A DNA stretch of 46,708 bases from Sphingobacteriales bacterium (GTDB lineage Bacteria; Bacteroidota; Bacteroidia; Sphingobacteriales; Sphingobacteriaceae). The stretch spans positions 1-46,708 of the forward strand of contig REAS01000044.1 of NCBI GenBank assembly GCA_004294495.1, in the 5' to 3' direction. Within the stretch, counting starts at the first letter, position 1, and every line of letters begins with the position of its first letter. Below are positions 1-46,708 of this stretch, in pieces. Below the pieces are notes generated by a model. It was given only the letters and a program-made list of their open reading frames with translations. It was not told the origin of the DNA and searched no databases. A program made the position numbers and the translations under genes.

Positions 1-1
1 T

Positions 2-64
2 AATTTAAGAGGTGTTACCGATATTGATTTCTTCCTTTTTAGGCTAGAAAAATTATTTGCTTAA
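2..64 (+). CDS. 3' end of an unidentified gene (partial)
   Basis: An open frame enters from the left edge and ends at TAA, giving the C-terminal 20 residues NLRGVTDIDFFLFRLEKLFA. The piece is too short to assign to a family. It would be convergent with hemCD. The fragment could also be chance, since only about 60 bases are visible, but its composition looks protein-like (alternating hydrophobic and charged residues). Confidence 0.35.
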   Translation, partial: NLRGVTDIDFFLFRLEKLFA

Positions 65-130
65 TGGCCTTCTCCCCAGAAAATTAACCTGACCCATTTT
101 ATGGTTTAACTCGGTAAAAGATTATAACCC

Positions 131-200
131 CAATTAGTGAATTCGTGGCGATAAATTACCACGTGGCTGTGTATTTAGTTTGCCACGAATACACGAATTT
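131..200. repeat. Imperfect inverted repeat (TTCGTGGC / GCCACGAA)
   Basis: TTCGTGGC near 142 is answered by GCCACGAA near 182, each flanked by AATT-like sequence, so the stretch can form a long stem with a loop of about 30 bases. It lies between two convergent coding regions. A terminator role is possible but no T-tract follows. Apart from this and the adjacent repeat cluster, I see no gene between 65 and 322. Confidence 0.4.
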
Positions 201-231
201 AAACGGGGTATATTTAGGTAAAAAAGAGCTT

Positions 232-322
232 TGAGACTCTTCACTGCGTTCAGAGTGACAACGGAGACTCTTCACTGCGTTCAGAGGCAAGTGAGATTCC
301 ACGCTTCGCTCTGAATGACAGG
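232..322. repeat. Three degenerate units of a GAGACTCTTCACTGCGTTCAGA repeat
   Basis: Two nearly identical units start at 233 and 264 (GAGACTCTTCACTGCG followed by TTCAGAG), and a diverged third unit starts at 292 (GAGATTCC, CGCTTCGCT, ATGACAGG). Units of this kind (GAGATTCTTC...CAGAATGACA) are common dispersed intergenic repeats in many Bacteroidetes, by memory. The cluster ends immediately before the hemCD stop codon at 323-325. Confidence 0.55.
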
Positions 323-1909
323 TTAAACATCAATCCCAAAAACCACCTCGGCTAAACCCATTTCATCTGGCGAAGCCGGGAGTAAATAAGGCACACTCAT
401 TTCATCAAACTTATTGCCTGTGGCTTTGCCTAAGGCTACAATTTTTTGGCCTGGATCTAGCAAATTATCAGCAAAGTAAGCTTCTACGTTTGATGGACTG
501 GTAAAAACCAATACATCGGCAAATGTGGGTGTTATATTATCTTCTAAAATGGTTTCGTAAACCGCAAGATCTATAATTTTTGTTTCCGCTGATAATCCTT
601 TTTGTATAGTGCGCAAAGATTCTTTTGCCGATGGAAATAAAATGTGTTGTCCGTTTGCAATAGCAGCAAAATCTTGGGCAATTTCGGCGGTATCGTTACT
701 TTCGCCAACAAAATCTACGGTTTTGCCCATTTGTTTTAAGGCATCTTCGCTACCACGACCAATAACCCCAAATTTTATATCTTTTGGTAAAATTGGCTCG
801 AGGGCAAAAAAGTATTCGATGCCGTTTTTACTGCTAAAAAATATCCAATCTAAGTTTCTAAAAATATACGAATCTAGTTTATTAAAAGTAGGTACGGTTC
901 TAATTAATGATCTTGCCTCTAACTCTATATTGTTTTTAGCTAAGGATTTAGCAAAATAACTACTTTCGCTTAACTCACGCGATATAAAAACTTTTGCAGG
1001 AAACTTACGGTTAGCAATATCAAACTTGGCTACAATTTTTTCGGCTAAACCTTCTGTAGTTTTTGCTTCTATATAAAACCTATCGGGAAATTCAATGGCT
1101 TCGTTTGCTTTGCTTGTCCAAACTTCAAAAATTCCGTCGTTTTTTTGGCAATAACAACCTAATGGTGCGTGGCAGCCTCCATCGAAAAGGTTGAGTACTT
1201 TACGTTCTACGGCTATAACTTCGGCAACAGCGGCATCATTTATATGTTGTAGAATTTTAAAAAGCTCTTTGTTATCTTCTTTAATTTGTATGGCCAAAAC
1301 GCCTTGTGCTGGCGAAGGTACCATTTCGGCATTGGGCTCTATAACTTCTTGGTGAAACTCCGAAAGGTCTAAACCTAACCTTGTTACGCCTGCCCTAGCT
1401 ATCACAATGGCATCGTAATCTTCGTCGCGGAGTTTTTGTATGCGTGTAGGTACGTTACCACGAAGGTTTTCTATTTCTAAATCGGGCCGTACCGATAATA
1501 ATTGCGCTTGCCTACGGTTTGATGATGTGCCCACCACACCGTTGTGTTTTATGGATAGTTTTTTAGACGTATCTACACAATCTTTTAAAATTAAAATCAA
1601 TTCGGATGCGTCTTCGCGGTGGCTTACTGCGGCAATAACTAAACCATCGGGATTTTTGGTGGGTAAATCTTTATGGGAGTGTACGGCTAAATCTATTTCG
1701 CCGGTTAGTAATTTCTCTTCAAGTTCTTGTGTAAAAAAACCTTTACCCTCTAATTTATCTAAACGTAAATTTAAAATGCTATCGCCTTGGGTTTTAATAA
1801 TTTTTAGTTCGGCTTGTATGTTAATTTCGGCCAATTTATCTTTTACAAAATTGGCTTGCCATAAGGCCAAATCGCTACCTCTGGTGCCAATTATAATTTT
1901 TTTATCCAC
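323..1909 (-). CDS. hemCD: Hydroxymethylbilane synthase / uroporphyrinogen-III synthase fusion
   Basis: The bifunctional haem-pathway enzyme joins four porphobilinogens into hydroxymethylbilane, then cyclises it to uroporphyrinogen III in the cytoplasm. The HemC part (about residues 4-300) has GTRGSDLALWQ, the catalytic Asp in HSHKDLP (D81) and the dipyrromethane-cofactor Cys in LFDGGC (C246). The rest, from about residue 305, is a HemD domain. I place the start at GTG 1909, giving MDKKIIIGTRG as in typical HemC. The frame stays open back to a TTG at 2026, but that would add 39 residues, most of them encoded by an inserted repeat element (1934-2153). hemA lies upstream on the same strand, so the two probably form a haem operon. 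Fusions of this kind are known in Bacteroidetes. Confidence 0.9.
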   Translation of the reverse strand: MDKKIIIGTRGSDLALWQANFVKDKLAEINIQAELKIIKTQGDSILNLRLDKLEGKGFFTQELEEKLLTGEIDLAVHSHKDLPTKNPDGLVIAAVSHREDASELILILKDCVDTSKKLSIKHNGVVGTSSNRRQAQLLSVRPDLEIENLRGNVPTRIQKLRDEDYDAIVIARAGVTRLGLDLSEFHQEVIEPNAEMVPSPAQGVLAIQIKEDNKELFKILQHINDAAVAEVIAVERKVLNLFDGGCHAPLGCYCQKNDGIFEVWTSKANEAIEFPDRFYIEAKTTEGLAEKIVAKFDIANRKFPAKVFISRELSESSYFAKSLAKNNIELEARSLIRTVPTFNKLDSYIFRNLDWIFFSSKNGIEYFFALEPILPKDIKFGVIGRGSEDALKQMGKTVDFVGESNDTAEIAQDFAAIANGQHILFPSAKESLRTIQKGLSAETKIIDLAVYETILEDNITPTFADVLVFTSPSNVEAYFADNLLDPGQKIVALGKATGNKFDEMSVPYLLPASPDEMGLAEVVFGIDV

Positions 1910-1933
1910 AATAGTTTTTTTTATAGTATTAAC

Positions 1934-2153
1934 CTGAATTCGATTGTTGAAATATTGTTTTTTATTTTTTGAATATGATTTGGGCGTTTTAACACGCCGT
2001 CCGCTGTATCTTTTTTTCTTTGTCAATCCCCCCGACCCCCGAAGGGGGAGATTCGGCGTAAAAAAAGGATGCCGCTACCGTCGTTAACGCTTTAAAATCG
2101 TAAATAACACTGATTTTCAGCAATTTATACTGTACATTAACAATCTAACTAAG
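1934..2153. mobile_element. MITE-like element, copy 1 (TIR-bounded, non-coding)
   Basis: This 220-bp element starts CTGAATTCGATTGTT and ends AACAATCTAACTAAG, which are inverted repeats with a few mismatches. The interior is clearly homologous to 32759-32968 and 36971-37178, including CCCCCGACCCCC and GGGGGAG blocks and an AAAAAAAGGATGCC block. The flanks are AGTATTAAC (1925-1933) and GTTATTAAC (2154-2162), which match at 7 of 9 positions and look like an aged target duplication. The element sits between hemA and hemCD, 24 bp upstream of the likely hemCD start. It encodes no protein of its own. Confidence 0.8.
1982..2090 (-). ncRNA. Putative structured RNA module inside MITE copy 1
   Basis: Read on the minus strand, the module opens with GCGTT and closes with AACGCCC, which can pair. 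Inside lies a CCTTTTTTT/AAAAAAAG stem and a CCCCC-TTC-GGGGG hairpin. The same outer sequences (GCGTTA, CGG, CC-T-tract, A-tract-G, AACGCCC) frame the copies at 3527 and 25243. It resembles an abundant intergenic Bacteroidetes repeat, possibly the Rfam Flavo-1 motif, from memory. Expression is not shown by the sequence. Confidence 0.4.
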
Positions 2154-2191
2154 GTTATTAACAAAAGGCAAAATTTTAAAAGCTAAGAAAA

Positions 2192-3421
2192 TCAATCGCA
2201 ATTCACTAAAATTTCTTTTGCCATAACCATAGGTATGCTGATGTATTTTTTTTCTACGTAGGCCATTACTTTTTCGAGTATCAGTTTCGAGTTTTCGTCT
2301 AACAAATTAATATCGTCGACAAAAACATTATTTAAAGCCCTATTTTTAATTTCTTTAATTTTTTCGGGAACTTCTTTCATCGCCAATTCTACACGGCGTT
2401 GTTTTAAAACTGGTCTAAACTCTAGCAGGTTTCTCTCAATAATAGCTTCCCCGTTAATTAATTCTTGGTAGCGCTCTTGCATATTTTTTTCTGCAATATC
2501 TTTTAAATCGGCAATTTCTATAAAATTAACTTTGTTGCGGGTTAGTATTTCGGGTGCGGTATCGTTTGGTATGGCTAAATCAACAATTACTTTTTGGTCG
2601 GTTTCGCCGTTAAGTAAATTGGCGTAAATTTCTTCAGTTAAAACAGGCTGGGTTGAGCCAGTACAAGTAATAATTACATCGAAGCCTGTTTTAACTTGTT
2701 TTAAGCTTTCTAAATCGTAGGCTTTACCGCCCAACTGGTTGGCCAAACTTTGTGCTTTGCTTAAAGTGCGGTTAAATACCGAAAAATTAGTGTATTTGTG
2801 TTTTTTTAGGTATTGGGCAATATTTTGGTTGGTTTCGCCAGCGCCAATAATTAATATTCTCGAATCTGCGCAAATTTTTAAATCGCGTAGTTTGCGGTAA
2901 GCTAAAGATACTACCGATATAGGATTTTTAGAGATATTGGTATACGTATAAACCTGTTTGGCTGTTTTTACAACTTGGTTCATTATCATTCGCAGATAAT
3001 CGCCAGTTAGGTTTTTTGCCCGGCAGGCTTCGTAGGCTTTACGTACTTGTGCTAAAATTTCTTTTTCGCCAACTACTAAACTTTCAAACGAACTTGCCAC
3101 ACGCATTAAATAGTTTAAGGCTTCTTCGTTTTGGTAAATGCAACAATCGGCTGCTAAAAGTTCTACTTGTTGGTTGGTAAGACAATTATCGTGTAAACTA
3201 TTTAAAAAACATTTTACAAATTTTGTATCTATTTCTTGCTCGGCAGTAAAAACAAACTCTACACGGTTGCAAGTGGCAAGGTAAAAAAGTTCGGTGATGT
3301 GGTATTTTTCTTTTACTAAATGAAGTTTTTGATCTAAAATTTCTTCATTTAAAACCAAGCAGCCCAATTGTTTTAAATCAATTTGCTTATGTGTAAACGC
3401 TATAACTTTTAAATGCTTCAA
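2192..3421 (-). CDS. hemA: Glutamyl-tRNA reductase
   Basis: It reduces glutamyl-tRNA to glutamate-1-semialdehyde with NADPH, the first step of C5-pathway tetrapyrrole synthesis. The length of 409 aa is normal. The catalytic Cys lies in LATCNRVEF (C51). SSFESLVVGEKEILAQVR is the family signature around residue 110, and ILIIGAGETN (about 188-197) is the nucleotide-binding loop; a helical dimerisation tail follows. The start is TTG (MKHLKVIAFTHKQIDL), which agrees with the usual N-terminus of this family; no upstream ATG is available. hemCD follows downstream on the same strand, with MITE copy 1 in the gap. Confidence 0.93.
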   Translation of the reverse strand: MKHLKVIAFTHKQIDLKQLGCLVLNEEILDQKLHLVKEKYHITELFYLATCNRVEFVFTAEQEIDTKFVKCFLNSLHDNCLTNQQVELLAADCCIYQNEEALNYLMRVASSFESLVVGEKEILAQVRKAYEACRAKNLTGDYLRMIMNQVVKTAKQVYTYTNISKNPISVVSLAYRKLRDLKICADSRILIIGAGETNQNIAQYLKKHKYTNFSVFNRTLSKAQSLANQLGGKAYDLESLKQVKTGFDVIITCTGSTQPVLTEEIYANLLNGETDQKVIVDLAIPNDTAPEILTRNKVNFIEIADLKDIAEKNMQERYQELINGEAIIERNLLEFRPVLKQRRVELAMKEVPEKIKEIKNRALNNVFVDDINLLDENSKLILEKVMAYVEKKYISIPMVMAKEILVNCD

Positions 3422-3441
3422 TTAATTTTTTTTCTGTTTGC

Positions 3442-3476
3442 CAAAAGTATATTTACTAAGGTTTAAAAATGTCAAT
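3442..3476 (-). promoter_or_regulatory. Possible hemA promoter
   Basis: On the minus strand TACTTTTG (3449-3442) fits the Bacteroidetes -7 consensus TAnnTTTG. ATTG (3476-3473) lies 23 nt upstream as a weak -33 box. The spacing to the TTG start (21 nt) is reasonable. This is a consensus match only. Confidence 0.35.
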
Positions 3477-3526
3477 CATTTGTAAATTGCATTTATTTAG
3501 AAGGAGTATAAATAGAGGTTGAATTT

Positions 3527-3623
3527 GCGTTAGGGATTGAAACGGTTAGCCTTTTTAATCCCATAACCCCACAGGGGAAAATGGGGATAAAAAGCTATGA
3601 GTGTAAAGCCCGCCCGAACGCCC
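3527..3623 (+). repeat. GCGTTAGGG...GAACGCCC repeat, copy B1 (RNA-like)
   Basis: The repeat starts GCGTTAGGGATTGAAACGG and ends TAAAGCCCGCCCGAACGCCC. The ends pair (GCGTT/AACGC), AGCCTTTTT pairs with ATAAAAAGCT, and an inner CCCC/GGGG hairpin caps the fold. A second copy lies at 25243-25340, and a related module sits inside the three MITE copies. It lies between hemA and the DUF6702 gene, antisense to both. No terminal inverted repeats of the MITE type are visible around it. Confidence 0.65.
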
Positions 3624-3646
3624 AAATTAAAATTATAATATGGTCT

Positions 3647-4123
3647 TTACTGGTTTATAAAATTAAACACAGTTTGGCTTTCATCTAGCTTATAACTTGC
3701 TTCTTTATCATCAATTTTAAGATTAACAATATTTATTTGTTGGGGGTGTAGTGCTAAAAGTATATTATTTGTTATGCTTATAGTTTTTATTTTGGGAGTC
3801 TTAGGTGTTTCTAAATAACACCAAGCGGCATCGTCAATTATTTGATAGCCTATAAAATTAATTGGGTAAATTTTATTATTTATAGTAACCTTTAAATGCT
3901 TTTGTAGGTATAATGCTATTAAATTATCTGATTCTGATTTATTTTTAGGATGTACAATATCAATTTTAACATTACTTTGTTTAAAAATATCTTGTTCTAA
4001 ATCGTTATAAAAAATTTTGGCACTAATTTCTACAGTTTTTGTTTTAGGGTTTTGGTTAAACGTGGTTACACTCACAAAAAAAGGATGCAATAGAAATGAT
4101 AGAATGAGTAAAATGTGAATCAT
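3647..4123 (-). CDS. DUF6702 family protein, exported
   Basis: 158 aa. An N-terminal hydrophobic stretch (about residues 2-18) is a likely signal peptide or anchor. It is followed by HPFFVSVTTFNQNPKTKTVEISAKIFYNDLE, the region typical of a small Bacteroidetes family that sits beside HupE/UreJ-like proteins and M1 peptidases. The rest is beta-rich and lacks recognisable catalytic residues. The function is unknown. It is transcribed divergently from the HupE-like gene, with only 40 bp between the two starts, which suggests a shared regulatory region. Confidence 0.75.
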   Translation of the reverse strand: MIHILLILSFLLHPFFVSVTTFNQNPKTKTVEISAKIFYNDLEQDIFKQSNVKIDIVHPKNKSESDNLIALYLQKHLKVTINNKIYPINFIGYQIIDDAAWCYLETPKTPKIKTISITNNILLALHPQQINIVNLKIDDKEASYKLDESQTVFNFINQ

Positions 4124-4163
4124 ATTTTATAAATTTAGAATTTAAATTTACCAATTTATAGCA

Positions 4164-4745
4164 ATGCAAAATTTTAGTTTGTACTTTGAGTTGGGCTGGC
4201 AGCACATTTTAAACTGGCAAGCTTACGATCATGTTTTATTTTTAGTTGCGCTATGTGGCATTTACTTGCTACCCGATTATAAAAAGGTTTTAATTTTAAT
4301 AACTGCTTTTACCATTGGGCACTCTATAACATTAGCTTTAAGTGTGTTAAATGTAATTATAATATCTACAAAATGGATAGAGTTTTTAATACCTGTAACT
4401 ATTGTTATTACTGCTGCTATAAATATTGCCCGAAAACGTAATTTTAATAAGAAAATAAATTTATCCTATATTTTAGCATTGCTTTTTGGTTTAATACACG
4501 GCTTGGGGTTTTCTAATTATTTAAAAAGCCTTTTGGGCAAATCGAACAATATTGTAGTAGAACTGTTGGCTTTCAATATTGGCTTAGAAGTTGGTCAAAT
4601 ACTAATTGTACTAATTGTGCTTTTGGTATCGTTTATTGTAGTAAGCATATTTCGTAAACAAAAACGAGAGTGGCAATTATTCTTATCGTCGGCTATTTTT
4701 GGGGTAGCTTTAATGATGGCTATACAGCGTTTTCCGGGATTTTAA
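4164..4745 (+). CDS. HupE/UreJ-like integral membrane protein
   Basis: 193 aa with about five or six hydrophobic segments. Conserved-looking membrane histidines are visible: H14, D22-H23 (YDHVLFL), H53 (IGHSITLA) and H112 (LIHGLGF). This matches the HupE/UreJ_2 family, whose relatives are proposed nickel or cobalt permeases; no substrate is proven for the Bacteroidetes branch. The M1 peptidase gene follows 10 bp downstream, so the two are probably co-transcribed, and DUF6702 is divergent. A role linked to metal supply of the peptidase would be speculation. Confidence 0.8.
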   Translation: MQNFSLYFELGWQHILNWQAYDHVLFLVALCGIYLLPDYKKVLILITAFTIGHSITLALSVLNVIIISTKWIEFLIPVTIVITAAINIARKRNFNKKINLSYILALLFGLIHGLGFSNYLKSLLGKSNNIVVELLAFNIGLEVGQILIVLIVLLVSFIVVSIFRKQKREWQLFLSSAIFGVALMMAIQRFPGF

Positions 4746-4755
4746 TTAAAAAAAT

Positions 4756-7092
4756 ATGAAAAAAATAATTTTTGCTTTGTTTATTTTGGGATGTTACTGT
4801 AACACATTTGCCCAGTTTTTGCAAAACAACCCCGGCAGTAACCACGGCAATAAGTTTGAGCAGTTAGAAACTATTTTACACGACCCAAATATGTACCGAT
4901 CGGCATCGGGAGCGCCTGGGCCAAAATACTGGCAACAAAAAGCCGATTATGTAATTAATTGCGAAATTAATGACAAAACACAAGTTTTAACTGGTCAAGA
5001 AACTATTACCTATACCAATAATTCGCCCGATGCTTTAACTTATTTGTGGTTACAATTAGATGAAAACGAACATAAACCTAATGCCGATAATCAATTATTT
5101 AACGGTAGCGCTATAAAAGATAAATTACAGGTATCGCAAATGCAAGCCATAATTGGGATAGAAAAAGGCTTGGGTGTAAATATTTTAAAAATTACAGATG
5201 CTAACAACGCTACCTTAAAATACACCATTAACCAAACAATGATGCGGGTTGAATTGCCTAAAACATTATTACCCAACCAAAAATTTGTTTTTAAAATTAA
5301 CTGGAATTACAAAATCACCAACCGCAATACTGTTGGTGGCCGTGGCGGATACGAATATTTTGCCGATGACGATAACTACTTATATACCATTACACAATGG
5401 TACCCACGTATGGCCGTTTACTCGGATTTTGCAGGCTGGCAAAATAAACAATTTGTTGGCGGTGGCGAGTTTGCCCTAACTTTTGGCGATTTTAAAGTAA
5501 ATATTACTGTACCTGCGGACCATATTATCGGCTCTACAGGCGAGTGTAGCAACTACCCAAATGTACTTTCGCCAGCGCAGTTGCAGCGATGGAAACAAGC
5601 ACAAAATGCTAAACAACCTATTGAAGTAGTAACCTTAGCAGAAGCAAATAGTGCTTTAAAAACAAAATCGACAGCCAAAAAAACTTGGGTTTACGAAGCT
5701 AAAAATGTGCGTGATTTTGCATTTGTTAGCTCACGCAGATTAGTGTGGGATGCCATGCGAGTTAACTTGGATGAAGGAAAAAAACCAATGGCCATGTCGT
5801 ATTACTGCCCCGAAGCTTATGCACTTTACCGCAAATATTCTACAAAATTGGTAGCCCACACGCTAAAAGTTTACTCTAAACATACTATCGCTTACCCATA
5901 TCCTGTTGCAATTTCGGTTGAGGCTACCAACGGTATGGAATATCCAATGATTTGCTTTAATTATGGCCGTCCCGAAAAAGATGGCACTTACAGCGAAGCT
6001 GTTAAGTATGGTATGATGGGTGTAATTATTCACGAAGTAGGGCACAACTTTTTTCCGATGATTATAAACACCGACGAACGCCAATGGACTTGGATGGACG
6101 AAGGGATGAACACTTTTTGCCAGTATTTAGCCGAACAAGAGTGGGATAATAATTACCCATCTCGCCGTGGCCCAGCACATTTAATTGCCGATTATATGCG
6201 CTTACCAAAAGATCAGCTAGAGCCCATTATGACCAACTCGGAAAATATAATACGCTTTGGTGCAAATGCTTACGGCAAACCTGCAACCGCTTTAAACATT
6301 TTACGCGAAACCGTAATGGGTCGCGAATTGTTTGATTACGCTTTTAAAGAATATGCCCGTCGTTGGGCTTTTAAACATCCCACACCAACCGATTTTTTTA
6401 GAACAATGGAAGATGCATCGGCAGTAGATTTAGATTGGTTTTGGCGTGGTTGGTTTTACGGTACCGACCCTGTTGATATAGCCATTGATGGTATGAAATA
6501 TTTTAGAATGGACACAAAAAATCCGGAAACGGAAAACTTAGAAATAAAAAAAGCCGAAGACAACGATGCTTACATTATTAGCCGAAAAAGGAATAGAGAT
6601 GCGGGAATAAAATTTGCCATTGAAGCCGATACTAGTCTGCAAGATTTTTATAATAAGTGGGATAAATACGCGGTATCGCCAAAAAGTAACCAAAGCTTTA
6701 CCAATTATTATAACGGGCTTAACGCCGATGAAAAAAAACTATACGATAGCAAAACTAATTTTTACCAACTAGATTTTACAAACAAAGGTGGTTTGGTTAT
6801 GCCCATTATTTTAGAATGGACTTTTACCGATGGTACAAAAGAAATAGATAACATACCTGCCTACATTTGGCGAAAAGACGAAAATAAGGTTACCAAAGTA
6901 TTTGCTAAAACTAAGCAAGTGCAAAGTGTGCGTTTAGACCCAAATAGAGAAACTGGTGATATTGACGAGAGCAACAATAGTTTCCCTAGAGTTATAGCAC
7001 CCAGCAAATTCGAAATGTTTAAACAGCAGGCTTTGCCACGTGGCGCATCGGGCGGAGGAAACCCTATGCAAGAGGCGAGGGGGAGTAAATAA
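4756..7092 (+). CDS. M1 family zinc metallopeptidase, exported
   Basis: 778 aa with a signal peptide (MKKIIFALFILGCYCNTFAQ). The N-terminal beta domain is followed by the gluzincin centre HEVGH (H426, E427, H430) with the third zinc ligand E449 in WMDEGMNTF, the exact HExxH-x18-E spacing of M1 aminopeptidases. The catalytic domain runs on through the FWRGWFYGTD region near residue 570. The C-terminal 200 residues are a beta-rich domain, without a recognisable sorting signal. It probably acts in the periplasm or outside the cell on peptides. It follows the HupE-like gene closely. Confidence 0.92.
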   Translation: MKKIIFALFILGCYCNTFAQFLQNNPGSNHGNKFEQLETILHDPNMYRSASGAPGPKYWQQKADYVINCEINDKTQVLTGQETITYTNNSPDALTYLWLQLDENEHKPNADNQLFNGSAIKDKLQVSQMQAIIGIEKGLGVNILKITDANNATLKYTINQTMMRVELPKTLLPNQKFVFKINWNYKITNRNTVGGRGGYEYFADDDNYLYTITQWYPRMAVYSDFAGWQNKQFVGGGEFALTFGDFKVNITVPADHIIGSTGECSNYPNVLSPAQLQRWKQAQNAKQPIEVVTLAEANSALKTKSTAKKTWVYEAKNVRDFAFVSSRRLVWDAMRVNLDEGKKPMAMSYYCPEAYALYRKYSTKLVAHTLKVYSKHTIAYPYPVAISVEATNGMEYPMICFNYGRPEKDGTYSEAVKYGMMGVIIHEVGHNFFPMIINTDERQWTWMDEGMNTFCQYLAEQEWDNNYPSRRGPAHLIADYMRLPKDQLEPIMTNSENIIRFGANAYGKPATALNILRETVMGRELFDYAFKEYARRWAFKHPTPTDFFRTMEDASAVDLDWFWRGWFYGTDPVDIAIDGMKYFRMDTKNPETENLEIKKAEDNDAYIISRKRNRDAGIKFAIEADTSLQDFYNKWDKYAVSPKSNQSFTNYYNGLNADEKKLYDSKTNFYQLDFTNKGGLVMPIILEWTFTDGTKEIDNIPAYIWRKDENKVTKVFAKTKQVQSVRLDPNRETGDIDESNNSFPRVIAPSKFEMFKQQALPRGASGGGNPMQEARGSK

Positions 7093-7305
7093 TCGATATT
7101 ACTTCTTATAAAATTAAATGGAGAGTGTATATATATAAATGCAATTTGATTAAAAGCAGATAATATTTTGAGAGTTTAATTTTAAAATTCGAATTTTTTT
7201 TGTCTAAAAAATTAATTCTGTAAAACTGAAATCCAACTTAGTTAGTCAGCAAGTTTTTAAAATTTTATTGTAAATTTGCTTGTATTAGATAGTTAAAGCA
7301 AAACA

Positions 7306-8142
7306 ATGAAAGCGAGATACATAAACCCTTTTACAGATTTCGGATTTAAGAAAATATTTGGAGAGGAAGCCAGTAAACTACTTTTAATTGATTTTTTGAA
7401 TGCGTTACTACCCCAAGCCAACAAAATTGTTGACTTAACTTTTAAAAATTCGGAACAACTCGGGCAAGCGGACTCTGATAGAAAAGCTATCTACGACATT
7501 TACTGCCAAAACCAAAACGGTGAAAAAATTATTGTAGAACTTCAAAAAGCGAGACAAAACTATTTTAAGGAACGAACCCTCTATTACTCAACTTTCCCCA
7601 TAAGAGAACAAGCTGAAAAAGGTAAATGGAATTATAATTTAAAAGCGGTTTATTGTATTGGGATTTTGGATTTTACATTTGATGATTATGAAAGTGAAGC
7701 AGAAAAAAGTGAAGTGGTACATACCATCCAATTAAAAAATCAAAACGGTAAAACTTTTTACGACAAGCTTACTTACATTTATCTCGAAATGCCCAACTTT
7801 AAATTGGAAGAGAATAATTTAAATAGTCGTTTAGATAAATGGTTGTTTTTTATAAAACATTTAGAAGATTTTCAAGATATACCAACTATTTTTTCAGACA
7901 ATATTTTTACACAAGCATTTGAAAAAGCCGAGCTTGCTAGATTTGGTCAAACAGAATTAGACAATTACGAAAATAGCTTAAAAATATACAGAGATTTAAA
8001 AGGTGTAATAGATACTGCTTTTGAAGATGGGAAATTAGAAGGGGTTTTATTAATGGCTAAAAAGCTTAAAAACAAAGGAATAGCTTTGCCAATTATTATT
8101 GAAGCATCTGGTCTTACAAAAGAAGAAATTGATAGATTGTAA
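7306..8142 (+). CDS. Rpn family PD-(D/E)XK nuclease / putative transposase
   Basis: 278 aa. The N-terminal signature YINPFTDFGFKKIFGEE (residues 5-21) and the nuclease residues D64 (IYDIYCQN) and E78-x-Q80 (IVELQ) identify the PD-(D/E)XK family that NCBI calls Rpn nuclease/putative transposase. Related proteins promote recombination through DNA cleavage; they are often multicopy. The C-terminal part is helical and ends GLTKEEIDRL, as usual for the family. The gene stands alone; no inverted repeats or target duplications were seen beside it, so I do not call it an insertion sequence. A -7-like TAAATTTGC lies at 7271-7279. Confidence 0.88.
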   Translation: MKARYINPFTDFGFKKIFGEEASKLLLIDFLNALLPQANKIVDLTFKNSEQLGQADSDRKAIYDIYCQNQNGEKIIVELQKARQNYFKERTLYYSTFPIREQAEKGKWNYNLKAVYCIGILDFTFDDYESEAEKSEVVHTIQLKNQNGKTFYDKLTYIYLEMPNFKLEENNLNSRLDKWLFFIKHLEDFQDIPTIFSDNIFTQAFEKAELARFGQTELDNYENSLKIYRDLKGVIDTAFEDGKLEGVLLMAKKLKNKGIALPIIIEASGLTKEEIDRL

Positions 8143-8230
8143 AATACAATCTACCAAGTTTCTGTTAGCTAAATATGAAAAAATTAAGTTGAGCTTTAGG
8201 GTATTTAATTTCATAAAAAACCCATCACTC

Positions 8231-9181
8231 TTATTCAAACTCATTTAAATTTTCAATAGTTTTTGCCGCAATTTCTTTTAAAGCCTCTATGGTTAAAAAT
8301 GCTTGGTGAGGGGTAATAATTACATTTGGGTGCGCCAAAAGCTGTAATAAAATAGGGTCTTTTTGTGCATCGTTGCGGTGATTTTCAAAAAACAAGCCGT
8401 GTTCGTTTTCGTAAACATCTGCACCTAAATAACCTAGCTGTCCGGTATTTAATGCCTCTAAAGCATCGGTAGTGTGTATTAGAGATCCTCTTCCGGTGTT
8501 AATTATCATCACACCTTTTTTCATTTTTGCTAAACTTTGGCTGTTAATTAGGTATTTATCATCGGCTGTAGCAGGTATATGTAGCGATATAATATCCGCA
8601 GAAGCGTACAATTGATCTAAACTTACCATTTTTATATTGGGGTTTTCGTTATCAGCTTGAATATCGTATGCAATAACATTACAACCAAAGCCATTAAAAA
8701 TACCCGCAGTAACTTTTCCAATTGTACCTAAACCTATTAAACCAACTGTTTTACCGAAAAGATTAAAACCAGTTAAACCCTCCAACCTAAAATCAAATTC
8801 TTTAACACGCTGGCTAGCTAAAATCAATTTTCTATTTAACGCCAAAGCCAACATAACTGCGTGTTCGGCAATACTATGTGGCGAGTACGAAGGAACGTTT
8901 GCAATTACAATATTTGCCTCTTCTGTAGCTTTCTTGTTAATATGGTCGGTACCTACAGATCGGGTTGCTATGTATTTTACACCTAATTCTTTCATTTTTT
9001 TTACAATGGATTCGCTAACCTCATCATTAGTAAAAACTACAATTGCAGCATTTCCGGCAGCTAACTCAATAGTTTTTTCGGTTAAGGGTTCGTCTAGTAA
9101 AGTTAGCTGGTGTTGGTTATTATTGGCTTCGTTTAAAAGATTAATTTCAAAAGGGCGGGTGCTGTAAACAATGGCTTTCAT
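8231..9181 (-). CDS. D-2-hydroxyacid dehydrogenase, D-lactate dehydrogenase-like
   Basis: 316 aa from the ATG at 9181 (MKAIVYSTRPFE); another in-frame ATG lies five codons upstream. It has a Rossmann loop GLGTIG (150-155) and the catalytic triad expected of D-lactate dehydrogenases: R231 (NTGRGSLI), E260 (DVYENE) and H292 (TPHQAF). RSVGTDHIN (74-82) and SPHSIAEHAV are further family marks. The spacing of the triad is almost identical to fermentative LdhA, so reduction of pyruvate to D-lactate with NADH is likely. It is monocistronic, divergent from the SbtA remnant. Confidence 0.88.
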   Translation of the reverse strand: MKAIVYSTRPFEINLLNEANNNQHQLTLLDEPLTEKTIELAAGNAAIVVFTNDEVSESIVKKMKELGVKYIATRSVGTDHINKKATEEANIVIANVPSYSPHSIAEHAVMLALALNRKLILASQRVKEFDFRLEGLTGFNLFGKTVGLIGLGTIGKVTAGIFNGFGCNVIAYDIQADNENPNIKMVSLDQLYASADIISLHIPATADDKYLINSQSLAKMKKGVMIINTGRGSLIHTTDALEALNTGQLGYLGADVYENEHGLFFENHRNDAQKDPILLQLLAHPNVIITPHQAFLTIEALKEIAAKTIENLNEFE

Positions 9182-9257
9182 ATAATATTTTTGCATAAAC
9201 CTATCAATAAACCAGCCAATAAAATGATAGTAATACTATTTTTTAAAAAAGTATTTG

Positions 9258-9265
9258 TATATTTG
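9258..9265 (+). promoter_or_regulatory. Remnant -7 box (TATATTTG) ahead of the SbtA pseudogene
   Basis: TATATTTG matches TAnnTTTG and lies 16 bp before the ATG at 9282. No clear -33 TTTG is present, so this may be an eroding promoter. Confidence 0.3.
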
Positions 9266-9281
9266 TTCAAATTAAATCTAA

Positions 9282-9966
9282 ATGCAATTGTTATTGAACA
9301 CTGAAATTTTATTCTTTATTTTAGGAGCATCTGGTGGTTTAGCAAAATCAGATTTACACATTCCCGAAACATTTTACAACACTCATAACATTTATTATTG
9401 TAGATGCGTGATGCTAAAAAACAAGTCATAGTTTGAGGGGTTTTCATAAAAATAAAACAAAAGAATTAAAAAAACTTTAAAGAGTTGTTAAAAAAAAATA
9501 TTGTAACAAAATTGTCTTTATTGTTGGTAAGAGGTTTAAAAATAGGCACTCCAACCGCTTATACGGGCAATAAACAAATCAATTTTTTCTTTTTCGATTT
9601 ATTTAAAGGCTTTTTAGCTATTTTTATGCTCGAAATGGATGTAGTAGCTTCGCAAAGGTTTAGAGATTTAAAAAAAGCAGGTCTATTTTTATTGGTTTTT
9701 GTGTGATTATGCTTTTTATATCAGCAAAATAGGAATTGCAGTTACAATGTTAATTAGTTTATCGGTTGGTGTTGCTATAATTTTAGCAACAATAGCGGCA
9801 AGCTCATCGTACGTTGCTGCACCAACAGCAATGAAATTGCTTTAACAAACGCATAACCAAATTTTATTTAACATCGGTGTTGGGTAAATCGTTTCTTTTT
9901 AACATTATTGTGGGCTTACCTATTTATTATTATGTTGCACACTATTTATATAAATTTTTAATCTAA
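9282..9966 (+). pseudogene. Decayed sodium-dependent bicarbonate transporter (SbtA family)
   Basis: Four pieces in different frames read together like an SbtA permease. Piece 1 starts at ATG 9282 (TEILFFILGASGGLAKSDLHIPETFYNT). Piece 2, at 9482-9706, contains FDLFKGFLAIFMLEMDVVASQRFRDLKKAGLFLL. Piece 3, from about 9722, reads GIAVTMLISLSVGVAIILATIAASSSYVAAPTAMK. The last, to TAA 9966, reads FYLTSVLGKSFLFNIIVGLPIYYYVAHYLYKFLI. Stops and frameshifts separate them, and sequence seems to be missing after piece 1 and after piece 2; SbtA is about 320 aa, while only about 685 bp remain. It cannot make a working transporter. The order of pieces and motifs is colinear with the family. Confidence 0.8.
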
Positions 9967-9981
9967 TTTAAAATCAAAAAA

Positions 9982-11442
9982 ATGAGAAATACCATTGCAG
10001 TTGCAAAAGGAGATGGCATAGGGCCAGAAATTATGGATGCAGTAATTACAATTTTTAATGCTGCCGATGTACCTTTAGATTATAAGTTTGTAGATATGGG
10101 CAAACATATTTTTGAGCAAGGAAACTCAACTGGTATGACGCCTGATGCTAAGAATGCCATTGAAAACTTAGGCCTTTTATTTAAAGGGCCAATGGAAACT
10201 CCAAAAGGTAAAGGCATGAAAAGCCTAAACGTAACTGCCCGTAAAGTGTGGAATACTTATGCTAACAAACGAACTTTTATAAGTTTAAACGGTGTTGATA
10301 CTGTGTTTTCTAAAGCTGGCATACCTATAGATATCACCATAGTTAGAGAAAATATTGAGGATACTTACGGCGGTATTGAACACATGCTTACGCCCGATGT
10401 TGCCCTTTGCCGCAGGTTTATAACCCGACCAGGATCGCTACAAGTGCATAAATACGCTTTTGATATGGCTCGTAAAAAAGGTGCCAGAAAAGTTACATGT
10501 GGGCATAAAGCCAACATTATGAAACTTACCGATGGTTTGTTTTTAGAATGCTTTTACGAAGTAGCAAAAGATTACCCCGAAATTGAAGTAAATGATGTAA
10601 TTGTTGATGACCTTGCAATGAAGCTGGTTGTACGCCCTACCGATTTTGATGTGGTAGTTTTAACCAATTTACAAGGCGATATTATTTCGGATTTATGCGC
10701 TGGCTTAGTTGGCGGTTTAGGCTTTGCGCCATCTGCAAATATTGGTGATAATATTTCGATATTTGAAGCAGTACACGGTACTGCACCCGATATTACGGGT
10801 ATGAATATTGCAAACCCAACTTCGCTATTGTTAAGCGGTATTATGATGCTAAACCATTTAGGTCATTTTAGCCATGCCAATTTAATTGAAAATGCTTTAC
10901 TTTATACCTTAGAGCAGGGTGCCCATACGGGCGATTTTGGCAGCAAACAAACACCAAGCTTAAACACTACTGAGTTTGCACAAGAAATTATTAATAATTT
11001 AGGGAAAACTCCTGCCAAAGGCAATAAATTGAATATTTTACCTAACCAAGATGTTTATACCCAGCCTACTTTGCCTACTCAAAATAAAATGACAGCCATT
11101 AACACCCCTAGTTTAACCGAAATTATGGGTGCCGATTTTTTTATTGAAAGTGTAGAACAACCTAAAGAAATAGCTGCTAAAATTTACCCATTATTAGGTA
11201 GTGATTTTGCCCTATCAACTATGAGCAACCGTGGTACGCAGGTTTACCCTACGGGTTCTATTTTTACCGAATGTATTAATCAATTTAGAGTAAGATTAGA
11301 AAAAAATGGCGAACAAGTACTTACCCAAACAGATATTTTAAACCTTTCGGCAAAAGTTGCGGAGCAATTTAAAATATGCTCGATAGAATGGTTAATGGCT
11401 TACGATGGCAAAAAAGCTTATTCTTTAGCACAAGGACAATAA
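9982..11442 (+). CDS. icd: NADP-dependent isocitrate dehydrogenase
   Basis: 486 aa; oxidative decarboxylation of isocitrate to 2-oxoglutarate in the TCA cycle. The N-terminus MRNTIAVAKGDGIGPEIMDA, the substrate loop with SLNVTARK, TIVRENIEDTYGGIEHM, the metal-binding NLQGDIISDLCAGLVGGLGFAPSANIG and HGTAPDITGMNIANPTSLLLSG are all present. The long form, with about 130 extra C-terminal residues after the core (from about residue 350), resembles the Thermus/Rickettsia-type enzyme. The SbtA remnant ends 15 bp upstream. A small helical protein follows 11 bp downstream and is probably co-transcribed. Confidence 0.92.
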   Translation: MRNTIAVAKGDGIGPEIMDAVITIFNAADVPLDYKFVDMGKHIFEQGNSTGMTPDAKNAIENLGLLFKGPMETPKGKGMKSLNVTARKVWNTYANKRTFISLNGVDTVFSKAGIPIDITIVRENIEDTYGGIEHMLTPDVALCRRFITRPGSLQVHKYAFDMARKKGARKVTCGHKANIMKLTDGLFLECFYEVAKDYPEIEVNDVIVDDLAMKLVVRPTDFDVVVLTNLQGDIISDLCAGLVGGLGFAPSANIGDNISIFEAVHGTAPDITGMNIANPTSLLLSGIMMLNHLGHFSHANLIENALLYTLEQGAHTGDFGSKQTPSLNTTEFAQEIINNLGKTPAKGNKLNILPNQDVYTQPTLPTQNKMTAINTPSLTEIMGADFFIESVEQPKEIAAKIYPLLGSDFALSTMSNRGTQVYPTGSIFTECINQFRVRLEKNGEQVLTQTDILNLSAKVAEQFKICSIEWLMAYDGKKAYSLAQGQ

Positions 11443-11453
11443 ATTTGATAAAA

Positions 11454-11735
11454 ATGCAAAATTCAGAAAACTATAAACTTATTAAGGGTAGGTTCTCGGC
11501 CACAGATGCTATACCATTAGTAACATCGTTATACGAAGCTAAAATACAGTATCACAGTAGGCAGTTGCTTACTTTAAGCGAAAGAAACGAAGAAGATGTA
11601 GAACATTGCGAAAAGAAAATTACCGATTTAGAAAAAACCCGAGGTAATATTATAAAAGCCTTAAAGGCAGCCGAGGCCTTGGGTAATTATGTAGATATTG
11701 AGGGTAGTTTAGAAATTAATGTGGTTGCAGTGTAG
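11454..11735 (+). CDS. Small helical protein of unknown function
   Basis: 93 aa from ATG 11454 (MQNSENYKLIKGRFSATDA). The frame is open further upstream into icd, but this ATG, 11 bp after the icd stop, is the natural start. The middle (LSERNEEDVEHCEKKITDLEKTRGNIIKALKAAEAL) should form a charged helix or coiled coil. I do not recognise the family. Its TAG stop overlaps the first unit of the palindrome array, so the last residues may have been set by repeat insertion. Confidence 0.75.
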   Translation: MQNSENYKLIKGRFSATDAIPLVTSLYEAKIQYHSRQLLTLSERNEEDVEHCEKKITDLEKTRGNIIKALKAAEALGNYVDIEGSLEINVVAV

Positions 11736-12008
11736 AGACAAGGCATACCCTGTCAAAAAAATCACAATAAATACAAGGTATGCCTTGTCTCCATAAAATT
11801 ATAAACGAGACAAGGTATGCCTTACTAAAAAAATCACAATAATGACAAGGCATTCTCTGTCTAAAAAATCACAATAATGACAAGGCATACCCTGTCTAAA
11901 AAATCACAACAAAAACAAGGTATGCCTTGTCTCCAGAAAATTATAAACGAGACAAGGCATGCCTTACCAAAAAAATCACAATAAAGACAAGGCATGCCTT
12001 GTCTCTAC
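11733..12008. repeat. Array of eight GACAAGGCATGCCTTGTC-like palindromes
   Basis: Eight palindromic cores of about 20 bp (consensus GAGACAAGGCATGCCTTGTC, with G/A and T/C changes) are separated by AT-rich spacers of two kinds, AAAAAATCACAATAA and ATAAAATTATAAAC. The spacer order repeats, so units 2-3 resemble units 6-7 and the array probably grew by segmental duplication. The outer edges are mirror images (TAGAGACAAGG at left, CTTGTCTCTA at right), and each gives the TAG stop of the adjoining convergent gene. Such hairpins may act as a two-way terminator. It resembles REP-type repeats; no RAYT gene is in the window. Confidence 0.85.
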
Positions 12009-13183
12009 ATTGGCAACGGTAAAACCGTTTTAATTATAATACCAACAACAGCAGCCATCAAAATTATATAAGGCTCCGATAATTTTTTAACATAAATTAG
12101 TGCAAAAACAACAGCAATAGCAATTAACGCTGTAGCAATATCGGTTATAGAACGCATACCAATAACAATTACCGAACCTACCAATGCCCCAATAACCGCC
12201 GCTGTAATGCCAGTAACAAAGGCTTTTATACTTTGGTTTTTAGCAATTTTTTTAAACGATGGCGCCAACGCAACTGTAAAAATATAGCAAGGTAAAAATG
12301 TAGCTAATGCTGCCACACACGCTCCGGGGAAACCCGCAACCAAATACCCAATAAAACCAACGGTTATAACTACTGGCCCTGGTGTAACCATGGCAACTGC
12401 AACAGCATCAACAAATTGTTGCTCTGTTAGCCAAGCAAATTGTGTAACCACCCCCGAGTGTAAAAAAGGTACAATTGCTAAGCCGCTTCCAAAAACAAAT
12501 GCACCAGCTTTGGTAAAAAACAAAGCAATATTTACCAGGCTTGCATTATCGTATTGCCAAAATCCTATACCAACAATAAGTAAACTGGGTAAAACGGTGG
12601 TTTTCTTAATCCATTGTGGTGGTGCTTTTACCAACATATAAATTATGCCAGCTAAAACAAACAGCAATACTTCTTCACGTTGAGTAATTACGGTAAGTAC
12701 ACTGCCAACAATATAAAATAACCACAATAACCAGTTATTTTTTATAGCAGTAATTTCTAATTTACTGATAGATTTTATGGTTAATTTATATGCACTAATT
12801 GTAATTATGCCAATCACTGCAGCTCCAACCCCATAAAAAATAGCTTGCATTAAGGGTAAACCGCTATACATTTTATAGGCCATCCCTAATAAAACCACCA
12901 TAATAAACGATGGTAATACAAAAGCTAAACCTACCAATGTAGCCCCTAAAATGCCGTAATGTACAAAGCCTATATAAATGCCTAATTGTGCAGCAAGTGG
13001 CCCAGGTGCTAATTGTGCCAATGCTAAACCTTCTTTATATTCGTCTTCGGTAAGCCATTTTTTTTGTTCAACTAAATCTCGGTTCATGTATCCCACTAAT
13101 GCAACGGGGCCACCAAAACCCCACGTACCTAGTTTTAAAAAATATATAACCAGTTGTTTTAAGGTGTAATTGTTTTGAATCAT
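12005..13183 (-). CDS. chrA: Chromate transporter ChrA family, two-domain form
   Basis: 392 aa with roughly ten or more hydrophobic segments and two tandem CHR domains. The first has FGGPVALVGYMNRDLVEQKKWL...LAQLAPGPLAAQLGIYIG (about 22-70). The second has FGSGLAIVPFLHSGVVTQFAWLTEQQFVDAVAVAMVTPGPVVITVGFIGY (about 230-280). The duplicated APGP/TPGP motifs are diagnostic of long-chain ChrA. Members export chromate, but many have untested substrates. The stop codon TAG is supplied by the palindrome array. No neighbouring chrB-like regulator is seen. Confidence 0.88.
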   Translation of the reverse strand: MIQNNYTLKQLVIYFLKLGTWGFGGPVALVGYMNRDLVEQKKWLTEDEYKEGLALAQLAPGPLAAQLGIYIGFVHYGILGATLVGLAFVLPSFIMVVLLGMAYKMYSGLPLMQAIFYGVGAAVIGIITISAYKLTIKSISKLEITAIKNNWLLWLFYIVGSVLTVITQREEVLLFVLAGIIYMLVKAPPQWIKKTTVLPSLLIVGIGFWQYDNASLVNIALFFTKAGAFVFGSGLAIVPFLHSGVVTQFAWLTEQQFVDAVAVAMVTPGPVVITVGFIGYLVAGFPGACVAALATFLPCYIFTVALAPSFKKIAKNQSIKAFVTGITAAVIGALVGSVIVIGMRSITDIATALIAIAVVFALIYVKKLSEPYIILMAAVVGIIIKTVLPLPM

Positions 13184-13519
13184 AAGTTTGTTTTTAAAAG
13201 CCTATTTGCTTTTTCTATCACAAAAAAAACTTTAAAAGCTTGTTGATGGGTTTAATTTATTGCTAAGTACTAGTTGTAAGCTAATTAATTGTAATTTTTA
13301 ATGAAAAATTTAATGTAGTACTGTTTAAATATGTAGTTGGTTTTGAAACAAACAACAAAAATATTTTATAAAAACTACTAGAAACATAGCTAAACACACC
13401 CAAATTATGTGGGGTAAAAACAAGAAATATACATAAGTAAAGCGTTAGTTTTATAACTAAAATTAATTGGGTATAAACTTATGCGTTATTTTAATTGTAT
13501 TTCTTGAATTTTGAACATT
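13184..13519. other. AT-rich intergenic region, no gene seen
   Basis: This stretch lies between the start of chrA and the terminator of the OmpA-like gene. All frames are broken and AT-rich. It probably holds the chrA promoter. I see no repeat or RNA gene in it. Confidence 0.5.
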
Positions 13520-13557
13520 AAAAAGCCCTCAAAATTTTGAAATTGAGGGCTTTTTTT
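13520..13557. terminator. Rho-independent terminator, two-sided
   Basis: AAAAAGCCCTCAA and TTGAGGGCTTTTTT form a near-perfect hairpin flanked by A- and T-tracts. It lies 22 bp past the stop of the minus-strand OmpA-like gene and can work in either direction. Confidence 0.85.
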
Positions 13558-13578
13558 GTTAAATATGATTTTAAAAAT

Positions 13579-14265
13579 TTATTTAGTTGCTTCGGTTTTA
13601 GCTTCTGCTTTCATTTTTTCGTTAGCAGTAATTACAATTTCTACTCTACGGTTTTTTGCTCTATCTTCTTCTGTATCGTTACTTGCTATTGGCTCACTTT
13701 TACCCTTACCATCAATTTTTAAACGAGAAAAATTAACACCCTTAGAGGCTGCATAAGTTCTAACAGAAGAGGCTCGCTCTAAAGAAAGTTTATTGTTTAC
13801 CATATCGCTACCAATTGCGTCGGTATGACCAATTACCCTAATATTTGTATCAGGGTACTTATTTAACGATGCTGCAAGGTTATCAATATTTTGTTTAGCG
13901 GCATCTGTTAACTCGGCTTTACCAAACGCAAATAAAATGCCCGAATCAAATTTAACTAAAATTCCTTCACCTGTTGATGTTACTTCGGCACCAGGTATGG
14001 CCGTTTCTAATTCTTTTGCTTGTCTATCCATTTTACGGCCAATAAAAGCACCCGCTGTACCACCTATTGCACCACCTATTAAAGCACCAACTGCAGTATT
14101 ACCCGCTTTTTTGCCAATTAGTGCACCTAATGCACCACCTGCAATAGCGCCTATGCCAGCGCCTTTTTGTGTTTTAGACAGTGATTTACAACTAGGTAAA
14201 ATGCTTGCGGTTGCTAAAATAAGTGCTAATGATAAAGTTGTAATTTTTAGTTTATTCGTTTTCAT
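13579..14265 (-). CDS. OmpA family lipoprotein with glycine-zipper segment
   Basis: 228 aa. A lipoprotein signal ends at C26 (ILPSC). Residues 34-80 are a glycine-zipper-like stretch (GAGIGAIAGGALGALIG, GALIGGAIGGTAGAFIG). Residues about 100-215 are an OmpA C-terminal peptidoglycan-binding domain, with GHTDAIGSD, NNKLSLERASSVRTYAASKGV and NRRVEIVI. It is probably anchored in the outer membrane and attached to the cell wall. It is monocistronic, followed by a strong terminator. Similar to YiaD/PAL-like proteins. Confidence 0.92.
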   Translation of the reverse strand: MKTNKLKITTLSLALILATASILPSCKSLSKTQKGAGIGAIAGGALGALIGKKAGNTAVGALIGGAIGGTAGAFIGRKMDRQAKELETAIPGAEVTSTGEGILVKFDSGILFAFGKAELTDAAKQNIDNLAASLNKYPDTNIRVIGHTDAIGSDMVNNKLSLERASSVRTYAASKGVNFSRLKIDGKGKSEPIASNDTEEDRAKNRRVEIVITANEKMKAEAKTEATK

Positions 14266-14348
14266 AATTTAATAATTTATTGATTGTGTGTTTCTTTGTT
14301 TTACTTTTACAAAAGTGTAGCCAAAATTAGAGTTAATTTTTAAATCTC

Positions 14349-15185
14349 ATGTTAAATAACGTTATAAAAAGTATTTCTATTGTGGGTTGCGGCTGGTTGG
14401 GCTTGCCTTTAGCAAAATTTTTAATAACCAAGGGTTATTTAGTTAAAGGGTCAACAACCTCTCTTGTAAAATTAGAAAGCTTAAAAAATGCAGGAATTGT
14501 ACCGTTTTTGCTACACTTAAATCCCGCAATAAGCGGAAATAATACAAACCAGTTTTTTGATAGCGATTTAATAATAATAAACATACCGCCAGGTAGAAAC
14601 ACATTTGTAGATGATTATGTGCAAAAAATGAATCACTTAAACGATGCTATTATTGATTCGAGAATTAAAAAAGTTATTTTCATTTCTTCAACCTCGGTTT
14701 ACACCGAAACCAATAGCTGGGTTGATGAGGATACAGAAGTAGACAAAAAATCGATTAAAGGATTACGCATGTTTACAGCCGAACAAGTTTTTGTTTGCAA
14801 CCCCAAGCTGCAAACTACAGTTATTAGAATGGCAGGTTTAATTGGACCAAACAGACACCCAGGCCGTTTTTTTGGTGGCAAGCAAGATATTGCCGATGGC
14901 TTATCGCCGGTAAATCTTATACATTTAACTGATTGTTTGAATTTAATAAGTGCAGTTATAGAACAAAATTTTTGGAACAAAACCATTAACGGCGTGGCAC
15001 CAAGTCACCCTACTAAACAGGATTTTTACACTTTGGCATCTCGAAAATTTAACAATAGTAAGGCAGATTTTATCTCCCAAACAGGGAATTTTAAAAAAGT
15101 ACGTTGTAAATTTAGTTTTGAAGAATTTGGTTATAAATACAAAATTGATGATTTGTTAGGTTGGGTTAATGAGACGAATTTGTAA
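14349..15185 (+). CDS. SDR family NAD(P)-dependent oxidoreductase, YeeZ-like
   Basis: 278 aa. The nucleotide-binding loop is GCGWLGLP (13-20), followed by a Rossmann fold; FISSTSVY (about 116-123) is the region of the catalytic Ser in extended SDRs, though the YxxxK pair is not evident. RMAGLIGPNRHPGRFFGG and NGVAPSHPTKQDFYTLAS are typical of the YeeZ-like/atypical SDR subgroup. Substrate unknown. It is divergent from the OmpA-like lipoprotein, 83 bp apart. Confidence 0.82.
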   Translation: MLNNVIKSISIVGCGWLGLPLAKFLITKGYLVKGSTTSLVKLESLKNAGIVPFLLHLNPAISGNNTNQFFDSDLIIINIPPGRNTFVDDYVQKMNHLNDAIIDSRIKKVIFISSTSVYTETNSWVDEDTEVDKKSIKGLRMFTAEQVFVCNPKLQTTVIRMAGLIGPNRHPGRFFGGKQDIADGLSPVNLIHLTDCLNLISAVIEQNFWNKTINGVAPSHPTKQDFYTLASRKFNNSKADFISQTGNFKKVRCKFSFEEFGYKYKIDDLLGWVNETNL

Positions 15186-15466
15186 AATATTAGGTAGTTT
15201 TAAATTATATTGTTCTCTATTTAATGTATTGATTTTCAGTTATTTTTTACTATAATACGAATTGTTGCATAGCGTGAAACGGATATTAACTTATTACAAT
15301 AAATTAAACTGGAAATCTTATTGTATTTCAAAATATAGGGAACCATCATACTACATTTTAGCTAATTTTTAAGTATATAATTTCTTTAAAATATTTTAAA
15401 TGTTTTAAATAAGGCGCTTCAAAAATATCGCATTTAATGTATTTTTACTTTTAATATTTTTTTTAT

Positions 15467-16531
15467 TTGATAAAATATTATGAAATCCAGTTACAACAAC
15501 CAACAAAAAAATGTGCAATTTTGTGTTTAAAACAGATAAAATTGCTAAACAGACTATCAAGTGAAGAAATTTTTAATATTAAATCTGAAACTGATTTTGA
15601 GAACCTTGCATTAGAAGTTTTTAAGTATCAAGCCGATAATTGCAAAGTTTATAATCAATTTATTGGGCATTTAAATATTGATGTTTCAACAGTCAAAGAC
15701 GTAGCACAAATACCATTTTTACCTATCGATTTCTTTAAATATCACCTTATTAAAAGCAATTCAGAAACAACTGAAATTGTTTTTAAAAGTTCGGGTACAA
15801 CGTCATCGGTGCAAAGCCAACATTTTATTAGTGATTTAAAAATATACCAAGAAAGTTATACCAAAGCTTTTAATGCTTTTTATGGAGATATAAAAAATAC
15901 CTGTATTTTAGCACTTCTACCTAATTATATTGAGCGTGATGGTTCGTCGTTAATTTATATGGTTAATGATTTTATCAACAAAAGTGAGCATAAAAATAGT
16001 GGTTATTTTTTATACAATACACAACATTTATTTGATGTTTTACAAATTTTAAAATCCCAAAATCAAAATACTATTCTAATTGGGGTTACGTATGCTTTGT
16101 TAGATTTTGTAGAGAATTACCAAATAAATTTTCCCGAATTAATTGTGATGGAGACAGGGGGCATGAAAGGCAAACGCAAAGAGATTATTAGGGAAACATT
16201 ACACCAAGTTTTGCAAAATGGTTTTGGCGTTGCCCACATACACTCCGAATATGGGATGACTGAGCTTCTTTCGCAAGCTTATGCAACAAAAAATGGCTTG
16301 TTTAAATGCCCCAATTGGATGCAAGTTTTTATTAGAGATACCAACGACCCATTAACTTTGTTAGCAGATGGTAAAACAGGCGGTATTAATGTAATTGATT
16401 TGGCTAATTTAAACTCATGTTCGTTTATTGCAACTCAAGATTTGGGTAAAAAGCATCCTGATAATTTTTTTGAAGTTTTAGGTAGATTTGATAACAGTGA
16501 TATTAGAGGTTGTAATTTGTTAGTAGGTTAA
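15467..16531 (+). CDS. LuxE-like acyl-protein synthetase/acyltransferase family protein
   Basis: 354 aa if it begins at TTG 15467; no ATG lies near the N-terminus, and the family domain starts near residue 33 (EEIFNIKSETDFENLALEVFKYQ), so an alternative TTG (for example the one within KLLNRL) is possible. KSSGTTSS (about 105-112) is the ATP-handling loop of adenylate-forming enzymes, and MTELLSQAYA and GGINVIDLANL match the LuxE domain. LuxE proteins activate fatty acids; the Bacteroidetes members have no known substrate. No lux genes are nearby. The preceding 280 bp are AT-rich and appear empty. Confidence 0.75.
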   Translation: MIKYYEIQLQQPTKKCAILCLKQIKLLNRLSSEEIFNIKSETDFENLALEVFKYQADNCKVYNQFIGHLNIDVSTVKDVAQIPFLPIDFFKYHLIKSNSETTEIVFKSSGTTSSVQSQHFISDLKIYQESYTKAFNAFYGDIKNTCILALLPNYIERDGSSLIYMVNDFINKSEHKNSGYFLYNTQHLFDVLQILKSQNQNTILIGVTYALLDFVENYQINFPELIVMETGGMKGKRKEIIRETLHQVLQNGFGVAHIHSEYGMTELLSQAYATKNGLFKCPNWMQVFIRDTNDPLTLLADGKTGGINVIDLANLNSCSFIATQDLGKKHPDNFFEVLGRFDNSDIRGCNLLVG

Positions 16532-16578
16532 AATCCAAATATTTTGTTTACCTAAAAAAAGCGTAAGTTTACCTTATT

Positions 16579-17523
16579 ATGGATTTTAAATTAGGTGAAT
16601 TTGTACGCTTTGTAGACGAGAAAAGAGAAGGTTATATAACCACAATAATTGATGAAATTATGGTTGGGGTAACCGGCGATGACGATTTTGAGATACCTAC
16701 CACTGTTAAAAATCTTACTCGTGTACATGGCCACAGCAACTACAAGCAAACCGCAGTTGCCAAAGTAGAACCAACTCAAATAATTCTCGAAAATTTTATT
16801 GAAAATGGTATTTTATTGGCTGTTTCTCCCGATTTAAATAAGGCATCAATAGCGCATTTTTATTTGGTTAACAACACCAACTACCAGTTATACTGCACTT
16901 TAAATTCGGAAAAAGCAAATTTGTTAAGGGGCGAATTTGCCGATACAATTATGCCATTATCAACAAAAAAAGTGTATGTAGCCAGCCTACCCGAGCTTGA
17001 TAATTGGCCCAAACTTATTTTTAGAATTATTTCTTACACACCATTAAACAAGCCTTGCAAAGCACCTATTTTAACAAATATAAACTTTAAGGCAAAAGAT
17101 TTTTCGGGTGCAAAATCAAGTATATCATTATTACCCAAGCCTGTATGGCTTATTAATTTAGATGAAGATTTTAAAATTGATGCGCAAAAATTAAAAGAAA
17201 GTTTTTTTAAACTAAAAGCCGAATTGCCTAGTATAGAAATACCCGATAAAGAAGTTGATTTGCACATAGAAAAGCTGAATCCGGCTTTTGCGGGTTTAAC
17301 CAATGTTGAAATTATTGAACAGCAACTTAATTTTTTTAACAAATCTATTGATGCTGCAATTTTTCATCGTTTTAAAACTATAATTTTTATACACGGTGTG
17401 GGTAATGGAACTTTAAAAGCACTAATTCATAAACAATTGGGTAAGCACCCCCAAGTAAAAACATTTATGGATGCCTATAAAGAGAAATTTGGATTTGGTG
17501 CTACTCAGGTAGTTTTCAAATAA
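16579..17523 (+). CDS. DUF2027 and Smr domain protein
   Basis: 314 aa. The N-terminus (MDFKLGEFVRFVDEKREGYIT...GVTGDDDFEIPT) is the DUF2027 region, and the C-terminal 90 residues are an Smr domain with VDLHIEKLN and IFIHGVGNGTLK (the HGxGxGxLR-like motif). Smr domains bind or nick branched nucleic acids and occur in MutS2; this stand-alone form has no MutS ATPase. The diacylglycerol kinase gene follows 11 bp downstream, suggesting an operon. Confidence 0.85.
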   Translation: MDFKLGEFVRFVDEKREGYITTIIDEIMVGVTGDDDFEIPTTVKNLTRVHGHSNYKQTAVAKVEPTQIILENFIENGILLAVSPDLNKASIAHFYLVNNTNYQLYCTLNSEKANLLRGEFADTIMPLSTKKVYVASLPELDNWPKLIFRIISYTPLNKPCKAPILTNINFKAKDFSGAKSSISLLPKPVWLINLDEDFKIDAQKLKESFFKLKAELPSIEIPDKEVDLHIEKLNPAFAGLTNVEIIEQQLNFFNKSIDAAIFHRFKTIIFIHGVGNGTLKALIHKQLGKHPQVKTFMDAYKEKFGFGATQVVFK

Positions 17524-17534
17524 AGATTTAGATT

Positions 17535-17915
17535 ATGGCACTTATTAAATTTTCAATTATAAGCCGTTTAAAAAGTTTTACGTTTGCAATAAACGGATTA
17601 AAAGTATTTTTTAAACAAGAACATAATGCCCGCATACATTTATTTGTTGCTGTTTTGGTAATTTTTATGGCATTTGTATTTAAAATATCCAATTTAGAAT
17701 GGGTAGCTTTAATTATTGTAATAGGGTTAGTTTTTGCGCTCGAAATTGTAAATACAGCAATTGAGGGTATTTGTGATTTTATATCGCCACAAAAAAATCA
17801 TCAAATTAAAATTATTAAGGACTTAGCAGCTGCTGCTGTATTAGTTATTTCCATAATTGCTGTTTTTGTGGGATTAATTATTTTTATGCCACATATTTTG
17901 GGATTAAAATTTTAA
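17535..17915 (+). CDS. dgkA: Diacylglycerol/undecaprenol kinase family protein
   Basis: 126 aa, three transmembrane segments. E29, E70, NTAIE (73-77) and KDLAAAAVLV (95-104) are the conserved DgkA residues that bind ATP-Mg and substrate. In organisms outside the Proteobacteria this family often phosphorylates undecaprenol, which would feed cell-wall lipid carrier recycling; which substrate applies here is not visible. It sits directly behind the Smr gene. Confidence 0.9.
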   Translation: MALIKFSIISRLKSFTFAINGLKVFFKQEHNARIHLFVAVLVIFMAFVFKISNLEWVALIIVIGLVFALEIVNTAIEGICDFISPQKNHQIKIIKDLAAAAVLVISIIAVFVGLIIFMPHILGLKF

Positions 17916-17944
17916 AGAAAAATAAGTTAAAAATAATTAGACAA

Positions 17945-18427
17945 ATGACTAAAAATAAAAGACAAGTTTCGTATATTTGTGGGGAGGAAATTGAGAAAAT
18001 GGAAACAAATCAAGTAAATGAGCCTATGATTGCCTACAACACTTTAGATAGTAACAATGTATTGTGGCTAATAAACCAAGTGAGAATTGGCATTAACTAT
18101 AAAAAATTTATACAATTTGCTAGCAATGGGCCATTTAATTTATTAGAGTGGGCAGGGTTTTTACACTTATCAGAGCGTACTATGCTGCGTTACAAACAAG
18201 AGGAAAAAACCTTTGATACTTTACAATCAGAAAAAATTATTGAAATAACCTTATTGCAAAAAAAAGGTACCGAAGTTTTTGGCAGTGCAACACAGTTTAA
18301 CTTGTGGCTAAATACCCAAAATGTAGCTTTGGGTAATATAATGCCTAAACAAATGTTAGATAACTCTTTTGGTATAAATTTGTTAAAAGATGAGTTATCT
18401 AAAATAGAGTACGGCGTTTTGGCATGA
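17945..18427 (+). CDS. Antitoxin of the Xre/MbcA/ParS family (DUF2384)
   Basis: 160 aa from ATG 17945; an ATG at 18000 (METNQVNEPM) would give a 142-residue form closer to usual. The middle carries a helical Xre-like segment (LLEWAGFLHLSERTMLRYKQEEKTFDTLQSEKI) and the C-terminus the toxin-binding DUF2384 region (AEVFGS-like EVFGSATQFNLWLNTQNVALGN). Its stop overlaps the start of the RES gene by four bases (ATGA), the usual arrangement of RES-Xre toxin-antitoxin pairs. It should neutralise the RES protein and repress its own promoter. Confidence 0.88.
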   Translation: MTKNKRQVSYICGEEIEKMETNQVNEPMIAYNTLDSNNVLWLINQVRIGINYKKFIQFASNGPFNLLEWAGFLHLSERTMLRYKQEEKTFDTLQSEKIIEITLLQKKGTEVFGSATQFNLWLNTQNVALGNIMPKQMLDNSFGINLLKDELSKIEYGVLA

Positions 18428-18885
18428 TTGTTTTTAGGTTAAGTAAAGCAGATTTTTCTAAAGATTTATCTGGAAAGGGAGCACAAATTAGTGGGGGGCG
18501 CTGGAATAGTAAAGGTGTTGCAATGGTATACACTAGCGAGTCTAGGGCGTTATGCACTACCGAAATAGCCGTACACACCCCGTTAGGTAACCTGCCAACT
18601 AATTACGATATTATTAGTATTGAAATTCCGGATGATATTAAAATAGAAGAGTTAGATATAGAAAAGCTACCCAATAATTGGCGAACTTTTCCGCATTTAT
18701 ACGCTACGCAAGTAATTGGAAACGATTTTGTTAAGGTAGCTAAGTTTTTGGTTTTAAAAGTACCGTCGGTTATTGTACCTGGCGAGTTTAATTATTTATT
18801 AAACCCCAACCATAAGGATTTTGTAAAACTGAAAATATTATCGGTTAATTCGTTTAATTTTGACGAACGTTTATTTTTAAAATAA
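18424..18885 (+). CDS. RES domain toxin (NAD+-degrading family)
   Basis: 153 aa. The motifs GGRWNSKG (24-31), MVYTSESRALCTTEIAVH (34-51) and a later PSVIVPGEFNYLLNPNHKDF are the RES family pattern, including the conserved Arg, Glu and Ser-Asn-like positions. Studied members (MbcT, ParT-related) degrade or transfer NAD+, causing stasis. The length is normal and the reading frame intact, so it should be active unless restrained by the upstream antitoxin, with which it overlaps. Confidence 0.88.
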   Translation: MIVFRLSKADFSKDLSGKGAQISGGRWNSKGVAMVYTSESRALCTTEIAVHTPLGNLPTNYDIISIEIPDDIKIEELDIEKLPNNWRTFPHLYATQVIGNDFVKVAKFLVLKVPSVIVPGEFNYLLNPNHKDFVKLKILSVNSFNFDERLFLK

Positions 18886-18889
18886 AATT

Positions 18890-19342
18890 ATGGAAAATAT
18901 TTTCTCGCAAACAGTAAGCAACAAAGTTATAAATCGTATTAATAGTTTAAAGCCTACAACACCAGCGCTTTGGGGTAAAATGAGCGTTGCTCAAATGCTT
19001 GCTCATTGTAATATTACCTACGAAATGGTATACCAAAACAAACACCCAAAACCAAATTTTATAATGGGTTTAATATTAAAAGCATTTGTTAAAAACATAG
19101 TAGTTAACGGAAAGCCTTACAAACAAAACTCGCAAACTGCACCAGTATTTATTATTAAAAACGATAAAGATTTTGAGGTAGAGAAAATACAATTAATTGC
19201 ATATATAAACCAAACTCAACAATTAGGTGAAAATTATTTTGATGGTAAAGTTTCTTTATCTTTTGGTATTTTAAGCAAAACCGAATGGAATAATATGTTT
19301 TACAAACACTTAGATCATCATTTAATGCAGTTTGGCGTTTAA
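18890..19342 (+). CDS. DUF1569 (DinB-like) protein
   Basis: 150 aa. LWGKMSVAQMLAHCNITYEM (about 28-47) and the C-terminal FYKHLDHHLMQFGV place His residues as in the DinB/YfiT-like four-helix metal-binding fold; this branch is DUF1569. Function unknown. It starts 5 bp after the RES gene and so may ride on the toxin-antitoxin transcript, but I see no reason to count it as part of that system. Confidence 0.8.
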   Translation: MENIFSQTVSNKVINRINSLKPTTPALWGKMSVAQMLAHCNITYEMVYQNKHPKPNFIMGLILKAFVKNIVVNGKPYKQNSQTAPVFIIKNDKDFEVEKIQLIAYINQTQQLGENYFDGKVSLSFGILSKTEWNNMFYKHLDHHLMQFGV

Positions 19343-19381
19343 TTTGGTAATAAAAAAAATAAAAGATTTTTTTAAAATTTA

Positions 19382-20326
19382 CTATTTTTTCTTCCCACCA
19401 AAAACCGAAAAGCTTACATACCTTTTTGGGTTTGCCTTAATATCAACCATTAAAACATCTAAGTTTTTAGATGCATTGTTTAAATTGGTATACAATTTAT
19501 CATCATTTAATAAAAGCCCAATACTGCCTTTGCCAGTGTTTACCTTATCCATAGCTTGTTGTAAACTTGCCATTGCTTGGTTAGCATTATTTATGGTTTG
19601 TTTAAAGTTGGCTTTGGCAACATCGTCGGTAACTTTATGTAAGTTGTTTAAAATGCCTGTTATTTGGGTATTATAGTTTTTAAAGTTGCCTGATATTGAT
19701 TCGGCATTGGCTAATATATTATCTATTCTAGAAGCCTCGGTACCAACAATACCATCTACTTTTTTTGTAGTTTGCTCTAAGTTTTCTAAAGTTTTAGCAA
19801 TACTAGTAAAACTTTTATCTACATTTTTTTGAAAATTGGGGTTCAATATTTTGTTTACCGATGCCAAAACGGTATCTAATCGGGCCAACACCATTTCTGC
19901 TTTTTGTTGTACGGGTTTAACTTTATCTAATAAGTTTTGTTGGGTTTGTGGTGTTAAATTATCGCCATCTTTTGCTAAAATTTTACTGTTGCCTAAATCT
20001 ATTATAATAGCTTTATTGCCCAACAAATCTGTACTTGCTAAACGGGCAATACTGTTTTTAGGAATTGCATATTTAGGGTTTATTTTAATTGTTACTAAAA
20101 TATGACCGTTGGGTTGCAAAACTAACTCAGATACTTTACCAATTTGATACCCGTTAATTAATACAGGTTTTGATTGTGCTAATCCTTCAACCTGCTCGTA
20201 ATTTACATAAAATTCGTTTTCGTTGCTAAAAATATCATTTCCTTTTAAAAAATTGTAGCCAATAATAAATAATGCAATAGAAGTTGCGGCTAAAAAGCCC
20301 ACTTTGGTTTCGTTAGTTATTTTCAA
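19382..20326 (-). CDS. MlaD/MCE family lipid-transport protein
   Basis: 314 aa. An N-terminal membrane anchor (about 9-27) is followed by one MCE domain (about 37-115: YVNYEQVEGLAQSKPVLINGYQIGKV...ARLASTDLLGNKAIIIDLG). The C-terminal half is helical and coiled-coil-like (MVLARLDTVLASVNKI, NADES-type repeats), ending KRYVSFSVFGGKKK. Such proteins form periplasmic hexamers that carry phospholipids between membranes. It lies 22 bp behind the amidase gene. The partner ATPase and permease are not in the window. Confidence 0.9.
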   Translation of the reverse strand: MKITNETKVGFLAATSIALFIIGYNFLKGNDIFSNENEFYVNYEQVEGLAQSKPVLINGYQIGKVSELVLQPNGHILVTIKINPKYAIPKNSIARLASTDLLGNKAIIIDLGNSKILAKDGDNLTPQTQQNLLDKVKPVQQKAEMVLARLDTVLASVNKILNPNFQKNVDKSFTSIAKTLENLEQTTKKVDGIVGTEASRIDNILANAESISGNFKNYNTQITGILNNLHKVTDDVAKANFKQTINNANQAMASLQQAMDKVNTGKGSIGLLLNDDKLYTNLNNASKNLDVLMVDIKANPKRYVSFSVFGGKKK

Positions 20327-20348
20327 AATAATTTATTTAATGATAAAA

Positions 20349-21227
20349 TTATAACTCCATTTGTTTTTTGTAAGCGGCAATAGCCGATACTAAATTGTCA
20401 ACAATTTCGGCTTGTCCTTCGTCCGAATTTATAAAATCTTCTTCTTCAGGGTTGCTAATAAAACCAATTTCGGTCAGTATTGCCGGCATTCCTGCTCGCT
20501 GTAATACAGCCAAGCCTTTTTCTTGAACGCCTCGGTTTATGCGACCACTTTTTACATACTCATCTTGCACCAGCGATGCTAATTTAATACTTTGGTCTCT
20601 AAAAGCGTTTTTCATTAAAGAAAAAATAATGTAACTCTCTGGGTCTTTAGGGTCAAATCCTTCGTAGTTTTTCTTATAATCTTTTTCTAGTAGTATTGAT
20701 GCGTTTTCACGTATTGCGGCATCCTGCTCTCCAATGCGGCCAAAACCAGCAACAAAAGTTTCGGTACCACGTGTAACAGGGTTAGGTATGCTACGGTAAC
20801 CGTAAATTGGTTTGCCGCCACTGGTGTATTTAATAACATAGCGTTGCCTAACTAAAGGCATAGAGTTGCAGTGTATAGAAATGAATAAGTCGGCTTTTTC
20901 TTTGTTAGCTAGGCCAATACGTTCGTAAAGTTTAACAAAAACATCTGTTTGGCGGGTATATATAACTTTTACACCGGGTAGTTTTTCTTCAATTGCTGCA
21001 CCTAATTTTAACGCAACGCTTAAAGCCACATTTTTTTCTTTAGAAATTGCACCATGGGTTGCCCCATCTTGCCCACCATGGCCGGCATCAATAACTATAA
21101 CTTTTACCTTACTAACTAAGGGTTTATAAACTAGTTTGTTTGCTAATTTAAAAGATGTTAAACTTATCAGTGTAAAAATTAATACTGTTAAGCTAATTAT
21201 AAACCTTTTTGAATTGGTAATTTTCAT
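20349..21227 (-). CDS. N-acetylmuramoyl-L-alanine amidase (Amidase_3)
   Basis: 292 aa with an N-terminal membrane/signal segment (about 9-28). Zinc ligands: H50 (VIDAGHGGQDG), E64 (KEKNVALS) and H119 (FISIHCNS); the catalytic Glu is E253 (ILTEIGFISN). It cleaves the amide bond between MurNAc and the stem peptide in the periplasm during cell separation. It is the first gene of an amidase-mlaD operon and is divergent from the LptD-like gene, with a very short gap. Confidence 0.92.
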   Translation of the reverse strand: MKITNSKRFIISLTVLIFTLISLTSFKLANKLVYKPLVSKVKVIVIDAGHGGQDGATHGAISKEKNVALSVALKLGAAIEEKLPGVKVIYTRQTDVFVKLYERIGLANKEKADLFISIHCNSMPLVRQRYVIKYTSGGKPIYGYRSIPNPVTRGTETFVAGFGRIGEQDAAIRENASILLEKDYKKNYEGFDPKDPESYIIFSLMKNAFRDQSIKLASLVQDEYVKSGRINRGVQEKGLAVLQRAGMPAILTEIGFISNPEEEDFINSDEGQAEIVDNLVSAIAAYKKQMEL

Positions 21228-21232
21228 TAATT

Positions 21233-23935
21233 TTGGGCGTTTTTGTTAATAAGCAAAAATACTATTCTTATTTGGATTTGAAATTTAACAAAATACTTTT
21301 TATTTGCAGGGTGTTGTTTTTGCTTGCTGGTATTTTACCGGTTAAAGTTTTTGCACAACTACAAATAAATAAAAGCCAAACCACAATAGCAAAAAAAGAT
21401 ATAAACCTTAACGGCGATACTACCAAAAAAGATACAGTTGTTAAAAATTTAAAAAAATCGGATATTGATGATGATATTACTGTAACTGCCGAAGACTCTA
21501 TACTTTACCAAAATGGTGTAATGTATGTTTACAAAAAGGGTAGGGTAGTTTATGGCGATAAGCAAATTGATGCAGGCTATATAACCTTAAATCAAAAAAC
21601 AAAAACAGTATTTGCAAAAGGTAGTTTAGATAGTTTAAACCATTTTTCGGGAACGCCAATTATTAAAGACCCAAAAGATGGTATGCTTACCGCCGATTCA
21701 CTTTTTTACAATTTCGAGACTTCCAAAGGGCGCATATTTCAAGTATATACCGAGCAACAAGGCGGTTTTATTACCGGTGGAACCATAAAAAAGCAAAAAA
21801 ACAACGAAGTGCATTTAAAAAATGCCATATACAGTTCGTGTAACTTACCCAGCCCTCACCAGCATTTTGGAATTGTTATTACAAAAGGTATTGCTACGCA
21901 AAAACAAATTATTTCGGGCCCGGCATATTTAGTTATCGAGGGTGTGCCTTTACCCTTTGTATTGCCATTTGGGTTTTTTCCAAAACCAGATAAACGGTCG
22001 TCGGGTATTATATTGCCTCAGTTTGGCGAAGACCAAACTTTAGGGTTTTTTCTTCGTGATTTTGGTTACTACATTGGGTTGAACGATTATTGGGATTTAA
22101 CCCTAAAAGGCGGTTTATACTCAAAAGGTTCGTACGATGGAAACGCCCAAAGCAATTATACCAAACGCTATAAATACAACGGTAATGTTTTTTTTAGTTA
22201 TTCTTCTAAACGTTTTGGTATTGAAGGTACACCTGCTTACGAGCCCCGAAAAGATTTTAATTTACGTTGGTCTCATTCCCAAAATCCAAATGCACACCCA
22301 GGTTCTACTTTTAGCGCATCGGTAAACGCCGCAACTTCAAGTTTTTATCGTAACAATGCTTTTGGCAATGTAAATGTTAACCAATTGGCACAAACCAACT
22401 TAAATTCAAGTATATCCTACAGTAAAACTTTTGCCAACAGTCCTTTTAATTTAACTACAAGCTTAAGCCACACCCAAGATTTAGCACAACAAACCTTTAA
22501 TTTACGCTTACCAAATTTAAGTTTTAGTATGAGTTCAATTAACCCTTTTGATAGTAAAGAAAGGGTAGGTACAGCAAAATGGTACCAACGTTTAGCTGTT
22601 ACTTATGGTTTAGAAGCTAATAATGAATTGAATACTCCAGAGTCGGAGTTATTTACAAAAAAAGCAATTTCGAAAATTAATAGTGGCATACAACATAGAA
22701 TTCCTATAACTTTATCGTCAACCATTTTAAAGTTTTTTCAATTTAGTCAAACTGTTAATTATAACGAATGGTGGTATTTTCAAACTATACGCAAAAGTTT
22801 TTTAGGCACACCAACAACAACAGGTTTACAAAACACAGCAAGCTTGGATACGGTTGCGGGTTTTAGAAGAGCAGGGGACTATGGTTTAAGTACAAGCCTT
22901 AATACCAAGTTTTATGGGATGCTTAATTTTAAAAAGGGTAAAATAATGGCTGTAAGGCATGTAGTTACGCCTAATATTGGCTTTTCTTATCGTCCCGATT
23001 TTAGTGATGATAAATATGGTTATTACCAAAATGCTGTGGTAAACCAACGTGGCGATTTACAAAAATATTCGATTTTTGAAAGCCGAATGTATGGCGGCCC
23101 TAGTAGTGGCAGGCAAGCAAATATTAATTTTGGTATGGATAACACTATCGAATTAAAAGTACGTAATGTAAAAGATAGTACAGGTAAAGAACCAACTAAA
23201 AAAATTCCCATATTACAAGGTTTATCAATAAACGGGTCTTATAATTTAGCAGTTGATAGTTTTAGGCTTTCCCCAACACTTGGCTTTAATGGGCGCACAT
23301 TTTTTACCGAAAAATTAGGGATAAACTTCGGGGGCAGTTTAGACCCATACGTATATAATATAATTGATAATTTTGGCCGCCAAAGTATTAAGCGTATTGA
23401 TAGATATACATGGAAAGACGGTAAATTTCCAAGGTTAACTAGTTTTAATTTCTCGTTCGATTATAAGTTTAACTCTGCAGGCGATAGTAAAAGTAACAAC
23501 AATAACAACAACCCCCCAATACCAGGAAATGCTGGTTTGTTTGATAAATTAACCCCTGCACAGGCCGAGCAATTACGCCAAATAAACAGAAACACAAATG
23601 CTTTTGTTGATTTTAATGTGCCTTGGAACTTGTTTTTAAATTATAATTTTAATTATCAAAATGCTATTTTAACTAGCGATATTATACAAACTTTAAGTAT
23701 CAATGGCGATTTAAGTTTAACACCAAAATGGAAAGTTACATTTAACTCGGGTTACGATTTTAAAACAAAAAAAACCACACAAACCACTTTTAATATACAC
23801 CGCGATTTACATTGTTGGGATTTAGCTATAAATTGGGTGCCATTTGGGTTGTATCAAAGTTATAGTATTGATTTAAGGGTTCGATCAACCATTTTACAAG
23901 ATTTAAAACTAAGCAAACGACGAAATTTTCAATAA
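21233..23935 (+). CDS. lptD: LPS assembly outer-membrane protein LptD-like
   Basis: 900 aa from TTG 21233. A second TTG at 21278 gives MKFNKILFICRVLFLLAGILPVKVFA, a classic signal peptide, and leaves 50 bp for the divergent promoter, so it may be the true start. Residues about 75-220 are an OstA-like beta-jellyroll (ITVTAEDSILYQNG, AGYITLNQKTKTVFAKG). The remaining 650 residues are a beta-barrel with many aromatic strands, an Asn-rich loop (SNNNNNNPP) and the strand-rich end LYQSYSIDLRVRSTIL. It should insert LPS in the outer leaflet. cinA begins inside its stop codon region. Confidence 0.85.
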   Translation: MGVFVNKQKYYSYLDLKFNKILFICRVLFLLAGILPVKVFAQLQINKSQTTIAKKDINLNGDTTKKDTVVKNLKKSDIDDDITVTAEDSILYQNGVMYVYKKGRVVYGDKQIDAGYITLNQKTKTVFAKGSLDSLNHFSGTPIIKDPKDGMLTADSLFYNFETSKGRIFQVYTEQQGGFITGGTIKKQKNNEVHLKNAIYSSCNLPSPHQHFGIVITKGIATQKQIISGPAYLVIEGVPLPFVLPFGFFPKPDKRSSGIILPQFGEDQTLGFFLRDFGYYIGLNDYWDLTLKGGLYSKGSYDGNAQSNYTKRYKYNGNVFFSYSSKRFGIEGTPAYEPRKDFNLRWSHSQNPNAHPGSTFSASVNAATSSFYRNNAFGNVNVNQLAQTNLNSSISYSKTFANSPFNLTTSLSHTQDLAQQTFNLRLPNLSFSMSSINPFDSKERVGTAKWYQRLAVTYGLEANNELNTPESELFTKKAISKINSGIQHRIPITLSSTILKFFQFSQTVNYNEWWYFQTIRKSFLGTPTTTGLQNTASLDTVAGFRRAGDYGLSTSLNTKFYGMLNFKKGKIMAVRHVVTPNIGFSYRPDFSDDKYGYYQNAVVNQRGDLQKYSIFESRMYGGPSSGRQANINFGMDNTIELKVRNVKDSTGKEPTKKIPILQGLSINGSYNLAVDSFRLSPTLGFNGRTFFTEKLGINFGGSLDPYVYNIIDNFGRQSIKRIDRYTWKDGKFPRLTSFNFSFDYKFNSAGDSKSNNNNNNPPIPGNAGLFDKLTPAQAEQLRQINRNTNAFVDFNVPWNLFLNYNFNYQNAILTSDIIQTLSINGDLSLTPKWKVTFNSGYDFKTKKTTQTTFNIHRDLHCWDLAINWVPFGLYQSYSIDLRVRSTILQDLKLSKRRNFQ

Positions 23936-23946
23936 TGCAAGATAAA

Positions 23947-25197
23947 ATGTTAGCCGAAATTATTACCATTGGCGATGAGATTTTGATAGGACAAATTGTT
24001 GATACCAACTCGGCTTGGTTAGCGGTTGAACTGAACAAAGCAGGCATCAACGTAAAGCAAATAACATCGGTTTCGGATGATGAAACCCATATTTTACAAG
24101 CCTTTGCCGATGCCGAAACCCGAGCTGAGATTATAATTGTAACTGGTGGTTTAGGCCCAACAAAAGATGATATTACCAAAAAAACAATGTACAAATATTT
24201 TGGTGCTACCAGTTGGAAAACCGATGAAGCTTCGCTAAAAATTATAGAACAAATTTTTGCAAAATACAATGCCCCTTTACTGCCAAGTAACTTTCAGCAA
24301 GCTGCCATACCCAATAATTGCGAAGTTTTGGTAAATAATTTGGGTACCGCACCGGGTATGTGGTTTAATAAAAATGGTAAAATATTTGTATCGTTACCGG
24401 GCGTACCATACGAGATGATGAATTTGGTTGAAAATACGGTAATACCAAAAATTATTAACCAATTTGAATTACCTTTTATTATACACCGCACAATTTTAAC
24501 GGCTGGCGTGGGCGAATCGTTTTTAGCCGAAAAAATAGAACATATTGAAAACCAATTGCCCTCACATATTAAACTGGCTTATTTACCACGTTTAGGGCAA
24601 GTGCGGTTAAGGCTAAGCAGTATGGGAACAAACCAAGCCCAACTACAAGCCGAAATAAATAATTTTGTAATTAAAATTACCAATGCCATACCAAATAATT
24701 GGATAGCTACCGAAGATATACCGCTGGAAAAAGTGATTTTAGATTTAATGGCGAAAAATAACTTAACCCTATCTGTTGCCGAAAGTTGTACAGGTGGTGC
24801 AATATCGCAAATTATTACCCAACATGCAGGTTGCTCAAAAGTGTTTATGGGTGGCGGTATTGTTTACTCTAATGCGTTAAAAACAAAACTATTAGATGTT
24901 AGTCCAGAAATTTTAGCAAAATTTGGTGCTGTTAGCGAGCAAACCGTAACCCAAATGGTTGCGGGTGCTTTAACAAATTTTAAAACCGATTATGCCATAG
25001 CGGTTAGCGGTATTGCTGGACCCGATGGTGCACAACCCGATAAACCAGTAGGTACAGTTTGGGTTGCTGTGGCAAACGCACAAAAAACCGTAACCCAAAA
25101 GTTTACTTTTGGTACAAAACGACCACAAAATATAGAACGTAGTGTTATTAACGCACTTAACCTTTTATATCAATTATTAAAAAACAGTACTAATTAA
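23947..25197 (+). CDS. cinA: CinA family nicotinamide-nucleotide amidohydrolase/competence-damage protein
   Basis: 416 aa from ATG 23947 (MLAEIITIGDEILIGQIVDTNS); the ATG at 23935, overlapping the lptD stop, adds only four residues. The N-terminal MoaB/MPTase-like domain (to about 170) has GGLGPTKDDITKK and PGVPYEM. The C-terminal CinA domain (about 255-416) has SVAESCTGGAIS and GIVYSNALK, the NMN deamidase region, and AVSGIAGPDGA. The two-domain form often pairs NMN deamidase and ADP-ribose pyrophosphatase activity. It is translationally linked to lptD. Confidence 0.9.
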   Translation: MLAEIITIGDEILIGQIVDTNSAWLAVELNKAGINVKQITSVSDDETHILQAFADAETRAEIIIVTGGLGPTKDDITKKTMYKYFGATSWKTDEASLKIIEQIFAKYNAPLLPSNFQQAAIPNNCEVLVNNLGTAPGMWFNKNGKIFVSLPGVPYEMMNLVENTVIPKIINQFELPFIIHRTILTAGVGESFLAEKIEHIENQLPSHIKLAYLPRLGQVRLRLSSMGTNQAQLQAEINNFVIKITNAIPNNWIATEDIPLEKVILDLMAKNNLTLSVAESCTGGAISQIITQHAGCSKVFMGGGIVYSNALKTKLLDVSPEILAKFGAVSEQTVTQMVAGALTNFKTDYAIAVSGIAGPDGAQPDKPVGTVWVAVANAQKTVTQKFTFGTKRPQNIERSVINALNLLYQLLKNSTN

Positions 25198-25242
25198 CCT
25201 AATATTGTTAATTTTACTCCGTTAATTTTGGTGCAGTTTTTT

Positions 25243-25340
25243 GCGTTAGGGATTGTAGCGGTTAGCCCGGAAAAAAGCGAAGTGTAACGTAGCATTTTGA
25301 GGACTATGAGCGTAAAGCCCGCCCTTTTTAGGGAACGCCC
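25243..25340 (+). repeat. GCGTTAGGG...GAACGCCC repeat, copy B2
   Basis: Starts GCGTTAGGGATTGTAGCGG and ends GAACGCCC, with CTATGAGCGTAAAGCCCGCCC before the end. Both ends match copy B1 closely (GCGTTAGGGATTG, CGGTTAGCC, AAAGCCCGCCC), but the central 45 bases differ. GCGTT/AACGC pair, and TTAGGG/CCCTAA extend the closing stem. It lies between cinA and the E2 gene. Confidence 0.65.
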
Positions 25341-25515
25341 TAAAAAAGCTACGGGCTTTCGAGCCAAGAGCCTCGGGCTTTAACAGTTGGCCAAAAGCTA
25401 ACTTCCCAAAGCCCTAACACACCAAACACAAAGCCCGAAAGCTCGAAGCCCGTTGCTCGCAGCTATAACAAAACAAACAAGAAGCCCGAAGCCCGAAAGC
25501 CCGAAGCTATAAAAC
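25341..25515. repeat. GC-rich tract of AAGCCCGAAGC-type repeats
   Basis: The block has repeated AAGCCCGAA, GCCCGAAAGC and GCTCGAAGCCCG words. CGGGCTTTCGAG and CCTCGGGCTTT on the left are answered by AAAGCCCGAAAGCTCG and AAGCCCG on the right, so the stretch could form a branched or long hairpin. Its GC content is well above the surrounding sequence. The final unit ends GAAGCTATAAAACAAAAAA directly before the E2 start codon, so this is also the gene's leader. No open frame or known riboswitch is recognised. Confidence 0.55.
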
Positions 25516-25523
25516 AAAAAAAT

Positions 25524-26822
25524 ATGGCCAATTACGAACTATTATTACCTAAAATGGGCGAAAGTGTTGCCGAAGCAACCATAATAAAGTGGGAGAAAAG
25601 CGTAGGAGATGTGGTTGCTGTTGATGATATTTTGGTTGAAGTGGCTACGGATAAGGTAGATTCGGAAGTGCCATCGCCAGTGGCAGGTAAGGTAATTAAG
25701 ATTTTTTTTAACGAGAATGAGGTTGCACATGTGGGCGACGTAATTGCTATAATTGATACCGAAATTGAAACACAACAGTATGAGGCTATTGAAAATAGCG
25801 AAGCCGAACAAATTGAGGCTGAACCTGAAATTATTGAGACCATTGTGCCGCAAATTGAACAAGATATAGAAAATTTAAAATTTAATACCCAAACTCAAAG
25901 TACAAAATTTTACTCTCCATTAATAAAAAGCATGGCCGATGAAGAGGGTGTTTCGCTAGCAGATTTAGATGCAATTGTTGGTACAGGTGCCGAAAATAGA
26001 GTTACCAAAGCCGATTTGTTGGCCTATTTAGATAGTCGAAGAAATGAAAATAAACCGAATTTGATTGCCGATAGGGTAGTAGCTAAGCCAACATTTGCCC
26101 CAAGCCATAACAATACCGATGAGGTGATTGAAATGGATAGAATGCGAAAAATTATTGCCGACCACATGGTTATGAGTGTGCAAACCGCCCCTCATGTTAC
26201 TTCGTTTGTAGAAGCCGATGTTACCAATATGGTTTTATGGCGCAATAAGGTTAAAAGCAGTTTCGAAAAAAGAGAGGGTATAAAAATTACGTTTACGCCT
26301 ATTTTTATTGAAGCGGTTGCTAAGGCGTTGAAAGATTTACCTATGGTTAATGTTTCTATAAAAGATTCGCAAATTACGGTTAAAAAAAATATAAATATTG
26401 GTATGGCTACCGCTTTACCTTCAGGCAATTTAATTGTGCCAGTTATAAAAAATGCCGATCAATTGAGTTTATTAGGTCTTACAAAAGCGGTAAACGACTT
26501 AGCTGCCCGGGCTCGAATTAATAAATTACAACCCGACGAAGTACAGGGCGGAACTTTTACCCTTACAAATTTAGGGGCTTTTGGCAATATAATGGGTACA
26601 CCTATTATAAACCAACCGCAAGTAGCTATTTTAGCAGTTGGGGTAATACAAAAGAAACCAGCCGTTTTAGAAACCGAGTTTGGCGATGTTATTGCCATTA
26701 GGCATAAAATGTATTTGTCAATGTCGTACGATCATAGGGTAGTTGACGGCTCGTTAGGTGGGGCATTTATTAGAAAGGTAGCCGATTATTTAGAGGCTTG
26801 GGATGTTAACAGGGTAGTTTAA
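25524..26822 (+). CDS. 2-oxoacid dehydrogenase complex E2 (dihydrolipoamide acyltransferase)
   Basis: 432 aa. Lipoyl domain (1-78) with the lipoylated K44 in EVATDKVDSEVPSP; an acidic linker; a peripheral-subunit-binding domain (about 131-170, YSPLIKSMADEEGV...NRVTKADLLAYL); then the catalytic core (about 205-432) with H404 and D408 in YDHRVVDG. It transfers the acyl group to CoA. The single lipoyl domain and sequence type suit the branched-chain or 2-oxoglutarate complex; which one cannot be told because the E1 and E3 genes are not adjacent. No other complex gene is within the window. Confidence 0.9.
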   Translation: MANYELLLPKMGESVAEATIIKWEKSVGDVVAVDDILVEVATDKVDSEVPSPVAGKVIKIFFNENEVAHVGDVIAIIDTEIETQQYEAIENSEAEQIEAEPEIIETIVPQIEQDIENLKFNTQTQSTKFYSPLIKSMADEEGVSLADLDAIVGTGAENRVTKADLLAYLDSRRNENKPNLIADRVVAKPTFAPSHNNTDEVIEMDRMRKIIADHMVMSVQTAPHVTSFVEADVTNMVLWRNKVKSSFEKREGIKITFTPIFIEAVAKALKDLPMVNVSIKDSQITVKKNINIGMATALPSGNLIVPVIKNADQLSLLGLTKAVNDLAARARINKLQPDEVQGGTFTLTNLGAFGNIMGTPIINQPQVAILAVGVIQKKPAVLETEFGDVIAIRHKMYLSMSYDHRVVDGSLGGAFIRKVADYLEAWDVNRVV

Positions 26823-26869
26823 GCTTCACGGTTTTTTTATTATAATTTAAATTATGGTCTTAAAAACTG

Positions 26870-29002
26870 CTATAATTTTTCGGTAATTTTAAAAATATCG
26901 TTCGATATTTTTAAAATTTGATTGAGCTGATCTGTTTGTAACTGGTTTTTATCTGGCTGATGGCGTAGTTCTAGATTTTTTAAAACAAGGTTAGGGCTTT
27001 CTAGTTTGCTTTTATTATCAAATATTAAAATCGATTCTTTTAAATAAAAAACCGATTTATTTATTGTTTTGGCATCATCAATACTTAGGGTAATTTGGGC
27101 ATTATTTAAACTAACAGATAAATTTGCCAAATAAGATGAAAGTATATGATTTAAAACCACAAATTTTTGTACCTCGTTTGCTTTATGTTGTTTGTTTTTA
27201 GGTTCGTTAAGCATTCGTTTAAATGCAGCACCTAAGTTTGCGGTATTTACATATACATTTTTTCGGGCTAGTTTGTAAATTGTGGGGTTTGTTGTATGCC
27301 CACTTAGTTTAGCAATTATTACTTCGTAGTATTGTAAATTGGCTTTTAGCATATCACTTAAAACCATTTTAAATTTAAACGACTCCCAACTTGGAAACAG
27401 TAAATAACTTGCCATAAAGGCAATTGACGAACCTATTAGTGTATCAATAATGCGCTCGGTGGCTACATTAATGTTGTTTTGGGGCGATATAAATGTAAAA
27501 AGTATAAGTACAAAGGGTGTCATAAAAAGCACACTTATTACATATTTAATACGCTGAAAACTGTAGGTTAATACCATAAAAATCAACAAAAAAGAAAATT
27601 TTACGGTTTGGTCTTTTACAAACATTAATATTAAAACACCTGCTATACCACCAATTATGGTACCTATAACACGTTCGTAGTTGCGCTGTTTGGTTAGGCT
27701 AAAGCCTGGTTTTAATATCACTAAAATGGTAAGCAAAATCCAATAGCTATGGTGGCCAACCGGCAACAAATTTGCAATAGTAAAACCAGTTAGCATTACT
27801 AAAGATACCCGCAAGGCATGCCTAAAATAAGATGATTTGGCGGTTAGGTTACTTTTAAGCAAACTAAAATTGTAATTTTGATGGTTTACAAATTTGCCAA
27901 ATTCGGCTACTCTGTCTTTATCAATATAGTTTTGTTTTGGATTTTGGTAATATTTGTATATATCATCAACCCTTATAAAAATGTTTCTAATATTTACCAA
28001 TATTTTTTTTAAAACCAATACAGATATGTTTTGCCCTTCTAAATCATCTAATTTTTTTTTAAGATTATCTAAATCCGTAAGGCTTAATAAGTGTCTTCCT
28101 GGTTTGTCGTTATGTACCAAGCAAAGCCCTAAGTAATTTATTTCTGCCGCTAGTTGGTTTATAGTTTTTTCAAAATGTGGTAATATTTCGTGTTTTTCAA
28201 AGTTGTTTCTTATCAAATTATAATCATAGTGCGATACCATTGTTTGCTCAAAAATATCAACCATATCAATAAATATTATAACTAAAAGCCGGTTAGTGGG
28301 CGATGCCACATTTTGTATTTTTCCAGTTTTGTATAATATTTCTCTTACATTTTCTTGTTGTTCATTAATAATAACTTGCTGGTTTACCAAGTTTTTAAAA
28401 ACATTATCAACAGTAATTGTATTGCTGTAAAATGCCGATTTTAAATTTACATATTTAGCTATTTCTTGTACACATTCCCCTAAACTTTGTTGGGCATAAC
28501 GAAAAGGTCTTATTTGTACAAATATTAAACTAAGTAGCATATACCAAACCCCGCCACTTAAAACTAACAATGCGTGTTGTAATACTTGGTTGTACGGGCG
28601 CACTTGATCAATATTAAAAATCATTATAAGTAAAGTTGCTGTGCCTATGGCCGCCGCTCTATCGCCGTAAATATGAAAAATCGAGAAAATAAAACTCAAC
28701 AAAAAAATTTCTATTCCTAATAAGTAAATGTTATTGTTTACTAAACTTGTTAATAGGGTAACCAAAAAAATTAAAAAGGCAGTTAAAACCATTGCGTTGC
28801 GTTTATGCACATTTGGGCCTGGGTTATCGGCAACGCTTACGCATAATGCGCCTAAAGAGATAGGTAAGCCTACTAATAGGCTATCAAATTGAAAAAATAT
28901 GAGTGAAGGCAATAAAACACCAATGGTAATTTTTATGCCATCGTAAAAGTATTGGGTGTAAATAAAATCTTTAAATGAAGCTAAATGCTTGTTCATTTTC
29001 AA
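26870..29002 (-). CDS. FUSC/YccS-like membrane protein
   Basis: 710 aa. Two clusters of transmembrane segments, at about 20-165 and 395-525, surround a soluble helical domain; the second (YWILLTILVILKPGFSLTKQRNYERVIGTIIGGIAG) is the FUSC signature shared with aromatic-acid exporters. The layout is that of the YccS/YhfK family. A transport or efflux role is inferred only from the family. It is convergent with the E2 gene, ending 47 bp away. Confidence 0.88.
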   Translation of the reverse strand: MKMNKHLASFKDFIYTQYFYDGIKITIGVLLPSLIFFQFDSLLVGLPISLGALCVSVADNPGPNVHKRNAMVLTAFLIFLVTLLTSLVNNNIYLLGIEIFLLSFIFSIFHIYGDRAAAIGTATLLIMIFNIDQVRPYNQVLQHALLVLSGGVWYMLLSLIFVQIRPFRYAQQSLGECVQEIAKYVNLKSAFYSNTITVDNVFKNLVNQQVIINEQQENVREILYKTGKIQNVASPTNRLLVIIFIDMVDIFEQTMVSHYDYNLIRNNFEKHEILPHFEKTINQLAAEINYLGLCLVHNDKPGRHLLSLTDLDNLKKKLDDLEGQNISVLVLKKILVNIRNIFIRVDDIYKYYQNPKQNYIDKDRVAEFGKFVNHQNYNFSLLKSNLTAKSSYFRHALRVSLVMLTGFTIANLLPVGHHSYWILLTILVILKPGFSLTKQRNYERVIGTIIGGIAGVLILMFVKDQTVKFSFLLIFMVLTYSFQRIKYVISVLFMTPFVLILFTFISPQNNINVATERIIDTLIGSSIAFMASYLLFPSWESFKFKMVLSDMLKANLQYYEVIIAKLSGHTTNPTIYKLARKNVYVNTANLGAAFKRMLNEPKNKQHKANEVQKFVVLNHILSSYLANLSVSLNNAQITLSIDDAKTINKSVFYLKESILIFDNKSKLESPNLVLKNLELRHQPDKNQLQTDQLNQILKISNDIFKITEKL

Positions 29003-29531
29003 ATATATTTAGAAAAAGGCTGGTAAACAAGCATTATCAATACATATAACATACTGTAGATTTAATGATTATAATAAAGTGAGTAAATTTTAATACCTAA
29101 ATAAATTAGTTTTAAAGCCGTGTTTAACAGTAGAAAAAAAAGCTTATAAAAAAGTTAAGCTCCAACGGGGAGAAGGAGCTTAAACTAACCAATTATAAAC
29201 CAATTATATGAAGGACATTTTAAAATATAAAAACTTTCTTTGTTTTTACATAGTGTAAAAGTAACACTAAGCTAAGTAATATTTGTCATTGAATTGTCAT
29301 TAAAGTAAAGATTTATATTCTGCAATGAATTTTGAATATAAATATAGTAGGGTATTGAGTTTTTTAATATAAATATAGTAATATAAGTAAGTATTTGTTG
29401 CGTAAATGATAATTTTATAAAGCTCAAGTGTAGTTTTGTTAAACTTATCATAATTAATAAAAATAGAATTTCTAGGGGAGTTAATACAAAAGTTTTATAA
29501 AACATTTACTCTACTATAACACCAAACGGCG
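29003..29531. other. Gene-poor AT-rich gap
   Basis: Between the FUSC gene and tdk there is no convincing gene. The one longer frame, on the minus strand at 29272-29505, has a low-complexity, Ile/Leu/Phe-rich translation typical of AT-rich non-coding sequence. The gap contains a hairpin and leader-like block (29156-29258), described separately. Confidence 0.5.
29156..29258 (+). promoter_or_regulatory. Orphan leader-like block: hairpin, ACCAATTATaaACCAATTAT, short ORF
   Basis: TAAGCTCC (29156-29163) and GGAGCTTA (29175-29182) form a perfect 8-bp stem with an 11-nt loop. AACTAACCAATTATAAACC follows, then ATG at 29208 opening a 16-codon frame (MKDILKYKNFLCFYIV). This order recalls the 5' leaders of susC-type TonB-receptor genes in Pedobacter-like genomes, from memory, but no receptor gene follows. 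It may be what remains of a lost gene. Confidence 0.35.
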
Positions 29532-30104
29532 TTAATTATTGTAACAAGTACGACAAAGAGGCTCGTAATTTTCTTTTTCGCCCAATAAAAGTTGGTTTTT
29601 ATTATCAACTAAGCGGTAACTGTATAAAGCGGAATCACCGCAGCGCATACAAACGGCATGTACTTTAGTAACTTCTTCGGCTATAGCCATTAAAATGGGC
29701 ATTGTGCCAAACGGCTTGCCCTCAAAATCCATATCTAAACCTGCTAGTATTACCCTAATACCTTTATTAGCCAATTGTTGGCAAACAATAGGTAGCTCAT
29801 CGTCAAAAAATTGTGCTTCATCTATACCAATTACATGTGCGTTACTACCGTATATCAATATTGCTGAAGCGGTTTCTACACTTATGGCTTGGGCCGAGTT
29901 TGCGTTGTGCGATACAACATCTGTTTCGTGATACCGAGTATCGGTTTTTGGCTTAAATATTTGTACATCTAATTTTGCTATTTGTGCCCTTTTTAATCTT
30001 CTTAAAAGTTCTTCTGTTTTTCCCGAGAACATTGAGCCACAAATTACCTCAATACTACCTACTTTTGCATTTCTTAAACTTGAGTTTTCGGTATTTTTTA
30101 TCAT
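29532..30104 (-). CDS. tdk: Thymidine kinase
   Basis: 190 aa, type II thymidine kinase of the salvage pathway. P-loop GSMFSGKT (23-30), DEAQFF with catalytic E96, LAGLDMDFEGKPFG (the lasso start) and the structural zinc site C152, C155, C184, C187 are all there. It stands between divergent gene 30200 and the AT-rich gap. The N-terminal ten residues before VGSIEVICG are not conserved and the start could be slightly later. Confidence 0.95.
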   Translation of the reverse strand: MIKNTENSSLRNAKVGSIEVICGSMFSGKTEELLRRLKRAQIAKLDVQIFKPKTDTRYHETDVVSHNANSAQAISVETASAILIYGSNAHVIGIDEAQFFDDELPIVCQQLANKGIRVILAGLDMDFEGKPFGTMPILMAIAEEVTKVHAVCMRCGDSALYSYRLVDNKNQLLLGEKENYEPLCRTCYNN

Positions 30105-30199
30105 TTTAAAATAAACTTAACAATAGGCAAAGGACTAATATCATAATTATGTTTTATTTTTGGAAGATTGTGATAGCATTTTGAGCAAATTAACGTTTA

Positions 30200-31231
30200 A
30201 TGATGATGAGAAAAGAGGAAATTTTAAAAAAAATTGGTGTTATAATAAACGACTTAAACGACCAACAACAGTACCTTGCTGATAGTGAAGACTATAACGA
30301 TTTGGAGCTTGAACTATTTACTGCCAATGCCGATTTTTTGATTGATCATATTGAAATTTTAAAAAAACTTCAAAACAGTAAATATGTAACAACAAGTGTA
30401 ACCCAAGTAGAACACTCTTCACCAAGTATAATTTTACCCGAAATAGAGGAAACGATAGCTGATAAACTAATACAAGCCCCTACAATTTTGCAAGATGTAG
30501 TTAAAGCTCCTTTTAATTTTACCGATAATTCTAGTGAAATAAGGTTTGATTTTGAGCAAAATGTACCCATTGAAAATATTTTTGACCGTGAATTAACTCC
30601 CGCAGAAACTGAAGTTTTGCAAACTAAGCAAGTTTTTTTTGAGAAGCTAAACGATGCAAATAGAGAATCAGCAAAAGATGTTTTAACACCAGTTGAAGAA
30701 AAAAATGAATTATTAGAGCAAAATATTGAGGCATTTGAAACTCCAACTGCAATTGAAGAAATAGTACTTAACCAAATACCAGTTTTTGTACCCCAACAAG
30801 TTTTAGAACCTTTGGCAGAAATTAATATAGATAAACCTAATATAGAAGATAATTTAAGTAGTTCTAAAATCAATTTGCCAATTGCAGACAATGAATTATT
30901 GGAGGTTACAGAGAATAAAAAACAAACCTTAAACGAGTTTTTATCTAACCAAAACAATGTCCAAAACATATCTTCGAGATTAGGCAATTTAGCCACAAAC
31001 GATTTAAAATCGGCGATAAGCCTTAACGATAAAATGATTTTTATAAAAGAATTGTTTCAAGGTTATAATTTGGCTTACAGCGAAGCGATTGAAATTTTAA
31101 ACCGTTTTGATGCTTTTGAAAGTGCCGATAATTTTTTGCAAAAAAACTATGCAACCAAAAATAAATGGGTTGAAAAACAAGATATTGTTGATAGGTTTTA
31201 CGAGATTTTAAACAGAAGGTACGTTAAATAA
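30200..31231 (+). CDS. Unknown protein with acidic middle and conserved-looking helical C-terminus
   Basis: 343 aa; the ATG triplet at 30200-30208 leaves the exact start open. Residues 1-55 form a helix-rich region (EEILKKIGVIINDLNDQQQYL). Residues 60-260 are rich in Glu, Pro, Asn and Ile, low in aromatic residues, and probably disordered. The last 85 residues (RLGNLATNDLKSAISLNDKMIFIKELF...YAEAIEILNRF-like) look like a folded domain that I believe recurs in Bacteroidetes. No signal peptide. It is convergent with rmuC, stops only 9 bp apart. No function can be assigned. Confidence 0.75.
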   Translation: MMMRKEEILKKIGVIINDLNDQQQYLADSEDYNDLELELFTANADFLIDHIEILKKLQNSKYVTTSVTQVEHSSPSIILPEIEETIADKLIQAPTILQDVVKAPFNFTDNSSEIRFDFEQNVPIENIFDRELTPAETEVLQTKQVFFEKLNDANRESAKDVLTPVEEKNELLEQNIEAFETPTAIEEIVLNQIPVFVPQQVLEPLAEINIDKPNIEDNLSSSKINLPIADNELLEVTENKKQTLNEFLSNQNNVQNISSRLGNLATNDLKSAISLNDKMIFIKELFQGYNLAYSEAIEILNRFDAFESADNFLQKNYATKNKWVEKQDIVDRFYEILNRRYVK

Positions 31232-31240
31232 TGAAGCTAA

Positions 31241-32713
31241 TTATTCTTGTTTTTCAATTATATCTTCAATAACATCTACAATGTTTTCTGGCAATATTTG
31301 AGGTTTATCTAATGTGGGTATGGTTTCCACATTTTTTAGTTGGCGTTGTATAGCTCTGGTTCTGGTACCAACCACATCATCTAGCTGGCCTAAGCCTGTT
31401 TGTATATTTTTTTGTGCTTTTTCTAATAATCCTCCAAAACTTTCGAATTCTTTTTTTACTGTACTTAAAACTTTCCAAACCTCGCTACTTCTTTTTTGTA
31501 ACGATAACGTTCTAAAACCCATTTGTAAACTGTTTAAAATAGCCATTAAAGTTGTTGGCCCAGCTACCGTAATTTTATATTCGTCTCGTAACTGATCAAC
31601 TAATGTAGTACGCCTAATAACTTCGGCATAAATACTTTCGAATGGTAGAAACATAATAGCAAAATCGGTTGTGTTTGGTGGGTCTATGTATTTGTCTCTA
31701 ATATCTTTAGCCATTTTACGAATGGTAATTTCTAAGTTTTTTGTAGCAGCCTCAATATCATCTGGTATGGCATTGTCGTACGCATTTATTAAATGTTCGT
31801 AGGTATCTTTAGGGAACTTAGCATCAATAGGCAAATAAACTACACTGCTTTCGTCTTCGCTTTTGCCAGGAAGTTTAATGGCAAACTCAACACTATCGCT
31901 ACTTCCTTTTTTAGTTTTAACATTTGCATCGTACTGGTTGGGTGCTAAAATTTGTTCTAATAACATGGCCAGCTGCACTTCGCCAACGCCTCCCCTTAAT
32001 TTTACATTACTCAAAACTCTTTTTAATCCACCTACATCGGCGGCAATGGTTTGCATTTCGCCCAAACCTTTTTGTACTTCAATTAATTGTTTGCCAACAG
32101 TTTCAAAACTTTGCCCTAAACGTTCGCTTAATGTTTTTTCTAATTTTTCTTCAACAGTAACTCTTATACTTTCTAGTTTTGTTTCGGTATTTTTAATCAG
32201 CTCAATTTGTTTTTTCTCTAGGTCCTCAAATTTTAGTCTTTGAAGCTCGTTAAACGATAAAATATTTTTCTCTAAAACCACCCCAAAACCCTTAAAAACT
32301 TTTTCTAATTCTTTGCGCATTAGTGTGTTATCGGCCTTAGCTTGTTGGTTTAAAGTATAAAGTTTATCTTCTACTTTTGTTGTAATTTTATCTAATTGTT
32401 CTACCGTTTTGGCGGTTAAATTGGTTAGTTCTTTTTTTAATTCCTCAAAATTTGTACGTTGTGCAAAGGCAAAATCTTTCAAAGTATCTTTTAGTTCGAT
32501 ACGATTATCTTTCGCAGTATTTGCATTTTCTTCTCGGTTGGTTCTAAAATCAGCTTTTAAACCGGTTTCTATTTTACTTATATCTGTTTGTATTTCAATT
32601 ACTTTAGTTTGTAGTTGAGGTATATGATTTCCGTTTTTGTTTCTAAAAACAATAAGCAATAGTATAGCAATTAGCAACAATGCAATTATGGTAAGCAACA
32701 AAATTATTTCCAT
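31241..32713 (-). CDS. rmuC: DNA recombination protein RmuC homologue
   Basis: 490 aa. N-terminal membrane anchor (2-23), a long coiled coil (about 30-225) and the RmuC nuclease-like domain (about 235-430: VGEVQLAMLLEQILAPNQYDANVKTKKGSSDSVEFAIKLPG, PIDAKFPKDTYEHL, TDFAIMFLPFESIYAEV). The D-ExK-like residues fall in the VEFAIKLP and PIDAKFP strands. RmuC limits inversions between short inverted repeats. MITE copy 2 lies just upstream of its start. Confidence 0.92.
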   Translation of the reverse strand: MEIILLLTIIALLLIAILLLIVFRNKNGNHIPQLQTKVIEIQTDISKIETGLKADFRTNREENANTAKDNRIELKDTLKDFAFAQRTNFEELKKELTNLTAKTVEQLDKITTKVEDKLYTLNQQAKADNTLMRKELEKVFKGFGVVLEKNILSFNELQRLKFEDLEKKQIELIKNTETKLESIRVTVEEKLEKTLSERLGQSFETVGKQLIEVQKGLGEMQTIAADVGGLKRVLSNVKLRGGVGEVQLAMLLEQILAPNQYDANVKTKKGSSDSVEFAIKLPGKSEDESSVVYLPIDAKFPKDTYEHLINAYDNAIPDDIEAATKNLEITIRKMAKDIRDKYIDPPNTTDFAIMFLPFESIYAEVIRRTTLVDQLRDEYKITVAGPTTLMAILNSLQMGFRTLSLQKRSSEVWKVLSTVKKEFESFGGLLEKAQKNIQTGLGQLDDVVGTRTRAIQRQLKNVETIPTLDKPQILPENIVDVIEDIIEKQE

Positions 32714-32758
32714 ATTTTTTGGGATGGGATGTTTGTTTTACGTTATTACTCTTTTAAT

Positions 32759-32968
32759 CTGAGTTTGATTAATAAATACTGTTTTTGTAATGATTAGGGC
32801 GTTTTAACACGCCGTCCGCTGTATCTTTTTTTATTTGTCTATCCCCCCGACCCCCAAAGGGGGAGATTCGGCGTAAAAAAAGGATGCCGCTACCGTGGTT
32901 AACGCTTTAAAATCGTAAATAACATTGACTTACAGTAAATTATACTATACTTTAATAATCGAACTCAG
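32759..32968. mobile_element. MITE-like element, copy 2
   Basis: 210 bp, bounded by CTGAGTTTGATTAATAAA and TTTAATAATCGAACTCAG, inverted repeats that match at 16 of 18 positions. The interior closely follows copies 1 and 3. A target duplication is no longer clear (TCTTTTAAT versus GTTTTTACC, 5 of 9). The right end overlaps the 3' end of the RsmB-like gene and provides its TGA stop codon. Confidence 0.82.
32797..32905 (-). ncRNA. Putative structured RNA module inside MITE copy 2
   Basis: The same minus-strand module as at 1982-2090, with GCGTT/AACGCCC ends and a T-tract/A-tract stem. The inner hairpin reads CCCCC-TTTG-GGGG, that is, the TTC loop of copy 1 is changed while the stem is largely kept. 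It lies on the coding strand between the RsmB-like gene and rmuC. Confidence 0.4.
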
Positions 32969-34128
32969 GTTTTTACCAACCTTGCTACAAACATAGTATC
33001 GGCTTTTAAATGGTAACCTTTTATAATTTCTTGATGCTCTAAAACTAACCCAAACTGGCTTTGCAACCAATCTGTTTGGTCTTGGTTTTCTTGTTTAAAA
33101 ACCGAGCAGGTAATATAAATTAATGGTTTTCCCGGTTTTAAATAAGGTATAATTTGTGTAGCTATACGCCTTTGTAAATCGCTAAAAAACTTTATTTTAT
33201 GTTCTTCAAACTGCCAAAGCATTTCGGGTGTGCGGCCCCAAGTACCGCTACCTGTGCAGGGTGCATCAAAAATAATCCCATCAAACTCGTAATTATGCAA
33301 ATAAGGTGCAGGGTTTAAAGTTAAATCGAGTATTTTTTTCTGATAATTTCTAAGTCCTGCAGTTTTAAAACGCTCGTCTAAATTAAGTAAAATGCTTTCG
33401 CGGATATCGGATACCACCAATTTTATATCGGGTTCTAAATCGTGTAATAATAAAGTTTTTCCGCCCGATGCCGCACAACAATCCCACCATTTATCCCACT
33501 TTTGTGGCTTAAAAAATTCTCCTACAGCTTGTGATGATACATCTTGAATTTCGTAAACTGCTTTATCTGTTAAAACAGCATCTACTTTTATGCCATTGGG
33601 CAATGCTATTGTTTGTGTATCAATTATTTTGTGTGCAATATTATTTGCAACTAAAAATTTAAGCACATTTTTTTCTTCTCCTTTTTTTATCCTAATAAAT
33701 AAATCGGGTTGTATAAAAAAGGAGTTAAAAAAGGCTTCTTTATCAATTTCTAAAGGTAATTGTTGGTGTAATGGAAAAATATCTGCAATATTAAAACCTT
33801 CGAAAAGTTTTTGTATGTAATTAATTTTATCCGCCAAAGCGTACAAAAAAACACTTTCCCATTCGGGTTTAAAATGGTTTACAAACGAGTTTGGTTGGCT
33901 GTTGCAGAGCAGTTCGGCAATTAATAAACGTGTTTCAATGGGCTCATTTATTAACAATTTACCTATTCTAAAATAGTTGTAAATTAAACGGGTTGCAATG
34001 CGCCTATCGGTGCTGCCCATTTGCTTGTTTTGGCGGTAAAAGGTTGCTAAAAACCTATTTAGTGGTTGTGAAAAATCGTATTGTTCTAAAATAGTTTTAA
34101 AAGTAGCTAACTGATGAATGGCTTTCAT
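32965..34128 (-). CDS. RsmB/NOP2 family RNA (cytosine-C5) methyltransferase
   Basis: 387 aa. N-terminal helical domain resembling NusB/RsmB-N (1-125), then a class I methyltransferase: CAASGGK (218-224) binds AdoMet, D241 in VVSDIRES, and the two cysteines C291 (DAPCTGSGT) and C341 (TCSVFKQEN) that catalyse and release in m5C enzymes. It probably modifies rRNA. Its last codons run into the right terminal repeat of MITE copy 2, so the original C-terminus may have been altered by one or a few residues. The lipoprotein gene lies upstream, 4 bp away. Confidence 0.9.
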   Translation of the reverse strand: MKAIHQLATFKTILEQYDFSQPLNRFLATFYRQNKQMGSTDRRIATRLIYNYFRIGKLLINEPIETRLLIAELLCNSQPNSFVNHFKPEWESVFLYALADKINYIQKLFEGFNIADIFPLHQQLPLEIDKEAFFNSFFIQPDLFIRIKKGEEKNVLKFLVANNIAHKIIDTQTIALPNGIKVDAVLTDKAVYEIQDVSSQAVGEFFKPQKWDKWWDCCAASGGKTLLLHDLEPDIKLVVSDIRESILLNLDERFKTAGLRNYQKKILDLTLNPAPYLHNYEFDGIIFDAPCTGSGTWGRTPEMLWQFEEHKIKFFSDLQRRIATQIIPYLKPGKPLIYITCSVFKQENQDQTDWLQSQFGLVLEHQEIIKGYHLKADTMFVARLVKT

Positions 34129-34132
34129 AAAA

Positions 34133-35377
34133 TCAGTTTTGTTTTACAAGTTCAAAATCTTCATATTTTAACACCATAACATTGCCATTAAAATACCCAA
34201 ACTGATTGTTTTTTATAAAATCAAATTGGGTGTGTAAACCTTTATATTGGTTTTTATCTAAAGCTAAAAAATAATTTTTGCCTTCTTTAACCATTAAATT
34301 GGCTAGGTAAAAACCAGTATCAAAACCTTTAAAAGCATATTCTGATGGTTCTTGGTTATTGTTGTTTCTAAAATGTTTAACAAAGGTATTAGTTTCAAAG
34401 TTTTTATAATCAACACTATACGATGATGTGATATAGGTATTTAACCTTTGTAGAGTTTCAATATTTAAAAAAGTAGCTTTTTCCCAATTTGGATGCCCAA
34501 TTACTGCAATTTTAAAAGTTAAGCTTAGTTTATCCAATTCTTTAAAAACGGTTTCTAAAAAAGTTTCGTTAGTTGCAGGTAAAACAATTACGTTTAAACC
34601 TGTTGGGCTTAAATACAGGCTAATATTTTGATAACCAATAGCTTTTATACCTACTTCGGCAAAGTTTAATCCTTTTGCCAAACTATCTATTCCTTTTTTA
34701 AATGGGTTTGCGTATTTAAATTCATCGGCTTGGCCGCTTCTAATTAACAATACTTTTTTAGGATTTAAGGTATTTTTAATAAATGCGGCAGCCACAAAAG
34801 CGTGTTGGTTTAAAGTATTGTTTACGGTTAATAAATATGGGTTGTTAAACGTATTTGGGTTTGAGGGTGCCAAAGGCGATACCAACGGGATTTTTAAGCT
34901 TTTACTAAGGCTAGAAAAAGCTTTAATGCTGTTTGGGAAAACCGGACCAACAATTAAATCCGAATTTTTTATTTCCTGTTTTTGAATTAAAGCGTTAACT
35001 TTTTTCACATCGTCGGTACTATCAAATACTTGGAGTTTAAAATTGCCACCCTGTAAAACCGCTACTGAATCTAACGCCATTTTAAAGCCCAAATAATAAT
35101 CTAAAGCCATATTAGCTTTAGCAATTTGTTGTAATGTAGCTGTAGATATCTCAATTTTGTCTAATCCAAAAGGTAAAACCAATGATATAAGCATTTGTGG
35201 CTTAATAGGTTCGGTGGTTATGGGTAATGATTTTGGGGTTTCTTCGACAGGTTTTTCTACTGGTTTTACCACAACCGGAGGCATTACAGGCGGTTTGGCT
35301 GGCGCAATTACCTTGGGTGAACAAGCACCCAAAAACAATAAAAAACTTATAAGCAGAAAAAAATTATTCCCACTCAA
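34133..35377 (-). CDS. Periplasmic-binding-protein-like lipoprotein
   Basis: 414 aa from TTG 35377 ([22 protein letters not shown]). The frame stays open 24 codons further into guaA, but only this start gives a proper lipoprotein signal, with the lipobox Cys at residue 17. A Pro/Val-rich linker (about 18-50) leads to a type-1 periplasmic-binding fold ([13 protein letters not shown]..., [35 protein letters not shown]). Related Bacteroidetes proteins often carry an N-terminal LysM domain; none is seen here. Ligand unknown. It overlaps the end of guaA by 14 bp. Confidence 0.82.
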
Positions 35378-36896
35378 TAGTCGCTGGCGGTTTAGAGCTA
35401 ATGTCGTAAACCACACGGTTAATGCCTTTAACGTTGTTAATAATTTCATTAGATATTTTTGCTAATAATGGGTAAGGTAGGTGGCTCCAATCGGCGGTCA
35501 TACCATCAACAGATTCTACTGCTCGTAGGCAAATTACGTTTTCGTAAGTTCGTTCATCGCCCATAACGCCAACCGATTGTACGGGTAAATATATGGCTCC
35601 GGCTTGCCAAACTTTATCGTACCAACCGCTTTTTTTAAGGTTATCAATGTAAATAAAATCGGCAGCTTGTAATACAGCTACTTTTTCGGGTGTAACATCG
35701 CCTAAAATTCTAATTGCCAAACCTGGCCCAGGAAAAGGGTGACGGTTTAAAATATTTTCGGGTAGTTGTAATGCCCGGCCTACGCGGCGTACTTCGTCTT
35801 TAAACAAAGTTTTTAGGGGTTCAACTACTTTTAGTTTCATAAAATCGGGCAAACCACCCACATTATGGTGCGATTTTATGGTGGCCGATGGCCCGCCGTT
35901 TACCGAAACAGATTCGATAACATCGGGATAAATAGTGCCTTGTGCCAACCATTTTATATCCGATATTAAGTGTGATTCTTCGTCAAAAACTTCAATAAAA
36001 ACCCTTCCAATAGCTTTTCGTTTTAGTTCGGGGTCGCTTAATCCTGCCAAAGCATCATAAAATTTTTGTTTGGCATTTACGCCTTTTACGTTTAAGCCAA
36101 GGTGTTGGTACGAGTCTAAAACCGATTCGAATTCATCTTTACGTAATAAACCATTATCTACAAAAACGCAGTGTAGGTTTTTGCCAATGGCTTTGTGTAA
36201 AATTAATGCAGCTACTGATGAATCAACTCCGCCAGATAGGCCTAAAACCACCTTATCGTTACCTAATTGCAATTTAAGGGCAGCAATGGTTTCATCGGCA
36301 AAAGCATCGGGTGTAAAATCTTGCTTACAGCCACAAATATTTATTAAATAGTTGGCTAGCAGTTGTTTACCATCGTTACTATGGGTAACCTCGGGGTGAA
36401 ACTGAATGCCGTAAGTTTGGGTATTTTTTATTTGATAAGCGGCAATTGCCACATTATCGGTACTCCCAATAATTTCAAAATCGGCAGGAATTGTTTTTAT
36501 GGTATCGCCATGCGACATCCATACTTGGGAGTCGGAAGGGATATCCCGCATTAGCGGATTTAAAGGGTTGGTGAACTGTAAATTTGCCCTTCCGTATTCT
36601 CTAATTTGCGATGCCATTACATTACCTCCCATTTTTTGGGCAATATATTGTGCGCCATAACAAACGCCTAGCAAAGGTAATTTGCCATGAAAAGCTAAAA
36701 AATCTACCTCAGGTGCATCAGCTTGCCTAACAGATGAAGGGCTACCCGAAAGGATAATTCCCATTACACTGGCATCAATTGCGGGTATTTTATTATAAGG
36801 ATGGATTTCGCAAAATACGTTTAACTCTCTAACTCGGCGGGCTATTAATTGGGTGTATTGTGAGCCAAAATCCAGTATAATAATTTTTTGTTGCAT
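35364..36896 (-). CDS. guaA: GMP synthase (glutamine-hydrolysing)
   Basis: 510 aa. Class I glutamine amidotransferase domain with the triad C79 (LLGVCYGAQ), H167 and E169 (QFHPEV); ATP-pyrophosphatase loop SGGVDSS (221-227); dimerisation domain ending PPATIEWE. It converts XMP to GMP. Its start is 74 bp from MITE copy 3. A TACATTTGC -7 box ends just 3 bp before the ATG. Confidence 0.96.
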
Positions 36897-36899
36897 AGC

Positions 36900-36908
36900 G
36901 CAAATGTA
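36900..36908 (-). promoter_or_regulatory. -7 box (TACATTTGC) directly before guaA
   Basis: The minus-strand TACATTTGC fits TAnnTTTGC and leaves only three bases (GCT) to the ATG. If it is used, the transcript would have practically no leader. A TTTG at -33 is not clear. Confidence 0.35.
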
Positions 36909-36970
36909 CTTTTTGTTTATGGGTTTTAAAAGTTTGGGGGTGGGATTTTGTAAAACAAGGAATTAATAAG

Positions 36971-37178
36971 CTGAGTTCGATTAAAAATTTTTATTTTAGT
37001 TATGATTAGGGCGTTTTAACACGCTCTCCGCTCTATCTTTTTTTATTTATTTATCCCCCCGACCCCCGAAGGGGGAGATTCGGCGTAAAAAAAGGATGCC
37101 GCTGCTATCGTTAACGCTAGAAATAATATATAATATTGATAAACAGTAAATTATATTAATATTAACAATCTAACTCAG
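36971..37178. mobile_element. MITE-like element, copy 3, with 9-bp target duplication
   Basis: 208 bp with ends CTGAGTTCGATT and AATCTAACTCAG (11 of 12 positions inverted). Perfect 9-bp direct repeats ATTAATAAG flank it at 36962-36970 and 37179-37187, which is direct evidence of insertion by transposition. The interior is similar to copies 1 and 2. It encodes no protein and lies between guaA and the divergent SpoU gene. Confidence 0.9.
37009..37117 (-). ncRNA. Putative structured RNA module inside MITE copy 3
   Basis: The minus-strand module with GCGTT at its 5' end, AACGCCC at its 3' end, CCTTTTTTT paired with an A-tract and a CCCCC-TTC-GGGGG hairpin. It is oriented toward guaA. Confidence 0.4.
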
Positions 37179-37311
37179 ATTAATAAGCATGGTGCTAAAG
37201 CCATTTAGATAATTTAAAATACAACTATTATTATGGCATTAGTAATTTATTGCTTTAACCCTATTATCCCAACCATAAATATTTTACTTTCGAATTTAAA
37301 CGCTATGTTTT

Positions 37312-37320
37312 TATATTTGC
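37312..37320 (+). promoter_or_regulatory. -7 box (TATATTTGC) directly before the SpoU gene
   Basis: TATATTTGC ends three bases before the ATG at 37324, as at guaA. It may indicate a leaderless or near-leaderless transcript. Confidence 0.35.
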
Positions 37321-37323
37321 TAG

Positions 37324-37875
37324 ATGAGAAAACTCAAACTCGACGAGTTAAACCGACCAAATATTGCTCAATTTAAAGAACAACAAAAACTACCCATAAT
37401 TATAGTTTTAGATAATGTTAGAAGCTTGCACAATGTAGGCTCTGCTTTTAGAACCGCCGATGGTTTTGCCGTTGAAGCAATTTATTTATGTGGCATTACC
37501 GCCCAACCTCCTCACCGAGAAATTGAGAAAACCGCATTGGGTGCCACACAATCCATTTTATGGAAACATTTTGAAAACGTTAGCGATGCTGTAGCTGATT
37601 TAAAGCAAAATAACTACCAAATTATTGCCATAGAACAAGCCGAAAATAGTGTTAGCTTAAGCAATTTTTATCCCGAAAAGGATGAAAAATATGCATTGTT
37701 TTTTGGTAACGAAGTTAACGGCGTAAGTAACGAAGTGATGCAAAAAATTAATGCCTGCATAGAAATACCCCAATTTGGCACCAAACATTCGTTTAACATT
37801 GTAATAAGCACTGGCATTGTTCTGTGGGATTTTTACAGTAAAATAATTACATTTGCACCACAAAATGAGCGATAA
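37324..37875 (+). CDS. TrmH/SpoU family RNA 2'-O-methyltransferase
   Basis: 183 aa. Motif 1 NVRSLHNVGSAFRTADGF (32-49), motif 2 YALFFGNEVNGVS and motif 3 IEIPQFGTKHSFNIVISTGIVLWDF are the SpoU trefoil-knot motifs that bind AdoMet and catalyse. No extra RNA-binding domain is present, as in minimal TrmL-like enzymes; the exact RNA target is open. The purM start lies inside its last codons. Confidence 0.92.
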   Translation: MRKLKLDELNRPNIAQFKEQQKLPIIIVLDNVRSLHNVGSAFRTADGFAVEAIYLCGITAQPPHREIEKTALGATQSILWKHFENVSDAVADLKQNNYQIIAIEQAENSVSLSNFYPEKDEKYALFFGNEVNGVSNEVMQKINACIEIPQFGTKHSFNIVISTGIVLWDFYSKIITFAPQNER

Positions 37876-39043
37876 CCGTTATAACCAGCGTGGCGTTTCG
37901 GCCAATAAAGAAGATGTGCATAATGCCATCAAAAACATTGATAAAGGCATTTTTCCTAAAGCTTTTTGCAAAATTATTCCTGATATTTTAGGTGGAGATG
38001 CCGATTTTTGCAACATAATGCATGCCGATGGTGCAGGTACAAAATCATCATTAGCATACATTTATTGGAAAGAAACAGGCGATATTTCGGTTTGGAAAGG
38101 CATAGCCCAAGATGCTATTATTATGAATCTTGATGATTTATTGTGCGTGGGCGCTACCGATAATATTTTACTTTCATCAACTATTGGGCGTAATAAAAAC
38201 TTGATTACTGGCGAGGTTATTGCCGAAATTATAAACGGTACGGAAGAAATTTTAGCCGATTTACGCAACCAAGGCATCAATATTTTTTCTACCGGTGGCG
38301 AAACTGCCGATGTTGGTGATTTGGTACGTACCGTAATTGTTGATTCAACCGTTACTTGCCGTATGAAACGTAGCGATGTAATTACGAACGAAAAAATACA
38401 AGCTGGTGATGTTATTGTTGGTCTATCATCTTATGGGCAAGCAAGTTACGAAACTGAATACAATGGTGGCATGGGCTCAAATGGTTTAACGTCGGCAAGG
38501 CATGATGTTTTTAATAAAACCATTGCCCAAAATTATCCCGAAAGTTACGACCCCGCCGTTCCTCACGATTTGGTTTTTTCGGGAGACAATACCCTAACTC
38601 AACCCATACAAATTAACTCAGAATTTAGCGTTACGGCTGGTAAATTGGTGTTATCGCCAACACGCACATACGCACCAGTTATTAAACAAATTTTAGATAA
38701 ACACCGCCAAAACATACACGGTATGGTGCATTGTAGCGGAGGGGCGCAAACTAAAGTGTTGCATTTTATTGATAATTTGCATATTATAAAAGACAACCTT
38801 TTCCCAATCCCACCCTTATTTAAACTTATACAAGAACAATCGGGAACAGCTTGGCAAGAAATGTACAAAGTGTTTAATATGGGCCACCGAATGGAAATTT
38901 ATGTTAAACCCGAACTCGCAGATGATATAATTGCAATTTCAAAATCGTTTAACATTGATGCACAAATTGTAGGCCGCGTAGAAAATCACGAAGGCAAAAA
39001 AGTTACTATTAATTCTCCTTACGGATTTTTTGAGTATAACTAG
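37865..39043 (+). CDS. purM: Phosphoribosylformylglycinamidine cyclo-ligase (AIR synthase)
   Basis: 392 aa from ATG 37865 (MSDNRYNQRGVSANKEDVHNAI), the standard Bacteroidetes start; an in-frame TTG 12 bp earlier is less likely. Domains: N-terminal PurM fold with GADGAGTKSS-like HADGAGTKSSLAY and NLDDLLCVGA, and C-terminal AIRS domain (about 220-392) with MVHCSGGAQTK and FNMGHRMEIY. It closes the imidazole ring in purine synthesis. It overlaps the SpoU gene by 11 bp; guaA lies on the other strand nearby. Confidence 0.93.
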   Translation: MSDNRYNQRGVSANKEDVHNAIKNIDKGIFPKAFCKIIPDILGGDADFCNIMHADGAGTKSSLAYIYWKETGDISVWKGIAQDAIIMNLDDLLCVGATDNILLSSTIGRNKNLITGEVIAEIINGTEEILADLRNQGINIFSTGGETADVGDLVRTVIVDSTVTCRMKRSDVITNEKIQAGDVIVGLSSYGQASYETEYNGGMGSNGLTSARHDVFNKTIAQNYPESYDPAVPHDLVFSGDNTLTQPIQINSEFSVTAGKLVLSPTRTYAPVIKQILDKHRQNIHGMVHCSGGAQTKVLHFIDNLHIIKDNLFPIPPLFKLIQEQSGTAWQEMYKVFNMGHRMEIYVKPELADDIIAISKSFNIDAQIVGRVENHEGKKVTINSPYGFFEYN

Positions 39044-39057
39044 ATCGCTCAAAAATT

Positions 39058-39531
39058 ATGAAATACGTATCGTTTGATGGTGAACCCGTTATTCCGCAAC
39101 ATGAATTTTTTATGAATGAGGCTTTAAAAGAAGCGCATTTAGCTTTGGAAGCAAACGAAATTCCAATTGGAGCCATTATTGTTGCTAACGGACGAATTAT
39201 TGGCCGTGGCCATAACCTTACGCAACGTTTAAACGATGTTACCGCACATGCCGAAATGCAGGCATTTACAGCTGCAACTAATTTTTTAGGTGCCAAATAT
39301 TTGCAAAACTGTACTTTATATGTGACGCTTGAACCCTGTGTAATGTGTGCAGGTGCTGCTTTTTGGACTCAAATTAGCGGTATAGTTTTTGGTGCACATG
39401 ATTTAATGCGAGGATTCAGCCGTTTAAATATGCCGATTTTACATCCCAAAACAATTTTGCAAGGCGGCATTTTAGAAAAACAATGCTCAACTTTAATTCG
39501 AGATTTTTTTGCCACAAAACGAAAATCTTAA
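39058..39531 (+). CDS. tadA: tRNA-specific adenosine deaminase / nucleoside deaminase
   Basis: 157 aa. Zinc site H64-A-E66 and P93-C94-x2-C97 (LEPCVMCAGA), the deaminase signature. GAIIVANGRIIGRGHNLTQRLNDVTAHAEMQAF is very close to TadA, which makes inosine-34 in tRNA-Arg. The start at ATG 39058 lies 14 bp after purM, so both may share a transcript; a start at 39112 would be too short at the N-terminus. Confidence 0.88.
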   Translation: MKYVSFDGEPVIPQHEFFMNEALKEAHLALEANEIPIGAIIVANGRIIGRGHNLTQRLNDVTAHAEMQAFTAATNFLGAKYLQNCTLYVTLEPCVMCAGAAFWTQISGIVFGAHDLMRGFSRLNMPILHPKTILQGGILEKQCSTLIRDFFATKRKS

Positions 39532-39606
39532 CATAAAAACAAACATTTTAGCATCACAAAACTTATATTTGCACATACAATTTTTAAACTAATTAAATAT
39601 AATATT

Positions 39607-40215
39607 ATGGCATTTGAACTACCTGCGTTAGCATACGCAAACAACGCTTTAGAACCGCATATAGATGCGATGACGATGGAAATTCATCACGATAAGCACC
39701 ACGCAGCTTACGTTACCAACCTAAACAAAGCTTTAGAAGGAAACGCCGCGGCCGATAATACAATTGAAGATATTTGTAAAAATATTTCGCAATACCCAAT
39801 GCCAGTTAGAAATAATGGCGGTGGGCATTTTAACCATTCTTTATTTTGGAGTGTAATTGCACCTAATGCTGGTGGTACTCCAACAGGCGAATTAGCAACT
39901 GCAATTGATGCTGCTTTTGGCAGTTTCGATGCTTTTAAAACTAAATTTGCCGAAGCTGGTGCAACCCGTTTTGGATCGGGCTGGGCTTGGTTATTGGTAG
40001 GTGCCGATGGTAATTTAGCCGTATCATCAACTCCAAACCAAGATAACCCTTTAATGGATGTAGCCGATGTTAAAGGTTCTCCAATTTTAGGTATGGATGT
40101 TTGGGAACACGCTTATTATTTAAAGTACCAAAACCGAAGACCAGATTATATGGCAGCATTTTTTAATGTAATTAATTGGGATGCTGTTGCAGAGCTTTAT
40201 GCAGCTGCAAAATAA
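39607..40215 (+). CDS. sodA: Superoxide dismutase, Mn/Fe family
   Basis: 202 aa. Metal ligands H27 (MEIHHDKHH), H77 (NHSLFW), D164 and H168 (DVWEHAYY). [11 protein letters not shown] and the Gln in TPNQDNPL are the pattern of Mn-type or cambialistic enzymes rather than Fe-type. It dismutates superoxide in the cytoplasm; no signal peptide. Followed by a terminator hairpin at 40238-40272. A possible -7 box TATATTTGC lies at 39564-39572. Confidence 0.95.
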
Positions 40216-40237
40216 GAGGCACACAATTTGATTTGTG

Positions 40238-40272
40238 AAAAAGCGATGGGAAATAAATCCTGTCGCTTTTTT
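40238..40272 (+). terminator. Rho-independent terminator after sod
   Basis: AAAAAGCGA and TCGCTTTTTT pair across a 16-nt loop, with a T-tract. It lies 22 bp past the sod stop and ends 9 bp before the next start codon at 40282. Confidence 0.75.
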
Positions 40273-40281
40273 AATTTTAGC

Positions 40282-40449
40282 ATGAAAAAAATTGTTTTTA
40301 CATCACTTGCATTCTCAATAATGTTGTTGTCAAGCTGTCAAATTATTGAGGGTATTTTTAAAACAGGCCTTTACACAGGTGTTTTTATAGTTGTGTTGGT
40401 AATTGGTCTTGTAATTTATATTATTTCGAAATTTAGAAACAGATCGTAA
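40282..40449 (+). CDS. Small membrane lipoprotein, unknown function
   Basis: 55 aa from ATG 40282 (MKKIVFTSLAFSIMLLSSCQ). The frame is open further upstream, but that part contains the sod terminator, so the ATG is the better start. A lipobox LLSSC is followed by a second hydrophobic segment (TGVFIVVLVIGLVIYIISKF) and a basic tail. Similar small Bacteroidetes proteins are sometimes annotated as phosphatidate cytidylyltransferase, without support from this sequence. 3 bp before the next gene. Confidence 0.75.
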   Translation: MKKIVFTSLAFSIMLLSSCQIIEGIFKTGLYTGVFIVVLVIGLVIYIISKFRNRS

Positions 40450-40452
40450 CAA

Positions 40453-41451
40453 ATGAAAGCAGTAGTTTTAAATGGTGTTAAGCAACCTCTTAATTTAATA
40501 GAAACTCAACTCCCAACCCTTTTAAATGGCCAGGTTTTGGTGCAAATTAAAGCTGCTGCAATTAACCGCCGAGATTGGTGGATAAAAGAAGGGAAATATG
40601 CAGGTTTAAAATTTCCCATAATTTTAGGTTCTGACGGTGCTGGAATTGTACATTCGGTAGGTGGTGGTGTTGATAATGAATGGATAGGGCAAGAGGTTAT
40701 CATTAATCCAAGCTTAAATTGGGGTGATAACGAGAGTTTTCAAGGTCCAAAATTTGAGATTTTAGGTTTACCTCAAAATGGTACATTTGCTCAATTTGTA
40801 GCCTTAGATATTGCTCAAGTATATAAGAAACCAACTTTTCTGAGTTTTGAACAGGCTGCGGCTATACCATTATCGGGCTTAACCGCTTTTAGGGCATTAT
40901 TCCCTAAAGCAAATTTGCAAAAAGAACAAACCGTTTTAATTGCCGGTGCTGGTGGCGGTACAGCCACTTTTGCGCTACTTTTTGCGGTTGCTTTTGGGGC
41001 AAATGTTTATGTAACGGCTGGAAATAAGCAAAAAGTTGGTAAAGCAATTTTAATGGGTGCAAAAGGTGGCGTTTGTTATAAAGATGAAGATTGGGATACT
41101 CAGTTACTAAACTTAACCAACGGTTTCGATGTTATTATTGATAGCGCTTTAGGGAGCGGTTTTGCAAAATATCCTACGATAACTAAACCGGGTGGTCGCA
41201 TAGTTTTATTTGGCGGCACCGCTGGCAACATGCCCGAAATTAATGGTAGGCAAATATTTTGGAAACAATTGCAAATTTTAGGCACAACAATGGGTTCGCC
41301 AAAAGATTTTGAAGCAATGATTGCATTTGTAAATCAACACCAAATAAAACCCATTATTGATGAAGTTTTTGATTTAGCAGTTGCTGATTTTGCTTTTAAG
41401 AAAATGGAGAACTATGGGCAGTTTGGTAAAATGGTACTTAGGATAAATTAG
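40453..41451 (+). CDS. Zinc-independent alcohol dehydrogenase / quinone oxidoreductase family
   Basis: 332 aa medium-chain reductase. GroES-like N-terminal half with INRRDWWIKEGKYAG and GSDGAGIVHSVGGG; nucleotide loop AGAGGGTATFALLFAVAFGANVY (about 165-187). The usual zinc-ligand Cys/His set is missing, so it fits the quinone-oxidoreductase branch. Substrate unknown. Its TAG stop overlaps that of the convergent cobC gene on three bases. Confidence 0.88.
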   Translation: MKAVVLNGVKQPLNLIETQLPTLLNGQVLVQIKAAAINRRDWWIKEGKYAGLKFPIILGSDGAGIVHSVGGGVDNEWIGQEVIINPSLNWGDNESFQGPKFEILGLPQNGTFAQFVALDIAQVYKKPTFLSFEQAAAIPLSGLTAFRALFPKANLQKEQTVLIAGAGGGTATFALLFAVAFGANVYVTAGNKQKVGKAILMGAKGGVCYKDEDWDTQLLNLTNGFDVIIDSALGSGFAKYPTITKPGGRIVLFGGTAGNMPEINGRQIFWKQLQILGTTMGSPKDFEAMIAFVNQHQIKPIIDEVFDLAVADFAFKKMENYGQFGKMVLRIN

Positions 41452-42062
41452 GATTCGTTGCCAATAACTTTACTTGGGCATTGTGTTTTATTCACATATA
41501 CCACAGTTTGCTTGCCATACTCTTTTTGATAATTTATTTTTGTTATTGAAGCGTAATCTATTTGCAAATTAAAGGCGTTTTGAAGTGGGAAGCCCAAAAT
41601 GTTAGCTAAAATAGATCGTATAACACCAGCGTGACTTACAATTATTATGTTTTCTTTTGAGGGTTTTTCTGTTATTTCATCCCAAAAATAGTTACAACGA
41701 TTTGTTAATTCAATAAAGTTTTCTCCGTTAGGTGGTTTTTGGTTCACAAAGTCGGCCATCCAAGGGTTTAATTCTTTTGGGTTAATGTTATCCCAAGATT
41801 TTAATTCCCAATTGCCAAAGCTCAATTCTTTTAGTCGCTCGTCAACAATATAATTATCGTTACTTAAAAAACTAGCCAATTTGGTGCATCTGCGTAAGCT
41901 GCTACTATAAACTAAGGGTTTTGCTGTTAATGCTTCATTTAAATAATCTTCTATCCAGTTAAAGTGGGTAGTAAAATTTTCCTCTAAAGGTATTTCGGAT
42001 TGGCCGTAGCACAGTTTGTTTGGGTTGTAAACGGCTGTATGTCTAATTAAATAAATATCCAT
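41448..42062 (-). CDS. cobC: Histidine phosphatase, probable alpha-ribazole phosphatase
   Basis: 204 aa. Phosphohistidine centre R7-H8 (YLIRHT), R57, E79 and H144 (IVSHAGVIRS) are those of the histidine phosphatase family. The immediate upstream neighbour is cobS (2 bp away), so the likely job is removing phosphate from alpha-ribazole-5'-phosphate or the cobalamin-5'-phosphate product. The assignment rests mainly on this context. Confidence 0.82.
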   Translation of the reverse strand: MDIYLIRHTAVYNPNKLCYGQSEIPLEENFTTHFNWIEDYLNEALTAKPLVYSSSLRRCTKLASFLSNDNYIVDERLKELSFGNWELKSWDNINPKELNPWMADFVNQKPPNGENFIELTNRCNYFWDEITEKPSKENIIIVSHAGVIRSILANILGFPLQNAFNLQIDYASITKINYQKEYGKQTVVYVNKTQCPSKVIGNES

Positions 42063-42064
42063 AT

Positions 42065-42832
42065 TTAACTAAAACAATTAAAAATAATGAGTAAGCCTAA
42101 GTAATAAACCACCTCGGCAATTTGTTGTACTGCACCTAAGCAATCGCCAGTGTACCCACCAATCCATTTGTTAAAATAGTGGGAAAAATACAGTTTAATT
42201 AATATAAGCGGAATTAACAGTAAAAAAACAAAATTATTTTGCAATAAAAATAGGGGGGCTAAACCAAAAATACAGGCTACCAAAAAATCGGTATGGCTCA
42301 TTTTAGTTGCTAAAGGTTTTGCTTTGCTTAACAAATCTTCACGGGCATATTCTTCGGTATAAATTAAACTTACCGATGTTAATCTGCTAATAGCGTGTGC
42401 ACTTATAAAGGAAAATACGGTAAATTGTTGTGGTATTTCGGATAATGCAAGATACTTTAAAGCGAAAATTAGAATTAAGCCAGCAGCGCCATAGGTACCC
42501 ACTTGCGAATCTTTCATAATTTCTAAAATTTTCTCTTTTGTCCAGCCGCCACCAAAACCATCACAAACATCGGCAAAGCCATCTTCGTGAAATGCACCAG
42601 TGATAAGTAATGAAACCACGAAACTTAACAGCAAGGAAATATTTGGACTGAAAATTAATTCAAAAATACAATAAGAAATTGCTACCAAACACCCAACAAT
42701 AATACCTACAAGCGTAAAATATTTTGATGCTCGGTTTAGATATTCTTCTGAATGATCGGTGTTTTTTGGGCAAGGTATGCGGGTAAAAAACATTAATGCC
42801 GTAAAAAAAATGCGTATTTCTTTTTTAATCAT
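42065..42832 (-). CDS. cobS: Adenosylcobinamide-GDP ribazoletransferase (cobalamin synthase)
   Basis: 255 aa integral membrane enzyme that joins adenosylcobinamide-GDP and alpha-ribazole to give cobalamin. GAFHEDGFADVCDGFGGGWTKEKILEIMKDSQVGTYGAAGLI (about 80-122) is the Mg-binding family signature; six or more hydrophobic segments follow. cobU and cobT, often in the same cluster, are absent here. I see no cobalamin riboswitch in the 148 bp upstream. Confidence 0.92.
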   Translation of the reverse strand: MIKKEIRIFFTALMFFTRIPCPKNTDHSEEYLNRASKYFTLVGIIVGCLVAISYCIFELIFSPNISLLLSFVVSLLITGAFHEDGFADVCDGFGGGWTKEKILEIMKDSQVGTYGAAGLILIFALKYLALSEIPQQFTVFSFISAHAISRLTSVSLIYTEEYAREDLLSKAKPLATKMSHTDFLVACIFGLAPLFLLQNNFVFLLLIPLILIKLYFSHYFNKWIGGYTGDCLGAVQQIAEVVYYLGLLIIFNCFS

Positions 42833-42980
42833 ATTAGGCTAAAGGTAAATTATTTTGGTTTTGCACCAAAATAAACATACCCGAAGTGTTTTTTTAAAAA
42901 TAAGTTTCTGGTATTGAAATTTAAATATGAAATAAAGAATCTATTATATGTTTTTAGTTATTTTTAAATAATAACTAAAG

Positions 42981-43451
42981 CTATTTTAAAATCCCGAACA
43001 GCTTTTCTACAGCTTTTTCTCTATGGATAAAAATATCGTTTGTTTGTTTTTTAACCACAATTGCATTGGCTAGCTCGCCAATTAAACCAAACGGAACACC
43101 ATATATCAGCTTGTCCGACATTAAAACACCACCCTTTATAGCTTTAAAATGGTGTTCGTGATGCCAAATTGCAAAAGGACCAAATCGTTGTTCGTCAATA
43201 AAATATTCGTCTTCTTTAACGTGTGTAATCTCAGTCATCCAATCCATTTTAATACCCAAAAGCGGCGATACTTTGTATGTGATTATCATACCGGGATACA
43301 TTTTTGTATCTTCTGTATAATCAGAAGTGATAACAAAATTCATAGATTTAGGTGTGATTTTAGATAGATTTAAAGGCGAAGAAAAAAAATTCCAAGCTTG
43401 GTCTAAGGAAATAGGTATTTTTTGTTCAAATATTTTTGTAAAAGTTTTCAT
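42981..43451 (-). CDS. SRPBCC family protein
   Basis: 156 aa. FEQKIPISLDQAWNFFSSPLNLSKITPKSMNF (8-39) and FGPFAIWHHEHHFKAIKGG are typical of the ligand-binding START/SRPBCC fold, in the branch once called cell-division inhibitor-like. No catalytic role can be assigned. It follows a 49-bp gap after the YkuK-like gene and may be co-transcribed. Confidence 0.82.
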   Translation of the reverse strand: MKTFTKIFEQKIPISLDQAWNFFSSPLNLSKITPKSMNFVITSDYTEDTKMYPGMIITYKVSPLLGIKMDWMTEITHVKEDEYFIDEQRFGPFAIWHHEHHFKAIKGGVLMSDKLIYGVPFGLIGELANAIVVKKQTNDIFIHREKAVEKLFGILK

Positions 43452-43500
43452 AATAGTTGTAACAAAAATCTAACACAAATGTGTGTAATAGTTTTTAAAA

Positions 43501-43974
43501 TTATTGTACAATTTTATTTGCACAATACGAACTTGCAAAAGCTTCGGGTTTAGCTTTAAATACAAAACCCATACTTAAAATGTAGCCCATAGCTTCGTGT
43601 AATGCCGCATTAGATTTAAACATAGGATTGGTATTAATATCGGCATGTACTTCCAAATCAACATCGTATAAGTCTAGCAAATCACATAAGGAATAAGCGC
43701 ATTCTATTGATTTTTGCACCTCGCGAAGCATTCGTTCTTTAATACTCATTTTTTGTGAAGTGCGTTCTTGGTGTATGTACATAAAACCTCCCTTTTTCAC
43801 ACGCAAAAAAACTATTACAGTTGCAAAATCGGTTACGGCACCTTTAACTTGTGAATCGGTACCTATACAAACTTTAAGTTTATTACCAGCTAAAGTTTCT
43901 CTTTCTATGGCTGCTTCAACTTCTTCGATGATTGGCGTGTTAAATACTTCGCCGCTAAATTTCCTCCAAGTCAT
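43501..43974 (-). CDS. Ribonuclease H-like YkuK family protein
   Basis: 157 aa. KVCIGTDSQVKG (35-46) places an Asp as in RNase H-fold proteins; VDLEVHADINTNPMFKSN adds further acidic residues, and the overall pattern is that of YkuK/DUF458. Biochemical role unknown. It is the first gene of a possible pair with the SRPBCC gene. Confidence 0.82.
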   Translation of the reverse strand: MTWRKFSGEVFNTPIIEEVEAAIERETLAGNKLKVCIGTDSQVKGAVTDFATVIVFLRVKKGGFMYIHQERTSQKMSIKERMLREVQKSIECAYSLCDLLDLYDVDLEVHADINTNPMFKSNAALHEAMGYILSMGFVFKAKPEAFASSYCANKIVQ

Positions 43975-44143
43975 AATATTTATAATTTAAAATGACCAAT
44001 TTTTATGGTCTATAAAACTAAGCTATTGTATTTCATACTTTTATAAATATACCGTTATTTATTTGTTAACATATTGCGCTTATTAACAAGCATCAGGTTT
44101 TTTAGGTGTGATTGTTAATTTTTGATTTTAAAAAATTGCACAC

Positions 44144-44179
44144 AAAAAAAGCCCATTGCAATTAAGCAATGGGCTTTTT
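44144..44179. terminator. Rho-independent terminator after rpsO
   Basis: AAAAAAAGCCCATTGC and GCAATGGGCTTTTTG form a perfect 10-bp GC-containing stem with a 6-nt loop. It lies 15 bp past the rpsO stop and could serve both strands. Confidence 0.88.
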
Positions 44180-44194
44180 GAGCAATTAAATAAT

Positions 44195-44479
44195 TTATGC
44201 CGATTTTATAATATCTCTTAAACCTAAAGCTTTAATAATATTTCTATATCTAGTAATATCTTTTTTGAAAAGATATGCTAATAAGGCTCTTCTTTTACCT
44301 ACCAATTTTTGTAGCGATAATTGTGTAGAAAAATCTTTTCTGTTTTTTTTCAAATGCCCTGTTAAATGAGCAATACGGTAGGTAAATAATGCTACCTGAC
44401 CTTCGGCCGAACCAGTGTTAGTTTCTACTTCGCCGTGAAGTTTAAAGATTTCTTGTTTTTTTTCTGTACTTAAATACAT
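44195..44479 (-). CDS. rpsO: 30S ribosomal protein S15
   Basis: 94 aa from ATG 44479 (MYLSTEKKQEIFKLHG). The frame is open 25 codons further back, but that part overlaps the promoter. Conserved S15 segments: GSAEGQVALFTYRIAHLTGHLKKNRKDFSTQLSLQKLVGKRRALLAYL, which bind 16S rRNA and help 30S assembly. Monocistronic with a clear promoter and terminator. Confidence 0.96.
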   Translation of the reverse strand: MYLSTEKKQEIFKLHGEVETNTGSAEGQVALFTYRIAHLTGHLKKNRKDFSTQLSLQKLVGKRRALLAYLFKKDITRYRNIIKALGLRDIIKSA

Positions 44480-44523
44480 TACCTGAATAATACTAAAGTG
44501 TTTATAAAATATATTAATTATTT

Positions 44524-44555
44524 GCAAATATAGCCTTAATAAATAGTAAATCAAA
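44524..44555 (-). promoter_or_regulatory. rpsO promoter (TTTG-N19-TATATTTGC)
   Basis: The minus strand has TTTG at 44555-44552 and TATATTTGC at 44532-44524 with 19 bases between, an exact match to the Bacteroidetes -33/-7 consensus for the primary sigma factor. It lies 45 bp before the rpsO ATG. This is the best promoter in the window. Confidence 0.75.
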
Positions 44556-44780
44556 CTATAAAATGCTTTAATTATTTAATGTTTTTTTTTAACGCATAAT
44601 TAAACAATTGGAGTTAAGTATTTAAAGTACAAATTTGTTACGAATTTATATTCTATCCTTAAAATCAATTTTTTTTTAAAATTTGAAGTTTTAACACTTA
44701 TAATTTAAATTATGTTAGAATTGCAACTTATTACTAACCACTTTAAAAAATTTTAAACCTAAAAAATAATTTTACTCAAC

Positions 44781-45005
44781 ATGGCAAAAACTAAGATTAC
44801 TGTAATTACTAATAGCGCTTTAAAAATTGAAGGCGATTTCGAAATTGTTGATAAGCAGGGAAACGTGTATGATTTGGGAGGCAGGCAAATTGTATCGCTT
44901 TGTAGGTGCGGTTTGTCGGCAAATAAACCATTTTGCGATGGCGCACACAAAGGCAATTTTGAATTTGAAGCTACTGCTTTTAATTTACCGCCAAAGAAAG
45001 ATTAA
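44781..45005 (+). CDS. CDGSH iron-sulfur domain protein
   Basis: 74 aa. CRCGLSANKPFCDGAHK fits the CDGSH pattern C-x-C-x2-S-x3-P-x-C-D-G-(A)-H, which binds a [2Fe-2S] cluster by three Cys and one His. A single motif, no membrane anchor, so a soluble form. The physiological role of such bacterial forms is not settled. Stands alone. Confidence 0.92.
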   Translation: MAKTKITVITNSALKIEGDFEIVDKQGNVYDLGGRQIVSLCRCGLSANKPFCDGAHKGNFEFEATAFNLPPKKD

Positions 45006-45320
45006 TGCTGATAACCTAATGATGTTGATTTTTATAAGACCCTCTTCAACAAAGAATTATAGCTAAATCTATTAATTTATTAGTTTTTTTATCATGCTTT
45101 GTAATAATATTGTTAATGTTGTGGTTTAACGTGTATGCGTTACATTTTTAAAAATAGCAATTTTTAAAAATGAGTTATTTATTTTAAAGTAATTTATAAT
45201 TAATGGCATAATTACCTGTATTTAATCAAAATATGTTTTTAATTTTCAAAAAGAGGCAAAAAAAATATATTAACAGATTTAAAATTTTCAGATTAAGTAT
45301 ATTTCTATTTACAACAAATA
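45006..45320. other. AT-rich intergenic region, no gene seen
   Basis: All frames are short, and I see neither hairpins with T-tracts nor repeats. The small ORF at 45330 begins just after it. Confidence 0.45.
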
Positions 45321-45329
45321 TACTTTTGC
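45321..45329 (+). promoter_or_regulatory. -7 box (TACTTTTGC) touching the start codon
   Basis: TACTTTTGC matches TAnnTTTGC and ends directly before ATG 45330. A -33 box is not clear. If used, transcription would begin at or just inside the gene. Confidence 0.3.
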
Positions 45330-45521
45330 ATGCGAGACCCTGCAACCAACCCATTTTGCAATAAAGTAGAATTAGCTTCACCAACAGATTGTGACCCATT
45401 ATTAGATCCTTTTTGCGAAGAAGTTGGTGTTCCTTTAGATACAAATTTGTATTTTTTGCTTTCTTTAGTTACAGTTTTTGGTTATTTTAAACTTAGTAAT
45501 CCAATTTTTTTTAAGCATTAA
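45330..45521 (+). CDS. Small Cys-containing protein with C-terminal hydrophobic segment
   Basis: 63 aa with no N-terminal signal. Two similar units DPATNPFCNK and DPLLDPFCEE surround one more Cys (PTDCDP). The C-terminus, VPLDTNLYFLLSLVTVFGYFKLSN, combines a P-x-D motif with a membrane helix and resembles the PID-CTERM type tail of small Bacteroidetes proteins, from memory. A TACTTTTGC -7 box abuts the ATG. A terminator follows at 45526, which supports a real gene. Confidence 0.6.
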   Translation: MRDPATNPFCNKVELASPTDCDPLLDPFCEEVGVPLDTNLYFLLSLVTVFGYFKLSNPIFFKH

Positions 45522-45525
45522 AAAT

Positions 45526-45564
45526 AAAAAAGCCTAGTTAAATTTCTTTTAACCAGGCTTTTTT
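45526..45564. terminator. Two-way terminator between the small ORF and rpoD
   Basis: AAAAAAGCCTAGTTAA and TTTAACCAGGCTTTTTT pair with one mismatch. It serves the plus-strand small ORF and the minus-strand rpoD, whose stop lies 17 bp away. Confidence 0.85.
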
Positions 45565-45580
45565 AATAAATTTCTAAAAT

Positions 45581-46441
45581 CTAACCTAAATACGATTTCA
45601 AGATTTTGCTCCTAGAAGTATGCCTTAATCTTTGTAAAGCTTTATCTTTTATTTGTCTTACACGTTCGCGAGTTAAATTAAATTTTTCTCCAATTTCTTC
45701 TAACGATAATGGATGGTTTGTACTTAAACCAAAAAATAAAATTATAATCTCACGTTCACGCTCTGTTAATGTTGACAATGAACGTTTTATTTCTTCCGAT
45801 AACGATTCGTCAATTAAATTGCTATCTGTATTTGGATTGTCGTTTTCTAAAACATCTAACAATGTGTTTTCTTCACCTTGCACAAATGGGGCATCCATTG
45901 ATACATGACGACCAGAGTTGCTTAAAGTATCCGATATTTTATCAACCGTTGTTTCAAGCATTACCGCCAATTCCTCGGGCGATGGCTCACGCTCAAACTC
46001 TTGCTCAAGTTTAGAGAAAGCCTTACTAATTTTACTTAACGAACCCACTTGGTTGAGTGGTAACCGCACAATACGAGATTGCTCGGCTATGGCTTGTAAA
46101 ATAGATTGACGTATCCACCAAACAGCATACGAAATAAATTTAAACCCTTTAGTTTCATCAAAACGTTTGGCAGCTTTTATCAAACCTAAATTACCTTCGT
46201 TAATTAAATCGCCAAGGGTTAAGCCTTGATTTTGATATTGTTTTGCTACCGAAACCACAAATCTTAAATTTGTTTTAGTTAGGCGTTCTAAGGCAGCCTG
46301 GTCTCCTTCTCTAATTTTTTGGGCAAGTATAACTTCTTCTTCGGCTGTTATTAAATCTACTTTTCCTATTTCGTGTAAATATTTATCTAACGATTGCGAT
46401 TCGCGGTTGGTAATAGATTGGGTAATTTTGAGTTGTCTCAT
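45581..46441 (-). CDS. rpoD: Primary RNA polymerase sigma factor (RpoD/SigA)
   Basis: 286 aa, the short Bacteroidetes type without region 1.1. Region 1.2 ([16 protein letters not shown]), region 2 ([53 protein letters not shown]), region 3 ([14 protein letters not shown]...[15 protein letters not shown]) and region 4 ([45 protein letters not shown]) are complete. It should read the TTTG/TAnnTTTG promoters seen here. The 267 bp upstream hold no gene that I can see. Confidence 0.95.
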
Positions 46442-46708
46442 GTATTTTAAATCTCGTACTAAAAGTTTGCGAAGTTAAGAATATTGTAGAAATTTAACGT
46501 TAAAATATTGAAAATGTTGGTATTTAATTGAAATAAATTAACGAAATGTAGATAATTATTACTAGCAAAAATCATTCCAAATCGTAATTTTATACCGATT
46601 TATATATCTCCTTAAATCCGCAGGCCTAATATTAGGCAGTTTGCTAAATTATTTTATGGCTTAAAAATATGTTTTTGGGTTTTAAAAATTGCTTTTTCAA
46701 AAAAATAT

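Follow-up and report, generated by a model that had tools for sequence, protein, structure and literature searches.

A MITE with IS982-type ends and a Flavo-1 core in the genome of a Pelobium relative

The repeat described here, found in about 45 copies in the genome of a Sphingobacteriales bacterium, is very probably an IS982-type MITE whose ends bracket a resident palindromic repeat, Flavo-1, and which would owe its amplification to an IS982 transposase. Our reading is drawn from five features of sequence: the inverted ends, a 5-bp target duplication, insertion sequences (ISs) that share the ends and encode an IS982 transposase, the Flavo-1 core and one empty site. In the mechanism that we favour, an IS982 transposase encoded elsewhere would recognize the shared ends (ACCTGAGTTCGATTA) and join the element to a staggered cut, giving rise to a 5-bp duplication of the form T-W-W-T-A. 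Flavo-1, an intergenic resident repeat of Bacteroidota, would have become bracketed by IS982 ends and then amplified along with them. We infer that an IS982 enzyme acts on the MITE copies, that Flavo-1 is an acquisition and did not belong to the ancestral IS, and that it travels as a passenger.

Results

Structure and copy number of the element

The window—the whole stretch of DNA analysed, 46,708 nucleotides long—contains three copies of the element: the one from which this study takes its coordinates (hereafter the focal copy) and two others, window copies 1 and 2 (Table 1). Across the copies of this genome the family ends are ACCTGAGTTCGATTA and TAATCGAACTCAGGT, in inverted orientation, with a consensus that starts ACCTGAG and finishes CTCAGGT. 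The focal copy departs from this consensus at the penultimate base of either end, so that its termini read AG.../...AT. Because these outer bases are mutated, the first-pass annotation had set the ends 2 bp too far in. The inverted-end repeat that it described as a 208-bp unit (36971–37178) is real, as is the kinship of the copies that it placed at 1934–2153 and 32759–32968, but each of the three extends 2 bp beyond these bounds on either side.

Table 1 Coordinates of the MITE copies, flanking duplications and Flavo-1 cores in the window
Feature	Position	Strand	Details
MITE, focal copy	36969..37180	+	212 bp; outer bases mutated at both ends
Left 5-bp target duplication, TAATA	36964..36968	+	focal copy
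Right 5-bp target duplication, TAATA	37181..37185	+	focal copy
MITE, window copy 1	1932..2155	+	224 bp; flanks TATTA (1927–1931) / TATTA (2156–2160)
MITE, window copy 2	32757..32970	+	214 bp; flanks TTTTA / TTTTA
Flavo-1 (RF01705) core, focal copy	37013..37122	-	46.9 bits; gathering score 42
Flavo-1 core, window copy 1	1986..2095	-	44 bits

The focal copy is intergenic and non-coding, lying between two genes, with no open reading frame (ORF) of 90 or more amino acids overlapping it; its DNA folds only weakly better than shuffled versions (z −1.69). Window copy 2 overlaps, at its right end, the 3′ end of an ORF on the minus strand (32965–34128).

The host belongs to the GTDB genus of Pelobium, which the NCBI taxonomy places in the Sphingobacteriaceae, and its genome is assembled as 192 contigs totalling 2.38 Mb. 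A BLAST search of this assembly with the focal copy returned 42 matches, among them the query itself and two short pieces. The 20-base end alone gave 88 matches with at most three mismatches, against 0 for a reversed control pattern; both results far exceed what chance would give. From the loci fetched we assembled about 45 two-ended copies, a number in which a few copies with poor ends are counted; the three copies in 46 kb reported at first are thus correct for the window, but make up only a small part of the genome-wide set. The element lacks a transposase gene, and 44 of the 45 two-ended copies measure 129–287 bp. The remaining one, at 338 bp, probably joins two ends that do not belong together; it was retained in the counts. 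Among the 29 of the 45 copies that have 400 or more bases on each side, none is contained in an open frame of at least 80 codons, though several overlap the edge of such a frame by up to 37 bases.

At four contig ends of the assembly the sequence switches, after GTCGTTAACC, to a common non-MITE sequence of some 50–70 bases, which is either another collapsed repeat or an assembly artefact.

The Flavo-1 core

The interior of the element corresponds to Flavo-1 (RF01705), typed in Rfam as an sRNA with its function listed as unknown, and treated in passages of PMC2864571, PMC9029176 and PMC9723704. In Rfam scans of 40 element-bearing loci, which include the three window copies, Flavo-1 reached its gathering score inside the element in 27 (17/20 and 10/20, at 43–49 bits); the other 13, window copy 2 included, scored below it. 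The counts of Flavo-1 inside elements come from Rfam scans because regular-expression flags for the core gave false positives, among them four flagged ISs without known Flavo-1.

This motif is not confined to the MITE. The genome holds at least 106 Flavo-1 matches at E ≤ 0.001, and 14 control genomes hold none. Of the 12 matches listed for this genome, 11 were fetched, and none of these has both IS982 ends. Two congeners make the same point on a larger scale: G003 has at least 107 Flavo-1 matches and 4 ends, G007 at least 119 matches and 0 ends. Since Flavo-1 is abundant where IS982 ends are not, it exists independently and the MITE carries it; in our view it is most reasonably seen as a palindromic resident repeat that IS982 ends would carry.

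Over 18 genomes of the genus, the Flavo-1 count (a lower bound, as 150 candidates per genome were scored) does not correlate with the end count (Spearman 0.06, p 0.81). We therefore rejected a link of Flavo-1 number to end number.

Two further observations concern individual loci. In seven of them, short palindromes are nested in the Flavo-1 core (for example, CTGCCTGCCGGTAGGCAAGG, or a segment with TATCCTGACAAAGGA), and one locus (L015) has a SAM riboswitch at 2711–2815 (RF00162, 77 bits).

How the ends and the core came together may be pictured in another order, in which Flavo-1 inserted into a pre-existing IS982 MITE and the composite was then amplified. This is quite conceivable, if somewhat short of an even chance, and it bears on origin only, being compatible with the mechanism that we propose. 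The nested cores count in its favour, since palindromes evidently enter palindromes in this genome; against it, we noticed no locus in this genome where the same arms stand without Flavo-1.

Another reading would make the element a functional small-RNA gene, multiplied for the usefulness of its RNA. We consider this improbable, even though RF01705 is typed as an sRNA and a table in the discovery paper describes Flavo-1 as probably RNA and not cis-regulatory (PMC2864571). The account of Flavobacterium psychrophilum in PMC9723704 has Flavo-1 matches in either sense of transcribed regions, with many outside them, and this want of a fixed orientation to transcripts is more easily reconciled with a DNA repeat than with an RNA gene, although it is no proof. 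Furthermore, IS982 ends do not need Flavo-1: among the short elements with these ends that we list from other named genomes (23, described below), 19 loci were scanned by Rfam; in none of them does Flavo-1 reach its gathering score within the element, and one match lies outside it.

Search for empty sites in sister species

For one copy (L003), the joined flanks align unbroken, across the junction, with the corresponding intergenic gap of three sister species, G011, G012 and G013 (71, 69 and 69% identity, respectively, over 441–445 columns). The continuity of these flanks means that the L003 copy is absent in all three. Nine sites were tried for empty alleles in total: this clean one, two with a bare Flavo-1 unit and six that were not comparable, namely those of the focal copy, window copy 2 and four other copies (L013, L007, L005 and L020). 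At the focal copy and window copy 2 the far-side gene is non-adjacent or without a match among the congener matches listed; these two copies may mark rearrangement junctions.

The site of window copy 1 is occupied in two sister genomes (G011, contig C116; G013, C60) by a Flavo-1 unit in the opposite orientation, lacking IS982 ends. The equivalent position in G012 (C76) and G003 (C9) is a short gap with neither paired ends nor Flavo-1, and in G007 the flanks lie on two different contigs. A Flavo-1 unit without IS982 ends is likewise found at the L010 site in G011 (C217) and G013 (C1). In these genomes the two sites therefore count neither as empty nor as filled.

Of the three comparable sites, two have bare Flavo-1 in the gap used by the MITE in a pair of sister genomes, once in the same and once in the opposite orientation, either as a shared hotspot or by chance. 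The bare unit at the window copy 1 site, found in two sister species but missing from two others, has no known mover.

Such coming and going of bare Flavo-1 (present in G011 and G013, absent from G012 and G003), together with its abundance in G007 and G003 where ends are absent or few, speaks for a reading in which Flavo-1 moves as a unit of its own and the IS982-like ends are incidental. We nonetheless hold that to be very improbable. Homology between copies extends to the IS982 ends, the target duplications are found there and the empty site of L003 closes there; moreover, Flavo-1 counts, taken as lower bounds, are uncorrelated with end counts in the 18 genomes.

Target duplication and partner insertion sequences

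We compared the left and right flanks of the 45 two-ended copies at lengths of 2–10 bases, against 1000 re-pairings of the same flanks. Five bases is the sole length that stands out, with an identity per base of 0.796 (shuffle mean 0.547, maximum 0.636) and exact duplications at 18 of the 45 copies (shuffle mean 2.3, maximum 8). Their consensus is T-W-W-T-A; the other 27 copies lack an exact 5-bp duplication. At nine bases, none of the 45 is exact and identity is at background, contradicting the 9-bp duplication of the first-pass annotation. The nine-base match of the focal copy, ATTAATAAG, resolves into TAATA plus four extra matches, of which two are bases of the element ends and two are bases of the flanks. 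Nor is it supported that window copies 1 and 2 are older by decay of their flanks, as had been supposed, because their 5-bp duplications are exact. The same signal is seen outside this genome, where elements with these ends have exact 5-bp duplications in 19 of 46 short cases (shuffle mean 2.1, maximum 7) and in 11 of 19 of IS length (shuffle mean 3.0, maximum 8).

The single-contig genome of a congener (G001) contains complete ISs with the same ends. Three copies measure 1008 bp and four measure 1034 bp; they have one ORF each, of 297 or 299 amino acids, and are flanked by duplications of TATTA, TAATA, TACTA or TATGA. Their ends are identical to those of the MITE over 15 bp, and the 5-bp duplication is common to both. 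The two G001 transposases score 272.4 and 268.8 bits against the IS982 model NF033520 (cut-off 130); the one that was also compared with Pfam matches DDE_Tnp_1_3. Members of the IS982 family (ISfinder) are about 1 kb long with one ORF of ~300 amino acids, inverted repeats and a target duplication of 3–9 bp; the congener ISs fit this family in size, single ORF, inverted repeats and short duplication. All 19 IS-length elements examined that bear these ends carry a transposase homologue, in some cases interrupted or partial. This set comprises 17 elements found by their ends alone and 2 found via the protein, and several of its members are copies of one IS in G001.

An enzyme of the IS4 or IS1 type making 9-bp duplications, as was first suggested, is scarcely credible as the mover, and is effectively ruled out as a partner: set against the one copy with a 9-bp flanking match are a duplication that is 5 bp across the family, IS982 transposase homologues in all 19 same-ended elements of IS length, IS4 and IS5 models that fall far below their cut-offs on the congener transposases (IS4 20 bits versus a cut-off of 115 for one protein) and an IS1 model for which no match to these proteins is listed.

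The genome of the focal copy has no intact IS982 transposase gene in its assembly, in which edges of the IS are found at contig ends only. Two contig ends encode, beside the same end, the C-terminal ~26 residues of an IS982 transposase (88% identical over 26 amino acids), and six contig ends have in common an identical stretch of 95–97 bp from the other edge of the IS. We infer that several near-identical IS982 copies exist in this genome and were collapsed in assembly; if so, the IS has probably moved recently. Similarity between these IS edges and the MITE stops after about 20–22 bp, which gives no support to descent of the MITE by internal deletion of this IS.

An element of 497 bp (L202, 7373–7870), one of the 23 short elements from named genomes described below, has the same ends, a TAATA duplication and 117 residues of an IS982 transposase inside. 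It is what remains of an IS982 IS, at a stage of internal deletion intermediate between IS and MITE.

The searches that the first-pass annotation had proposed turned up many further copies with direct repeats (45 two-ended, 18 with exact 5-bp duplications), full ISs with the same terminal repeats in congeners (1008 and 1034 bp) and, for L003, a clean empty site in three of three sister species. These results support what it had said of the repeat at first: that it resembles a MITE, codes for nothing and depends on a transposase from elsewhere.

The same ends in other Bacteroidota

In named genomes, a scan for exact matches to the 19-base end gave at least 116 stretches. Of the 116 listed, 33 have a second end with which the first can be paired, many of the others lie at contig ends, and 24 contain an IS982 transposase match. 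Among these listed matches, 23 of the 33 paired elements are short (<600 bp), and the interiors of these 23 differ. Folding better than shuffles (z ≤ −2.0) was seen for 15 of the 23 short elements listed versus 5 of 44 same-length flanking windows, using 60 shuffles for elements and 50 for flanking windows; the Fisher p of 1e-5 is too good, because some of the 23 elements are related to each other. The same IS982 ends enclose different interiors in other Bacteroidota, and many of these interiors are palindromic.

Two such interiors were searched in their own genomes. The one from Pelobium manganitolerans has 21 matches, 7 with both ends, 1 with one end and 13 with none. The one from Pedobacter sp. 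PF22-3 has 44 matches, and the 30 loci fetched comprise 13 with both ends, 6 with one and 11 with none. Some of the end-less interiors in these two genomes may be decayed MITEs.

A broader idea, which we put forward tentatively and think less likely than not, is that IS982 ends in Bacteroidota repeatedly package host-abundant palindromes into new MITEs: Flavo-1 here, the GGGCTAAAGCCC-type in Pelobium manganitolerans and the GTCATGCTGA-type in Pedobacter. Were this true, 'conserved RNA motifs' such as Flavo-1 would be spread partly by DNA transposition, and the hairpin core may be positively selected rather than inert, for bringing the ends together or for blocking read-through.

Discussion

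With IS982 as its probable source of transposase, an unexplained repeat becomes a transposon family that can be delimited and assigned a partner enzyme. The Flavo-1 core gives the family a wider bearing: at least 27 copies at or above the Rfam gathering score sit inside a DNA transposon in this genome, which is reason to doubt that every Flavo-1 match is an RNA gene. The presence of the same IS982 ends around different palindromes also offers a testable idea on the origin of MITEs and the spread of palindromic repeats in bacteria. The literature searched, which covered few subscription papers, did not connect Flavo-1 with a MITE or describe it as cargo.

IS982-derived MITEs are already known, from Cardinium. 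MITECca01, the counterpart of ISCca4 (IS982 family) in Cardinium cOegib, is ~240 bp long, gene-less and present in 169 copies (PMC9769881). By description it resembles the present MITE in its inverted repeats, which are those of an IS982-family IS, in its high copy number and in having a host among the Bacteroidota, and it lies mostly in intergenic regions or in other mobile elements. The two differ in what they retain of the parent, MITECca01 keeping a short stretch of its parental IS by the left repeat whereas the present MITE shares only its ~20-bp ends with the IS. They also differ in cargo, Flavo-1 forming the interior here and going unmentioned for MITECca01 in the relevant passages of PMC9769881.

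The MITE with a minisatellite described for Porphyromonas gingivalis in PMC4596501 is likewise a Bacteroidota MITE with a repeat inside; it is a different element, however, and its repeat is, in that description, a tandem one rather than a palindromic Rfam motif. The closest relatives by their ends are the IS982-family ISs of congeners, with which the present MITE has 15-bp ends and a 5-bp duplication in common; they are 1008–1034 bp long and encode a transposase, whereas the MITE is about 130–290 bp long and does not. Rfam, for its part, models the Flavo-1 hairpin core alone (RF01705), as an sRNA, whereas the core described here lies inside a DNA transposon that has ends and duplications of its own.
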